A stretch of DNA of 49,899 nucleotides from a virus (IMGVR_UViG_3300043466_003310:1-49899), one strand, 5' to 3'; positions 1 to 49,899 are shown, numbered from the stretch's first letter. Made by a program: numbers and translations. The notes: generated by a model not told the origin, from the sequence alone.

Positions 1-282
1 TACAAGCAATTACACCAATACGATCAAATACCAGGAGAAGTAGATTTTCCTCATTGGTGGCAAGCAAAAATAATTAAAGCATATGATTATTTACAAAGTG
101 CTTATGGGTATTTAGACGGAGAAGAAAAAACAAATCAAATAGACAATACGGTTGTTACTACAATGGCTTTAAATGAAAAGAAAGGTACATGCTGTCATAA
201 ATGTGGACATACTCATGTAAAAGGAACAGCACACCCTACCCCTTATAATACAGGAAAAAGCAACTGCAAATACAGAGACTAA
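1..282 (+). CDS. C-terminal part of an unknown protein with a Cys/His cluster (5' end outside window)
   Basis: The open frame runs in from the left edge and ends at TAA 280-282, giving the last 93 residues. An aromatic stretch (FPHWWQAK) is followed by a helical segment containing [13 protein letters not shown] and then by CCHKCGH with further His and a late Cys, which could bind zinc. The stop codon overlaps the next ATG by one base (TAATG), so the two genes are probably translationally coupled. I do not recognise the family and assign no function. Its position next to head and packaging genes suggests, but does not show, a virion-related role. Confidence 0.6.
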
Positions 283-818
283 TGAAAAAATCAGACTTAA
301 AGAACCTAATAATAGAAGCATACGTAGAAGTATTAAGAGAAGCAGAAGTACCTGCTTTGAAGACATCTACTCAAGAAATATTAGGAAAATTTCCAACAGT
401 AAAGAAAGCACTAGTATCCCTATTCACACATGAGTTTAATGAATTCGTAGAAGATGTAAAATGGACAGTTCCTAAACCATCCACTTTTATGATTGTTCTT
501 AAAAATGGACAATCCTTTGATTTAAAATGGACAGGAAAGGGATTTGAAGCTACTGTAGAGGGTAAAAGGTACTTCCTAAACAATGTATCAGATTACCAAC
601 AAGCACTTGATAGTCTTAATAGAATACTTAAAGATGGGCCTATCACTCAAGGAGAGGAACCAGGAGGAGAAGACTTTGCAACAGAACCACTAACTGGAAG
701 CGGAGGTAGTGGAAACTTCCCAGGAGGTGAAGCAGGAGGAGCTGAAGAAGCACCGGCTGAACCAGGAGCTGACGAATTTGGAGGAGAAGCAGAAGAAGAA
801 ACACCAGAAGCATTATAA
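282..818 (+). CDS. unknown protein with amphipathic N-terminal peptide and acidic Gly-rich tail
   Basis: A 178-residue protein starting one base inside the previous stop. The N-terminus ([20 protein letters not shown]) is a short amphipathic helix of a kind repeated at the start of several unrelated proteins in this window (7465, 38374). Residues about 25-115 look like a small folded domain. From about residue 120 the chain is low-complexity, rich in Gly, Glu and Ala, and probably disordered. I do not recognise the family. The shared N-terminal peptide may be a prohead-targeting or protease-processed signal like those of T4 internal head proteins. That is inference from the pattern only. Confidence 0.65.
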
Positions 819-828
819 AATAAGTTAT

Positions 829-1827
829 ATGAACATAGTAGATAAAGTACTAACAGAATGGGCGTATCGCTGTAAGAAAGGATACCCAGATATGAATAAT
901 CCTGACGATATGAAAATATTGAAAGAGATTTATTCTGAGTATGGAATTGTTACAGAAGAAAAGAAAGAAAAAGTTACAGATAAAGGGAATAAGAGTAATG
1001 CAACAGATGTAGAAGTAACCTACTTAAGAGAAGTGTTTAATTCAATAAAAGAAGATTATGCAAAATACTTAAAAGTATTTATGTTATTTGATCCAAACTC
1101 ATTAGGAACAATCTCGGAAGTATTATTAACTAAGTTATTAGCTGAACAAGGAATTGAAACTCAACATACAGGAGGAGCACAAGGATTAACAGACCTCATC
1201 GTCAACGGATATAATATAAGCCTAAAAACAACCTCAGGAGATACTAAAATAGGATTAGGATCAGAGAAAGAGGTAATGGACAGTAGAGCAGTAGAACTTG
1301 CCAACCACTTTAAAGCCCATCCAGAACTAAGTACAGTAACTGTAGGAGAATTAAGTACTTTAGAGAATGCAAAAAAATACTACCCAGACATAATTGCAAG
1401 AATAGATGCTGTTGCTAAAAAACTAGCAGGACCAGGTAATAATGAATTCTTTGTTTGGGTAGAAAAAACAGTAGATAAAAAGACAGGGTTATTACAGAGA
1501 ATTACAATACATACACTAAAGTACGATTATAGTGAAATTATGAACACCTTTAAACAAGGTAGAATAATTCCTACAAAAGGAGCTGGAAGTAAATCAGGGT
1601 GGAACTTGGTAGACAATGAAGGTAATCCACTAATAGTAGCTGATATAAAATCTAAGTACCTTAATATATCCCCAAGCTTCATTAGAAGAAGTACAGGGGA
1701 AGATATAGTATCGGTAGAATTTCCAACAATAGAACAAAATAAAGTAGGAATGAGTAAGCTGGTATCAAAAGGTATGTTCGATGCATTAGATAACATATAT
1801 ACACAGATATACGGAAGCGGTAACTAA
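829..1827 (+). CDS. conserved phage protein, possible PD-(D/E)XK nuclease fold
   Basis: The frame is open upstream to 709, but that part overlaps the preceding gene by over 100 bases and is Lys/Glu/Gln-rich out-of-frame sequence. I therefore place the start at ATG 829 (MNIVDKVLTEWAYRC), giving 332 residues. The opening motif NIVDKVLTEWAYR...G.PD..NP is familiar to me from marine T4-like phage proteins found near packaging genes. Residues about 110-150 read LLTKLLAEQGIETQHTGGAQ followed by GLTDLIVNGYNISLKTT. The Asp and the SLK in a strand-like context resemble a restriction-type nuclease core in which the usual Glu is Ser. Nuclease activity is a guess; the gene itself is secure. Confidence 0.7.
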   Translation: MNIVDKVLTEWAYRCKKGYPDMNNPDDMKILKEIYSEYGIVTEEKKEKVTDKGNKSNATDVEVTYLREVFNSIKEDYAKYLKVFMLFDPNSLGTISEVLLTKLLAEQGIETQHTGGAQGLTDLIVNGYNISLKTTSGDTKIGLGSEKEVMDSRAVELANHFKAHPELSTVTVGELSTLENAKKYYPDIIARIDAVAKKLAGPGNNEFFVWVEKTVDKKTGLLQRITIHTLKYDYSEIMNTFKQGRIIPTKGAGSKSGWNLVDNEGNPLIVADIKSKYLNISPSFIRRSTGEDIVSVEFPTIEQNKVGMSKLVSKGMFDALDNIYTQIYGSGN

Positions 1828-1835
1828 AACTTAAA

Positions 1836-1844
1836 CTATTTATA
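1836..1844 (+). promoter_or_regulatory. CTATTTATA promoter-like motif
   Basis: Exact CTATTTATA ends 19 nt before ATG 1864. It is one of about 20 copies placed before gene starts in this window and probably marks a phage late promoter. Confidence 0.55.
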
Positions 1845-1863
1845 AACAAAAACATAAAACACA

Positions 1864-2622
1864 ATGGCAGATAATTTTAATTTAAGACAATTCTTAACAG
1901 AGAATAAACTTACAAAAAACGCAAAGCTTTTAAAAGAAGAAGTTTCTTTAAACGGAAAACCAGTAAACATGCAATCAATCGAGATTGACGGAATAGAAAG
2001 AGATGACTTTCCAGACTTTGTAGATGCATATATTACTTATGCCGAGTATGAGGACGGTACTCCATTATCAGATGAAGAGTTAATGAGCTTGGAAGATGAG
2101 AATTATGGACTAACAGGAGAATTAATACACGACAGGCAGCTTTACCTAGAAGCAAAAAAACAAGCATCTAGCGGGGATATGGCTTATACCGAAAAAGCTG
2201 AAGAAGGAGTAAATGAAAACACACTAACTACTAAAGAAAGACGTTTAGTTGAAATGGTTCAGAATGCTTTAGGAATAGTTCCTCAAGCTGTAGCAGAAGA
2301 AGCTCCAATGGCAGAAGACGAAATGGTTCAAGAAAATCCACTTCCAAAATACAAAAATATTGATGAGTTAATGTCAAACATCGAGTACGGTACAAACGAA
2401 GCAGCTCATAAATATAAAATGGAAAGAATGAAAGAAGTAGCTGAGGCTTTAGAAGCTAAAGTATCATCTTTAGAAGAAGGAGAAAATGCTGAGCATATTG
2501 ACCAAAAAGCTGTTAAACAAATGCGTAAAGATATTTTAGCATTAAGAAAAGGAGAAGAGAAACTAAGAAAAGAATTCGAAAAGAAATTCGCAGCAAAAAA
2601 AGAAAAGAAAGAAGATAAGTAA
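1864..2622 (+). CDS. unknown protein with FNLRQFLTENKLT N-terminal peptide
   Basis: A 252-residue protein that opens with a short peptide (NFNLRQFLTENKLTKNAKLL) closely matching the start of the next gene's product, although the rest of the two proteins differ. The middle is acidic. The last 70 residues are Lys/Glu-rich with long predicted helices and probably form a coiled coil (REL/KEFEKKF-type heptads). Its TAA overlaps the next ATG by one base. I do not recognise the family. The recurrent N-terminal peptide suggests a common targeting or assembly signal. A CTATTTATA motif lies just upstream, so this gene may begin a transcription unit. Confidence 0.65.
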   Translation: MADNFNLRQFLTENKLTKNAKLLKEEVSLNGKPVNMQSIEIDGIERDDFPDFVDAYITYAEYEDGTPLSDEELMSLEDENYGLTGELIHDRQLYLEAKKQASSGDMAYTEKAEEGVNENTLTTKERRLVEMVQNALGIVPQAVAEEAPMAEDEMVQENPLPKYKNIDELMSNIEYGTNEAAHKYKMERMKEVAEALEAKVSSLEEGENAEHIDQKAVKQMRKDILALRKGEEKLRKEFEKKFAAKKEKKEDK

Positions 2623-3035
2623 TGGAAAACTTTAATTTAAAAAAATTCTTAGTAGAAAATAAATTAACTACTAATTCTAGATTGTTGAAAGAAGACGAGG
2701 AAGAATACGGAGAAGAGCAGGAAACTATATATGAAGATAATGAAAATAGAATACTACTAGTATATGAACCGGTAGAAGACGGAGCAACCTATGATATAGA
2801 GTCAGGAGAAGAGGGAGAGGATATGCCATGGTATTTAGTAAATGATTTTCACGGAGAAGATTGGGATGTATTTAGTGGATATTTAGAAAGACCAACAGAT
2901 AGGCAGATAGCAAAAGATGTTATCGATCACCTAGGAGAAGTAGATAAAAAAGGATTTTACTTAAAAGACTTCGGGCATATAGAAAAAGGAATTAAACTAA
3001 AACCAGATTTATCAACTTTTTCTTCAAACGAATAA
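2622..3035 (+). CDS. unknown acidic protein with FNLKKFLVENKLT N-terminal peptide
   Basis: A 137-residue acidic protein. Its first 20 residues (MENFNLKKFLVENKLTTNSR) repeat the start of the upstream protein. The remainder, with DFHGEDWDVFSGYLERPTD and DVIDHLGEVDKKGFYLKDFG, looks like a compact mixed alpha/beta domain seen in small phage proteins of unknown role. The start overlaps the upstream stop (TAATG), and a terminator follows about 20 nt after the stop. It is probably the last gene of the 1864 unit. Function unknown. Confidence 0.65.
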   Translation: MENFNLKKFLVENKLTTNSRLLKEDEEEYGEEQETIYEDNENRILLVYEPVEDGATYDIESGEEGEDMPWYLVNDFHGEDWDVFSGYLERPTDRQIAKDVIDHLGEVDKKGFYLKDFGHIEKGIKLKPDLSTFSSNE

Positions 3036-3056
3036 TAATAGTAAAGAAAGTACAAG

Positions 3057-3082
3057 CCCACCTCCAAAAGGCGGGTTTTTTT
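3057..3082 (+). terminator. intrinsic terminator
   Basis: CCCACCT pairs with AGGCGGG around a 5-nt loop (one A-C mismatch in 7 positions) and is followed by seven T. It closes the unit ending at 3035, just before the terminase gene. Confidence 0.75.
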
Positions 3083-3091
3083 ATGCCTACA

Positions 3092-3099
3092 TATTTATT
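3092..3099 (+). promoter_or_regulatory. TATTTATT promoter-like motif
   Basis: A variant of the recurrent TATTTATA motif, 17 nt before ATG 3117 and directly after a terminator. Confidence 0.4.
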
Positions 3100-3116
3100 A
3101 TATATAAGTATATAAT

Positions 3117-4691
3117 ATGCCACAACAAGATATAAAACAAATAGTTACACAGGAGTATATAAAATGTGCTAAAGACCCAGCTTACTTCATGAAGAAGTAC
3201 TGCTATATACAGCATCCAACCAGAGGTAGAATCTTATTTAACCTCTACCCATTTCAGGAAGGAGTATTACATTTATTTAGAGATGAGAAGTTTATAATAA
3301 CTCTTAAATCAAGACAATTAGGAATCTCCACACTAGCCTCAGCATATGCTCTATGGCTAATGGTCTTTCACAAAGATAAAAACGTATTAGCACTTGCAAT
3401 CACACAAGCAACAGCTAGAAACCTTGTAACTAAGACGATTTTCATGTACGAGAATCTACCAAAGTGGCTACAATTACCTTTTACAGAAAAGAATAAACTA
3501 TCTCTTAGACTTAAGAACGGTTCTAAAATAACAGCTAAATCCTCAAACTCTGATGCAGCTCGTTCAGAAGCAGTATCATTACTGCTAATAGATGAGGCTG
3601 CTTTTATTGATAATATTGAAGAAACATTTACTGCAGCACAACAAACCCTAGCCACCGGAGGACAGTGCATGGCATTGTCTACTCCAAATGGTGTAGGAAA
3701 CTGGTTCCATAAAACATGGGAAAAAGCTGAAGCAGGAGAGAATGGATTTGTACCTGTTAAATTAAGATGGGATGTACATCCGGAAAGAAAGCAAGACTGG
3801 AGAGATGAACAAACAAGACAGTTAGGAGAAAAGCAAGCAGCTCAAGAGTGTGATTGTGATTTCCTATCATCTGGAGATTCAGTAATCGAGGTTGAGAACA
3901 TGTCTTTCTACGAAGAAACATATGTAAAAGAACCAACGGAAAAGAGAGGTGTAGATGGAAATCTATGGATATGGGAATCACCTGACTATCAAAAATCTTA
4001 TATGGTTGTTGCCGACGTTGCTAGAGGGGACTCTACCGACTACTCTGGCTTTCATGTCTTTGATATTGAAAGCTGTACACAAGTAGCTGAGTATAGAGGA
4101 AAGATATCACCTAAAGAATATGGAAACGTATTGGTAGGAATAGCAACAGAGTACTGTGATGCATTACTAGTAATAGAGAATGCTAATATAGGGTGGTCAA
4201 CCATTGAACAAGTACTATCAAGAGAGTACAAAAACCTCTACTATTCATCAAGATCAGACACTGAAACAGTTGAATCTTATATGGCTAAATACGAAAGAGA
4301 TAAACTTGTACCAGGATTTACCATGTCTCTTAAGACAAGACCGCTTGTCATCGCTAAAATGACTGAATACATACGGGAAAGATCAGTTATAGTACAGTCT
4401 AAGCGATTATTATCTGAAATGAGAGTATTCATATGGAAGAATGGTAAGGCGCAGGCACAGACGGGGTATAATGACGATTTAGTGATGGCTTTTGCAACAG
4501 CTTTATATGTTAGAGATACTGCCATTAGAATGAGACAACAAGGAATGGATCTTTCAAGGGCTACAATGAACTCTTTTGTAAGCCTTAATCAAAGAAGTCA
4601 AGGTGTTTATAATGTTGCTCCTATGCAGAATAATCCATATCTTATGAAGACAGCTAACGGTGATGAGGATCTTTCATGGCTATTAGGATAA
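3117..4691 (+). CDS. 17: terminase large subunit (gp17-type packaging motor)
   Basis: 524 residues; the ATPase-nuclease that pumps DNA into proheads through the portal. The N-terminal ATPase has a deviant Walker A, K64-SRQLGIST, in which the lysine sits at the start of the loop (as in lambda gpA) and the position of T4's lysine is Ile. Walker B is LLLIDEAAF at 155-163, with a coupling motif ALSTPNG near 186. The C-terminal RNase H-like nuclease has acidic residues D300 (VVADVARGD), E354 (VIENAN) and D453/D454 (YNDDLVMA), with the same order as T4 D401, E458 and D542. No small terminase subunit is visible in the window. The portal gene follows directly. Identification is firm. Confidence 0.95.
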   Translation: MPQQDIKQIVTQEYIKCAKDPAYFMKKYCYIQHPTRGRILFNLYPFQEGVLHLFRDEKFIITLKSRQLGISTLASAYALWLMVFHKDKNVLALAITQATARNLVTKTIFMYENLPKWLQLPFTEKNKLSLRLKNGSKITAKSSNSDAARSEAVSLLLIDEAAFIDNIEETFTAAQQTLATGGQCMALSTPNGVGNWFHKTWEKAEAGENGFVPVKLRWDVHPERKQDWRDEQTRQLGEKQAAQECDCDFLSSGDSVIEVENMSFYEETYVKEPTEKRGVDGNLWIWESPDYQKSYMVVADVARGDSTDYSGFHVFDIESCTQVAEYRGKISPKEYGNVLVGIATEYCDALLVIENANIGWSTIEQVLSREYKNLYYSSRSDTETVESYMAKYERDKLVPGFTMSLKTRPLVIAKMTEYIRERSVIVQSKRLLSEMRVFIWKNGKAQAQTGYNDDLVMAFATALYVRDTAIRMRQQGMDLSRATMNSFVSLNQRSQGVYNVAPMQNNPYLMKTANGDEDLSWLLG

Positions 4692-4695
4692 GTTA

Positions 4696-4704
4696 CTATT
4701 TATA
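4696..4704 (+). promoter_or_regulatory. CTATTTATA promoter-like motif
   Basis: Exact motif ending 17 nt before the portal ATG at 4722. Confidence 0.55.
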
Positions 4705-4721
4705 AATAAAACATTTTTAAA

Positions 4722-6584
4722 ATGGCAGAAAGAAATCTTTTCTCTTCACTACAGCGATTATTTGCAACAGATATATTAGTAAGAAACGTAGGAGGAGATG
4801 AATTAAAGATTGCTGACGTTAATCAAATTCAGACAACAGGTAAATATCAAACCAATTCATTGCTGGATAGATTCTCACGTCTTTACATCTATAATAACAA
4901 AAACATATTCAATCCAAATCTTAACTACCAAACGTTAAGAATACAATTATACTCTGATTACGAAGCAATGGATACAGATCCACTTATTGCCTCCACCCTA
5001 GACATCCTAGCAGACGAAGCTACCCTTAAGAATGATATGGGGGAAGTTCTGTCTATTAAATCTTCAGATGAAAATATACAAAGAGTACTATACAACCTAT
5101 ACTACGATGTATTAAATATCGAATTTAATCTCTGGTCTTGGATTAGAAATATGTGTAAATACGGAGACTTCTTCCTAAAACTAGAAATCTCAGAAAAATT
5201 TGGAGTTTACAACGTAATCCCTTACACGGTTTATAACATGGTAAGGTATGAAGGACAAGATCCTAAAGAACCAACCAAAGTAGTCTTTACTATCGATCCA
5301 GACGGATTAGCTTCTTCAGCAGACCCAAACTATATACCTAAAGCTAACAAGTCAGTTATTACTCTAGATAATTACGAAGTAGCTCACTTCAGATTAATAT
5401 CAGATACAAACTACCTTCCATACGGAAGATCTTATATAGAACCAGCCCGTAAGATATACAAACAGTTGACTTTAATGGAGGATGCGATGTTGATTCATAG
5501 AATTATGAGAGCTCCTGAAAAAAGAACGTTCTATATTAATGTAGGTACTATCCCACCAAACGAAGTTGAGCAGTTCATGCAAAAAACTATCAACAGTATT
5601 AAAAAGACTCCATATGTAGATCCTCAGACAGGTGAATATAACCTGAGATTTAATATGATGAATATGATGGAGGATTTCTATCTTCCAGTTCGTGGAGGAG
5701 ATACTTCTACAAAAATTGATACAACAAAAGGACTTGAATACGATGGTACAAACGATATCGAATACCTAAGAGATAAAATGTTTGCAGCATTAAAAGTACC
5801 AAAAGCATATTTCGGATACGAAAAAGACCTAACAGGCAAAGCAACACTTGCAGCAGAAGATATACGTTTTGCTAGAACAGTAGAAAGACTTCAGAGAATT
5901 GTAGAAAGTGAGTTAACAAAAATTGGATTAGTGCATTTATATGCTCAAGGATTTACAGGAGAATCCTTAACCAATTTTGAAATTAGATTAACAACTCCAT
6001 CTATTGTTTATGAACAAGAAAAAGTGGCTCTACTAAAAGAAAAGGTAGACCTTGCCCGTCAAATGCAAGAAACAAAATTATTCTCTACAGACTATATCTA
6101 CGATAATATCTTTAACCTATCAGAAGATACATACAACGAAATGAGAGATCTTGTAAGAGAGGATGCAAAAAGAGACTTCAGATTATCTCAGATCGAAAAC
6201 GAAGGAAATGATCCAATTATATCTGGAGAGTCTTACGGAACACCTCACGACCTAGCTTCCATGTACGGAAGAGAGAGAGGAGAACTACCAGCCGGGTATG
6301 ATGAGGCAGAACCTAAACCAGAAGGTAGACCAAGAGAGAAGTTCTCAATACTAGGTACTCAGGCGGATCCCTTAGGAGGAAGAGATAGGTTAGGAGTGCA
6401 TGGAATGAAAGGAGGTTATCCAAGTGATAACGAGAATGTAAAAGAAGGCATTAGAAACACACAATCAGTATTCTTAAGAAACAAAGATATCTTTAAATCA
6501 GAAAAAAAATTAATCTTCGAAAAGAAACATGAAGAATCTTCAGATTTATTAAACGAAGATAATATTAAAGATTTAGATAACTAA
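4722..6584 (+). CDS. 20: portal vertex protein (gp20-type)
   Basis: 620 residues, close to T4 gp20 in length. It forms the dodecameric ring at the DNA entry vertex and docks the terminase. Typical features are YEAMDTDPLIASTLDILADE near residue 90, the APEKRTFYINVG segment near 267, and the LRDKMFAALKVPKAYFGYEK segment near 365, all standard in the gp20 family. The C-terminal 100 residues are Gly/Glu-rich and variable. Terminase lies immediately upstream and a chain of head proteins downstream, as in T4-like maps. Confidence 0.93.
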   Translation: MAERNLFSSLQRLFATDILVRNVGGDELKIADVNQIQTTGKYQTNSLLDRFSRLYIYNNKNIFNPNLNYQTLRIQLYSDYEAMDTDPLIASTLDILADEATLKNDMGEVLSIKSSDENIQRVLYNLYYDVLNIEFNLWSWIRNMCKYGDFFLKLEISEKFGVYNVIPYTVYNMVRYEGQDPKEPTKVVFTIDPDGLASSADPNYIPKANKSVITLDNYEVAHFRLISDTNYLPYGRSYIEPARKIYKQLTLMEDAMLIHRIMRAPEKRTFYINVGTIPPNEVEQFMQKTINSIKKTPYVDPQTGEYNLRFNMMNMMEDFYLPVRGGDTSTKIDTTKGLEYDGTNDIEYLRDKMFAALKVPKAYFGYEKDLTGKATLAAEDIRFARTVERLQRIVESELTKIGLVHLYAQGFTGESLTNFEIRLTTPSIVYEQEKVALLKEKVDLARQMQETKLFSTDYIYDNIFNLSEDTYNEMRDLVREDAKRDFRLSQIENEGNDPIISGESYGTPHDLASMYGRERGELPAGYDEAEPKPEGRPREKFSILGTQADPLGGRDRLGVHGMKGGYPSDNENVKEGIRNTQSVFLRNKDIFKSEKKLIFEKKHEESSDLLNEDNIKDLDN

Positions 6585-6588
6585 TAGA

Positions 6589-6596
6589 TATTTATA
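6589..6596 (+). promoter_or_regulatory. TATTTATA promoter-like motif
   Basis: Motif ending 17 nt before the GTG at 6614. The spacing matches that before other genes and supports the GTG start. Confidence 0.5.
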
Positions 6597-6613
6597 ACAA
6601 AGACACTATTATT

Positions 6614-7468
6614 GTGAAGATAAAACATTCAAAATACAAAAATACGGGCCTTATATTTGAATTGCTAATAAAACAAGTAGCAGCAGATACTTTATCTAGA
6701 AAAGAATCACCAGCTATTAAAGTAATTAAAAAATTCTATACAGGAAATACTACTCTAGTAAAGGAATTCAAATTATATGATTTTATTTTAAAAAATAAAG
6801 GAATAGGTTCAAAAAAAGCTGAGACTATACTATCAACAATTGTTGAAATATCTAGGAAATTAGACCTAGAATCCTTAAAGAAACAGAAGTATGAGTTAAT
6901 TAAAGAATTGAAACAGCATTATAATTTAGAGGAATTCTTTTCTATGAAAGTGGACACTTATAAGCCATTAGCTGCTCTTTACTGTTTAATAGAAGCTCAA
7001 AATACTCCAAACTTATTAGATCCAAACGTATTTGTCAATAACAAGACTACACTTTTAGAACATTTAACACAGACAAAACACTCAGAAGATCAGGTAAAAG
7101 ACGCTTTAATTGAAGAGTATTCTAAATTTGATAAAGATCTACGTCTTTTAACATATAAAATCTTATTAGAAAAATTCAACGACCAATACAAAGATCTACT
7201 TCCAGAACAAAAAAATATATTAAAAGAGTTTATAGTATCAGCTAACTCCTCTATAAGACTTCGAAATATAGTAAACGAGGAAATAGAAAAACTAGGTAAA
7301 GATATCTCTACATTAAAAGCAAAAATTACCGATAGCGTTGTAAGAATTAAACTAGAAGAGATACAGAAAGTAATAATTCCAGTAAAAAATACACAAAAAG
7401 TTGATGATAATCACTTAGTTTCTTTAATGCAGTATTATGAATTAGTAAATGAGTTAAAAACTTTATGA
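6614..7468 (+). CDS. conserved head-region protein of unknown function
   Basis: 284 residues from a GTG start, supported by the upstream TATTTATA motif and by the lack of an in-frame ATG nearby. The protein is Lys/Glu/Leu-rich and mostly helical (IFELLIKQVAADTLSRKES near the start; EEIEKLGKDISTLKAKITDS near the end). It lies between portal and prohead protease, where T4 has the small core genes 67 and 68. I recall similar proteins at this place in marine T4-like phages, but no function is known to me. The final TGA overlaps the next ATG (ATGA), implying coupled translation. A role in prohead assembly is inference from position. Confidence 0.7.
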   Translation: MKIKHSKYKNTGLIFELLIKQVAADTLSRKESPAIKVIKKFYTGNTTLVKEFKLYDFILKNKGIGSKKAETILSTIVEISRKLDLESLKKQKYELIKELKQHYNLEEFFSMKVDTYKPLAALYCLIEAQNTPNLLDPNVFVNNKTTLLEHLTQTKHSEDQVKDALIEEYSKFDKDLRLLTYKILLEKFNDQYKDLLPEQKNILKEFIVSANSSIRLRNIVNEEIEKLGKDISTLKAKITDSVVRIKLEEIQKVIIPVKNTQKVDDNHLVSLMQYYELVNELKTL

Positions 7469-7686
7469 AAAAATCACAAATAGCTGCAATAATCAAAGAA
7501 GTTCTAGGTGAGATGAACGTAACAGGAGCTGTAGGGGGATATTCAACTCCAAATGCCTTTTCAAAAAAAGGACAAGGAAAAAATGTAGCTACTAAGACAG
7601 CAGAAAAATTAGGTTATAAAACAGTAGAAAGACCAAAAAGACCTTCACATACAAAAATGTTTGATTACTTAGACGAAAATAAATAA
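7465..7686 (+). CDS. small head-region protein with MKKSQIAAIIKE N-terminus
   Basis: A 73-residue basic protein overlapping the previous stop by four bases. The N-terminal helix (MKKSQIAAIIKEVLGEMN) matches the starts of the proteins at 282 and 38374. A Gly/Ser-rich segment follows (TGAVGGYSTPNAFSKKGQGK), then a basic tail. It may be an internal or core head component processed by the gp21 protease, since it lies between portal and protease genes. This is inferred from size, charge and position; no family is recognised. Confidence 0.65.
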   Translation: MKKSQIAAIIKEVLGEMNVTGAVGGYSTPNAFSKKGQGKNVATKTAEKLGYKTVERPKRPSHTKMFDYLDENK

Positions 7687-7687
7687 T

Positions 7688-9337
7688 ATGAGAACTTTAC
7701 AAGAAAAATATAACGCAATACAAGAAGGGAACTTCTCTAAAGATCAATTCCTAGTAGAAGCTAGAATGCAACAACCACAACTAATAACTCGTTTCAACGG
7801 ATACGACGATGCAGTTCAGATCCTTAAGAATAGAGGAATGATTCAAGAAGCAGCTAATTTTAAATTTAGTGACCTTAAACAAGGTAGTATAATTCAAAAT
7901 AAGTTTAGTGGAAAAAAATATACAGTTACTGCTGTTAGAGATAAGAGTGCAGATATACAAAAAGGAGATGATGGAAGAGAAACAGAAATAGCTTCTTTAA
8001 ATAACTATGAACTTGTAAAAGAAGCTAGACTTACTAATAAAAGCTTAACAGATTACAGGTATAAACCAACTAACGAAATGGATAAGTATCCATACGAACA
8101 AATACTAAGAGGTTTAAGAGTTGAATTAGAAGTAATGGGAGTTCAAGGAACACCAACAGCAGAAGAGTATGCAAAAGCATTAGCAAAAGTATCTAAAAAT
8201 TTAGCAAAAGATTCAATCTTCTATACAAACCAATTAGCAGGAGTTAATCCAAAAGTTGATCTTCACGATAAGATGGTAGATGTTACAGCAAAAAATACTG
8301 TAGATACGTTTAATGGAATGAAGAAAGTAAAAGACTTAAAAGAAGGAAAAACACCAGATATCCAAGAACTTGTACTAGCTCTATTGAAGAAGCATCCTAA
8401 CATGACCTGGACACAGGCTGTGAAGAAAGTCAAAGAAGATTTAAAAGAAGCTCATATAGTTCGTCCTGATGGATCAATAAAAACATCAACAGATAAAACT
8501 AATAATAAACCAGGCTATACAGTAAAGCCAGGTGGTAGTATTAAAAAAGAAGATCATACTAAGAATCCTAACGATAAATACGTAGTAAAGTTTTCAAAAG
8601 CAAACAACACCTATCAGGTATGGGAAGGAGATCACTTAGTAACAGATTTTGCTACTGAAGAAAAAGCAAAAGCTTATGCCGATAGAGAGAATAAAAAACA
8701 AGACTTAACTGAAAAAGTACTAAAAGAAGGAATTAAAAATCTTATTAAGAAAGTACTTAAAGAAGAAGATTTAGAAAGAGCAGAAAGAGGGGTAGGAAAT
8801 CCGTATGGAACAGAAGAGGAGTATGAACTATTCAACTCACCAGAGGAAGGAAAATCTGATGCAGAATATAAAAACGAATTAAAACAATACCTACAAGATA
8901 ATCAAATCTACGGATATACAGATTACATACACGACCTAATGACAGGTCCGGATCCGGATGAAGCGTATAAGGATTTAGCAGAATTCTTAGAAGATGAAGG
9001 AATTTATGGATATAATAGAGGAATCGAAAGAATCTACGCAGACTATCCATACGATCAACATTGGATGAATCAAGAAGATGAAGATAAAAGTTTAGAAGAA
9101 ATAGGAATGTTTCATGATCCTGTTGGATATAGAGAATCTGAACCTAAGCCTCAAATGTATACAAAGAAATTTGTAAGAGCTACCGATAAAAGGGGAATAT
9201 ATGTATATGATATTTTTAAAAACGGTAAACTAGTTAAAACCATTGAAGGAGGAGAAGGAGATGCTAATGCTTGGATGAATAATGCTAGTAGAGAGGAAGA
9301 CCTATTCGAATCAATATCATTAAAAGATTTACTATAA
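7688..9337 (+). CDS. large head-core-like protein of unknown function
   Basis: 549 residues. The N-terminus (MRTLQEKYNAIQEGNFSKDQ) resembles in style the capsid-targeting peptide of T4 internal proteins (MKTYQEFIAEA). The chain alternates charged, probably helical or disordered segments with small domains. One segment near residue 295 (KYVVKFSKANNTYQVWEGD) looks like a beta domain. An internal copy of the recurrent helix (GIKNLIKKVLKEEDLE) follows near residue 345, with an acidic Tyr-rich part and a final small domain after that. The TAA overlaps the protease ATG by one base. Position directly before gene 21 suggests a prohead core or internal protein. Confidence is high for the gene and low for the role. 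Confidence 0.65.
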   Translation: MRTLQEKYNAIQEGNFSKDQFLVEARMQQPQLITRFNGYDDAVQILKNRGMIQEAANFKFSDLKQGSIIQNKFSGKKYTVTAVRDKSADIQKGDDGRETEIASLNNYELVKEARLTNKSLTDYRYKPTNEMDKYPYEQILRGLRVELEVMGVQGTPTAEEYAKALAKVSKNLAKDSIFYTNQLAGVNPKVDLHDKMVDVTAKNTVDTFNGMKKVKDLKEGKTPDIQELVLALLKKHPNMTWTQAVKKVKEDLKEAHIVRPDGSIKTSTDKTNNKPGYTVKPGGSIKKEDHTKNPNDKYVVKFSKANNTYQVWEGDHLVTDFATEEKAKAYADRENKKQDLTEKVLKEGIKNLIKKVLKEEDLERAERGVGNPYGTEEEYELFNSPEEGKSDAEYKNELKQYLQDNQIYGYTDYIHDLMTGPDPDEAYKDLAEFLEDEGIYGYNRGIERIYADYPYDQHWMNQEDEDKSLEEIGMFHDPVGYRESEPKPQMYTKKFVRATDKRGIYVYDIFKNGKLVKTIEGGEGDANAWMNNASREEDLFESISLKDLL

Positions 9338-9915
9338 TGAATAACCTATTAATAAATGTAACTCCGTTTAAGACAGTACTTACAGAATCAAAGGCTAAAC
9401 CCGGAGTATTCGAAGTAACAGGAGTTATGCAGAGAGCAGGAGCTAAGAATCAAAACGGAAGAATCTATAAAAGAGAAATTCTTGAACAAGAAGTAAAAAA
9501 CTATATAGAGAATTTTGTAAAGGTAGGAAATGCCTACGGAGAATTAGACCACCCAGAATCAGCTGTAGTATCATTAAAAAACGCTTCCCATGTTGTTAAA
9601 GAACTATGGTGGGATGGCCAAGAACTGATGGGAAGAGTGGAATTACTAAATACACCTTCAGGAAATATCGTAAAAGAGATTATTAGAGGAGGCCATACAA
9701 TTGGAATATCATCTCGAGGAACAGGATCAGTAACACAGACAAATGAAGGAACTTTAATGGTACAGCCGGACTTTCAATTAGTATGCTGGGACTTCGTATC
9801 AAATCCGAGTACAGATGGAGCTTTCATGACGCCTATTACCCTTAATGAGGGAGTTCAAAGTGTTAATAGATATGCAAAATTGGATAGCATAATAAATAAC
9901 ATACTAAGAGCATAA
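9337..9915 (+). CDS. 21: prohead core protease (gp21-type)
   Basis: 192 residues; the serine protease that matures the prohead by cutting scaffold, capsid and internal proteins. Family signatures include NQNGRIYKREIL (about 38-49), GELDHPE with the probable catalytic His72, and GISSRG with the catalytic Ser at 125 or 126. A conserved Asp-containing stretch (QLVCWDFVSNPS) follows. It is slightly shorter than T4 gp21. Its one-base overlap with the upstream head gene and its place before scaffold and capsid genes match T4-like order. Identification is firm. Confidence 0.9.
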   Translation: MNNLLINVTPFKTVLTESKAKPGVFEVTGVMQRAGAKNQNGRIYKREILEQEVKNYIENFVKVGNAYGELDHPESAVVSLKNASHVVKELWWDGQELMGRVELLNTPSGNIVKEIIRGGHTIGISSRGTGSVTQTNEGTLMVQPDFQLVCWDFVSNPSTDGAFMTPITLNEGVQSVNRYAKLDSIINNILRA

Positions 9916-10175
9916 TGAAAAACGATTTCGACATACATAACTGGCAAGCGAAGTTTCTAAAAGAAGAAAGCTCAAATACAAAAACTGCAGTAGAGTGGTT
10001 AGAAGAGAGATTAGCCATATCGTTTGGAGAGGAGATAAAGTCTCTAAGAGGATTTTTCGTTATCGCAAAAGAGCAAGAAAAGCAACAGATTGAAGATGCC
10101 TACGAAAAAGGCATTTCAGATAGAGAAAGCAGAAGATACTCAGAAGAATATAACAGTAACAACTATACAAAATAA
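9915..10175 (+). CDS. small unknown protein with FDIHNWQAKFL N-terminus
   Basis: An 86-residue acidic/helical protein starting one base inside the protease stop codon. The N-terminal FDIHNWQAKFLKEE is echoed by FDIAKWKKNFLNK at 42310. The stretch EKQQIEDAYEKGISD resembles a motif common in small Bacteroidota phage proteins (a 'KEQIIDAY' style helix). No function is recognised. It closes the operon that ends at the terminator at 10179-10204. Confidence 0.6.
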   Translation: MKNDFDIHNWQAKFLKEESSNTKTAVEWLEERLAISFGEEIKSLRGFFVIAKEQEKQQIEDAYEKGISDRESRRYSEEYNSNNYTK

Positions 10176-10178
10176 CAC

Positions 10179-10204
10179 ACCCACCCTAAAAAGGTGGGTT
10201 TTTT
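10179..10204 (+). terminator. intrinsic terminator
   Basis: Perfect 7-bp stem ACCCACC/GGTGGGT with a 7-nt loop, running into six T. It separates the gp21 unit from the highly expressed scaffold-capsid unit. Confidence 0.85.
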
Positions 10205-10224
10205 ATGTTTTGTAAAACATAGTA

Positions 10225-10232
10225 TATTTATT
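10225..10232 (+). promoter_or_regulatory. TATTTATT promoter-like motif
   Basis: A variant motif between the terminator and gene 22, almost 100 nt before ATG 10330, which leaves an unusually long leader. Confidence 0.4.
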
Positions 10233-10239
10233 TAAGAAT

Positions 10240-10310
10240 ATATCACGACCCTATGTGATATCTACTAGAAAGTAAAACACTATTACGTCTCACACTCTAC
10301 AATAGACGTA
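10240..10310 (+). promoter_or_regulatory. structured 5' leader of the scaffold-capsid genes
   Basis: Two perfect hairpins lie in the untranslated leader of gene 22. The first is ATATCAC/GTGATAT (10240-10246 with 10255-10261, 8-nt loop). The second is TACGTCT/AGACGTA (10284-10290 with 10304-10310, 13-nt loop). They end about 20 nt before the ATG. They may stabilise or regulate a highly expressed mRNA; this is inference. Confidence 0.5.
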
Positions 10311-10329
10311 CGACAAACAAACAAAAATT

Positions 10330-11409
10330 ATGTCAAACAAAGATTTATTTAAGCAAGCAATTGCCGAAGCTAAAACTATTCGTGAAGCTGCAATTACCAA
10401 CGCTAAAGAAGCTTTAGAAGAATCATTAACACCTCATTTAAAAGAAATGTTAGCTCAAAAACTTCAAGAAATGGAAGAAGATGACAACATGGAAGAAATC
10501 GTAAATGAAGAAGATATGATTAACGATCCACAAGGTGAAACTGCACACGGAAACGTAGCAGAAGCTGAAGAGGAAGAAGCTGAAGAAGCAGAAGGTGAAG
10601 AAGCAGAAGGTGAAGAAGCAGAAGGTGAAGAAGCTGAAGAAGAAGAGTTAGATCTTGAAAACATGTCTGTTGAGGAATTCAAAGACTTAGTTAGAGATAT
10701 CGTAGCTCAAGAAATCGGTCAAGAAGGTTCAGAAGAAGAAATGCCAGGTGAAGAAGCTCCAGAAGGTGCTGAAGATATGGTAGGAATGGATTCTGAAGAA
10801 GAGATCGACATTAATGAACTTTTAGCTGAATTAGCAGAAATGGAAGAAAAGGAAGTACCGGTTGAAGAAGGTGCAGAAGGTTTTGATAAGTGGTTAGATG
10901 GTGTTTCTGCTCAAATGGAAAAATTTGGAAAAAACAATCCAGCTATTCAAGCAATCGAAAGAGCAATAGCAGCAGCACAAGACAAAGCTAAAAAAGCAGG
11001 AATAACAGGTCACGGTATGACAAAAGGACATAGAATATCTGAAAAGTCTGATGAATTAAAAGAAGCATTAGCAACTGTAGCAGAGTTAAGAACTCAATTA
11101 CAAGAAGTTAATCTTCTAAACGCTAAATTACTTTATGTAAATAAGGTATTTAAAGCAAACAACTTAACTGAATCTCAAAAAGTAAATGTTGTAGCAGCAT
11201 TTGATAAAGCAGAAACAGTAAAAGAAGTAAAATTAGTTTTCGAAACAGTTTCTAAAAACGTAGTTACTAAACCAGTAACTATTAAAGAACACAAATCATT
11301 TGCATCTAAAGCAGCAGGAACTGCAGCAACAGCAGGTAAAAAAGAAATTATTTCTGAAGTATCTGAACAAGTAGCTAGATGGCAAAAATTAGCAGGAATT
11401 ATAAAATAA
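10330..11409 (+). CDS. 22: prohead scaffold / core protein (gp22-type)
   Basis: A 359-residue, very acidic, helical protein immediately upstream of the major capsid gene, the position of T4 gene 22. It forms the internal core on which the capsid shell assembles and is then digested by gp21. Residues about 77-165 are a Glu/Ala/Gly tract with a repeated GEEAE unit. The C-terminus (SEQVARWQKLAGIIK) is typical of the gp22 family tail. T4 gp22 is shorter (about 270 residues), and the extra length is mainly the acidic tract. Helical segments at 1-60 and 235-270 probably form coiled coils. Confidence 0.85.
   Translation: MSNKDLFKQAIAEAKTIREAAITNAKEALEESLTPHLKEMLAQKLQEMEEDDNMEEIVNEEDMINDPQGETAHGNVAEAEEEEAEEAEGEEAEGEEAEGEEAEEEELDLENMSVEEFKDLVRDIVAQEIGQEGSEEEMPGEEAPEGAEDMVGMDSEEEIDINELLAELAEMEEKEVPVEEGAEGFDKWLDGVSAQMEKFGKNNPAIQAIERAIAAAQDKAKKAGITGHGMTKGHRISEKSDELKEALATVAELRTQLQEVNLLNAKLLYVNKVFKANNLTESQKVNVVAAFDKAETVKEVKLVFETVSKNVVTKPVTIKEHKSFASKAAGTAATAGKKEIISEVSEQVARWQKLAGIIK
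10585..10634 (+). repeat. 15-bp tandem repeat in the scaffold gene
   Basis: About three tandem copies of a 15-bp unit (GAAGCAGAAGGTGAA) encode the (GEEAE)n tract. The reading frame is kept and only the length of the acidic tract would change. Confidence 0.8.
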
Positions 11410-11436
11410 TAACAAAAAAACAATTCAATTAAACAA

Positions 11437-13026
11437 ATGGAATTAAATCAATTATTAGAAAGCTCTAACAATTACAAGTCTTTACAAGCAGATGCTGCTC
11501 GTTTGTCAAGTAAATGGAAAGCTACAGGTTTATTAGAGGGGATCTCTAATGAAATCGAAAGAAACAACATGTCTATGATTCTTGAGAATCAAGCAAAACA
11601 ATTAGTATCAGAACAATCAACCACAGGTACAGGAGCTTCTTTCTCAGCTGGACAAGGTGAGCAATGGGCAGGTGTTGCTTTACCATTAGTACGTAAAGTA
11701 TTCGCTCAAATCGCTGCTAAAGATTTCGTTTCTGTACAGCCAATGAATTTACCTTCAGGTCTTGTATTCTATTTAGATTTTAAATATGGTACAAACACTG
11801 TAGGATTTGCATCAGGAGATAACATGTACGGTAATGTATCTACTGCAGGAGACAAAATCGGAGTAGACGAAGAAGTATCAGGAGGTTTATACGGTGCTGG
11901 TAGATTTGGTTACTCAATCAACTCTGCATCTTTTGCAACAGGATCAATTACAGCAGCAGCTGCAACATCTGCTTCTATTGCATACCAAGATGGGATAATA
12001 CCTTCTCAGTACAGAACTTATACAGTAGGGTTTGGAATTACAGGATATACAGATTTCGATGCAGAAGCAGTAAGATCTTTCCGTTTATATTCAGCGTCTA
12101 TCGACATTACATCTAACCCAGAATTAACAACTGTATCAGGAAATAACGTAACTTTCGTAGTTTCACAATCACTTGTAACAACAGCTAACTTAACAGATGC
12201 GGTAGTTAAATATAACAAACAACCAAAAGATAACTCAAGAGGTGATTTCGAAGATACTACAGGTACTTTAAAAATCCCAGAAATCAACGTAACATTAGCT
12301 TCTGAAGCAATTGTTGCTAAAACAAGAAAATTAAAAGCACAATGGACTCCAGAGTTCGCACAAGACCTTAACGCTTACCATTCAATTGATGCTGAAGCAG
12401 AATTAACATCTTTATTATCTGAGTACATCTCTATGGAGATCGATTTAGAATTATTAGATATGTTGATCCAAGATGCAGCTACAACTGAAAGATGGTCAGC
12501 TAGAAACAACAAAGTTTGGACTGGAACAGCTTGGTCATCAGGAACTGCTGCTTCAACAGATTTCTACAATACTCAAGGTCAGTGGTTTGGAACTTTAGGT
12601 ACTAAAGTACAAAAAGTATCTAACAAAATTCACCAAAAAACCCTTAGAGGTGGAGCTAACTTCTTAGTATGTTCTCCTTCTGTAGCTACAATCCTAGAAT
12701 CAATCCCAGGATATGCAGCTGATACCAATGGTGATAAAATGGACTTCGCAATGGGTGTTCAGAAAGTAGGAAACTTAAATTCTAGATTTAGAGTTTACAA
12801 AAATCCTTACATGACTGAAAATATAATCCTTATGGGTTACAGAGGATCTCAGTTCTTAGAAACTGGTGCAGTTTATGCTCCTTATGTACCATTAGTCATG
12901 ACACCACTTATCTACGATCCAACTACCTTCACTCCAAGAAAAGGTATCATGACTCGTTACGCTAAGAAAATGATAAGACCGGAATTTTATGGAAAAATCT
13001 TCGTAAGCGATTTAGCTACAGTTTAA
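11437..13026 (+). CDS. 23: major capsid protein (gp23-type)
   Basis: 529 residues, matching T4 gp23 (521). Signatures include WKATGLLEGI near residue 30, a Ser/Thr/Gly linker, and QWAGVALPLVRKVFAQIAAKDFVSVQPMNLPSGLVFYLDF-type sequence at about 70-110 (HK97 fold entry). Near the end is ILMGYRGSQFLETGAVYAPYVPL, followed by the family's PRKGIMTRYAKKMIRPEFYG-type segment. The N-terminal 50-60 residues are probably removed by the gp21 protease, as in T4; the exact site is not certain from sequence. The short A-rich intergenic region to gene 22 contains no promoter-like motif, so the two are probably co-transcribed. Confidence 0.95.
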   Translation: MELNQLLESSNNYKSLQADAARLSSKWKATGLLEGISNEIERNNMSMILENQAKQLVSEQSTTGTGASFSAGQGEQWAGVALPLVRKVFAQIAAKDFVSVQPMNLPSGLVFYLDFKYGTNTVGFASGDNMYGNVSTAGDKIGVDEEVSGGLYGAGRFGYSINSASFATGSITAAAATSASIAYQDGIIPSQYRTYTVGFGITGYTDFDAEAVRSFRLYSASIDITSNPELTTVSGNNVTFVVSQSLVTTANLTDAVVKYNKQPKDNSRGDFEDTTGTLKIPEINVTLASEAIVAKTRKLKAQWTPEFAQDLNAYHSIDAEAELTSLLSEYISMEIDLELLDMLIQDAATTERWSARNNKVWTGTAWSSGTAASTDFYNTQGQWFGTLGTKVQKVSNKIHQKTLRGGANFLVCSPSVATILESIPGYAADTNGDKMDFAMGVQKVGNLNSRFRVYKNPYMTENIILMGYRGSQFLETGAVYAPYVPLVMTPLIYDPTTFTPRKGIMTRYAKKMIRPEFYGKIFVSDLATV

Positions 13027-13048
13027 TCCATATAGAATTTAAAATAAG

Positions 13049-13074
13049 AAAGAGGACTTCGGTCCTCTTTTTTT
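13049..13074 (+). terminator. strong intrinsic terminator after the capsid gene
   Basis: Perfect 9-bp stem AAAGAGGAC/GTCCTCTTT with a TTCG tetraloop and a T-run to 13074. It closes the 22-23 unit. Confidence 0.92.
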
Positions 13075-13085
13075 ATCTCTAAATA

Positions 13086-13100
13086 TTTCGTATATTTATA
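13086..13100 (+). promoter_or_regulatory. combined TTTCGTA and TATTTATA motifs
   Basis: TTTCGTA runs directly into TATATTTATA (TATTTATA at 13093-13100), 22 nt before ATG 13123. This is the only place where the two recurrent upstream motifs fuse. Confidence 0.5.
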
Positions 13101-13122
13101 ATAAACAAATAAACGTTCTAGT

Positions 13123-14850
13123 ATGGCATCCAACCGGCACACCGATGAGGTTTTTACTCCAAAGAGAAAACCGAAAAACCCAATTAAGTTCCAACTCCAA
13201 CTTAATGAAGAACAAAAACTTGCAAAAGCACTTATCGTAGAAAATCCAGTAGTCGTTCTTAAGGGAATGGCTGGTTCAGGAAAGGCACAGCCACTAACCT
13301 CTAGGGTATATACTCCAAAAGGAGTAACTACTATGGGAGAGTTAAAAGTAGGAGACATTATCCTAGGGAGATCAGGTACTACCACGGTACTGGGTATTTA
13401 TCCACAAGGAGTAGAAAATGTGTACCAAATAACCCTTTCTGATGAAAGTACCGTACAATGTAGCTTAGAGCACCTATGGACAGTACAGCAGAAAAGATAT
13501 TCAAGCAAACAGCTAAATTGGAAGGTACTTACGACAGGGGAACTTTTAAAAGACTTAGAAAAAGGAATAGAGTACAGGCTTCCAAACTTAGAAACACCTT
13601 TAGCTTTTGAAGAGAAACCTGTGGCGCTGGACCCTTACATAGTGGGAGTTTTATTGAGTGAAGGACACATTAGGGAGGATGTAGTTACTCTTAGTACAAA
13701 CGAACCAGAAGTACTACAAGAGATAAACAGTATACTAGAAGAAACTTCGACTGAATTAATACATGTAGTCAATTATGATTACAGATTCCGAAGAAGGAAG
13801 AGGAACAACACACCTAACACAGTAGTGGAAGCATGTAAAGAACTAAAACTCTCAGGAAAAACTTCTTATGATAAATTTATACCAGAAGAGTACAGGTATA
13901 ACTCTGAAAAAAATAGAATTAGATTACTTCAAGGATTAGTAGACGGAGACGGGTATGTAACAAAAGGAGGTAGTTTATTATATAACACAAGAAGTAAACA
14001 ACTAGCCGAAGATGTAAAGGAAATGTTTCAGTCCCTTGGAGGAAGAGTTACTGTCCTGAAGTATTTTCCAAAGTATAATTACAGAGGAGTTAAAAAAACC
14101 TCTCTCCATCTACATTACCAGCTATCCATTACAATTGAACACCCTGAACGATTTACAACAATACCCTTTAAGAAAGAGAGATTGCAGAAGAGAGAACGTA
14201 AAGTTAAGTACACGAGTAGGGTTATTAAGAGTATTAAAAAAGTCGGACAAGCACAAACACAGTGTATACAGGTAAGTGCTTCAGACAGCTTATACGTAAC
14301 CGACAATTGCATACTTACTCACAATACACTAGTAGCAGTACAAGCAGCCCTAGATATGCTTTTCTGTAAAGAGGTAGAGAAGATTATTATAACAAGGCCA
14401 ACAGTAGCTAAAGAAGAATTAGGATTTTTACCAGGCGATCTTAAGGAAAAAATGGATCCTTGGTTAGCACCGATATATCACAACTTATACATGTTATATG
14501 GTAAGGATAAAGTAGACAGAGAAATAGAAGATGGAAATATTGAAATTGTACCATTTGCATTTATGAGAGGTAGAACATTTGTTAACTCTTTTGTAATTGT
14601 AGATGAGGCACAAAACGTAACCCATGATCAAATGGAAACAGTACTAGGAAGACTAGGTAAAGGGTCTAAAATGGTAGTATGTGGGGATTTAGCTCAAATT
14701 GATTTAAAAATAAAAAAAGAAACTGGTTTTTCATTTCTAACTAGAATTGAAGAACAGGTACCTGGCTTTAAAATCTTTGCTTTAAAAGCAAACCACAGAC
14801 ATGAAATAGTATCACCAATACTGAAGGTATATCAAGACTTTAGGGACTAG
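13123..14850 (+). CDS. phoH: PhoH-type ATPase interrupted by an intein
   Basis: 575 residues, of which 55-401 are an intein. The exteins join into a 228-residue PhoH-like P-loop ATPase. Residues 48-54 (GMAGSGK) plus T402 rebuild a perfect Walker A, GMAGSGKT. TRPTVAKEELGFLPGDLKEK and a Walker B of the form FVIVDEAQN follow, then VVCGDLAQIDL. PhoH-like ATPases are common in T4-like and marine phages, and their exact role is unsettled (proposed RNA helicase or phosphate-stress link). Splicing is required for activity because the insertion splits the ATP-binding loop. The gene stands alone between the capsid terminator and the fibre genes. Confidence 0.93.
   Translation: MASNRHTDEVFTPKRKPKNPIKFQLQLNEEQKLAKALIVENPVVVLKGMAGSGKAQPLTSRVYTPKGVTTMGELKVGDIILGRSGTTTVLGIYPQGVENVYQITLSDESTVQCSLEHLWTVQQKRYSSKQLNWKVLTTGELLKDLEKGIEYRLPNLETPLAFEEKPVALDPYIVGVLLSEGHIREDVVTLSTNEPEVLQEINSILEETSTELIHVVNYDYRFRRRKRNNTPNTVVEACKELKLSGKTSYDKFIPEEYRYNSEKNRIRLLQGLVDGDGYVTKGGSLLYNTRSKQLAEDVKEMFQSLGGRVTVLKYFPKYNYRGVKKTSLHLHYQLSITIEHPERFTTIPFKKERLQKRERKVKYTSRVIKSIKKVGQAQTQCIQVSASDSLYVTDNCILTHNTLVAVQAALDMLFCKEVEKIIITRPTVAKEELGFLPGDLKEKMDPWLAPIYHNLYMLYGKDKVDREIEDGNIEIVPFAFMRGRTFVNSFVIVDEAQNVTHDQMETVLGRLGKGSKMVVCGDLAQIDLKIKKETGFSFLTRIEEQVPGFKIFALKANHRHEIVSPILKVYQDFRD
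13285..14325 (+). mobile_element. class 3-type intein with LAGLIDADG homing endonuclease
   Basis: 347 residues (protein residues 55-401) between Lys54 and Thr402 in the P-loop. Residue 1 is Ala, not Cys or Ser. The C-terminus is CILTHN followed by Thr. The splicing domain shows the Trp-Cys-Thr set reported for class 3 inteins: W119 after the block B His117 (SLEHLW), C381 in block F (QCIQV), and T399 in block G (LTHN). Two LAGLIDADG-like motifs lie at about 171-182 (PYIVGVLLSEGH) and 267-279 (RLLQGLVDGDGYV), with acidic residues E180 and D276. The endonuclease is therefore probably of the single-chain two-motif type and may be active. Confidence 0.88.
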
Positions 14851-14859
14851 TAAAAACAA

Positions 14860-14868
14860 CTATTTATA
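14860..14868 (+). promoter_or_regulatory. CTATTTATA promoter-like motif
   Basis: Exact motif ending 14 nt before ATG 14883, at the start of the fibre gene group. Confidence 0.55.
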
Positions 14869-14882
14869 AGTAAAATATATTT

Positions 14883-15275
14883 ATGCCTGCAGGATTATAT
14901 AACTTTACACTAGAACAAGGTACTACAGTAAATTTTGAGATACAGTATACTGATGCAAACAATATACCTATTAACCTATCAGGATATGCCGGTAGAATGC
15001 AAATTAAATCCGGTTTTGCAAACGATAAACCTATAACATACTCATCACTATCATCTAGCCGCTACCCTGACGGAACAGGGTTAAACTTCAGTGGTAGTTC
15101 CGGCAATACACCAGTAGAAAGCGGATCTATAGGTATATATATCTCAGCAGCATCATCTTCTGCATTTACTTTTGCAAAAGCAAAATATGACCTAGAGATA
15201 GTATCAGGAAGCACTGTAACAAGGTTATTAGAAGGAACAATTACTTTAAGTAAAGAAGTAACAACAATACCTTAA
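14883..15275 (+). CDS. BppU-like baseplate/fibre adaptor protein
   Basis: A 130-residue beta-rich protein. MPAGLYNFTLEQGTTVNFEI, the later NLSGYAGRMQIKSG and the closing YDLEIVSGSTVTRLLEGTI follow the pattern of the small Ig-like N-terminal domain of BppU-type baseplate proteins. I have seen this pattern just before fibre genes in marine phages. It probably links a fibre to the baseplate or neck. The stop is three bases before the next ATG. Similarity is judged by eye; a profile search would settle it. Confidence 0.6.
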   Translation: MPAGLYNFTLEQGTTVNFEIQYTDANNIPINLSGYAGRMQIKSGFANDKPITYSSLSSSRYPDGTGLNFSGSSGNTPVESGSIGIYISAASSSAFTFAKAKYDLEIVSGSTVTRLLEGTITLSKEVTTIP

Positions 15276-15278
15276 CAC

Positions 15279-16472
15279 ATGGCTGTAAATATATCTACAG
15301 ATACAAATACCGTAAAGGTAACCTCTACATCAACAAATAATGTTAAGATAGTGGATAACGGAAACAATACTTCGGTGACTGTTTCACAACCTACTACAGG
15401 AGTTATCAAAGTTGTAACTGCAGGACCACAAGGACCGCCAGGCATTAGTGTAAATACAGGATCTTTCACAAATACAGATTCATTTAATGCTTTTACTTCT
15501 TCTTATAATACAGGAAGTTTTACAGGAAGTTTTACAGGAGATGGATCAGGACTCTATGACATACCAGCATCAGGAATTATAGGGTTAAACCTATCACAGA
15601 TTTCTTCAGGCTCAGTTTCAGCTACTATCTCACCAGGAAACGGATTACAGAGTAATGTAGGAATAATAGCACCTTCATTTACAGGTTCTTTATTTGGTAC
15701 AGCATCATTTGTTGATGTGAGTGCTTTATTAGGTTTTACACCCGAAAACGTAGCGAATAAAAACACGTCTACTGCTTTAGGCACAAGTGATAGTTTGTAC
15801 CCTACACAAAATGCAGTTAAAACGTATGTAGATACAGGACTTTCAGCAAAGCAGAATAGTTTAGGCTTCACACCCGAAAACGTAGCTAATAAAAGTACTA
15901 CAACATCTTTAGGTACAAGTGATAGTTTATACCCTACTCAAAATGCAGTTAAAACGTATGTTGATGGAAAAAAATCAAATTTAATTTTATATGGTAGTTA
16001 TGGTACTATAAATTCCGTTGCTGGTACTTGGTATACTTGGAATGCTTCGCAAGCAATGTTATCTGGTGCTACTTCTGCTTATGGTACATCAACAGAACCA
16101 ACAATATTAGCAAATCCACCATTTAATCACGGAATATATGATTCAAACCAAATTTACTTAAGAGGTGCAAAAAGATTAGTAAGAGCTTGGTTTTCATACA
16201 GACAAACAACAGGTACACAAAGTCAAATGCAATTTTATATAGTATCAAATGGATTGATTGGAAATGACTCTTGGTACAATACTACAAATAGAGTAGTTTT
16301 AGCAAATCATTTAAGTGTTACTCAAAATAATATTTTTGTAGAAATACCAATAAATACCAATGATTTAAGTGCTACTGATGGTAATAGTATTTATTTTTTT
16401 TATAGAAAAGTAACAGGAACAGGAACTACAATTAATGGTGTAAAATTATATTTAGAATTTGAAATGATTTAA
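15279..16472 (+). CDS. tail fibre protein with duplicated domain and distinct C-terminus
   Basis: 397 residues, built as a modular fibre. It has a Thr/Asn/Val-rich start, a short collagen-like GPQGPPG near residue 50, GSFTGSFTGDGSGL and SLFGTASFVD motifs common in phage fibres, and two copies of a 44-residue unit (LGFTPENVANK...YPTQNAVKTYVD). From about residue 235 a globular domain follows (NLILYGSYGT to the end), likely the receptor-binding tip. DNA from about 15970 onward changes character, with more T-rich codons and fewer of the GGA/AGA codons of its neighbours. This suggests the tip and the next gene arrived together by exchange. Confidence 0.75.
   Translation: MAVNISTDTNTVKVTSTSTNNVKIVDNGNNTSVTVSQPTTGVIKVVTAGPQGPPGISVNTGSFTNTDSFNAFTSSYNTGSFTGSFTGDGSGLYDIPASGIIGLNLSQISSGSVSATISPGNGLQSNVGIIAPSFTGSLFGTASFVDVSALLGFTPENVANKNTSTALGTSDSLYPTQNAVKTYVDTGLSAKQNSLGFTPENVANKSTTTSLGTSDSLYPTQNAVKTYVDGKKSNLILYGSYGTINSVAGTWYTWNASQAMLSGATSAYGTSTEPTILANPPFNHGIYDSNQIYLRGAKRLVRAWFSYRQTTGTQSQMQFYIVSNGLIGNDSWYNTTNRVVLANHLSVTQNNIFVEIPINTNDLSATDGNSIYFFYRKVTGTGTTINGVKLYLEFEMI
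15729..15969 (+). repeat. 132-bp offset direct repeat in the fibre gene
   Basis: Two diverged copies of about 105 bp begin at 15729 and 15861 (offset 132 bp, 44 residues). Each encodes LGFTPENVANK, then LGTSDSLYPTQNAVKTYVD. Confidence 0.85.
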
Positions 16473-16474
16473 TT

Positions 16475-16915
16475 ATGAAAATATATGTAAAAAACGAATT
16501 AGTATTAGGTTTTGAACCTATGACTATAGATATTGATGATTTTACAGAATTTAACAATGTAATATTGCCAACAGAAGAAGAAAAAAAATATATTAAATTA
16601 ATGTTTAATGGCGTTAATTATTACGAAGGAGCAACCGCTGAAGAAATTGAAGCTATTGAAGATGCAAAGATACCGACACAAATAAGTATAATGGATTTTC
16701 GTATACAATTGATAAAAAAAGGTATAGAAATTCAGGATATTATAAATACAATTAATGCTACCAATATTTTAAACGAAACAGAAAAGAAAATTATCTTAAT
16801 CAAATTAGAGTTTGCTTCTGTGATAGATAGAACAGACGCAGAATTTATACAAATTGCAGAGTTAATGAATATTACACCAAACCAAATAAAAACAATATTT
16901 AAAAATGTGGCTTAA
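16475..16915 (+). CDS. unknown protein paired with the fibre, possible fibre assembly factor
   Basis: 146 residues starting two bases after the fibre stop. The N-terminal half is beta-like (MKIYVKNELVLGFEPMTIDI). The C-terminal half is helical and Ile/Asn/Glu-rich (FRIQLIKKGIEIQDIINTIN; EKKIILIKLEFASVIDR). It shares the altered base usage of the fibre tip and was probably acquired with it. By position it could be a fibre chaperone or capping protein analogous to T4 gp38. I do not recognise the family, so that is only a suggestion. Confidence 0.6.
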   Translation: MKIYVKNELVLGFEPMTIDIDDFTEFNNVILPTEEEKKYIKLMFNGVNYYEGATAEEIEAIEDAKIPTQISIMDFRIQLIKKGIEIQDIINTINATNILNETEKKIILIKLEFASVIDRTDAEFIQIAELMNITPNQIKTIFKNVA

Positions 16916-16934
16916 ATACTTATAGAATCTACCG

Positions 16935-16943
16935 CTATTTATA
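16935..16943 (+). promoter_or_regulatory. CTATTTATA promoter-like motif
   Basis: Exact motif ending 13 nt before ATG 16957, the start of the neck gene group. Confidence 0.55.
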
Positions 16944-16956
16944 TTAAAATAAAATT

Positions 16957-18114
16957 ATGTCCAACATCACGATATGGAACGGTAGTTCTACCTTTACATC
17001 AGGACAAACACCGTTTGGATTTTATGATAATGATACTGAATTCGTAACCGAAGCAGACAAAGTTGCAAAATTCTGTGCAATTAGGTTAGGATATCCTTTA
17101 CTGGATGTAGAGCTTCAATCTGGATCTTTTTATGCTTGTTTTGAAGAAGCTGTAACTACTTACGGAAATGAGGTATATCAAGCACAAGCTGTTCAAAATT
17201 ACTTAGCACTAGAAGGAGGAGACACTTCAACTACACTTAATGATGCAGTAATAACACCTTCCTTACAGAATATAATTACAATTGCAGCAGGATACGGTAC
17301 CGAAGCAGGAGTAGGAGGGACTGTAACACGATATAGTGGATCTATAGATGTATCCCCAAACCAGCAAGTATACGATCTAAATGAATGGACTACTAATGAA
17401 GGTATACAGGGTAGAATAGAAATTACAAAAGTATTCTACGAAGCACCACCGGCAATCCTTAGATATTTCGATCCATATGCAGGAACAGGCACAGGTATTC
17501 AATCACTTATGGATGCATTTGATTTTGGATCATACTCTCCGGGGGTAAATTTCTTATTAATGCCTGCTTCTTATGATATACTAAAGGTACAAGCAATTGA
17601 ATTTAACGATCAGATCAGAAGATCAGGATACTCTTTTGAAGTAGTTAACAACCATCTAAAACTATTCCCAGTACCTAAAAATGCAGGAAAGATATGGTTT
17701 GAATATTATAGAGTAAACGAAAAACAGTCTTTAGATAATTCAACCAATACACCAGGAGGGTTAGGAGGATCTATTTCAAATATATCAAATGTTCCTTATG
17801 AAAATCCAACTTTCTCTAATATAAACTCTATAGGAAAGCAATGGATTTATAGATATACCTTAGCTCTAGCCAAAGAACTTTTAGCGTATATTAGAGGTAA
17901 GTATACAACAGTTCCAATTCCAGGATCTGAAGCTACTCTAAATCAAGCAGATTTACTTGCTGATGCTAGAACAGAGAAAGCTGCTTTAATAGAAAATTTA
18001 AGAGCAATATTAGAAGGTACTTCAAAACTAGCTCAATTGGAAAGAAAAGCCGGAGAAGGTAATTTCTTACAAGATACATTAAAACAGGTTCCAATGGTAA
18101 TATTTGTAGGGTAA
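16957..18114 (+). CDS. 13: neck protein (gp13-type)
   Basis: 385 residues. The segment AKFCAIRLGYPLLDVELQSG and the following acidic, Tyr-containing stretch (FEEAVTTYGNEVYQAQ) match the layout of gp13 family neck proteins (a short helix, then 'RLG.P...V...', then a helix with YGNE). Gp13 joins the portal to the tail with gp14. This version is longer than T4 gp13 (309), with loops rich in Gly and Thr. The next three genes include gp14 and gp15 candidates, which supports the call. The stop overlaps the next ATG by one base. Confidence 0.6.
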   Translation: MSNITIWNGSSTFTSGQTPFGFYDNDTEFVTEADKVAKFCAIRLGYPLLDVELQSGSFYACFEEAVTTYGNEVYQAQAVQNYLALEGGDTSTTLNDAVITPSLQNIITIAAGYGTEAGVGGTVTRYSGSIDVSPNQQVYDLNEWTTNEGIQGRIEITKVFYEAPPAILRYFDPYAGTGTGIQSLMDAFDFGSYSPGVNFLLMPASYDILKVQAIEFNDQIRRSGYSFEVVNNHLKLFPVPKNAGKIWFEYYRVNEKQSLDNSTNTPGGLGGSISNISNVPYENPTFSNINSIGKQWIYRYTLALAKELLAYIRGKYTTVPIPGSEATLNQADLLADARTEKAALIENLRAILEGTSKLAQLERKAGEGNFLQDTLKQVPMVIFVG

Positions 18115-18425
18115 TGAAGTTAAAAGATATACTAAAAGAAGAAAAAGAATTTTCACTATACCAGGCACTGGTACGGGTTGGACATAAGGATGAAATAACT
18201 GCCTCACAGGTTGCAGATTTTGTTAGAGCCATGCCAGGAGTAACCAGAGTTACAGCTGTAGATTCAAATGAAGATATAAATATAGTTATACTGAAAGTAA
18301 AAATCCTTACAGCAAAACAAGCCCTTCAGGTATTTGAAAAATTAAAAAAAGATACATTTAGACTAGTACCTAATATAAAAAAAGTAGACCTTTCAGTTAA
18401 ATCTATAGAAAAAGTAAGTCGATGA
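18114..18425 (+). CDS. small conserved protein between neck genes
   Basis: 103 residues. It has a short charged N-terminal peptide (MKLKDILKEEKEF), then a helix (YQALVRVGHKDEITASQVAD), then a likely ferredoxin-like beta-alpha-beta fold (PGVTRVTAVDSNEDINIVIL and KQALQVFEKLKKD). I have seen similar small proteins in other phages of this kind without a known role. The start overlaps the upstream stop, and the stop overlaps the next start (ATGA), so it is embedded in the neck operon and likely made in proportion to gp13 and gp14. Confidence 0.65.
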   Translation: MKLKDILKEEKEFSLYQALVRVGHKDEITASQVADFVRAMPGVTRVTAVDSNEDINIVILKVKILTAKQALQVFEKLKKDTFRLVPNIKKVDLSVKSIEKVSR

Positions 18426-18910
18426 TATTCGGAAGTAGAAGAGATTTTAGTTTATTTGTAGGAATAAACAGAGAGTTATTATCAGATGTAATAGAGCAAG
18501 AAATTCTCTATTATAAACTTTCTTTAGAGCAAACTGAAGTAAATATCTACGGAGAAGGAATGGAAAAAGTTTACTGGGAACCGGTAAAGCTTAACTGTTT
18601 AATAACAAGAGGAGATCAGACATTTAACGTAGATGATTTTGGACCAGACCTAACAAGAGAGGCTTCTTTTGCATTTTTAAGAGAGGATTTAGTATTAGTA
18701 AATACTGTACCTGAGGTAGGTGATATTATAATGTGGCATGAGAATTACTACGAAGTAGATAGTACTACAGAGAACCAGTTATTCGTAGGAAAAGACGATA
18801 ATTACAACCTAACACAGTATGGTTCAAACTTCGGAGCATCTGTTTCTATTATATGTCAAACACATTTAACAAGAACAGATAGAGTAGGTATAACGAGAGT
18901 GAGAATATAA
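18422..18910 (+). CDS. 14: neck protein (gp14-type)
   Basis: 162 residues, shorter than T4 gp14 (256). The pattern LSDVIEQEILYYKLSLEQTE followed by VNIYGEGMEKVYWEPVKLNC fits the gp14 family signature. The later VGDIIMWHENYYEVDSTTEN ('PGDII...YYEV') is typical of this family as well. The protein forms part of the head-to-tail connector. The start lies inside the previous stop (ATGA). Called from motif order and position between gp13 and gp15 candidates. Confidence 0.6.
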   Translation: MIFGSRRDFSLFVGINRELLSDVIEQEILYYKLSLEQTEVNIYGEGMEKVYWEPVKLNCLITRGDQTFNVDDFGPDLTREASFAFLREDLVLVNTVPEVGDIIMWHENYYEVDSTTENQLFVGKDDNYNLTQYGSNFGASVSIICQTHLTRTDRVGITRVRI

Positions 18911-18913
18911 TAG

Positions 18914-20137
18914 ATGACAAAAATTAAAAAACCTATACCGAAATCTCAAGTTGAGATATCACAAGAGACTATTACACCGTATCTAAACAACGGTAAGGCT
19001 CCTGTACCTGCAAATAAAAGAAGGGAGAATCAAAGGTCTCTAAAGAATGATGAAGTAAAACAATTCCAGGTAGGGTTAAGAGATGTTGATGCAGCTATTG
19101 TTTATTATTTTGATAATGTAATTAGACCTTCCGTGGTTCAAAACGGAGTAAAAGTAAATGTTCCAATCATATACGGATCACCAGAAAGATGGGCTTCAGT
19201 CCAGAAAGATGGATTCTACAGAGATAAGAACGGAAAAATACAAACTCCTCTTATAATGTTTAAGAGAGATTCTGTAACAAAGGATAGAGGATTAGGAAAT
19301 AAAATGGATGCAAATAATCCACTACACTTTGGGGTATTTGAAAAGAAATATTCAAAAAAAAATATTTACGATAACTTCTCCTTACTAACAAATAGAATAC
19401 CGGTAAGAGAATTTTACGGAGTTATTATACCAGACTATGTAAACCTTGTTTATTCTTGTACAATTTTTACAGAGTATGTAGAACAGATGAATAAAATAGT
19501 TGAATCTATTAATTTTGCTTCAGATTCATATTGGGGAGATCCAGAAAGATTCAAATTTAGAGCATCAATTGACGATTACACAACTACTACAGAACTAGTA
19601 CAAGGAGGAGATAGAACAGTAAAGACAACCTTTACAATTAAGATAGGAGGATACATTGTATCAGACGCAATTAATACATCGGTTGCTAATCCAAATAAAT
19701 TTTACTCAAAATCAGCTTTAAAATTTGGAATAGAAACAGCAGGGTCAATTGAGATATTAAATGCAAGAGCAAGAACATCAACAGCACAAGCTCCTTCTAG
19801 ATTCTTTGATACAGCATTTACAGGAGCAACAGGAGGTACTGCAGGTACTGCAGGTATGACAGCAGAGCAAATTACATACGTAGGATTAAGTAATAGTGCA
19901 ATTGCAGACACAGTAATAGGTACAGTAGCGACATTCAATGTACATACAATTGCACCAGCACCTCCAGGATTTACAGTAGGACAGGATGATTTCAAAGTGT
20001 TTATAAACGGACAGTTTATATCTACAAATTTAAGAACAGTAACACAATCAGGACCAAACATAACAGTCACATTCTCAGGATTAGAATACCCAGTAGGTAG
20101 TAATGATCAAGTAGTATTGGTAGGAAAATTTAATTAA
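18914..20137 (+). CDS. 15: tail terminator / sheath stabiliser (gp15-type) with C-terminal extension
   Basis: 407 residues. Residues about 55-285 follow T4 gp15: VNVPIIYGSPERW, PLIMFKRDSV, NRIPVREFYGVIIPDYVNLVY, SCTIFTEYVEQMNKIVESIN, and FTIKIGGYIV. Gp15 caps the completed tail tube and sheath and binds the neck. From about residue 300 there is a Gly/Thr/Ala linker and an extra beta domain (DDFKVFINGQFISTNLRTVT) absent from T4's 272-residue protein. This domain looks like the small beta modules found in the adjacent adhesin genes. Confidence 0.68.
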   Translation: MTKIKKPIPKSQVEISQETITPYLNNGKAPVPANKRRENQRSLKNDEVKQFQVGLRDVDAAIVYYFDNVIRPSVVQNGVKVNVPIIYGSPERWASVQKDGFYRDKNGKIQTPLIMFKRDSVTKDRGLGNKMDANNPLHFGVFEKKYSKKNIYDNFSLLTNRIPVREFYGVIIPDYVNLVYSCTIFTEYVEQMNKIVESINFASDSYWGDPERFKFRASIDDYTTTTELVQGGDRTVKTTFTIKIGGYIVSDAINTSVANPNKFYSKSALKFGIETAGSIEILNARARTSTAQAPSRFFDTAFTGATGGTAGTAGMTAEQITYVGLSNSAIADTVIGTVATFNVHTIAPAPPGFTVGQDDFKVFINGQFISTNLRTVTQSGPNITVTFSGLEYPVGSNDQVVLVGKFN

Positions 20138-20142
20138 GGAAG

Positions 20143-20508
20143 ATGGCATTAATACAGTGGAAACAATTAGATACAGATCTTACAAGTTCGTTATATAGCG
20201 GTTCACTTAATGTAACAGGTTCTATTGTGTTAAACGGTATTGACCTATCTATTAATCAAAGTATATTTAAACAGACTGGATCATACTGGAATACAACTAG
20301 AAATATAGGAATAACAGGATCTTTACAACTAGCACTAGATGGAGGAGTTGGTAATTATTTTGCAGTTTCTGTAGCAGGACAAGAGAAGATAAAAGTAAAT
20401 ACAGAAGGAACATTACAATTAGTACCTCAAGATCAAACACCGACACCAGTAGCAGGGGGTATTTTCTATAGTTCAAGTGATGCTTTCTTTCTAGGGTTCA
20501 ATAATTAA
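20143..20508 (+). CDS. small fibre-like structural protein
   Basis: 121 residues, Ser/Gly/Thr-rich and beta-like. The start (MALIQWKQLDTDLTSSLYSG) and SLNVTGSIVLNGIDLSI, followed by a segment ending PVAGGIFYSSSDAFFLGFNN, resemble the opening and closing parts of the larger fibre proteins nearby. It could be a short fibre, a trimer base, or an attachment piece. It sits five bases after the gp15 candidate. No precise function is known to me. Confidence 0.6.
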   Translation: MALIQWKQLDTDLTSSLYSGSLNVTGSIVLNGIDLSINQSIFKQTGSYWNTTRNIGITGSLQLALDGGVGNYFAVSVAGQEKIKVNTEGTLQLVPQDQTPTPVAGGIFYSSSDAFFLGFNN

Positions 20509-20511
20509 ATA

Positions 20512-20519
20512 TATTTATT
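20512..20519 (+). promoter_or_regulatory. TATTTATT promoter-like motif
   Basis: A variant of the recurrent motif, ending 21 nt before ATG 20541. Confidence 0.4.
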
Positions 20520-20540
20520 AATAAGAGAAAACAGTAAAGC

Positions 20541-21536
20541 ATGTCAAATTGGAAAAAAGTAGTAGTATCCGGGAGTAACGTCTCTCAATTAAATAACGAT
20601 ACCGGGTATTTAACCACGGGTACGTTAATAACTCCCAACTCATTTAGTACAGCATCTATTGGCGGTACAGCTTTAATAGCAAATACAACAACATCGTCTT
20701 TAAATTTTGCTTCTTCATCAGGACAAGGTTTAACCATTTCAGGAGATGCCGGAACAGATACTTTAACATTTGGTTTAGCAGCTATTCCAAATAATAGTTT
20801 AGCAAATTCAGCAATTACAATTGCAGGTACTTCAACTTCATTAGGAGGTTCAATTACAGCAGCAACAATACTATCAGGAACAGGAGTATTTTCAGGATCT
20901 GCACAAATTACTTACTCTGGAATTTCAGGCATACCGGCAGGTATAGTATCAGCCTCTGTATTATCATCTCCAGCACAAGGTGAAGCTAGGTTAACTATAA
21001 ACGGTGTAGCCGGTTCTATAATTGATTTAGGATTACAAACAACAGATAATCCATCCTTCGCAGGTGTAACAGCTGGTAATATAACAGTAGGTGTTACAAC
21101 TGATAATACCATTACAACCACAACTGGAGACTTAACAATTAACTCAGCAGGCGGTACTGTAACAATAGATGATAATTTAATTATATCAAATAATTTAACA
21201 GTAATAGGTACAGCATCTTTCCAACAAACTACAAACTTAGAAGTAGCAGATAGATTCGTATTATTAGCATCTGGTTCTAATACAACAGGAGATGGTGGTA
21301 TAGCAATACAACAAGGTACTCAGAATATAGGTGAATTATTTGGATGGGATTCAGGAGTATCTAGATGGGGTGTAACAGGATCTTTTACAGCTGACCAAAC
21401 CAGCTATACACCAGATGCATTTATGGCAGCAGTAGTAACAGCAGCAGGAACAACACCAACACCAGCAACCAGATATAACGCAGTAGGTAATATTTACGTC
21501 TCAAGTGGTGATGAGAGTATTTGGATTTATTCATAA
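20541..21536 (+). CDS. fibre/adhesin protein with WKKVVVSGS N-terminus
   Basis: 331 residues, low in Cys and charge and rich in Ser/Thr/Gly/Ala, typical of a beta-helical trimeric fibre. It opens with MSNWKKVVVSGSNVSQLNND, nearly the same peptide as the large adhesin at 22120 (MPSWKKVILSGSD), which probably docks the fibre to a shared virion part. Motifs such as SLGGSITAATILSG and VFSGSAQITYSGISGIPAG follow, with an ending about VGNIYVSSGDESIWIYS. It is likely a receptor-binding or decoration fibre; the target is unknown. Confidence 0.7.
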   Translation: MSNWKKVVVSGSNVSQLNNDTGYLTTGTLITPNSFSTASIGGTALIANTTTSSLNFASSSGQGLTISGDAGTDTLTFGLAAIPNNSLANSAITIAGTSTSLGGSITAATILSGTGVFSGSAQITYSGISGIPAGIVSASVLSSPAQGEARLTINGVAGSIIDLGLQTTDNPSFAGVTAGNITVGVTTDNTITTTTGDLTINSAGGTVTIDDNLIISNNLTVIGTASFQQTTNLEVADRFVLLASGSNTTGDGGIAIQQGTQNIGELFGWDSGVSRWGVTGSFTADQTSYTPDAFMAAVVTAAGTTPTPATRYNAVGNIYVSSGDESIWIYS

Positions 21537-21560
21537 TTGAAAAACATAAAAAAAGTTATA

Positions 21561-21743
21561 ATGGGATTATTAGACAAAATAAATCTTTCGCCAAAACAGG
21601 AAGAGGTTAACAGTTTTACAGCAGAAGAGTATAAATTTCTACTCTTAAAATTAAGATCGGCAACATATACAGGACATGAATTTGAAACGTTCTACAATGT
21701 GTGGGTTAAAATTACAAAAGAATTAGAAAAATTAGAGAAATAA
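21561..21743 (+). CDS. small unknown helical protein
   Basis: 60 residues from ATG 21561 (MGLLDKINLSPKQEEVNSFT). An upstream TTG would add eight basic residues, but I prefer the ATG. FTAEEYKFLLLKLRSATYTG and FYNVWVKITKELEKLEK form two helices of a type seen in short phage proteins beside structural genes. Function unknown. A strong terminator begins three bases after the stop. Confidence 0.6.
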   Translation: MGLLDKINLSPKQEEVNSFTAEEYKFLLLKLRSATYTGHEFETFYNVWVKITKELEKLEK

Positions 21744-21745
21744 AC

Positions 21746-21767
21746 AAGAGCCTTCGGGCTCTTTTTT
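21746..21767 (+). terminator. intrinsic terminator
   Basis: Perfect 7-bp stem AAGAGCC/GGCTCTT with a TTCG tetraloop and a T-run. It ends the fibre unit begun at 20541. Confidence 0.9.
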
Positions 21768-21817
21768 GTTAGTTGAATCTTTAAAAAAAATTCATAACTT
21801 TAAAACAAAAAGCATAT

Positions 21818-22042
21818 ATGAATTTATTTACATTAGAAAATCTATCATTAGAAGAAATAAGCCTTATAAGGCAATCACTTAACGTAATTGAAATAAAAGG
21901 TAGTTCAGCTATCTTTGTAGCTACTCTTCAAATAAAACTTGATCAAGAAATATCACAAATACATTCTATGATTCAAGAAGAAGAAAAAAAGAAGCAAGCA
22001 GGTATTCGTAAAATAGAAAAAACCACTAAAGCAGAATCTTAA
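21818..22042 (+). CDS. small unknown helical protein
   Basis: 74 residues. MNLFTLENLSLEEISLIRQS, then SSAIFVATLQIKLDQEISQI and a Lys/Glu-rich tail (EEEKKKQAGIRKIEKTTKAE) indicate a helical hairpin with a charged end. It stands alone between a terminator and the large adhesin. The family is not recognised. Confidence 0.55.
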   Translation: MNLFTLENLSLEEISLIRQSLNVIEIKGSSAIFVATLQIKLDQEISQIHSMIQEEEKKKQAGIRKIEKTTKAES

Positions 22043-22044
22043 GA

Positions 22045-22052
22045 TATTTATA
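22045..22052 (+). promoter_or_regulatory. TATTTATA promoter-like motif
   Basis: Motif 67 nt before the adhesin ATG at 22120. The leader between them includes a weak CAGG/CCTG hairpin at 22084-22095. Confidence 0.45.
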
Positions 22053-22119
22053 TTATATATTATAGACCTGAAAAGGAAGTGGGCAGGCAATCCTGTAACC
22101 AATCGTAATACTACTTAAT

Positions 22120-24948
22120 ATGCCCTCATGGAAAAAAGTGATCCTTAGTGGATCAGACGCTGCTTTAAACTCTCTTACCGTTTCAAACGGAATAACAGGT
22201 TCTTTATTTGGAACTGCTTCATACGCTACTGTAGCTGCAAATGGAGGAGTAACACAACTACTAGCAGGACCAAATATAACACTATCACCAACAAATGGAT
22301 TAGGTCAAGTTACCATTAGTTCATTAAGTGGTAGTGGTGGTGGCGGTTTTAATACTGCAACTGGCTCATATGGTAGCTTTTACGATACAACAACACAAAC
22401 AAATCCTGTCGGTAATATACCTCGTTCAATGTCTCTTGACACAACAGATATTACAAACGGGGTATCTGTATCAGGTTCAACAAATCCTTTTAACACCTAC
22501 ATTAAAACAGAAAATGCGGGTGTATACGATATTCAATTTTCTGCACAAGTAGAAAAAACAGATAGTGGAACTGATGATATAGTAATTTGGTTAAGAAAAA
22601 ATGGAATTGACTTAACTGATACAGCTACAAGAATGACACTAACCGGGAATGCTACTAAAGTAGTAGCAGCTTGGAACTGGTTTGTAAATTCAGCAGCCAA
22701 CGACTACTATCAAATTATATGGCAATCAGCCGATACGGGCATGAGGTTATACGCTGAACCACAAGACGGAACTCCAGGTATCCCTTCCGTAATAGTAACA
22801 GTTAATAGAGTAGACCAATTCTTATCAAATACGGGTTCATTCTCAGGTTCATTTACAGGACAATTTACAGGTTCATTATTTGGAACAGCATCATTTGCAA
22901 CAAGTGCTTCATTTGCTTCAACTGCTTCATTCCTAAACAGTACAACAAATGCTTTCATTCAAAATGGAAACAGTTTTGGTACTCAAGCATTATTAGGAAC
23001 TAATGATAATCAAAATTTAGCTTTAGAGACAAGCGGTTCTATTAGAATGTTTATATCTTCTAGTGGAAATATAGGTATTAATAAAGTAAACCCAAATGCA
23101 ACATTAGATGTAAGCGGTAGTGCAATTATATCAGGATCTTTTACTATAACACCAGGAACTGTTAGAGAATTACAAGTAAGAACTACAGGTGTTGATATAG
23201 GTAATCTAATAACAGATACTCATACAGTAACAGGTTCTTTATCAACATCAGGATCATTAACTGTAAACGGTAATACAATCATAACCGGTTCAACAATACT
23301 AAACGGATTACAGACCTTTCAAGGAACAACAGCATCAGATACAGCCCCACTAGGAGCTGAGTTATTAACAACAGGCACAGGTGATGCCTCTTGGACAGGA
23401 GTCAATTTTGCAACAGGATATACTCACGTTCCAGGTTCAATAACAACACTAACATCACCACTTGCAGGGATTGTTAACACCTTCTATCAAATGGTTTATA
23501 CCATCACAGGAAGAACAGCAGGCTCAATTACAATTGCATTTGGTGGACAGTCCATTGCAGGGGTTACTGCAACAGGAGCATTTGGTCCTAGAGCAACAAC
23601 AACAGATACACTTATTATCACACCAACAACAGATTTTAATGGAACAATTGTATTAAGCATTAAAACTATTGGAACTTCAAGTGCTACTACTACACTAAGA
23701 GATAGTACAGGAGTTACTACTAATGAAATAAGGGTAAGTAATATTACTACAAATACTTTTATTGGATTAAACGCAGGACGTAGAAATACAACAGGGATTG
23801 TTAATTCATTCTTTGGTCAAAATGCAGGATCCAGTAATACAACAGGAGTAAGTAACGCATTCTTTGGTCAAAGTGCAGGATCCAGTAATACAACAGGAGC
23901 AAGTAACGCATTCTTTGGAAGAGAAGCAGGATTCAGTAATACAACAGGAACTAATAACACATCAGTTGGGGCAGCTGCATTATTTACTAATACAACAGGA
24001 GCTAGTAACACAGCAATCGGTGTAAATGCATTATTAAGTAATACAACAGCAAATAACAATACAGCAATCGGAGTAAATGCATTATCTAGTAATACAACAG
24101 CAAATAACAATACAGCAATAGGATTAGATGCATTACGATTTACAACAACGGGAGCTAGTAACACAGCAATTGGACTTAGTGCATTACGAGTTAACACAAC
24201 AGGAGCTAATAACACATCAGTTGGGGCAGCTGCATTATTTACTAATACAACAGGAGCTAGTAACACAGCAATCGGAGTAAATGCATTATTTAATTTAGCT
24301 ACAGGAAGTAGTAACACAGCAATAGGGTTTGATGCAGCTCGTAGAATATCAAACGGAACTAATTTAACAACATCCAATAATTCTGTATTTTTAGGTCAAG
24401 ACACAAGAGCATTAGCAGATAACCAAACCAACCAAATAGTAATTGGACATACCGCAATTGGACTTGGTTCAAATACTGTTGTATTAGGAAATTCTTCAAT
24501 AGTAACAACAGCTCTAAGAGGAAGTGTAGGTATAGGAACAACATCACCAAATGCAACATTAGATGTAAACGGTAGTGCAATTATATCAGGAAGTCTTTCA
24601 CAAGGAAACAGTAATGTAGCAACCGGTACTTTTTCACATGCTGAAGGCTGGGAAACAGTAGCATTAGGTACCTATCAACATGTTCAAGGCCAGTTTAATA
24701 TTTCATCATCAGCACAGTCAGCTTTTATTATAGGAAATGGAACATCAAGTGGATCAAGAAGTAATCTAGTATTTGCTTCTGGTTCACAATTCCAAGTAAC
24801 AGGATCTTTAATAGTAAGAGATATCTTACAATTAGCAGTCCGTACCACAACTCCAACCCCAATAGAAGGAATGATAATAGCATCAGGTTCAGCAGGGTCT
24901 AGTGTATTATATTACTATAACGGAACATCTTGGAATGCATTATTCTAA
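22120..24948 (+). CDS. large adhesin / tail fibre with YadA-like head repeats
   Basis: 942 residues. The N-terminal docking peptide is MPSWKKVILSGSDAALNSL, followed by SLFGTASYA motifs. A C1q/TNF-like beta domain may lie at about 90-230 (SMSLDTTDITNG to PGIPSVIVTVNRV). Then come more GSFSGSFTGQFTGSLFGTASFA spacers, an inserted Ig-like domain (about 420-525), and eleven 17-residue repeats (NTTGASNTAIGVNAL type, residues 554-740). These resemble left-handed beta-roll head repeats of trimeric autotransporter adhesins. SHAEGWETVALGTYQHVQG and AFIIGNGTSSGSRSN follow. No C-terminal S74 chaperone is visible. It is probably a trimeric receptor-binding fibre. Confidence 0.8.
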   Translation: MPSWKKVILSGSDAALNSLTVSNGITGSLFGTASYATVAANGGVTQLLAGPNITLSPTNGLGQVTISSLSGSGGGGFNTATGSYGSFYDTTTQTNPVGNIPRSMSLDTTDITNGVSVSGSTNPFNTYIKTENAGVYDIQFSAQVEKTDSGTDDIVIWLRKNGIDLTDTATRMTLTGNATKVVAAWNWFVNSAANDYYQIIWQSADTGMRLYAEPQDGTPGIPSVIVTVNRVDQFLSNTGSFSGSFTGQFTGSLFGTASFATSASFASTASFLNSTTNAFIQNGNSFGTQALLGTNDNQNLALETSGSIRMFISSSGNIGINKVNPNATLDVSGSAIISGSFTITPGTVRELQVRTTGVDIGNLITDTHTVTGSLSTSGSLTVNGNTIITGSTILNGLQTFQGTTASDTAPLGAELLTTGTGDASWTGVNFATGYTHVPGSITTLTSPLAGIVNTFYQMVYTITGRTAGSITIAFGGQSIAGVTATGAFGPRATTTDTLIITPTTDFNGTIVLSIKTIGTSSATTTLRDSTGVTTNEIRVSNITTNTFIGLNAGRRNTTGIVNSFFGQNAGSSNTTGVSNAFFGQSAGSSNTTGASNAFFGREAGFSNTTGTNNTSVGAAALFTNTTGASNTAIGVNALLSNTTANNNTAIGVNALSSNTTANNNTAIGLDALRFTTTGASNTAIGLSALRVNTTGANNTSVGAAALFTNTTGASNTAIGVNALFNLATGSSNTAIGFDAARRISNGTNLTTSNNSVFLGQDTRALADNQTNQIVIGHTAIGLGSNTVVLGNSSIVTTALRGSVGIGTTSPNATLDVNGSAIISGSLSQGNSNVATGTFSHAEGWETVALGTYQHVQGQFNISSSAQSAFIIGNGTSSGSRSNLVFASGSQFQVTGSLIVRDILQLAVRTTTPTPIEGMIIASGSAGSSVLYYYNGTSWNALF
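23779..24339 (+). repeat. eleven 51-bp (17-residue) head repeats
   Basis: 561 bp, exactly 11 units of 51 bp, each encoding a variant of xxNTTGxxNTxxGxxAL. A 70-bp block at 23951-24020 recurs without change at 24206-24275, five units (255 bp) later, indicating recent duplication or gene conversion inside the array. Confidence 0.9.
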
Positions 24949-25025
24949 TAAAACAGAATAAAAATATGTATTACTTAAACCAGTAGATAGTAAAGATATA
25001 TAAACAATAAATACCAAAAACAATT

Positions 25026-25412
25026 ATGATAACTTATAAATGGATATTTTATGCATTTGATTGCAGGGTAGAAGAAGACGGACTACAAAAAGTAGTAAAA
25101 ACAGTACACTGGAGATATAGAGGTACTGATGAAGATGGAATAACAGCAGAGACATACGGAGCTCAAGCTGTAGGAGAACCAAACCCGGATGCCTTTACCC
25201 CTTATCCACAAATAAGCGAAGAGCAAGTAATAGGATGGATGGAAGAAACAATGGATATGGAGACAATGAATGAAAATATTGCATCTCAAATAAACTTAAT
25301 CAAAAACCCAGTAACAGAGACTTTATCTACACCTTGGAATACAGTTAATGAAATTGAAGTAACAGAACCAGTAGTAGAAGAAGGTGAAGAAGAATTGTAT
25401 ACTGAAAAATAA
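25026..25412 (+). CDS. conserved small phage protein with VHWRYRGTD motif
   Basis: 128 residues, acidic. TYKWIFYAFDCRVEEDGLQK, VVKTVHWRYRGTDEDG and YGAQAVGEPNPDAFTPYPQI followed by EEQVIGWMEET match the pattern of a small protein common in cyanophages and other T4-like phages, where it is found beside tail or fibre genes. Its role is unknown to me; a virion or fibre-associated function is plausible. The short region between the adhesin stop and this ATG holds only A-rich sequence. Confidence 0.65.
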   Translation: MITYKWIFYAFDCRVEEDGLQKVVKTVHWRYRGTDEDGITAETYGAQAVGEPNPDAFTPYPQISEEQVIGWMEETMDMETMNENIASQINLIKNPVTETLSTPWNTVNEIEVTEPVVEEGEEELYTEK

Positions 25413-25430
25413 TTTCGTACATTATAAATA
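25413..25430 (+). promoter_or_regulatory. TTTCGTACATT motif
   Basis: TTTCGTACATTATAAATA, 20-37 nt before ATG 25450. It is one of four upstream copies of TTTCGTA(T/C)ATT with a following AT-rich ATAAA element. It partly follows the stop at 25412. Confidence 0.4.
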
Positions 25431-25449
25431 AATAATAAAAATAAGTTTC

Positions 25450-25722
25450 ATGGAAAACAAAAAATTAACACAAGAGCAGTTAGAGCAAATAGCTGAGATT
25501 CAAAACAAGTACCAAGCATTGTCTCAAGAACTAGGAAATATTGAATTACAAAAAATTGCCTTAAAAGCAAGAAGACAAGCTGCAGAGGAGTTTCTTACAG
25601 AACTTCAAACACAAGAAAAACAAATAGCAACAGCCATTGAACAAGAGTACGGAAAAGGAAACATCAACTTGAAAACAGGAGAATTTACACCTGTACAGGA
25701 AGAGGAAATAACTGTAGAATAG
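25450..25722 (+). CDS. small coiled-coil protein
   Basis: 90 residues. Almost the whole chain from EQLEQIAEIQNKYQALSQEL to TQEKQIATAIEQEYGKGNIN forms heptad-rich helices, a prefoldin-like hairpin by appearance. The end is NLKTGEFTPVQEEE. Proteins of this layout are common in Bacteroidota phages and are sometimes described as chaperone-like; I cannot assign a partner. It sits just before the sheath gene and may aid tail assembly, which is inference from position. Confidence 0.6.
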   Translation: MENKKLTQEQLEQIAEIQNKYQALSQELGNIELQKIALKARRQAAEEFLTELQTQEKQIATAIEQEYGKGNINLKTGEFTPVQEEEITVE

Positions 25723-25744
25723 TATTGCTGTTTAGATTATATTA

Positions 25745-25768
25745 AAAGGAGGGTTTAGACTCTCCTTT
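25745..25768 (+). terminator. weak intrinsic terminator
   Basis: AAAGGAG/CTCCTTT 7-bp stem with a 10-nt loop, but only a short T-run (TTT then CC), so termination may be partial. A CTATTTATT copy follows at 25770-25778. Confidence 0.5.
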
Positions 25769-25829
25769 CCTATTTATTTAAAAAAAGTAAACCCTACCTA
25801 TAGGAAAGAGGTTTATGAGAATTCCTAGA

Positions 25830-25837
25830 TATTTATA
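25830..25837 (+). promoter_or_regulatory. TATTTATA promoter-like motif
   Basis: Motif ending 25 nt before the sheath ATG at 25863. Confidence 0.5.
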
Positions 25838-25862
25838 ATAAATTAAAACAAATTAAATAAAC

Positions 25863-27656
25863 ATGGCAGAATCAATTATTTCTCCAGGAGTGTTGACAAG
25901 AGAGAATGACATCTCTTTCATAACACCAGCACCAATACAAGCAGGGGCAGCATTCATTGGACCAACAGTTAAAGGGCCGGATAACCAGCCTACTATTGTT
26001 ACTTCTTATAACGATTATGTAAGAAAGTTTGGTGAAACTTTTACTTCAGGATCTTCAAATTTTGAATTCTTAACATCACTTGCAGTAAAGAATTATTTCT
26101 CTCAAGGAGGAGGAACAGCTTTAATTACAAGAGTTGTATCAGGATCATATACAAGAGCTACAAGTACATGGGTTTCTGCATCTTTAGGTCCTAAATCAGG
26201 ATCTGAGCCTTTCCAATTACAGACGTTAGGAAAAGGAGCAATGTACAACAATGCAGCAACAGTAACAAGTGCAATATCAGGAGGAGCTTCATATATAAAC
26301 TCAGATGGATCTTTAGTATCTGGATCAGCTGATAACTTAAGATGGGAGATTCAAAATGTTAATAATGCTCAAGGAACATTCACATTACTTGTAAGACAGG
26401 GTAATGACAGCACAAACAACCCAATAATCCTTGAAACATTTAATAACTTATCATTAGATCCAAATTCACCAAACTATATTGAAGCAGTAATTGGTAATCA
26501 ATTTACAACAGTAGGTACAGACGGTTTAACATCTTATATCTATAAAGAAGGAACTTATCCTAATAGATCTAATTATATTAGAGTAAGTGCAGTAGACCTA
26601 ACAACTCCTAATTATCTATCAACCGACGGAATAACTATTAACTCAGGATCAGACGGAGTAAGTTATACAAAATATTTACCTGCATCAGGATCAGGATCAT
26701 TCTACAATGCATCAGGATCGATTAAGTCAGGAGCTACATATTTTGCAAGTTTAGGAACTAGTACTGCAGATGCTCAAGGATTAGTAGGAGATAATTATTC
26801 TCAAGCATTATCACTTTTAGCAAATCAAGACGAATATCAATTCAATATTATATCAACACCGGGATTAATTTATAAAGGAAGTCAAGCACAAGGTTCAAAC
26901 TTTAATGCAAAACAGATAATTAACCAAGTAGTATCTTTAGCAGAATCAAGAGGAGATTGTATTGCAGTAGTAGACTTAGTACCAACTGGATCTTTCCTTT
27001 CACATGTAATAGAGGAGGCAGCAGCAATCAACAGTTCATATGCAGCAACTTACTGGCCTTGGGTTCAAGTACAGTCAGCTACAGGTAAAAACCAATACGT
27101 ACCAGCAGGGGTAACAATCCCAGGAGTATACGCATTTACAGATAATGCTTCAGCACCATGGTTTGCACCAGCAGGACTTGTAAGAGGAGGATTGGCAGGA
27201 GTTATCCAAACAGAAAGAAAATTAACAAAAGGAGATAGAGATACATTATACTTAGGAAAAGTAAATCCAATTGCTACTTTCCCAGGAACAGGTATATCAG
27301 TATTCGGTCAGAAAACATTACAGACAAAAGCTTCAGCTTTAGATAGAGTAAACGTTAGAAGATTGTTAATAGAACTTAAGAAGTTCATTGGTGACCAAGC
27401 AAGAAACTTAGTATTCGAACAAAATACTATTGCAACTAGAAATAGATTTTTAGCGACGGTGAATCCATACCTAGAATCAGTAGTACAGAGACAAGGATTA
27501 TTCGCCTACAGAGTAGTAATGGACGATACAAACAACACAGCAGATGTTGTTGATAGAAATCAATTAATAGGTCAGATCTTTATACAACCTACTAGAACAA
27601 TTGAATTTGTTGTATTAGACTTTACAATTGAACCAACAGGAGCAACTTTTTCGTAA
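25863..27656 (+). CDS. 18: contractile tail sheath protein (gp18-type)
   Basis: 597 residues. The start SIISPGVLTRENDISFITPA followed by AAFIGPTVKGP, and later YFSQGGGTALITRVVSG, are classical sheath signatures. The C-terminal domain includes RKLTKGDRDTLYLGKVNPIA, FGQKTLQTKASALDRVNVRR and IGQIFIQPTRTIEFVVLDFT, the conserved core that polymerises around the tube. It contracts to drive the tube through the envelope. It is a little shorter than T4 gp18 (659). The tube gene follows. Confidence 0.95.
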   Translation: MAESIISPGVLTRENDISFITPAPIQAGAAFIGPTVKGPDNQPTIVTSYNDYVRKFGETFTSGSSNFEFLTSLAVKNYFSQGGGTALITRVVSGSYTRATSTWVSASLGPKSGSEPFQLQTLGKGAMYNNAATVTSAISGGASYINSDGSLVSGSADNLRWEIQNVNNAQGTFTLLVRQGNDSTNNPIILETFNNLSLDPNSPNYIEAVIGNQFTTVGTDGLTSYIYKEGTYPNRSNYIRVSAVDLTTPNYLSTDGITINSGSDGVSYTKYLPASGSGSFYNASGSIKSGATYFASLGTSTADAQGLVGDNYSQALSLLANQDEYQFNIISTPGLIYKGSQAQGSNFNAKQIINQVVSLAESRGDCIAVVDLVPTGSFLSHVIEEAAAINSSYAATYWPWVQVQSATGKNQYVPAGVTIPGVYAFTDNASAPWFAPAGLVRGGLAGVIQTERKLTKGDRDTLYLGKVNPIATFPGTGISVFGQKTLQTKASALDRVNVRRLLIELKKFIGDQARNLVFEQNTIATRNRFLATVNPYLESVVQRQGLFAYRVVMDDTNNTADVVDRNQLIGQIFIQPTRTIEFVVLDFTIEPTGATFS

Positions 27657-27710
27657 GAATTGAATTATCAGAAATTACATAATCAGATAGACTTAAAATA
27701 AAAATAAGTA

Positions 27711-27719
27711 CTATTTATA
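27711..27719 (+). promoter_or_regulatory. CTATTTATA promoter-like motif
   Basis: Exact motif ending 33 nt before the tube ATG at 27753. The tube gene could be transcribed separately from the sheath. Confidence 0.55.
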
Positions 27720-27752
27720 ATAAAATAAAAATAACTAAAAAAATAAAAACAT

Positions 27753-28241
27753 ATGGCTGTTCTCGATCCTAATGAGATAATGTTCAGAGCCTTCGAACCA
27801 ATGGTTCAGCACAGGTTCGTAATGTACATAGATAATATACCAGCATTCATGGTTAAAAACGTGAAAGCCCCTAACTTTACAGATAGTGAGATCAAACTTG
27901 ATCACATTAATTCTTATAGAAAAATAAGAGGTAAGAGAAACTGGGAGAATATGGATATGACTCTATACTCACCAATCACTCCTTCAGGAGCTCAAGCAGT
28001 AATGGAATGGGCTCGTCTAGGGTATGAATCAGTAACTGGTAGAGCTGGTTACTCAGATTTCTACAAAAAAGACTTAACTCTTAACATCTTAGGTCCTGTA
28101 GGGGATATCGTAGGAGAATGGATCATTAAAGGAGCTTTCTTGACAAAAGGTGACTTTGGTCAATTTGATTGGACATCAGCAGATGGAATTGTAGAGATAG
28201 GAATTACAGTGGCGATGGATTTTTGCATACTTAACTATTAA
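27753..28241 (+). CDS. 19: tail tube protein (gp19-type)
   Basis: 162 residues, the same size as T4 gp19 (163). NEIMFRAFEPMVQHRFVMYI then DNIPAFMVKNVKAPNFTDSE is the standard tube start. LDHINSYRKIRGKRNWENMD and LGPVGDIVGEWIIKGAFLTK follow. Hexamers of this protein stack into the inner tube, with the length set by the tape measure protein. It directly follows the sheath gene as in all T4-like phages. Identification is firm. Confidence 0.95.
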   Translation: MAVLDPNEIMFRAFEPMVQHRFVMYIDNIPAFMVKNVKAPNFTDSEIKLDHINSYRKIRGKRNWENMDMTLYSPITPSGAQAVMEWARLGYESVTGRAGYSDFYKKDLTLNILGPVGDIVGEWIIKGAFLTKGDFGQFDWTSADGIVEIGITVAMDFCILNY

Positions 28242-28273
28242 GCACAGTTTTAAATTACTGGTTTACATAATTT

Positions 28274-28308
28274 ATGCCTATTTATAATAAAGTAAATAGG
28301 CATTTTTT
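28274..28308 (+). terminator. terminator hairpin with an embedded CTATTTATA motif
   Basis: Perfect 11-bp stem ATGCCTATTTA/TAAATAGGCAT (28274-28284 with 28293-28303, 8-nt loop) followed by a T-run and, three bases later, the ATG of the HNH gene. The promoter-like CTATTTATA (28278-28286) lies in the 5' arm. RNA started there would lack most of that arm and could not form the hairpin. Confidence 0.8.
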
Positions 28309-28311
28309 ATT

Positions 28312-29058
28312 ATGGATTATCAAAGAATTTATAATCAAATAGTTGATCGAGCAAAAAAAGAAAATAGGTTATACGGAAAAGGTATATATTATGAAAGACA
28401 TCATATAATCCCAAAGTGCATGGGAGGGGAAGGTAGAGTTGAGCAGTGGAAAACCCATCCAAACATTGTAGTATTGACACCAAGAGAGCATTTTGTATGT
28501 CATTGGCTACTGTGTAGAACCTACCCTAAAAACAGAAGATTAGCACATGCATTTTGGTTTATGTCAAAACAGAACGGACCTACGCAACAAAGAGATTATG
28601 TAGTAAGTTCGAGAACGTATGCTGAAGCAGTGAATAACTTAGAATTCACAGAAGAGCATAAAGAAAAAATTAGAAAAACAAGAGTAGGTAAGAAAACTGT
28701 GGTACATCCGCAGACAAACGAGATTAGATATGTTCCAAGTGAAGAATTAAATTACTGGTTAGAGCAAGGATGGGAGAATACAAATTACACTAGAGGAAAG
28801 AAGGGATTGATATCAAAAGAAGGGAGTAAAGTCCTCGCAGAAGCTAGAAAAAAAGATCAAACAGGTAAAACAGGTTTACAGGCAAAAGCTGCAAAAGGAC
28901 CTTACACAGTCATCTTTGAATCAGGACAGAAATATACAGCAGGCAGCTATCCAGAACTTTCAAAACTAACAGGAATATCATACTCAACTCTCCAGCACAG
29001 AATGACACACAAACCAGAAGTCTTTGAAAGAGGTTGGAAAATCTATAAGGGAGTATAG
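28312..29058 (+). CDS. HNH homing endonuclease
   Basis: 248 residues. MDYQRIYNQIVDRAKKENRL is followed by YYERHHIIPKCMGGEG and NIVVLTPREHFVCHWLLCRT, the HNH core of a family of free-standing phage homing endonucleases (residues about 23-70, catalytic His in RHHIIP). The C-terminal part has DNA-binding modules: a segment ending TGLQAKAAKG, then YPELSKLTGISYSTLQHRMT with FERGWKIYKG at the end, a NUMOD-type helix-turn-helix. It is inserted between the tube gene and gene 26. It probably promotes spread of its locus by cutting homologous DNA lacking it. The product is separate from any intron; neighbouring genes are intact. Confidence 0.88.
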   Translation: MDYQRIYNQIVDRAKKENRLYGKGIYYERHHIIPKCMGGEGRVEQWKTHPNIVVLTPREHFVCHWLLCRTYPKNRRLAHAFWFMSKQNGPTQQRDYVVSSRTYAEAVNNLEFTEEHKEKIRKTRVGKKTVVHPQTNEIRYVPSEELNYWLEQGWENTNYTRGKKGLISKEGSKVLAEARKKDQTGKTGLQAKAAKGPYTVIFESGQKYTAGSYPELSKLTGISYSTLQHRMTHKPEVFERGWKIYKGV

Positions 29059-29089
29059 GCTTTGTTGTTTTAAAAAAGTTTTTTTCATA

Positions 29090-29097
29090 TATTTATA
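29090..29097 (+). promoter_or_regulatory. TATTTATA promoter-like motif
   Basis: Motif ending 30 nt before ATG 29128, after the HNH gene. Confidence 0.5.
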
Positions 29098-29127
29098 TAT
29101 AGAACTAATTACTAACAAATAAAATTT

Positions 29128-29874
29128 ATGGAACAAAAATTTAAACTACCTACCGAAATAGTAGAACTTCCCTCAAGAGGCCTACTATACCCAAAAGATT
29201 CCCCACTAGCGTCAGGTAAAATCGAAATGAAGTATATGACCGCTAAGGAAGAAGATATTTTAACAAACGCAAACTATATTAGACAAGGAATTGTTATCGA
29301 TAAGTTACTAAAATCCCTTATAGTTACAGAGATTGACTATAACGATCTTTTAGTAGGAGATAAAAACGCTATGATGGTTGCAGCTCGTATTTTAGCTTAC
29401 GGAAAAGATTATGAATTTGAATACGACGGAGTTAAGCAGACTGTAGACTTAAGTAATATAATACCGAAACCACTTTCTCAAGAATTAGAAAAAGCAACTG
29501 AAAATGAATTTATATATACTCTCCCAAGTACAGGAAATATAATTACATTTAAGTTACTAACTCACGGAGACGATGTAAAGATTGATCAAGAAATAAAAGG
29601 ATTACAGAAGATTAATAAAGATAATGTAAGCGACATTACAGTAAGGCTGTGTTACCTAGTGACTTCTATCAACGGAAGTAGAGAACAAAAAGATATTAGA
29701 GAGTTTGTAAATAATTATTTTTTAGCAAGAGATGCTAGGGAATTTAGAAAACACTACAGCGAAATAAACCCAGATTTAGACTTATCTACTACAGTAATAA
29801 ATTCATTTGGCGAAGAGGAGGACGTCGATTTGCCAATTGGGCTTAACTTTTTTTGGCCTGACGCCAGAGTATAG
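29128..29874 (+). CDS. 26: gp26-type baseplate / tape-measure chaperone protein
   Basis: 248 residues. KLPTEIVELPSRGLLYPKDS, PLASGKIEMKYMTAKEEDIL, TNANYIRQGIVIDKLLKSLI and the final LPIGLNFFWPDARV are the hallmarks of the gp26 family of T4-like phages. T4 gp26 is described as a baseplate hub component; position directly before the tape measure gene, with an overlapping second frame, also fits a tail assembly chaperone role. The 3' end contains a run of seven T (29848-29854) at the point where the downstream frame could be entered by ribosome slippage. Confidence 0.85.
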   Translation: MEQKFKLPTEIVELPSRGLLYPKDSPLASGKIEMKYMTAKEEDILTNANYIRQGIVIDKLLKSLIVTEIDYNDLLVGDKNAMMVAARILAYGKDYEFEYDGVKQTVDLSNIIPKPLSQELEKATENEFIYTLPSTGNIITFKLLTHGDDVKIDQEIKGLQKINKDNVSDITVRLCYLVTSINGSREQKDIREFVNNYFLARDAREFRKHYSEINPDLDLSTTVINSFGEEEDVDLPIGLNFFWPDARV

Positions 29875-30118
29875 GCTTGCAGTATTTACACAGATACATG
29901 ATATAGTTTTCTACGGTAAAGGAGGGTATGATTGGGAAACTGTCTATAACATGCCTCTTTGGTTAAGAAGATTTACTTACAGTAAGTTATATGAACATTA
30001 TATACAAAAAGAAAGCGAAAGCAGTACAGACAGTAAGATACAGCAAGGAATAAAACAAGCTCTTATAGAAAGACAGGCTAAAGAAGCCACATACACAGCA
30101 AAGGCATCAAAAAAGTGA
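29807..30118 (+). CDS. 51: gp51-type protein, overlapping frame, start uncertain
   Basis: The frame overlaps the end of gene 26 and has no ATG. Possible starts are TTG 29807, TTG 29837 or CTG 29858. Recognisable sequence begins about 29855 (GLTPEYRLAVFTQIHDIVFY), then GKGGYDWETVYNMPLWLRRF, a helix, and a Lys-rich end. Similar short proteins follow gene 26 in marine T4-like phages and correspond to T4 gp51, needed for hub assembly. The lack of a normal start plus the T7 run in the overlap suggests it may be made as a frameshifted extension of gp26 (+1 or -2), like other tail chaperone pairs. Coordinates given are the widest open frame. Confidence 0.65.
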   Translation: MAKRRTSICQLGLTFFGLTPEYRLAVFTQIHDIVFYGKGGYDWETVYNMPLWLRRFTYSKLYEHYIQKESESSTDSKIQQGIKQALIERQAKEATYTAKASKK

Positions 30119-30126
30119 TGCCTTTT
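30100..30126 (+). terminator. intrinsic terminator overlapping the gp51 stop
   Basis: Perfect 10-bp stem AAAGGCATCA/TGATGCCTTT with a 6-nt loop and TTTT. The TGA stop of the gp51-type frame (30116-30118) lies in the 3' arm. A CTATTTATA motif follows two bases later. Confidence 0.8.
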
Positions 30127-30127
30127 A

Positions 30128-30136
30128 CTATTTATA
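30128..30136 (+). promoter_or_regulatory. CTATTTATA promoter-like motif
   Basis: Exact motif directly after a terminator and ending 17 nt before the tape measure ATG at 30154. This compact terminator-promoter junction supports its being a real promoter. Confidence 0.6.
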
Positions 30137-30153
30137 AGTAAAGTATAAGATAA

Positions 30154-32754
30154 ATGGCAATTAATAAAAGCACAGTTTCAGCAGCAGATTTAAAAAACTT
30201 AAAAGACTTCAATAAGGAAGCTTCTAACTTAACTACCGTACTTAAGGAGTTAGCAGACGCATTAGGAAAAAATGCAAAAGAAGCTGCTAAATTTACAGGA
30301 GAGTCAGCAGCTGCGTATGAAACCACTTTCACAAGTGCTGTTAATTCTGCAAAAGAATTAGCCGGGTATACTACAAAACAGTTAGCAGATAAAAAAACCG
30401 AAGCTGAGTTCCTTAAAAAAATAGCAAAAACTGAACAAGATAGAGCTCGAGTTCAAGCTAAAATCTCAGAACTAGAGGATAAAAAAATCAATGCAACAAT
30501 AGAAGAACAGAAATATATTGAAAAAACTGTTAAACTTCTTAACGATGTAGACGATGCATTAGAAGCTCAATTAGCTCATGCAGATAAGCTAAAAAAGAAA
30601 TACGAAGATATTTCTAAGGTAGATGTCTTTGCTCCGTTTAAGGAAATGATGGGAAGAATCCCATACCTAAACAAAGCTCTTCCGGAAATGACTAAAGCCT
30701 CTCAGGCCTTTAGGGACAGTCTAGCAGAAGGAAACAGTAAGATGAAGTCTCTTGGACAAGGAGCAAAAGTACTTACAAATGGATTAGGTCAAGCAGCATT
30801 AGGGGCAGTACTAGGAACAGCGGTTGATGAGTTTACAAAGTTAAACGAAAGATCAGTTAATATGCAACACAACTTAGGAGTATCTCGATTAGAGGCTCTT
30901 AAGATGAACGATGGGATGATAGAAGCCTCTCAGGCTTCAGGAAAACTTTGGTTTAACTCAGAAAGATTTCAAGAAGCACAAGAAGATATAAATAAGACAT
31001 TAGGAAGTAATGGTGCAATTTCTGCTGATATGGCAGAGAATTTTGCAGCTTTACATCACCAGATGGGACTCAGTACAGAAGAAGCTACACAGTTTAACCT
31101 GGCTTCTATAAACATGGGTAAAAATGCTAAAGAGTATACATCAAGTATTTCCCTACAAACCAAATTGCTAAACGGTCAGAAAAAACTTCAAATAGATAAT
31201 AGGGAAATCCTAAAAGGAGTAGCAGGAACTTCTACACGAGTACAACTAAGCTTTAAAGCCTCAGGACAAAATCTAGCACAAGCAGTATACCAAGCAAAGA
31301 GCTTAGGTATGAATATGGCGCAGGTTGAGAAAACAGCAGATAGTTTATTAGATTTTGAATCATCTATTGCAAATGAATTAGAAGCAGAACTACTATCAGG
31401 AAAAGAATACAACCTAGAGAAAGCAAGAGCAGCAGCTTTAACCAATGATATGGTTGGACTTACCTCTGAATTAGCTAAACAAGGAATTACAGCAGCATCG
31501 TTCGGTAAAATGAATAGACTTGAACAAGAATCTACTGCTAAGATGCTTGGAATGCAAGCTGATGAATTAGCAAATTCACTAACCTTACAGGAACAGTTAA
31601 AAACAGTTTCAAAAGAATCTGGTTATCGTGATGCTAAATCTCTAGAAGATCTTCAAAAGCAAGTAACTCTTCGAGCTAAGAAAGTAGGAATGGAGAAAGC
31701 TTTAAGTGAGATAGGGGACAAGTCTTTAAGGAATCAGATCGATGCAAATACTTTTGCTGAACAGCAAGCACTACAGCAAACAAAAATGGCTGAAAAAGTA
31801 GCTAATGCTCTAGGGCCAGAAGGCTTGCAGAAGACAATGGACTCTCTTGATAGTAGTATAAAGTACTTAACATTAGCAATCGCAGCCTTAGCAGGACTTC
31901 AGTTAGGTAAGACTATAACAAGCCCTTTAAAAAGTGCATTTGAATATTCAAAAGGATTAGTAAAAAATCTAGGAAATAAATCAGGAACAGCAGAATCACT
32001 AACAAAATCTGCAACATCTTCTGCATCAACAGCAACAAAAGCAGCAGGAAAGAGCGGTGGAATACTTGGAAAAGTAGGAAGCTTCTTTGGCGGTATAGGA
32101 GATAAGATTGCAAATAGTGGAGTAGGAAAAGCCGTAGGAGGAGCTTTAGGGAAGATGAATCCAATTAAAGCCGCAGGAGATGTAATTAAAGGGCCACTAA
32201 AAGGATTAGGTAAATTTTTAGGACCTATTGCAACTATAATTTCAGCAGTAGGAAGTGTATCAGGAGAAATAGCAACAGCAAGAGCACAACAAGCAGCCGG
32301 ACAACAAGTAAACCCGGGTGATTTAGGGAAGAGAGTTGTACAAGGAGCAGCCTACCCAATTGTAAATGGTGCTATGAACCTTATACCAGGATTTGGTAAT
32401 GCAATATCACTAGTAGATGGATTACTAAGTACCGTAGGAATGTCTCCACTTAAATGGGTATCTGACAACCTGATTGATTTTGTACCTTCAGACATGTTTG
32501 CAGGACTAGGGAACTATATACTAAAGCCATCAGGGCCGAAAAAAGAAGAAAGAAAAATGGCGACAGGAGGAATTGTAACAGGACCTACCAAAGCACTTGT
32601 AGGAGAAGCAGGACCAGAAGCTGTAGTGCCTTTAAGAGAATTCTATGCAAAAATAGATGAATTAATACAAGCAGTAAAACAAGGTCAGAATATTTATATA
32701 GGAGCAAACAAATTAAACGAATCAATTGGCTTAAACCTACATTCAGTAGGATAA
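30154..32754 (+). CDS. tail tape measure protein
   Basis: 866 residues. The first 180 are long heptad-rich helices (LKEL, KKIAKTEQDRARVQAKISEL). A hydrophobic Gly/Ala segment (GLGQAALGAVLGTAV) lies near residue 210. Helical central parts follow, then Gly/Ala/Lys-rich C-terminal segments. The closing GGIVTGPTKALVGEAGPEAV and VPL is a signature of phage tape measure C-termini. It spans the tail lumen and sets tube length, and it is the functional counterpart of T4 gp29 although much longer (590 in T4). It follows the gp26/gp51 pair, the usual chaperone-tape measure order. Confidence 0.85.
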   Translation: MAINKSTVSAADLKNLKDFNKEASNLTTVLKELADALGKNAKEAAKFTGESAAAYETTFTSAVNSAKELAGYTTKQLADKKTEAEFLKKIAKTEQDRARVQAKISELEDKKINATIEEQKYIEKTVKLLNDVDDALEAQLAHADKLKKKYEDISKVDVFAPFKEMMGRIPYLNKALPEMTKASQAFRDSLAEGNSKMKSLGQGAKVLTNGLGQAALGAVLGTAVDEFTKLNERSVNMQHNLGVSRLEALKMNDGMIEASQASGKLWFNSERFQEAQEDINKTLGSNGAISADMAENFAALHHQMGLSTEEATQFNLASINMGKNAKEYTSSISLQTKLLNGQKKLQIDNREILKGVAGTSTRVQLSFKASGQNLAQAVYQAKSLGMNMAQVEKTADSLLDFESSIANELEAELLSGKEYNLEKARAAALTNDMVGLTSELAKQGITAASFGKMNRLEQESTAKMLGMQADELANSLTLQEQLKTVSKESGYRDAKSLEDLQKQVTLRAKKVGMEKALSEIGDKSLRNQIDANTFAEQQALQQTKMAEKVANALGPEGLQKTMDSLDSSIKYLTLAIAALAGLQLGKTITSPLKSAFEYSKGLVKNLGNKSGTAESLTKSATSSASTATKAAGKSGGILGKVGSFFGGIGDKIANSGVGKAVGGALGKMNPIKAAGDVIKGPLKGLGKFLGPIATIISAVGSVSGEIATARAQQAAGQQVNPGDLGKRVVQGAAYPIVNGAMNLIPGFGNAISLVDGLLSTVGMSPLKWVSDNLIDFVPSDMFAGLGNYILKPSGPKKEERKMATGGIVTGPTKALVGEAGPEAVVPLREFYAKIDELIQAVKQGQNIYIGANKLNESIGLNLHSVG

Positions 32755-32755
32755 G

Positions 32756-32764
32756 CTATTTATA
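32756..32764 (+). promoter_or_regulatory. CTATTTATA promoter-like motif
   Basis: Exact motif, two bases after the tape measure stop and ending 20 nt before ATG 32785. Confidence 0.55.
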
Positions 32765-32784
32765 ATAGATAAAAAACACTAAAC

Positions 32785-32991
32785 ATGGGATTAATAAACT
32801 TACTACCGACAAGTAACTTAGGATTACAAGGAACAACACCATCACAAATACCAAGTGCAAATCCTAACTCAGCAATGCACAACCAGTATTCTCTCAACGG
32901 AGTACCAATACAAGCACCAGCCCCTCCGCCATCGGAATTAGACTTAAACGGAATTACACCTCCAAAATACCTAGACAATCCTCCAGGATAA
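32785..32991 (+). CDS. small Pro-rich unknown protein
   Basis: 68 residues, rich in Pro, Asn and Leu and probably unstructured (MGLINLLPTSNLGLQGTTPS; PIQAPAPPPSELDLNGITPP; LDNPPG). It has a promoter-like motif of its own and is followed twelve bases later by a baseplate gene. Function unknown. It may be a linker or capping peptide of the baseplate, which is inference only. Confidence 0.55.
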   Translation: MGLINLLPTSNLGLQGTTPSQIPSANPNSAMHNQYSLNGVPIQAPAPPPSELDLNGITPPKYLDNPPG

Positions 32992-33003
32992 TAAAAAACC
33001 TAT

Positions 33004-34596
33004 ATGACATCACCAGGACTATTAAATCTCCGAACAGACCTTAAAAGTCTTCGTTACGGAAGCGATAAACCCTACGTTACTAAGGACATTAATAATCCTC
33101 CTTCTAGTAATCAAACCGGTATGCAAATAACCAAGAGAGTAGATGATTTATCTAGAATCTCTCAAATGCTTATTGACCGTCCTGGATTAAAGTTTATAGG
33201 AAATCAAGCCCTACTTCAACAAGTAGATATCCAGGATAAATTACAGAAGAGTAGAGATAGAGGGAAAACCTTAGGAGGAGCTATTCTACAACAGGCGCTA
33301 GGAACGGTTAAACAGACAGCTAAAATTCTAGGATCAACCCTAGCCCAGGTTCCAGTAAATGGTACAGGTACACATTTTGTATACGCCTTCAGAACCGATA
33401 CTTATCTATCACCAGCAACTACAAATTCATTTACTCAATTCTTTGGAGCAGGAGGAGTAGAAGGAGCACCACTTGCATTAAGGGGAGAAAAAATAGAAGG
33501 AACAGTACAATCAAACTTTTATAATCCAGGTGAAACTTACATAACAGATACCCAAGTAACCCCAGAAGAAGAATCACTAGACTTATCGAAGACCACTAAC
33601 AAATACCTACCAAAAGCAAGCTCCGGAGAAGCCGCTGACGGGCTTCTTTTAGATGCATTTTTAGGAACAGGAATAGACCCACTAAATAGGACATATGTTG
33701 AGCAAAAAAAGCAAAATTTTCCAACAGAGAAATTTGCACCAGAAAGTACACCAGGGATAGGAATAACAACAGGCTCTTACATAGGACCTGATGGACTCTC
33801 TAAAAAACTTGCAACAAATTACACATCAGGTAGTACCTATATTGCAGAACAAAAAAGAAGATTTGATAGAAACTTTGATGTAAGAAAGGAAAATAGAATT
33901 CTTTTAGGAGACCAAGGAGGAAGAAGGGATGAAGCTAAAAGTAAAAATCAATACTGGGTTACAGGAAGTAACGGTGCAGAGCTTGATAACATAAACATGC
34001 TACGTCCTGTTACAGAATTAGTCGAACCAAAAAAAGGAAGAGATATTGTAAAATTTAGATTCCATGTAATAACTCCTGGTGAAACAAGAATTTTATATTT
34101 TAGAGCTTTTCTTGATACCTTCTCAGATACTTACACAGGACAGTGGAATCCAACTAAATACATAGGTAGAGCAGAAGATTTTCAAGTTTATGGTGGCTTT
34201 CAAAGAAAAATTACCTTATCTTTTAAAATAGCTGCTGCTACAAGATCTGAGATGAAACCACTGTACCAGAAAATGATATACTTAGCATCTTCAACTGCTC
34301 CTACATACACCATAGATGGACAGTTTATGAGAGGAACTATTGTTGAGATGACAGTAGGGGACTACGTAAGTAAATTACCAGGAGTAATGAACAGTGTAAA
34401 CTATTCTTGGAATGTAGAATATCCTTGGGAAATTGCAATGACAGAACCAGAAGGATTAGGAGATTTAGGAATGCAAGAATTACCAATGGTAATGGATTGT
34501 AGTATAGACTTTACACCAATACATACATTTACACCTGAAACAGGTCTTAAGAAATATATTACAGCAGGAGGTAATTTTTTACAGGATGCTGAGTAG
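33004..34596 (+). CDS. baseplate protein, tail-tube-cap (gp48/gp54)-like
   Basis: 530 residues. The N-terminal part is variable (LRTDLKSLRYGSDKPYVTKD). The C-terminal 200 residues hold VKFRFHVITPGETRILYFRA, FSDTYTGQWNPTKYIGRAED, FQRKITLSFKIAAATRSEMK, MIYLASSTAPTYTIDGQFMR, VGDYVSKLPGVMNSVNYSWN and VMDCSIDFTPIHTF. This is a tube-like fold pattern that I associate with the proteins at the tube-baseplate junction. The position among hub genes agrees. Assignment to gp48 or gp54 specifically is uncertain. Confidence 0.55.
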   Translation: MTSPGLLNLRTDLKSLRYGSDKPYVTKDINNPPSSNQTGMQITKRVDDLSRISQMLIDRPGLKFIGNQALLQQVDIQDKLQKSRDRGKTLGGAILQQALGTVKQTAKILGSTLAQVPVNGTGTHFVYAFRTDTYLSPATTNSFTQFFGAGGVEGAPLALRGEKIEGTVQSNFYNPGETYITDTQVTPEEESLDLSKTTNKYLPKASSGEAADGLLLDAFLGTGIDPLNRTYVEQKKQNFPTEKFAPESTPGIGITTGSYIGPDGLSKKLATNYTSGSTYIAEQKRRFDRNFDVRKENRILLGDQGGRRDEAKSKNQYWVTGSNGAELDNINMLRPVTELVEPKKGRDIVKFRFHVITPGETRILYFRAFLDTFSDTYTGQWNPTKYIGRAEDFQVYGGFQRKITLSFKIAAATRSEMKPLYQKMIYLASSTAPTYTIDGQFMRGTIVEMTVGDYVSKLPGVMNSVNYSWNVEYPWEIAMTEPEGLGDLGMQELPMVMDCSIDFTPIHTFTPETGLKKYITAGGNFLQDAE

Positions 34597-34708
34597 CAAG
34601 CAGCAAAAAGAGAACTTACAAGAATTAGAACAAGCATTAACAACCTTAGAATATGAAAAGATACGATACAGTACCTTTAACAGAATCACCCACAGGAAAA
34701 CAGTATAG
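34586..34708 (+). CDS. possible 40-residue overlapping ORF
   Basis: ATG 34586 opens a frame coding a short helical, charged peptide (MLSSKQQKENLQELEQALTT and on) that overlaps the upstream baseplate stop by 11 bases and the start of the gp53-type gene by 56 bases. Most of the 56-base gap between those genes lies in it. It could be a tiny coupling peptide or a chance ORF. Nothing else supports it. Confidence 0.25.
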   Translation: MLSSKQQKENLQELEQALTTLEYEKIRYSTFNRITHRKTV

Positions 34709-34949
34709 GAGAACAGTTCAATACCCAGAAATACTACCTACCTCGGAAGATTTCTACATAATTACAACAGCAGGGGATAGGTATGATAGGTTAGCACAAC
34801 AATTCTATCAAGATAGTTCTTTGTGGTGGATCATAGCATCTGCAAATAATTCAGAAAGAGCTTCTTTAATTGTACAACCAGGTGTTCAAATTAGAATACC
34901 TGTAGATAAAGCTACAGCAATAAACAACTTTACAAATCTTAATAGATAA
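34653..34949 (+). CDS. 53: baseplate wedge protein with LysM-like domain (gp53-type)
   Basis: 98 residues. TVQYPEILPTSEDFYIITTA, then GDRYDRLAQQFYQDSSLWWI and IASANN...LIVQPGVQIRIP is a LysM-type pattern as found in gp53 of T4-like phages, which helps join wedges to the hub. It is shorter than T4 gp53 (196) and keeps essentially only the LysM-like part. It is flanked by hub and baseplate genes. Confidence 0.75.
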   Translation: MKRYDTVPLTESPTGKQYRRTVQYPEILPTSEDFYIITTAGDRYDRLAQQFYQDSSLWWIIASANNSERASLIVQPGVQIRIPVDKATAINNFTNLNR

Positions 34950-34953
34950 AAAA

Positions 34954-37671
34954 ATGGCAAGTAGTAAAGTTATAGGAGGACCTTTCGATAAGGAAGTATT
35001 AAATCAATTAAATTTGAGAAGTGATATCTTTTCGAAAAAAGAACGTAGAACAGATCAAAATATACAGTACCTTAATAGTAAGATAGGGTGGGTAAAGTTA
35101 ACATCTTCAGTAAATGCAGGAGAATCTAGCGCATTAGCAAATAAGTACGTATTCATTGCAGGAACAAAAGGAAGATTTGGGGATAATACCTATAGTAATT
35201 TTACAGGAGAAGGATTAGGATTTAGACCTATGCCAGGTATCACAGGAGTGCAAATTCGAGCTATTAATAGGTTCGGGGTTCTAAAAGAAGCTACAATTAC
35301 ATTTAACTGCTGGGATGTTTCTCAATTACAGGAATTGGAACAACTGTATATGAGACCAGGGTTTTCAGCCTTGCTTGAATGGGGACATAGTGTTTACTAT
35401 AAAGGAGCAGATAATTTTATAACAACACCAAGCACAGTACCTTCAATGTTTACAGAAGGTACAACAAAAGAAAATCTATATAAAGAAATAGATAAATTAA
35501 AAGCATCTTCTGGATACAACTACGATGGAATTTTTGGATTTATTAAAAACTTTTCTTGGAAATACAGACAAGATGGAGGGTACGACTGTACAACAACCTT
35601 AATATCTATCGGAGAAATTATAGAATCTTTAACAATTGATGTAGGATCAAGCACATTCTCAGACAGTAAGGTATCTCCAAACGAGGAATTAAAACCTACT
35701 ATGTTAGAAGAAGTTTTCAACACAATTATAAAAACATCAAACGAATCGGGGATAGGTAACGTATGGAATACATTAAAAGATAAATATAAGTCTTTTACAG
35801 ATACTTACACAAGAATTAATGGAGTATCAGGAATAAATATTGCAAGTACGTCAGTTACAACTAAAGTCCCAGTAGATGATAAGTCCAATGTAAAAACAGG
35901 GGATACAAATAAATTTGTATATATGAAGTTAGATAGTTTTTGTGCACTTGTTAATACAATTTTACCAAAAGATGAAAAAAGTAAAAATCTTGTAATAAAA
36001 CTAAATACCCAAATAGCAAAAATAGGAGAGGATTCAGATATACCTCTTTGCAGATATAGAACATACGATTTTCATACATCAAGCGATCCAGGAGTTTGTT
36101 TACTAATATTGCCCTCTACAAAAAAATGGGCATCTGGACAGGTATATCCGACTATTATACAGAACTTAAGAGAAACATTAAACGAAACAGCTTCTGATGA
36201 AATATTAAATATATGGGTTAATATAAACGTATTAGGAGAAGTAATAGCTACTTTGGTAGCTAATCCGGAGAAAGAAAAAAGAACTTTAATAAACTTATTT
36301 GATCCAATTTTAAAAAAAATTAATAGTGTAATAGGAGGAGACTATAACGATTTAGCTTTACATTACGAGGAAAATACACTTACCTACTACATTGTAGATA
36401 GAAAAGTTAGAGCAGCAGAATCAGAGGAAGAAACCCCTATGTTAAATATAACAGGATTAAGATCCACAGTATCGAATTTTGACTTTACAACAAAATTATC
36501 TCCTGCTTTAAGTACAATGGTAGCTATCTCTGCTCAAAACAATGGATCTGATGTTGGGGTAGAAGCAGAAGCTCTATTTAGGTGGAATGAAGGATTAACC
36601 GACAGAATACTGGGGAATAAGTTTATCAACCAGACACAGGATACTTCTAAAAAAGAAAGTGTAGAAGAAGAGAGAAAAAAGCAACAAGTCAAAAGGTATG
36701 ATAATGTATTTGCAGCATTAAAGGATTTTTACAGCAATGCCAACTACGATCCAATTAAATTTGAAAAAGCAAAAGTAGAATATACAGATTTCACTAGAAC
36801 TTATATACAGACCCATACAGAGGAATCAGCAGCATCAAGTGCTAAAGCCGGTCCTGCAGGAATAATTCCTTTTGAAGTAAGTATAGACATGGAAGGAATA
36901 TCTGGTATAAAAATAGGACAAGCCTTCAGGATTAATAAAGGAATAATGCCAGCCAAATACGATGAAGTATTGGGATTTATTGTAACTGGAGTAGATCACA
37001 CTATCGGAGGTAATAGATGGACAACCCAGTTAAAAGCACAAACAATAGTACTTAAACCAGGAGATAAATTAACAACAAGTCCTGAATTTGATCAAGGACA
37101 GGCTGCAGATGGAACTTCTACCACAGAAAGACAAGGTATAGGATCTTCTGCACCAATAAAAGGAAGTCCGCTACTTAAAACAGTATTAGAAAAAGCGGGA
37201 TATAAACCAGGTACTTTTGAATATGAATTTGCACTTGTAATCGGAACAAAAGAAGGATGGTTACCAAATGCTAACGGAGGAAGAGGGTCAAGATCTTATA
37301 GAAACAATAACCCGGGTAATCTAGATTATAGTAAATCATTAAAAGAAATAGACCCTGGTGTAACTCTTCCACAAGGAGAAAGATTTGCTAGATTTACTAC
37401 TGCTGAATTAGGAGCAAAAGCATTAGTAGAAAAGAAAATAAAAAAATGGAGTAAAGGAAATATGCCAGTTACAGAGGGTAATCAGAAATTACTACCAGCT
37501 AATAAGAGATATAAACAAGGAACTCCTCCTACTATAGAGCAGTTTATGTATACTTACGCACCACCTAATGAAAATAATACAGAAGGATACATAGGAAGTG
37601 TAGTAGCAAGTTTGCAAAAAAATTACCCAAAAGTAACAAGAATTACAAAACCTAATGAGTATTTACCGTAA
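34954..37671 (+). CDS. baseplate hub protein fused to a cell-wall hydrolase domain
   Basis: 905 residues. The N-terminal 700 form a hub-type structure (PMPGITGVQIRAINRFGVLK; ATITFNCWDVSQLQELEQLY; MRPGFSALLEWGHSVYY; late VTGVDHTIGGNRWTTQLKAQ). From about residue 729 there is a separate lytic domain: FALVIGTKEGWLPNANGG with the probable catalytic E767, SRSYRNNNPGNLDYSKS (783-789 core), RFARFTTAELGAKALV, and YAPPNENNTEGYIGSV. This is the pattern of transglycosylase/muramidase-like tail enzymes of the RNNNPGN type. T4 carries a lysozyme on its hub spike gp5; here a different hydrolase does the equivalent job of opening the peptidoglycan during infection. Confidence 0.8.
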   Translation: MASSKVIGGPFDKEVLNQLNLRSDIFSKKERRTDQNIQYLNSKIGWVKLTSSVNAGESSALANKYVFIAGTKGRFGDNTYSNFTGEGLGFRPMPGITGVQIRAINRFGVLKEATITFNCWDVSQLQELEQLYMRPGFSALLEWGHSVYYKGADNFITTPSTVPSMFTEGTTKENLYKEIDKLKASSGYNYDGIFGFIKNFSWKYRQDGGYDCTTTLISIGEIIESLTIDVGSSTFSDSKVSPNEELKPTMLEEVFNTIIKTSNESGIGNVWNTLKDKYKSFTDTYTRINGVSGINIASTSVTTKVPVDDKSNVKTGDTNKFVYMKLDSFCALVNTILPKDEKSKNLVIKLNTQIAKIGEDSDIPLCRYRTYDFHTSSDPGVCLLILPSTKKWASGQVYPTIIQNLRETLNETASDEILNIWVNINVLGEVIATLVANPEKEKRTLINLFDPILKKINSVIGGDYNDLALHYEENTLTYYIVDRKVRAAESEEETPMLNITGLRSTVSNFDFTTKLSPALSTMVAISAQNNGSDVGVEAEALFRWNEGLTDRILGNKFINQTQDTSKKESVEEERKKQQVKRYDNVFAALKDFYSNANYDPIKFEKAKVEYTDFTRTYIQTHTEESAASSAKAGPAGIIPFEVSIDMEGISGIKIGQAFRINKGIMPAKYDEVLGFIVTGVDHTIGGNRWTTQLKAQTIVLKPGDKLTTSPEFDQGQAADGTSTTERQGIGSSAPIKGSPLLKTVLEKAGYKPGTFEYEFALVIGTKEGWLPNANGGRGSRSYRNNNPGNLDYSKSLKEIDPGVTLPQGERFARFTTAELGAKALVEKKIKKWSKGNMPVTEGNQKLLPANKRYKQGTPPTIEQFMYTYAPPNENNTEGYIGSVVASLQKNYPKVTRITKPNEYLP

Positions 37672-38345
37672 TGGCAAAGTTTAAAAGATACATACCTAAG
37701 AGTAAATATACAGAACCAAAATATACACCAGGAGGGGAATTTGTAAATAAAAATACTCAACAGGATTATATAGGATATTACATTGAAACATATAGAGATA
37801 GATTTTATGCAGGAAAATCTCCTCAACAAGCAGGAGAGGAAATTGTAAAAATTAAAAGTGAAGGGATTGTAAATAAAGGAGCAAAAGCAAGCCTACTTAC
37901 TTTGTTATCAATTTTATCAAAAGGATTTTTTAAACCAAGTATATCCTCAGTAGATAGAGATAATGGAGTTACTACAAGGTATTTTATTCAAGATAAAAAT
38001 AACAATAAAATAACAGAAACAGACAAAAACACATACCTACAGGTACAGGATCAAATACCTAACCAGAGATTTGCAGCAGTAGATTGGATTATAAAAGGAC
38101 CAGCTGAGAATCAGATAATGAATGGGTATCCGTTTGAAGGAGCAGCTTCTAAGAATAAAAAAGCAATAGCTGCAGTAGAAAAACAAATGCCAGGTATTTC
38201 AACCTTTGTAACAGATTATTCACTCCTTGTAGAAGAACCAGTTTCTGCAACAGCAAATGAACTGTCTTCAAACACAATTATAATAGAAGATCCAGCTCTA
38301 GCATTGGAAAATTCAAGAAAGGCAAATTTCGATTTAAGAAAATAA
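37671..38345 (+). CDS. unknown baseplate-region protein
   Basis: 224 residues starting one base inside the hub stop. It has a basic Tyr-rich N-terminus (MAKFKRYIPKSKYTEPKYTP), then QQDYIGYYIETYRDRFYAGK, a hydrophobic segment (ASLLTLLSILSKGFF) and a polar C-terminal half. I recall comparable proteins following hub genes in Bacteroidota phages, but no role is known to me. Translational coupling with the hub suggests a baseplate part. Confidence 0.6.
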   Translation: MAKFKRYIPKSKYTEPKYTPGGEFVNKNTQQDYIGYYIETYRDRFYAGKSPQQAGEEIVKIKSEGIVNKGAKASLLTLLSILSKGFFKPSISSVDRDNGVTTRYFIQDKNNNKITETDKNTYLQVQDQIPNQRFAAVDWIIKGPAENQIMNGYPFEGAASKNKKAIAAVEKQMPGISTFVTDYSLLVEEPVSATANELSSNTIIIEDPALALENSRKANFDLRK

Positions 38346-38349
38346 AATA

Positions 38350-38358
38350 CTATTTATA
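38350..38358 (+). promoter_or_regulatory. CTATTTATA promoter-like motif
   Basis: Exact motif ending 15 nt before ATG 38374. Confidence 0.55.
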
Positions 38359-38373
38359 TAAAAATAGGATATA

Positions 38374-38802
38374 ATGAAAAAATCAGAGCTGATACAGGTC
38401 ATAAAGGAAGAACTTACTACTTTACGGGGATTATATAGAGCTAAAGTTGGAGATAAAATCTGGATAGGAAAACAGGGTCAGCAATATAAGAGTAGATCAG
38501 AAATAACTAAGATTCTTCCTGATGGAAAATTAGTTTCAAAAGATGGAAATATATTTTATCCAAATGGTAGATTATATAAAGGATCATCTCCTCAATACCA
38601 AAAAACAAAAAATCCTGGAAAGGAAGTTTCTGCTCAATTAGCTACTCAGGAAGATTTTAACAAAGAATATAAAAGAATTAAAGTAGACTTTTTAAGGAAA
38701 TTTGATTGGGATAAAATGGATATTGTGGATTTAGAAAAGTTAATTGATCAACTACCTATAAAGCAAGCAAATACGCTAACTACATCTAGGTTTGTAAAAT
38801 AG
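38374..38802 (+). CDS. unknown protein with MKKSELIQVIKEEL N-terminus
   Basis: 142 residues. The N-terminal helix matches those at 282 and 7465. Next comes an SH3-like beta stretch (GDKIWIGKQGQQYKSRSEIT, KILPDGKLVSKDGNIFYPNG), then a basic linker and a helical end. The family is not recognised. The shared N-terminal peptide points to a common destination, possibly the capsid. Confidence 0.6.
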   Translation: MKKSELIQVIKEELTTLRGLYRAKVGDKIWIGKQGQQYKSRSEITKILPDGKLVSKDGNIFYPNGRLYKGSSPQYQKTKNPGKEVSAQLATQEDFNKEYKRIKVDFLRKFDWDKMDIVDLEKLIDQLPIKQANTLTTSRFVK

Positions 38803-38822
38803 TATATAAATATCTTTAAGTG

Positions 38823-38831
38823 CTATTTATA
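38823..38831 (+). promoter_or_regulatory. CTATTTATA motif of HEG leader 1
   Basis: Exact motif at the head of the first structured leader, 103 nt before ATG 38935. Confidence 0.55.
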
Positions 38832-38839
38832 TTAAAGAA

Positions 38840-38927
38840 GAGTACTGCAACTACTTAAAAAAAATATTACGGAGATTTTAGAAGAACACCTTGTTGCAGA
38901 GGGCTTATTCTAATTTCTCCTTTTTTT
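38840..38927 (+). ncRNA. kissing-loop leader RNA, copy 1
   Basis: Hairpin 1 is GAGTA/TACTT (38840-38844, 38852-38856) with loop CTGCAAC (38845-38851). Hairpin 2 is CCTT/AGGG (38889-38892, 38900-38903) with loop GTTGCAG (38893-38899), a perfect complement of loop 1. Hairpin 2 sits inside an outer stem: GGAGA 38871-38875 with TCTCC 38916-38920, and TTAGAA 38878-38883 with TTCTAA 38908-38913. T-run 38921-38927; the ATG comes seven bases later. Confidence 0.85.
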
Positions 38928-38934
38928 ATTTAAT

Positions 38935-39669
38935 ATGGTAGGAATTTATAAAATTACAAGTCCAAGTGGAAAAGTTTATATAGGGCAAAGTGTTGATTTG
39001 GAAAGAAGAAAATGTGAGTACTTATCACCAAGTAACAGTAAAAGTCAACGAAAGCTTCACAACTCAATAGTGAAATACGGTTTCTCTACTCATATCTTCG
39101 AGATAGTGGAAGAATGTGCTATCAAGGAATTGAACACCCGAGAGAGACACTGGCAGGATTTTTACAATGTACTAGAGGAAGGACTAAACTGCAGACTAAC
39201 AACTACATTAGATCGGTCAGGAAAGGTATCAAAGGAAACTGATAGAAAAAGATCGGAAAAGAAGAAAAAACCGGTACTACAGTATTCGTTACAAGGTATT
39301 TTAATTAAGGAATGGAGCTCAATTAAAGAAGCAGGTCAAGCACTAGGTATACAGACAGGTAACATACCAGCATGCTGTAAAGAGAAAAAATTCTCAGTAG
39401 GAAAGTTTATTTGGAGATATAAAGCAAATACCGTAGAGCAAACAATAGAAGTAGGTAATAAAACACAGACATCCAGTAAAGTAGGTAGAATGTGGTCAGG
39501 AAGAAGTAAAAAACCTGTACTACAGTATACAAAAGAAGGTACTTTTGTTAAAGAGTGGAAATCAATAGTAGAAGCAGCAAAAAATTCAGCAATTAGAGAA
39601 ACAGGTATAATAAATTGCTGTAAATACAGAATCAAAACATCAGGAGGGTTTATTTGGATATATAAATAA
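38935..39669 (+). CDS. GIY-YIG homing endonuclease with two NUMOD-type repeats
   Basis: 244 residues. GIY at 3-5, YIG at 15-17 (VGIYKITSPSGKVYIGQSVD), the Arg pair after it, and TRERHWQDFYNV with the catalytic Glu define the nuclease. Two C-terminal DNA-binding repeats begin KKPVLQYSLQGILIKEWSSI and KKPVLQYTKEGTFVKEWKSI, each ending in a Cys-Cys plus FIW.YK element (NUMOD1-like). It lies directly upstream of the polymerase gene and carries leader RNA copy 1 at its 5' side. It is probably mobile, cutting alleles without the insertion. Confidence 0.88.
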   Translation: MVGIYKITSPSGKVYIGQSVDLERRKCEYLSPSNSKSQRKLHNSIVKYGFSTHIFEIVEECAIKELNTRERHWQDFYNVLEEGLNCRLTTTLDRSGKVSKETDRKRSEKKKKPVLQYSLQGILIKEWSSIKEAGQALGIQTGNIPACCKEKKFSVGKFIWRYKANTVEQTIEVGNKTQTSSKVGRMWSGRSKKPVLQYTKEGTFVKEWKSIVEAAKNSAIRETGIINCCKYRIKTSGGFIWIYK

Positions 39670-39703
39670 AATTTACTATATTATATAAAATTAGTTATAG
39701 TAA

Positions 39704-41029
39704 ATGTTCTATATAGTAGAATCAGATCAGCAATTAGATATACTTAAAGGTTATAGTGAAAAAGGAGCATACATAAAAGTAATCTCCTCAAACGATAACT
39801 ATCACCCTCTTCTTACAAAAACCATAGCAGTTTATCTACGACCATTAAATCATGAGGAAGGATATATTATTCCTATAAATCACGATGAAGGACTTAATGT
39901 AGATAAAAACCGTATCTACGACATTTTAAAGCAATACAAAACACTTTATACCATAGATAAGAAAGAGTTGCTGTATCACTTTATATTGAAGGATGTTATA
40001 GATATATCCCTACTGTACTCAATGACAAACTACGATAGGTTGGAGTTAGGTAGGAATAACTCAACTTATAACTGGTTCTATAGTAGATTGCATGACTTCA
40101 AAGAAGTAAATGCTTTGATTCCAATTTCAAAGTTATATGAAAAATGCGAAGAAGATTACCAAGCAGTATATTCCATATTGCAATATGCAATACCAAACGG
40201 ATTTGATTTCTACAACAAAACAGCAACATCTGTATTTTTTGCAATAGAGCACACAGGACTAAGAACAATTCATCAGCCATATATAGATTTATTCAAACCA
40301 AATAATCCTATATTCAATATGCAAGATAATATTGCATATACTTCGTATAACCTATATAATACAACCTCTCGTCCAACAAATGCTTTTAACTCAGTTAACT
40401 ATGCTGCAATACCAAAAGCACCTGAATTCAGAAAAGCAATCATACCTCAGAACGATTACTTTGTAGCATACGATTATGACGGTTATCATCTTAGGCTATT
40501 ATGTGAACAAATAGGGTATAACTTAACAAACGAATCAGCACATGCGCAATTGGCTAGACTTTATTTTGGTAAAGATGAAATAGCTGAAGAAGATTATGCA
40601 AAAGCAAAACAAATTAACTTTCATGCAATTTATGGAAAGATTCCGCCTGAGTATGCTTTCCTAGAGGTTTTTGAAAAGATGGAAAGGTACACATCATTGC
40701 TGTGGAAGCAATTTAAAGAACAGGGATATGTACAGGATCCAATATCAGGTAAGAGGTTTACACAAGAACTGCCAGAAATGCATCCACAGAAGTTACTAAA
40801 CTACCTTATGCAAAGTTTAGAGACAAGTAGAAATATTTTAATACTAAAAGAATTAATAAAGTACCTAGCAGGAAAGAAAACTAGAATAGCTCTGTATGTG
40901 TACGATGCAATAATATTTGACTTTAGCAAAGAGGATGGAAAAGAAACGTTGGAAGAAATTGAAAGAATAATGGAATCGGAAGGAAGGTATCCGACAAAGG
41001 TAGAGTATGGAAAATCGTTAAATTTTTAA
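39704..41029 (+). CDS. divergent short family A DNA polymerase
   Basis: 441 residues. The C-terminal half has Pol I motifs: SRPTNAFNSVNYAAIP (222-237), motif A D257-YDGYHLR, motif B K302-QINFHAIYG with F306 and Y310, and motif C Y400-D401-A402. Both metal-binding Asp positions are kept, but Pol I E710 is His262, R754 is Tyr298 and the HDE triad is YDA. The N-terminal 200 residues look like a worn 3'-5' exonuclease domain (SKL, IDISLLY) without a clear DxE motif. T4 uses a family B polymerase, so this is either the replicase of an unusual lineage or an accessory enzyme. Homing endonuclease genes flank it on both sides. Confidence 0.8.
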   Translation: MFYIVESDQQLDILKGYSEKGAYIKVISSNDNYHPLLTKTIAVYLRPLNHEEGYIIPINHDEGLNVDKNRIYDILKQYKTLYTIDKKELLYHFILKDVIDISLLYSMTNYDRLELGRNNSTYNWFYSRLHDFKEVNALIPISKLYEKCEEDYQAVYSILQYAIPNGFDFYNKTATSVFFAIEHTGLRTIHQPYIDLFKPNNPIFNMQDNIAYTSYNLYNTTSRPTNAFNSVNYAAIPKAPEFRKAIIPQNDYFVAYDYDGYHLRLLCEQIGYNLTNESAHAQLARLYFGKDEIAEEDYAKAKQINFHAIYGKIPPEYAFLEVFEKMERYTSLLWKQFKEQGYVQDPISGKRFTQELPEMHPQKLLNYLMQSLETSRNILILKELIKYLAGKKTRIALYVYDAIIFDFSKEDGKETLEEIERIMESEGRYPTKVEYGKSLNF

Positions 41030-41048
41030 CGGTTTGGGAAAAAACTTG

Positions 41049-41057
41049 CTATTTATA
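41049..41057 (+). promoter_or_regulatory. CTATTTATA motif of HEG leader 2
   Basis: Exact motif, 20 nt after the polymerase stop, at the head of leader copy 2. Confidence 0.55.
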
Positions 41058-41067
41058 TTAAATAGAA

Positions 41068-41153
41068 GGTACTGGTCCTACCGATAAAAGCATTACGGAG
41101 ATTTTAAAAAGACACTACGGACCAGGTAGTTATTTTTAATTTCTCCTTTTTTT
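41068..41153 (+). ncRNA. kissing-loop leader RNA, copy 2
   Basis: Hairpin 1 is GGTA/TACC (41068-41071, 41079-41082) with loop CTGGTCC (41072-41078). Hairpin 2 is CTAC/GTAG (41115-41118, 41126-41129) with loop GGACCAG (41119-41125), a perfect complement. The outer stem pairs GGAGA 41097-41101 with TCTCC 41142-41146, and TTAAAA with TTTTAA. Seven T at 41147-41153; ATG at 41161. Confidence 0.88.
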
Positions 41154-41160
41154 ATTTAAT

Positions 41161-41787
41161 ATGAATTACCAAAAAATCTATAATCAAATAATTGATCGAG
41201 CAAAGGATAGAGAATTAAACTGTTATAAAGAAAACCATCATATTATTCCAAGGTGTATGGGTGGAACTAATATTAAGGACAACTTGGTAGCATTAACTGC
41301 AAGAGAGCACTTTATATCCCATTGGCTGCTAACCAGAATACATCCGGAAAATAAAAAACTGGTACGGGCCTTTTGGGGAATGTGCAATCAAAAAAATAAA
41401 GGTAGAGACTATAGAGTTGGTAGTAAAGCCTATGAAGAGTCCAAGACAGCATTTTCTAAAATCCAATCAGAAAAAATGTTAGGAAGTAATAATCCTCAAT
41501 ATAACAAGATACCATGGAATAAAGGAATACCAGCATCAGAGAGTTCAAATAAAAAGAGATCACAAGCACTATCAGGTGAGAATCATTTTATGTTCGGAAA
41601 ACACCATACGGAGGATACTATACAGAAACTTAAACGTCCAAAAACACAGGAGCATATAGAAGCAATGAAAGGACCTCGAAAACCTTACGGACCTCAAGTA
41701 AAAGTAATTTGCCCCCACTGTAACAAGCAAGGAGGCAATTCTATGAGAAGATGGCATTTTGAAAATTGTAAAAACATAGAGTTGTAA
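41161..41787 (+). CDS. HNH homing endonuclease with C-terminal zinc finger
   Basis: 208 residues. YQKIYNQIIDRAKDRELNCY, then ENHHIIPRCMGGTNIKDNLV and ALTAREHFISHWLLTRIHPE give the HNH core (about 20-65). A NUMOD3-like region follows (ENHFMFGKHHTEDTIQKLKR). The end is ICPHCNKQGGNSMRRWHFEN with a final Cys, a CxxC...H..C zinc finger shared with the GIY-YIG enzymes at 42713 and 45513. The gene is paralogous to the HNH gene at 28312 in its core but carries different DNA-binding parts. Confidence 0.88.
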   Translation: MNYQKIYNQIIDRAKDRELNCYKENHHIIPRCMGGTNIKDNLVALTAREHFISHWLLTRIHPENKKLVRAFWGMCNQKNKGRDYRVGSKAYEESKTAFSKIQSEKMLGSNNPQYNKIPWNKGIPASESSNKKRSQALSGENHFMFGKHHTEDTIQKLKRPKTQEHIEAMKGPRKPYGPQVKVICPHCNKQGGNSMRRWHFENCKNIEL

Positions 41788-41809
41788 AATAAGAATATTT
41801 TTCGTATAT

Positions 41810-41828
41810 TAAATAAAAGTAGGTTAGT
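41810..41828 (+). promoter_or_regulatory. TTTCGTATATT motif
   Basis: TTTCGTATATTAAATAAAA, the second recurrent upstream motif, ending 21 nt before ATG 41850. A TATTTATA copy at 41841-41848 abuts that ATG and could not serve it as a normal promoter. Confidence 0.4.
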
Positions 41829-41849
41829 AAAAAAAAGTTATATTTATAC

Positions 41850-42305
41850 ATGATACAAGAAGCATTAGAACTAAGAAAATTCGATTACGACATTGAATAC
41901 GATTACAACCTACTAACCATGTCAAATAAACTATTTTGTACTTTCTCTTCAGAACAACAACTAGACGAGATTTTAAGTACAATACAAAACAAATACGAGA
42001 TCATTTATAACAAGATTTTTGTTCTTTATTCAAAGAGCCAAGATGAGTATATCTGTACATATAACGTAGAATTTGGAAACGTATCCAATTTCTTAGATAA
42101 TACAATCCTTGTGCACCGCAAAAAGGAGAGTAATTCTCTATATACAATCAATTCACTTAACAGATTGATTGAGTCCTTAAACGGAGGAGTCCTAGATGTA
42201 ACCTATAAGATAAACTGGATGGATTATCAAAATTGTATACTACTAACAAAAGGAAACGAACTAAGACGAATTAACACTAAACTTTTTCGTATTATAGAAT
42301 TATAA
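41850..42305 (+). CDS. conserved phage protein of unknown function
   Basis: 151 residues. FDYDIEYDYNLLTMSNKLFC, then a central helix, and NTILVHRKKESNSLYTINSL with NRLIESLNGG and ILLTKGNELRRINTKLFRII. The VHRKKESN.LYTINALN-like motif is one I associate with an uncharacterised protein in T4-like phages, near replication genes. No function is known to me. The start is uncertain because a TATTTATA motif ends one base before the ATG. Confidence 0.6.
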   Translation: MIQEALELRKFDYDIEYDYNLLTMSNKLFCTFSSEQQLDEILSTIQNKYEIIYNKIFVLYSKSQDEYICTYNVEFGNVSNFLDNTILVHRKKESNSLYTINSLNRLIESLNGGVLDVTYKINWMDYQNCILLTKGNELRRINTKLFRIIEL

Positions 42306-42309
42306 GTAA

Positions 42310-42588
42310 ATGGAATCATTTGATATAGCAAAATGGAAGAAGAACTTCCTAAATAAAAATATACAAGAGAAGTACCAAGTAGTATTTCACGACTATGGTG
42401 GAGATGATGTTCCTTATACTGAGCAGTTTTTTAATAGTGAAAGTGATGCTGAGGATTTTGTAATAGCTAATGAGTGGGAAGAGGATGTACAGGATTGGGA
42501 AGGAAATTACAGCACAAGAACTCGATACTATAATCCACAACAAAATGAATCAGAATTTGGGTATCATATAGAAAAAGTGGCGGTTTAG
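42310..42588 (+). CDS. small unknown protein with FDIAKWKKNFL N-terminus
   Basis: 92 residues, acidic and rich in Tyr, Asp and Glu (VVFHDYGGDDVPYTEQFFNS; AEDFVIANEWEEDVQDWEGN). The N-terminal FDIAKWKKNFLNK echoes FDIHNWQAKFLKE at 9915. The family is not recognised. Its last codons (CGGTTTAGG) lie at the left edge of the DNA shared with leader copy 2. Confidence 0.6.
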   Translation: MESFDIAKWKKNFLNKNIQEKYQVVFHDYGGDDVPYTEQFFNSESDAEDFVIANEWEEDVQDWEGNYSTRTRYYNPQQNESEFGYHIEKVAV

Positions 42589-42599
42589 GAAAAAAGTTG

Positions 42600-42608
42600 C
42601 TATTTATA
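42600..42608 (+). promoter_or_regulatory. CTATTTATA motif of HEG leader 3
   Basis: Exact motif at the head of leader copy 3, 104 nt before ATG 42713. Confidence 0.55.
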
Positions 42609-42619
42609 CTAAATAAGAA

Positions 42620-42705
42620 GGTACTCGTCCTACCGATAAAAACATTATGGAGATTTTAGAATGACACTACGGACGAGGTAGTTATTTCTAATTTCTCCTT
42701 TTTTT
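42620..42705 (+). ncRNA. kissing-loop leader RNA, copy 3
   Basis: Hairpin 1 is GGTA/TACC (42620-42623, 42631-42634) with loop CTCGTCC (42624-42630). Hairpin 2 is CTAC/GTAG with loop GGACGAG (42671-42677), a perfect complement. Relative to copy 2, one base changed in each loop (G to C and C to G), keeping the pair. The outer stem pairs GGAGA 42649-42653 with TCTCC 42694-42698, and TTAGAA with TTCTAA. Seven T at 42699-42705; ATG at 42713. Confidence 0.88.
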
Positions 42706-42712
42706 ATTTAAT

Positions 42713-43402
42713 ATGATAGGAATTTATAAAATAACAAATCCAAAAGGGAAAATTTACATAGGACAGAGTACAAATATACAAAATAGATTTAAGCAGTACA
42801 AAAGTCCACATTTTAAAAAACAGTATAAGCTTTTTTATTCAATAGAAAAATATGGTTATAATTCACATGTATTTGAAGTATTAGAAGAATGTGCTGAAAG
42901 TGTATTGAATATACGAGAAAGGTACTGGCAAGATTTCTATAATGTACTACAAGAGGGGTTGAATTTACACTTAACAAAAACAGAGAGTAAACCAGCAAAG
43001 CATTCAGAAGAAACTAAGCAAAAAATTAAAGAAAGCTTAATTGGTAGAATAATGACAGACGAACATAAAAAACGTCTATCAATAGCTAGAATGGCACTAC
43101 CTGAAGAAATTAGGAAAGCAGCAGGTCAGCATAAAAAAGGTTATAAAGAATCTACAGAGTCTAATAAGAAGAGATCGGAAAAGCTACTAGGAGCAGTCAG
43201 ATCGGAAGAGACTAGGAATAAGATGAAAAAACCTAAGTCAAAGTCTCACAGTGAAAATATCTCAAAGGCAAAAAAGGGCTTAGAGAGTTTAATTAAAGGA
43301 CGATTAGATCAAATAATAACCTGCCCCTACTGTAAAAAAGAAGGAGGAAATTCAGGAATGAAACGATGGCATTTTGAAAAATGTTCAAAAAGAGAGTTGT
43401 AA
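42713..43402 (+). CDS. GIY-YIG homing endonuclease with NUMOD3-like repeats and zinc finger
   Basis: 229 residues. IGIYKITNPKGKIYIGQSTN has the GIY and YIG motifs; IRERYWQDFYNV has the catalytic Glu. NUMOD3-like repeats follow (HSEETKQKIKESLIGRIMTD; SEETRNKMKKPKSKSHSENI). It ends TCPYCKKEGGNSGMKRWHFE with a final Cys, the zinc finger shared with the HNH gene at 41161. It sits just before the gp32-type gene and carries leader copy 3. Confidence 0.88.
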   Translation: MIGIYKITNPKGKIYIGQSTNIQNRFKQYKSPHFKKQYKLFYSIEKYGYNSHVFEVLEECAESVLNIRERYWQDFYNVLQEGLNLHLTKTESKPAKHSEETKQKIKESLIGRIMTDEHKKRLSIARMALPEEIRKAAGQHKKGYKESTESNKKRSEKLLGAVRSEETRNKMKKPKSKSHSENISKAKKGLESLIKGRLDQIITCPYCKKEGGNSGMKRWHFEKCSKREL

Positions 43403-43414
43403 AATCGAAAAAGG

Positions 43415-43431
43415 TTTCGTATATTATAATA
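43415..43431 (+). promoter_or_regulatory. TTTCGTATATT motif
   Basis: TTTCGTATATTATAATA, 35-51 nt before ATG 43466 of the gp32-type gene. The sequence around it resembles the one after the HNH gene at 41787. Confidence 0.4.
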
Positions 43432-43465
43432 AAGTAAAATAAAGTTAAATTAAAAAAAAGTTATT

Positions 43466-44317
43466 ATGGATTTGAATGCAATTAAAAATAAGCTAGCAGC
43501 TTTAAACAGTGGTGGAAACCAGGACAGAGAAAAAGTAGACTTCGACAAGATCTACTGGAGACCGGCAAACGGTAAAAGTACCATACGTATTGTTCCTTCA
43601 GCATTTAATGCTGCAGATCCTTTCACAGAAATCAAATTACACTATAATATAGGAAAGTTCCCTATGGTATCTCTTTCTAATTATGGTAAACAAGATCCAA
43701 TCGAAGAGTTTGTAAAAGAATTAAGAAAGACTTCTGATAAGGACAACTGGTCATTATCTGGAAAATTATCTCCTAAATCTAGATTCTTTGCTCCTGTTAT
43801 TGTAAGAGGAGAAGAAGACAAAGGAGTTCGTCTTTGGTCATTCGGTATTAACATCTATAAAGCATTATTGGCTTTAGCAGAGGATGAAGATATTGGAGAC
43901 TTTACAGATGTAATGAATGGATGGGATATGGTTGTTGAAACCACACCAGCAGCAGGACCAGGTCAATTCCCAACTACTACAGTTCGTATTAAACCTAAAC
44001 AAACTCCATTATCAGACGATAACACCCAGGTTGATTTATGGTTAAAAGAACAACCAAATGCTTTAGAAGTACAAACTCAGTACGACTATGAGTTTATCAA
44101 AAAGAAATTACAAGAGTACTTAAACCCAGGAGAGGAAGTAACATCTCCAGCTCCAGTAGCAGCAGAATCAATCGCACCAGTTGCACCAGCACCAGTACAG
44201 GCAGAAGAAACTGACTTGGATAGAGCTTTAGGAAGCAATAAGACAGATTTCACTCTAGAGAATGCAACAGCAGGAAATAAGAGTACAGTTTCTAAATTTG
44301 ACGATTTATTCAACTAA
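43466..44317 (+). CDS. 32: single-stranded DNA-binding protein (gp32-type)
   Basis: 283 residues. It coats ssDNA in replication and recombination and helps load UvsX and gp41. LNAIKNKLAALNSGG at the start is the cooperativity region; IYWRPANGKSTIRIVP begins the OB fold. Central elements SPKSRFFAPVIVRGEEDKGV and RLWSFGINIYKALLALAED match the family. The end is an acidic domain finishing SKFDDLFN, typical of gp32 and the site of protein contacts. The protein contains no Cys, so the structural zinc site of T4 gp32 (His/Cys3) is missing. It is followed three bases later by uvsX. Confidence 0.92.
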   Translation: MDLNAIKNKLAALNSGGNQDREKVDFDKIYWRPANGKSTIRIVPSAFNAADPFTEIKLHYNIGKFPMVSLSNYGKQDPIEEFVKELRKTSDKDNWSLSGKLSPKSRFFAPVIVRGEEDKGVRLWSFGINIYKALLALAEDEDIGDFTDVMNGWDMVVETTPAAGPGQFPTTTVRIKPKQTPLSDDNTQVDLWLKEQPNALEVQTQYDYEFIKKKLQEYLNPGEEVTSPAPVAAESIAPVAPAPVQAEETDLDRALGSNKTDFTLENATAGNKSTVSKFDDLFN

Positions 44318-44319
44318 GA

Positions 44320-45393
44320 ATGGCAGCTAAAAAAGAAACAGCAAAAACCGCTAGCGAAATAATCAAAGGCGGTTTTAGTTTGAGCAACTTTAAAAAGAAT
44401 AAAGGATTTAGCTCTCAATCTGTAAAGTTTAAAAGCCAAGACTGGATTCCAGTTTCAAAAGCCTTCCAAGACATCGTCTCTTTACCAGGTATTCCAACAG
44501 GGCATATCACCTTACTAAGAGGGCATTCTGATACAGGAAAGACAACGCTTTTATTAGAAGCTGCTGTCTCTGCACAGAAAAGAGGTATACTACCAGTCTT
44601 TATTATTACTGAGATGAAATGGTCATGGCCACATGCTCAGACAATGGGGTTAGAAGTAGAAGAAGTGATCGATGAAGAGACAGGAGAGATTACTGACTAT
44701 CAAGGATTTTTCTTATATGCTGATAGAGGTAGTTTAAATACTATTGAAGATGTAGCAGCGTATATTTTAGATCTAATCGATGAACAAAAGAAAGGAAATC
44801 TTCCTTATGATTTATGCTTCTTCTGGGATTCAGTAGGATCCGTTCCATGTGAAATGTCTGTTAAATCCAACAAAAACAACAATGAATGGGCAGCTGGTGC
44901 AATGTCTACACAATTTGGAAATAATGTAAATCAGAGGATAATGTTATCCAGAAAAGAGGGGAGTAAGTACACAAACACTTTAGTAGCTATCAACAAAGTG
45001 TGGACTGCTAAACCAGAACACATAATGGGGCAACCTCGATTAGAAAATAAAGGGGGAAAGGCAATGTGGTACGATGCTACTGTTATTATAACCTTTGGAA
45101 ACATTACAAATTCCGGTACTTCCAAAATCAAAGCAATTGCTAAAGGGAAAGAGTATGAATTTGCAAAAAAGACAAAAGTCCAAATTGAAAAAAATCACAT
45201 AAATGGAATCCAATCAAGAGGACCTATCGTGATGACACAGCATGGATTTATAGCAGATGACAAGAAGGAGATTGATACATATAAAGATGCACATAAGCAC
45301 GAATGGGCCCACACCCTAGGATCAAACGAATTCTCAGTAGTAGTTGAAGCAGATATGGAGGAAGATCCGCTAAATAGAGAGATTATTGATTAA
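44320..45393 (+). CDS. uvsX: UvsX recombinase (RecA-like)
   Basis: 357 residues. The strand-exchange enzyme for recombination-dependent replication and repair. Walker A is GHSDTGKT (68-75); ITEMKWSWPHAQTMG follows, and LCFFWDSVGSVPCE holds the Walker B region. NNNEWAAGAMSTQFGNNVNQ, LVAINKVWTAKPEHIMGQPR and GGKAMWYDATVIITFG are RecA-core segments. It lies directly after the gp32-type gene, its functional partner, and is probably co-transcribed. A GIY-YIG gene follows. Confidence 0.94.
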   Translation: MAAKKETAKTASEIIKGGFSLSNFKKNKGFSSQSVKFKSQDWIPVSKAFQDIVSLPGIPTGHITLLRGHSDTGKTTLLLEAAVSAQKRGILPVFIITEMKWSWPHAQTMGLEVEEVIDEETGEITDYQGFFLYADRGSLNTIEDVAAYILDLIDEQKKGNLPYDLCFFWDSVGSVPCEMSVKSNKNNNEWAAGAMSTQFGNNVNQRIMLSRKEGSKYTNTLVAINKVWTAKPEHIMGQPRLENKGGKAMWYDATVIITFGNITNSGTSKIKAIAKGKEYEFAKKTKVQIEKNHINGIQSRGPIVMTQHGFIADDKKEIDTYKDAHKHEWAHTLGSNEFSVVVEADMEEDPLNREIID

Positions 45394-45409
45394 TTTATAG
45401 AAAAGTTGA

Positions 45410-45418
45410 CTATTTATG
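45410..45418 (+). promoter_or_regulatory. CTATTTATG motif of HEG leader 4
   Basis: One-base variant of CTATTTATA, 16 nt after the uvsX stop, at the head of leader copy 4. Confidence 0.45.
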
Positions 45419-45420
45419 TA

Positions 45421-45509
45421 TGTAGTGTCGGAGCTACAAATGTAAATAAAATATCAACTAAAGCTATAGGCAAGTAGAGACTCCGACCTCGAAAGCCATA
45501 GCTTTTTTT
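45421..45509 (+). ncRNA. kissing-loop leader RNA, copy 4 (diverged)
   Basis: Hairpin 1 is TGTAG/CTACA (45421-45425, 45434-45438) with an 8-nt loop containing GTCGGAG (45427-45433). Hairpin 2 is GAG/CTC (45477-45479, 45488-45490) with loop ACTCCGAC; CTCCGAC (45481-45487) is a perfect complement. The outer stem pairs AAAGCTAT 45460-45467 with ATAGCTTT 45498-45505, and GGC with GCC, with one bulge. T-run to 45509; ATG at 45513. The primary sequence is unlike copies 1-3 but the layout is the same. Confidence 0.8.
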
Positions 45510-45512
45510 ATT

Positions 45513-46163
45513 ATGACAGGAATATATAAAATAACAAATCCTAATGGAAAGATTTACATTGGGCAAAGCGTTTGCATCGAAAGAAGAAAGGTTATTTATA
45601 AAAACGAAAAATGCAAACGACAACCTAAAGTGTACAATTCCATAAAGAAATATGGATTCTCCCAACACATTTTTGAAATTATAGAAGAATGTACAGTTCA
45701 AGAACTAAATAAAAGAGAGAGGTATTGGCAAGACTTCTACGAAGTATTAGGAGAAAACGGATTGAACCTCAGCTTAACAAACTCAAACGATAAGTCAGGA
45801 CACATATCAGAAGAAGTTAAAAAAGTAATCTCAGAAAAGCTAACAGGAAGAGAACGCTCTCAAGAACATTGTAACAATATTGGAAAAGCTAAAAAAGGAA
45901 AAGAGAGTTGGTGGAAAGGGCACATACGGACAGAAGAACACCAGAAGAACTTAACTGAATCACTAAAGGGAAAGTCCTCCTGGAGTAAAGGAAAAACAGG
46001 ATGCTACTCAGAAGAAACGTACAAGAAGTGGTCTGAGAATAAGCAGGGAGATAAAAATCCAATGTACGGAAAGAAGCAGAAAGAAATTGAATGTCCGCAT
46101 TGTAAAAAAGTAGGAGGAGTCAATGTAATGAAACGTTGGCATTTTCAAAATTGTAAGAAATAG
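45513..46163 (+). CDS. GIY-YIG homing endonuclease with zinc finger
   Basis: 216 residues. TGIYKITNPNGKIYIGQSVC and KRERYWQDFYEV give the nuclease motifs. NUMOD3-like repeats follow (HISEEVKKVISEKLTGRERS; RTEEHQKNLTESLKGKSSWS), and the end is CPHCKKVGGVNVMKRWHFQN with a final Cys. It lies between uvsX and the FEN/RNase H gene, starting 120 nt after the uvsX stop. It is a paralogue of the enzyme at 42713. The next gene starts seven bases after its stop and may be transcribed with it. Confidence 0.88.
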   Translation: MTGIYKITNPNGKIYIGQSVCIERRKVIYKNEKCKRQPKVYNSIKKYGFSQHIFEIIEECTVQELNKRERYWQDFYEVLGENGLNLSLTNSNDKSGHISEEVKKVISEKLTGRERSQEHCNNIGKAKKGKESWWKGHIRTEEHQKNLTESLKGKSSWSKGKTGCYSEETYKKWSENKQGDKNPMYGKKQKEIECPHCKKVGGVNVMKRWHFQNCKK

Positions 46164-46169
46164 AAAGTT

Positions 46170-47195
46170 ATGGAAAAGAGTTATAGTGAAATCCTAAACG
46201 GATTAAAAAAGAAGCCTGATCGGAAGTTAAACGATCACGTACTTGTGATCGATAGCATGAATACCTTCATACGATCATTTGCTATGCTACAGTCAATGAA
46301 CCCAAAGGGACACCATACGGGAGGATTAGTGGGTTTCTTGAGATCGTTAGGGTTCTTGATGAGGACAATTGACCCTACAAGAATCATTTGTGTGTTTGAT
46401 GGACAAGCTTCTTCTTCAAGTAGAAAGAATATTGATTCTGAATACAAAGCAAATAGAAATATTAAGAGGATTACCAATTGGGAATTGTTCGATGATAAAG
46501 ATGATGAGTACGCATCAATGACCATGCAAATGCATAGGTTAGTGGAGTATTTACAATGTCTTCCTATTACTTTGATTTCTATCGATAAAGTAGAAGCAGA
46601 TGATACCATATCCTACCTAGCTCAGAAATTTGGAGCTAATGGTAAGAAAGTAACAATTGTTTCTTCTGATAAGGATTTTTTACAGATAGTGGATGAAAAT
46701 ATAGAAGTATATTCCCCTATCAAGAAAAAAACCTATGGAAAAAAAGAGGTACTGGAAGAATTAGGTATGATTTCTGAGAATTATTTAATTATGAAATCTC
46801 TATTAGGAGATAATTCAGATAACCTTACCGGTATAAAAGGACTAGGACCTAAAACACTTCTAAAAGAATTTCCAGGCATAGTAAATGATCCTTCATTTGA
46901 ATTAAATGATATTCATAAAATTTGTACAGAAAAATTACAGACTAAGAAAATATTCGCACAAATATTATATGATTGGGAAAAAGTAAAAACTAATTGGGAA
47001 TTAATGAATCTTTTACAGCCGAGGTTGGGAGATTACGAAATAGTTCATATATTAGATAAGATAAAAGAGCCAACACCGGCATTACAAGTAGTTACTTTTT
47101 TAAACATGTTAGAGGCAGATCAAATCGAAGCTCTAAACAAAAACGTTGAAGGATGGCTTGAATTATTCAGACCGCTTTCAACATATAAAAAATAA
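46170..47195 (+). CDS. rnh: FEN-type 5' nuclease / RNase H (T4 rnh-like)
   Basis: 341 residues. It removes RNA primers from lagging-strand fragments. VLVIDSMNTFIRSFA (first Asp), IICVFDG, KVEADDTISYLA, VTIVSSDKDFLQIV and then LLGDNSDNLTGIKGLGPKTL (helix-hairpin-helix with Asp cluster) are the metal-binding motifs in standard order. The length is near T4 RNase H (305) with a longer C-terminus. It stands among gp32, uvsX and gp41 partners. The start is ATG 46170, directly after the homing endonuclease. Confidence 0.9.
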   Translation: MEKSYSEILNGLKKKPDRKLNDHVLVIDSMNTFIRSFAMLQSMNPKGHHTGGLVGFLRSLGFLMRTIDPTRIICVFDGQASSSSRKNIDSEYKANRNIKRITNWELFDDKDDEYASMTMQMHRLVEYLQCLPITLISIDKVEADDTISYLAQKFGANGKKVTIVSSDKDFLQIVDENIEVYSPIKKKTYGKKEVLEELGMISENYLIMKSLLGDNSDNLTGIKGLGPKTLLKEFPGIVNDPSFELNDIHKICTEKLQTKKIFAQILYDWEKVKTNWELMNLLQPRLGDYEIVHILDKIKEPTPALQVVTFLNMLEADQIEALNKNVEGWLELFRPLSTYKK

Positions 47196-47215
47196 GTTAT
47201 AATAAAATAAGTTAC

Positions 47216-48562
47216 ATGACATCATTAGCAAAATTATCTTCCTACGGAAAAGGATTCCAATTAAAAGTATTGGGAGCATTATTAACAGACAAGAAATTTC
47301 TACTTAACACAAGAGATTTGTTAAGACCAGATTATTTTGATTCAGATGCTCACAAATGGATTCTAGAAACTACTATCAAGTATTATGATAAGTATCATAC
47401 TACAATTTCTTTAGAGGCATTAAAAATCGAATTACAGAAAGTAGAGAATGATATTTTACAAGTAGCAGTTAAATCAGAATTGAGAAATTGTTATGAAGCA
47501 ACTCAAGAGGATTTAGCATACGTTGTAGAAGAATTTACTACCTTTGCGAAAAACCAAGAACTTAAAGCAGCATTACTAAACTCAGCAGACTTATTGAATC
47601 AAGGAGACTTTGATGGAATAAGAGGATTGATTGAAAGAGCTATGAGAGCTGGTATGGATAAGAATATGGGGCATGAATATAATAAGGATGTAGAGAGTCG
47701 TTATAGAGAGAACTACAGGCCTACTATTCCAACACCTTGGCCGATTATGAATGAAACCATTGGAGGAGGATTTGGACCTGGAGATTTAGTTATTATGTTT
47801 GGTAATCCTGGAGGAGGTAAATCTTGGACGATGGTTGCAGCAGCAGCACATGCAGTAATGATGGGATACAATGTAAATTACTATACTTTAGAGCTTGGAG
47901 AAGATTATGTAGGTAAACGATTTGACTGTTACTTTACAGGACATGGAATTGAAGAAGTAAATAAGCATAGAGGAGAGGTAGAGAAAATTGTAGGTAAATT
48001 AAAAGGAAAATTAATTGTAAAAGAATATCCGCCAAAAGGAGCTTCAATCAATACAATTAAATCACATATACAGAAATGTATTGATATGGATCATAAACCA
48101 GATATGATTGTAATTGACTATGTCGACTATCTAAAACCACCTTCTAGGACTCGTTTTACAGAAAGGAAAGATGAAATTGATGATGTATTTATTGCAACGA
48201 AGGGATTGGCTAAGGAATTACAAATACCTATACTAACACCCTCTCAAGTTAATAGAATGGGAGCTAAGGATTCAGTTATCGAAGGAGATAAAGCAGCAGG
48301 TTCTTACGACAAGATGATGGTTGCCGATGTATGTTTATCTTTATCGAGAATGAAAGAAGATAAGGTATTAGGAACAGGACGTATTCACGTTATGAAGAAC
48401 AGATACGGAATGGATGGTATGACCTGGGATGCAAAAGTAGATACAAATAATGGACATATTGAGATACTTGGAAGCATGTCTTTAATTGAACTAGAGAATA
48501 AATCTACGGGAAATTTTAAAGAGTTAGCCAATAAATTCTTTGCATTAGAGGAGACAAAATAA
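47216..48562 (+). CDS. 41: replicative DNA helicase (gp41, DnaB-type)
   Basis: 448 residues. Hexameric 5'-3' helicase of the fork. The N-terminal helical domain (FQLKVLGALLTDKKFLLNTR) is followed by a RecA-type motor: GFGPGDLVIMFGNPGGGKSW with Walker A at 196-203, YYTLELGEDYVGKRFD, DMIVIDYVDYLKPP (Walker B), IPILTPSQVNR and a C-terminal HVMKNRYGMDGMTWDA. It is close to T4 gp41 (475) in length. No inteins or introns. It is probably co-transcribed with the upstream nuclease. Confidence 0.94.
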   Translation: MTSLAKLSSYGKGFQLKVLGALLTDKKFLLNTRDLLRPDYFDSDAHKWILETTIKYYDKYHTTISLEALKIELQKVENDILQVAVKSELRNCYEATQEDLAYVVEEFTTFAKNQELKAALLNSADLLNQGDFDGIRGLIERAMRAGMDKNMGHEYNKDVESRYRENYRPTIPTPWPIMNETIGGGFGPGDLVIMFGNPGGGKSWTMVAAAAHAVMMGYNVNYYTLELGEDYVGKRFDCYFTGHGIEEVNKHRGEVEKIVGKLKGKLIVKEYPPKGASINTIKSHIQKCIDMDHKPDMIVIDYVDYLKPPSRTRFTERKDEIDDVFIATKGLAKELQIPILTPSQVNRMGAKDSVIEGDKAAGSYDKMMVADVCLSLSRMKEDKVLGTGRIHVMKNRYGMDGMTWDAKVDTNNGHIEILGSMSLIELENKSTGNFKELANKFFALEETK

Positions 48563-48604
48563 CAAGTAAAAGAAAAAACAATTAAGCAAAATAAAAGTAG
48601 ACTG

Positions 48605-48612
48605 CTATTTAT
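48605..48612 (+). promoter_or_regulatory. CTATTTAT promoter-like motif
   Basis: CTATTTAT followed by C, 34 nt before ATG 48647. It probably starts the nucleotide reductase unit. Confidence 0.45.
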
Positions 48613-48646
48613 CTCTACAGTAAAAACAGAATAAACAAATAGATTT

Positions 48647-49597
48647 ATGCTAACACAACCAAGACATTTTTATAAACCATTTGAATACCAAGAAGCATTT
48701 GACTTCTACTTAGATCAACAAAGAGCCCACTGGCTGGCAGATGAAGTACCATTAGCATCTGACTTAAATGACTGGAAGCAAAAACTCACAGAATCTGAAA
48801 AAAATTTAATAGGAAACATTTTGAAATCCTTTGCACAGACCGAAGTACACGTAAATGACTACTGGTCTTCAAATGTTTCGAAATGGTTCCCAAAACCGGA
48901 AATAGTAGCAATGACTTCTACTTTTGGTTCCTTTGAAGCAATTCACGCTCATGCTTATGCCCGTTTAAATGAAGAGTTGGGTTTAGAAGACTTTGCAGCA
49001 TTTCTAGAGGATGAAGTATCTGCAGCTAAAATTGAAAGATTACTAAATACACCAAATGAAACCCTAAAAGAGAAAGCACAGTCTTTAGCTATATTTTCAG
49101 CATTTACAGAAGGAGTGAACTTATTTTCTTCATTTGCAATTTTAATGTCTTTTCAATTAAGAAATTTAATGAAAGGTACAGGTCAAATCGTTGAATGGAG
49201 TGTGAGAGATGAGTCACTACACTCCAAAGCAGGATGCTGGTTATTCAGAACTTTATTAAACGAAAACCCAGAATTAAATACAGACGAGTTAAGAAATACA
49301 ATAATAGAAGCTTGTCATCTTTCAGTACAATTAGAATTTAATTTTATTGATAAAGCATTTGAAATGGGAGAAGTTGAGGGGTTAAATCAAGAGCAGTTAA
49401 AGAATTTTATAAAAGCTAGAGCTAATGAAAAAATGATCGAATTGGGATATCATGCAGCCTACAATGATATAGATCCAAACCAGCTCAAACAAATGGAATG
49501 GTTTAGTCATCTAACATCAGGAAAAACTCAACAGGATTTCTTTGCAAACCGCGTGACTTCGTATTCCAAATCTATATCAGATTGGAGCGATTTATAG
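48647..49597 (+). CDS. nrdB: ribonucleotide reductase class I small subunit
   Basis: 316 residues; supplies the radical to NrdA for making deoxynucleotides. Metal ligands can be read as E66 (FAQTEVHVNDYW), E97 and H100 (FEAIHAHAY), E155 (FTEGVNLF), and E189 and H192 (RDESLH), with spacings of 31, 3, 34 and 3 as in E. coli R2 (D84, E115, H118, E204, E238, H241). The first ligand is Glu rather than Asp, but the tyrosyl radical position is kept as Y104. It is shorter than E. coli NrdB (376). nrdA follows. Confidence 0.94.
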   Translation: MLTQPRHFYKPFEYQEAFDFYLDQQRAHWLADEVPLASDLNDWKQKLTESEKNLIGNILKSFAQTEVHVNDYWSSNVSKWFPKPEIVAMTSTFGSFEAIHAHAYARLNEELGLEDFAAFLEDEVSAAKIERLLNTPNETLKEKAQSLAIFSAFTEGVNLFSSFAILMSFQLRNLMKGTGQIVEWSVRDESLHSKAGCWLFRTLLNENPELNTDELRNTIIEACHLSVQLEFNFIDKAFEMGEVEGLNQEQLKNFIKARANEKMIELGYHAAYNDIDPNQLKQMEWFSHLTSGKTQQDFFANRVTSYSKSISDWSDL

Positions 49598-49619
49598 AAA
49601 ATAACAAAACAAATATAAA

Positions 49620-49899
49620 ATGAGTTTACAAGTAGACACAAGTAAGTGGGTAAAAGGAAAGAATTATCCGGAATGGGCAGATGAAATTGCAATAAATATA
49701 GTATCAAAAGGGTACTTACTTCCTGAGGAAGATATGTTTAAGGCATTTACAAGAGTAAGTAAAGCATCAGCTAGGAGATTAAAAAGAAAAGATTTACAGC
49801 CGTACTTCTATGAAGCTATGGTTAAAAATTGGCTATGTCTAGCGTCTCCGGTATTTTCTAATCTAGGAACAGAAAGAGGAATGCCTATTTCATGCTTTG
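49620..49899 (+). CDS. nrdA: ribonucleotide reductase class I large subunit (5' part; runs off window)
   Basis: ATG 49620 opens a frame of 93 complete residues to the window end. LQPYFYEAMVKNWLCLASPV followed by FSNLGTERGMPISCF is the start of the large-subunit core. The Cys near the end corresponds to the conserved SC position of the active-site pair. No separate ATP-cone is visible before it, so allosteric activity control may be reduced; the rest of the protein is out of view. It starts 22 nt after nrdB and is probably in the same operon. Confidence 0.9.
   Translation, partial: MSLQVDTSKWVKGKNYPEWADEIAINIVSKGYLLPEEDMFKAFTRVSKASARRLKRKDLQPYFYEAMVKNWLCLASPVFSNLGTERGMPISCF

Follow-up and report, generated by a model that had tools for sequence, protein, structure and literature searches.

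This locus raises the question of why four homing endonuclease genes (HEGs) of one phage should each be preceded by the same arrangement of RNA structures, and what such a leader might do for unrelated nucleases. The window analysed here is the whole of a 49.9-kb IMG/VR virus record (IMGVR_UViG_3300043466_003310; 49,899 nt). Its replication genes (polA and genes for gp32-like, RecA-like and 5'-3' exonuclease proteins) correspond to those of Flavobacterium phage immuto, with 82% protein identity in the recombinase; T4-type Gp20 and Gp23 are also listed in the immuto record. The window represents part of the genome of a T4-like phage, a relative of immuto. The four HEGs lie between or before these essential replication genes and are transcribed in the same direction. 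The leader 5' of each has the same order in all four copies: promoter box, hairpin 1, A-rich spacer, terminator-type hairpin with hairpin 2 inside, U-run and ATG. The parts, with the evidence for each in brackets, are:

38823..38831, + strand: copy 1, phage promoter-like box CTATTTATA (motif count)
38840..38856, + strand: copy 1, hairpin 1, GAGTA[CTGCAAC]TACTT, loop 38845-38851 (sequence and RNA fold)
38871..38920, + strand: copy 1, terminator-type outer stem, GGAGA-TT-TTAGAA / TTCTAA-TT-TCTCC (RNA fold, covariation)
Inside that outer stem, + strand: copy 1, hairpin 2, CCTT[GTTGCAG]AGGG, loop 38893-38899
38921-38927, + strand: copy 1, U7
38935..39669, + strand: copy 1, HEG, GIY-YIG with NUMOD1 (Pfam)
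41049..41057, + strand: copy 2, phage promoter-like box (motif count)
41068..41082, + strand: copy 2, hairpin 1, GGTA[CTGGTCC]TACC, loop 41072-41078 (RNA fold)
41097..41146, + strand: copy 2, outer stem with hairpin 2, ACTAC[GGACCAG]GTAGT, loop 41119-41125 (RNA fold, covariation)
41147-41153, + strand: copy 2, U7
41161..41787, + strand: copy 2, HEG, HNH-type MNYQKI protein with NUMOD3 (Pfam)
42600..42608, + strand: copy 3, phage promoter-like box (motif count)
42620..42634, + strand: copy 3, hairpin 1, GGTA[CTCGTCC]TACC, loop 42624-42630 (RNA fold)
42649..42698, + strand: copy 3, outer stem with hairpin 2, ACTAC[GGACGAG]GTAGT, loop 42671-42677 (RNA fold, covariation)
42699-42705, + strand: copy 3, U7
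42713..43402, + strand: copy 3, HEG, GIY-YIG (Pfam)
45410..45418, + strand: copy 4, phage promoter-like box CTATTTATG (motif count)
45422..45437, + strand: copy 4 (second leader family), hairpin 1, GTAG[TGTCGGAG]CTAC, loop 45426-45433 (RNA fold, covariation)
45460..45505, + strand: copy 4, outer stem, AAAGCTAT-A-GGC / GCC-ATAGCTTT, with AAGTA/GAAA internal loop (RNA fold, covariation)
Inside that outer stem, + strand: copy 4, hairpin 2, GAG[ACTCCGAC]CTC
45503-45509, + strand: copy 4, T run
45513..46163, + strand: copy 4, HEG, NUMOD3 (Pfam, protein alignment)

An earlier note on this DNA had described these four leaders, and all are present at the positions it gave; the arrangement extends far beyond them. 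RNA folding of copies 1-3 gives hairpin 1 and an outer stem with hairpin 2, and copy 4 has the same layout. The complementary 7-mers that the note reported (CTGCAAC/GTTGCAG, CTGGTCC/GGACCAG, CTCGTCC/GGACGAG and GTCGGAG/CTCCGAC) are perfect and lie in the loops of the two predicted hairpins. Its claim of a structured RNA agrees with our finding that the folds of the four window copies beat shuffled sequences (z -2.5 to -3.8), and its assignment of the downstream genes to homing endonucleases with Pfam matches to GIY-YIG, NUMOD1 and NUMOD3. NUMOD3 is the sole Pfam match of the protein encoded at 41161, but an HHIIP HNH-type motif is present, and the protein encoded at 45513 aligns with GIY-YIG proteins, with 47% identity to that encoded at 42713. 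The note had also counted four independent pairings. All four are perfect, but copies 1-3 belong to one leader family and copy 4 to another, giving fewer than four independent events in the window; the independence comes from relatives.

We therefore turn to these relatives, in which the covariation claimed from the window could be checked. A gapped DNA pattern collected type-1 leaders from 36 viral-contig stretches (34 different sequences), and type 4, the family of window copy 4, was found in 23 stretches. In the type-1 alignment (A2, n=30), 98.1% of cells in the kissing helix were paired and 5/7 pairs had changed on both sides, one position being UA 16, AU 7, GC 4 and CG 1 times; the few unpaired cells came from two rows with 6-nt loops that had been shifted by MAFFT. 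The whole-structure covariation score was 0.332, compared with 0.118 for shuffled alignments and at most 0.079 for slid controls. The type-4 alignment (A3, n=23) had 96.9% of kissing cells paired, changes on both sides in 7/7 pairs, and a score of 0.346, where shuffling gave 0.107 and slid controls did not exceed 0.079. A third family, found 5' of HNH-NUMOD4 genes, scored 0.387 against 0.166 (n=12, in a rougher alignment). All three exceeded both shuffles and slid controls, and the predicted loop-loop helix thus covaries strongly in three sequence-unrelated leader families. Reversed sequence was rejected as a null, since pairing survives reversal, and dinucleotide-type shuffles were used instead. 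The strand test of G-U against A-C cells gave weak support (22 vs 14, with 12 A-C cells at two terminal pairs).

Further families (L046, L048, L069, L072, L076, L079, L080 and L103) keep the layout while their sequences differ. At least 40 different loop words were seen, and loop lengths co-vary, with 6-nt loop facing 6-nt loop. Some unpaired features are also conserved and may matter: an A-rich spacer in several families, which resembles AAAACATTA in type 1 and the NUMOD4 group, and an AGUA/GAA internal loop in type 4, L069, L072 and L477, which we take to be loop-E-like.

Leaders were next detected with an automated rule requiring a U-run at most 32 nt from the ATG, an outer stem, and complementarity of at least 7 bases between two loops. 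This rule identified 73 of 229 HEG upstream regions (71 regex-recognised HEGs and two regex misses added by eye), compared with 1 of 2,699 other ORFs (Fisher P ~1e-84, a value that overstates independence as many contigs are related). Most loci were collected by way of their HEGs; the non-HEG ORFs are neighbours of these genes, together with those of ~0.93 Mb of whole-read records and the window; within these whole-read records and the window, true copies were again located 5' of HEGs. A control in which the hairpin-1 part was shuffled gave 1.2% positives. The lone non-HEG match (L159) looks like chance. A match 5' of a non-HEG ORF in L085 had a U-run that did not abut the stem. L035/L037 retains a complete leader, with the final codons of a lost HEG between it and the gp32 gene; apart from this HEG-deletion remnant, the pieces read contained no convincing HEG-free copy. 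The partners of the leader are GIY-YIG proteins, HNH proteins with NUMOD3 or NUMOD1, HNH proteins with NUMOD4, an MKKC-type protein with an HNH-like motif and no Pfam match, and one DUF723/DUF4379 protein, which presumably resembles Vsr-like/EDxHD homing enzymes. One leader type is common to unrelated nucleases, and many related HEGs have no leader.

Two sites provide information on mobility. At S2 (between polA and the next gene) and S4 (between the recombinase and exonuclease genes), the flanks are joined directly in many relatives including immuto, and other relatives carry a ~740-805 bp insert, the size of a leader plus HEG. S2 holds an HNH gene in the window and a GIY-YIG gene in the related contig L017, with a type-1 leader in both; S4 holds a GIY-YIG gene in the window and an HNH gene in L017, with a type-4 leader in both. 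To some extent, then, leader and HEG body behave as separate modules. As read from these comparisons, the leader inserts jointly with the HEG and is absent from empty sites.

The layout of promoter, stem and start codon suggests how such a leader may work. The CTATTTATR box occurs 13 times in the window, all on the + strand, against 3.3 expected, and nine of the 13 are located 14-34 nt 5' of the ATGs of other phage genes. This indicates a phage promoter-like element outside the RNA; the box stands 5' of each copy, as the earlier note had seen. Position suggests that CTATTTATA is a promoter. A box is located directly 5' of hairpin 1 in 69/74 detected leaders. In 53/74 this is the phage box, which precedes the hairpin by -2 to +11 nt; in 16/74 it is the Bacteroidetes -7 box TAnnTTTG, whose last base lies 1-7 nt (mode 5) from the hairpin. 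As the -7 element spans T-12 to G-5 (PMC6847099), hairpin 1 would start at approximately +1 to +3, that is, at the RNA 5' end. Promoter and U-run would then frame an RNA of ~80-90 nt, in line with the size guessed previously.

In the 74 detected leaders the outer stem ends 7-18 nt from the ATG, which leaves no room for a second promoter. The U-run directly follows the stem, between promoter and ORF, as in intrinsic terminators, and because this terminator lies between box and ATG, the leader's own promoter would reach the ORF only by terminator read-through. A plain terminator scan misses these hairpins, as their loops exceed its loop limit. The start codon is outside the stem, the sequence from stem to ATG is U/A-rich, and no Shine-Dalgarno (SD) sequence is sequestered. 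The SD is naturally absent in Bacteroidetes, and structure near the start codon lowers initiation in F. johnsoniae (PMC6847099). A terminator-like outer stem and association with HEGs, both proposed before, are supported, as is a promoter of its own.

The earlier note proposed an attenuator, a timing switch or a stand-alone small RNA, all of which are candidate roles. We put at about even chances the reading that this is a portable cis-regulatory leader RNA of phage HEGs, acting as an attenuator with rare or conditional read-through. Transcription would start at or just 5' of hairpin 1, which would form first; the loop of hairpin 2 would then pair with it in a kissing helix of 6-8 bp, setting the attenuator fold, and the outer stem, closing around hairpin 2, would form an intrinsic terminator with its U-run stopping a few nucleotides short of the HEG ATG. 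Most transcripts would end at this point, yielding a compact ~80-90 nt RNA; synthesis of the HEG product would depend entirely on read-through that is rare or conditional, with strong structure directly 5' of an SD-less start codon. Termination at the U-run, its efficiency and low HEG expression are what we infer from this layout, which is probably a built-in brake that keeps HEGs almost silent. Cis action on expression is favoured since one leader type serves unrelated nucleases, and an attenuator fits this sharing and the need of HEGs for low expression, reviewed for T4 (PMC2988022).

Against an attenuator, the kissing helix and outer stem share no bases and would not compete. The earlier note had suggested that the loop-loop contact either stabilises or competes with the stem; the two use separate nucleotides, and the sequence gives no sign of a simple switch between mutually exclusive folds. 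No alternative antiterminator fold was present in MFE or centroid folds of the window copies. Simple attenuation does not explain the strict conservation of the kissing helix, as a plain terminator needs neither this helix nor hairpin 1. Possible roles are that it steers termination, that it is a scaffold for protein or polymerase, or that the terminated RNA acts in trans. The boldest version, a new natural RNA class in which a co-transcriptional kissing fold directly controls an intrinsic terminator as plug-in control for unrelated selfish nucleases, with a private loop code in each leader that confines feedback by the terminated RNA to that leader, is speculative and in our view unlikely.

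A real, if minority, possibility is that the terminated RNA is itself the main product, a stable trans-acting phage sRNA riding with HEGs. It could act through its kissing loops on its own nascent leader, a self-antisense mode like that of plasmid copy control, or else regulate further RNAs of phage or host, or bind the nuclease. A hairpin at the very 5' end, a kissing fold and a terminator tail are expected of a stable sRNA, and promoter and U-run frame such an RNA. Action in trans would be favoured if loop words were dispersed within genomes, and the words of same-type copies in one genome do differ (0/20 pairs identical); this dispersal was, however, not significant (permutation P = 0.16). 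The loops contain no conserved target sequence, the service of several nuclease folds argues against an inhibitor of a single protein, and the only convincing HEG-free copy in the pieces read is the L035/L037 remnant.

That the leader is a structured insulator seems quite unlikely. Here the terminator would serve only to keep upstream transcription out of the HEG, and the role of the kissing fold would be to protect the mRNA 5' end or set the start-codon context, without regulated termination. The position of the cassettes among co-directional replication genes would suit this, as would the arrival of the leader with the HEG, but the HEG's own promoter is 5' of the terminator in 69/74 leaders, so that its own transcript would be stopped too. 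We regard as very unlikely a put-like antitermination RNA, in which the kissing fold binds RNA polymerase for passage through this and later terminators. The put sites of phage HK022 are likewise structured RNA at the transcript 5' end, and the A-rich spacer is conserved in several families; yet no sequence is conserved across all families, and the second hairpin is the terminator itself. A DNA-level element (homing target or recombination site) or chance palindromes, already disfavoured, is hardly credible: the element is repeated near HEGs, and same-type leaders occur with different HEGs at one site as if by recombination at the leader, but stems and kissing helix covary strongly, orientation is fixed relative to promoter, U-run and ATG, and empty sites lack it.

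The attenuator-type leader was also compared with known systems. Rfam gave no match at gathering score, HEARO included, and only chance-level matches at E<=10, in agreement with the earlier view that no known class has this layout; literature searches found no description of such an RNA. Two of the refuting conditions set in the earlier note, missing covariation in homologues and a hit to a known family, turned out in the RNA's favour. It appears to be a new and undescribed RNA class within a known kind, the leader RNA with terminator. Riboswitch and leader-peptide attenuators likewise have a 5' leader with a terminator directly before the ORF, but no ligand-binding core or leader peptide is seen here, nor a competing antiterminator in the MFE and centroid folds, and the loops vary freely. 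HEARO, the omega RNA of IscB, is a structured RNA directly 5' of an HNH-type nuclease gene; our RNA differs in its ~80-90 nt, the U-run that follows it, the missing Rfam match, and its GIY-YIG, HNH and DUF723-type HEG partners in place of IscB. In ColE1, RNAI and RNAII have two hairpins with ~7-nt loops that pair over the whole loop in trans; the same whole-loop complementarity of two ~7-nt loops occurs here in cis, within one RNA.

T4 HEGs (I-TevI, I-TevII, I-TevIII, segB and mobE) likewise have RNA hairpins by the start codon that are thought to limit expression, and mobE/segF also have intrinsic terminators (PMC2988022), but these are within the ORF, whereas here the terminator is between promoter and ATG. 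The T4 hairpins sequester the SD sequence and are escaped by late promoters; here neither applies, the box being 5' of the whole leader in 69/74 with no T4-type late promoter bypassing the hairpin, and a kissing helix is present. Type III toxin-antitoxin systems (ToxIN) share the order of promoter, pseudoknotted RNA, intrinsic terminator and nuclease gene, and their terminator sets the RNA:protein ratio (PMC5772629). ToxI consists of tandem 36-nt H-type pseudoknots, whereas each HEG here has a single kissing-loop unit and no tandem repeats, and ToxN is an endoribonuclease, whereas the partners here are DNA endonucleases of several folds (Pfam GIY-YIG, HNH_3, NUMOD and DUF723). The leader thus lacks defining features of both T4 HEG control and type III toxin-antitoxin loci, although it shares individual traits with each of them and with kissing antisense RNAs.

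Bacterial genomes gave two pattern matches, both coding-type chance matches without structure. A covariance-model search of 399 Flavobacteriaceae genomes, insensitive with ~10 candidates scored per genome, was empty; searching this genome set with two HEG proteins, likewise insensitively, also gave nothing. The gap between upstream gene and HEG is 1-76 nt in the crAss-like records that we fetched, too short to hold a leader of this length. Before its HEG, FL-1 carries a terminator-like hairpin and a promoter-like box, and inspection by eye showed no kissing pair. The leaders are common to HEGs of several nuclease families in Bacteroidetes-type phages, with strong comparative support. They bear on the means by which free-standing HEGs keep down the burden on their phage, on which most work has been in T4, and would provide a natural example of a terminator coupled to a loop-loop tertiary contact. 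The cultured Flavobacterium phages mumin, hattifnatt and sniff carry the leader, which makes it open to experiment. The endonuclease is not mentioned in the paper that describes hattifnatt/mumin-type phages. Both hattifnatt9-1 and mumin6-1 have a perfect copy 5' of an annotated endonuclease (TACATTTG-TATTA-GTAG[AGTCGTCG]CTAC ... CAAAG[ACGACGACC]TTTTG ... GGTGGTTTTT ... ATG), and BLAST found this leader stretch in 34 Flavobacterium phage records.

Two leader-HEG inserts of the window, at 41030-41787 and 45394-46163, were compared with the related viral locus L017. Insertion sites and leader types were equal, and the HEG families differed between the phages. By this pattern, the HEG body seems to be swapped from phage to phage downstream of the leader. 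Two further related loci carry an intact leader directly followed by the final codons of a deleted HEG, and then the gp32 gene:

L035, near 7851
L037, near 9076

This arrangement is that of a leader kept after its HEG was lost. At least eight kissing leaders were present in a single phage record (G015, 102 kb), and their loop words all differed from one another.

Two possibly decayed or simpler forms were also present:

L230, 1500-1610, minus strand: type-1-like stretch with phage box, upstream of the gp32 gene
L202 (Flavobacterium phage FL-1), 1380-1500: promoter-like TATCTTTG and terminator-like hairpin before a GIY-YIG gene

No clear kissing pair was found in the L230 stretch, which is possibly a decayed type-1 leader, and none was visible by eye in the L202 interval, where box and hairpin may represent a simpler form of the leader arrangement. 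Additional leaders upstream of HEGs in L444 (marked by script) and in L475 and L478 (both spotted by eye) had loop-loop complementarity of only 6 bp.

Before non-leader genes of the window, CTATTTATA recurs on the plus strand only, 14-34 nt upstream of ATGs:

1836, 4696, 14860, 16935, 27711, 28278, 30128, 32756 and 38350, plus strand

From its position before genes, it is likely a phage promoter element.

Type-4 leaders also precede a DUF723/DUF4379 protein, probably a Vsr-like homing endonuclease, in which the motifs KYDYS and CPIHG occur:

L305, 72-1010
L405, 559-1497

Between outer stem and hairpin 2, an AGTA/GAA internal loop (window 45472-45494), similar to a loop-E (bulged-G) motif, is conserved in type-4 relatives, L069, L072 and L477.
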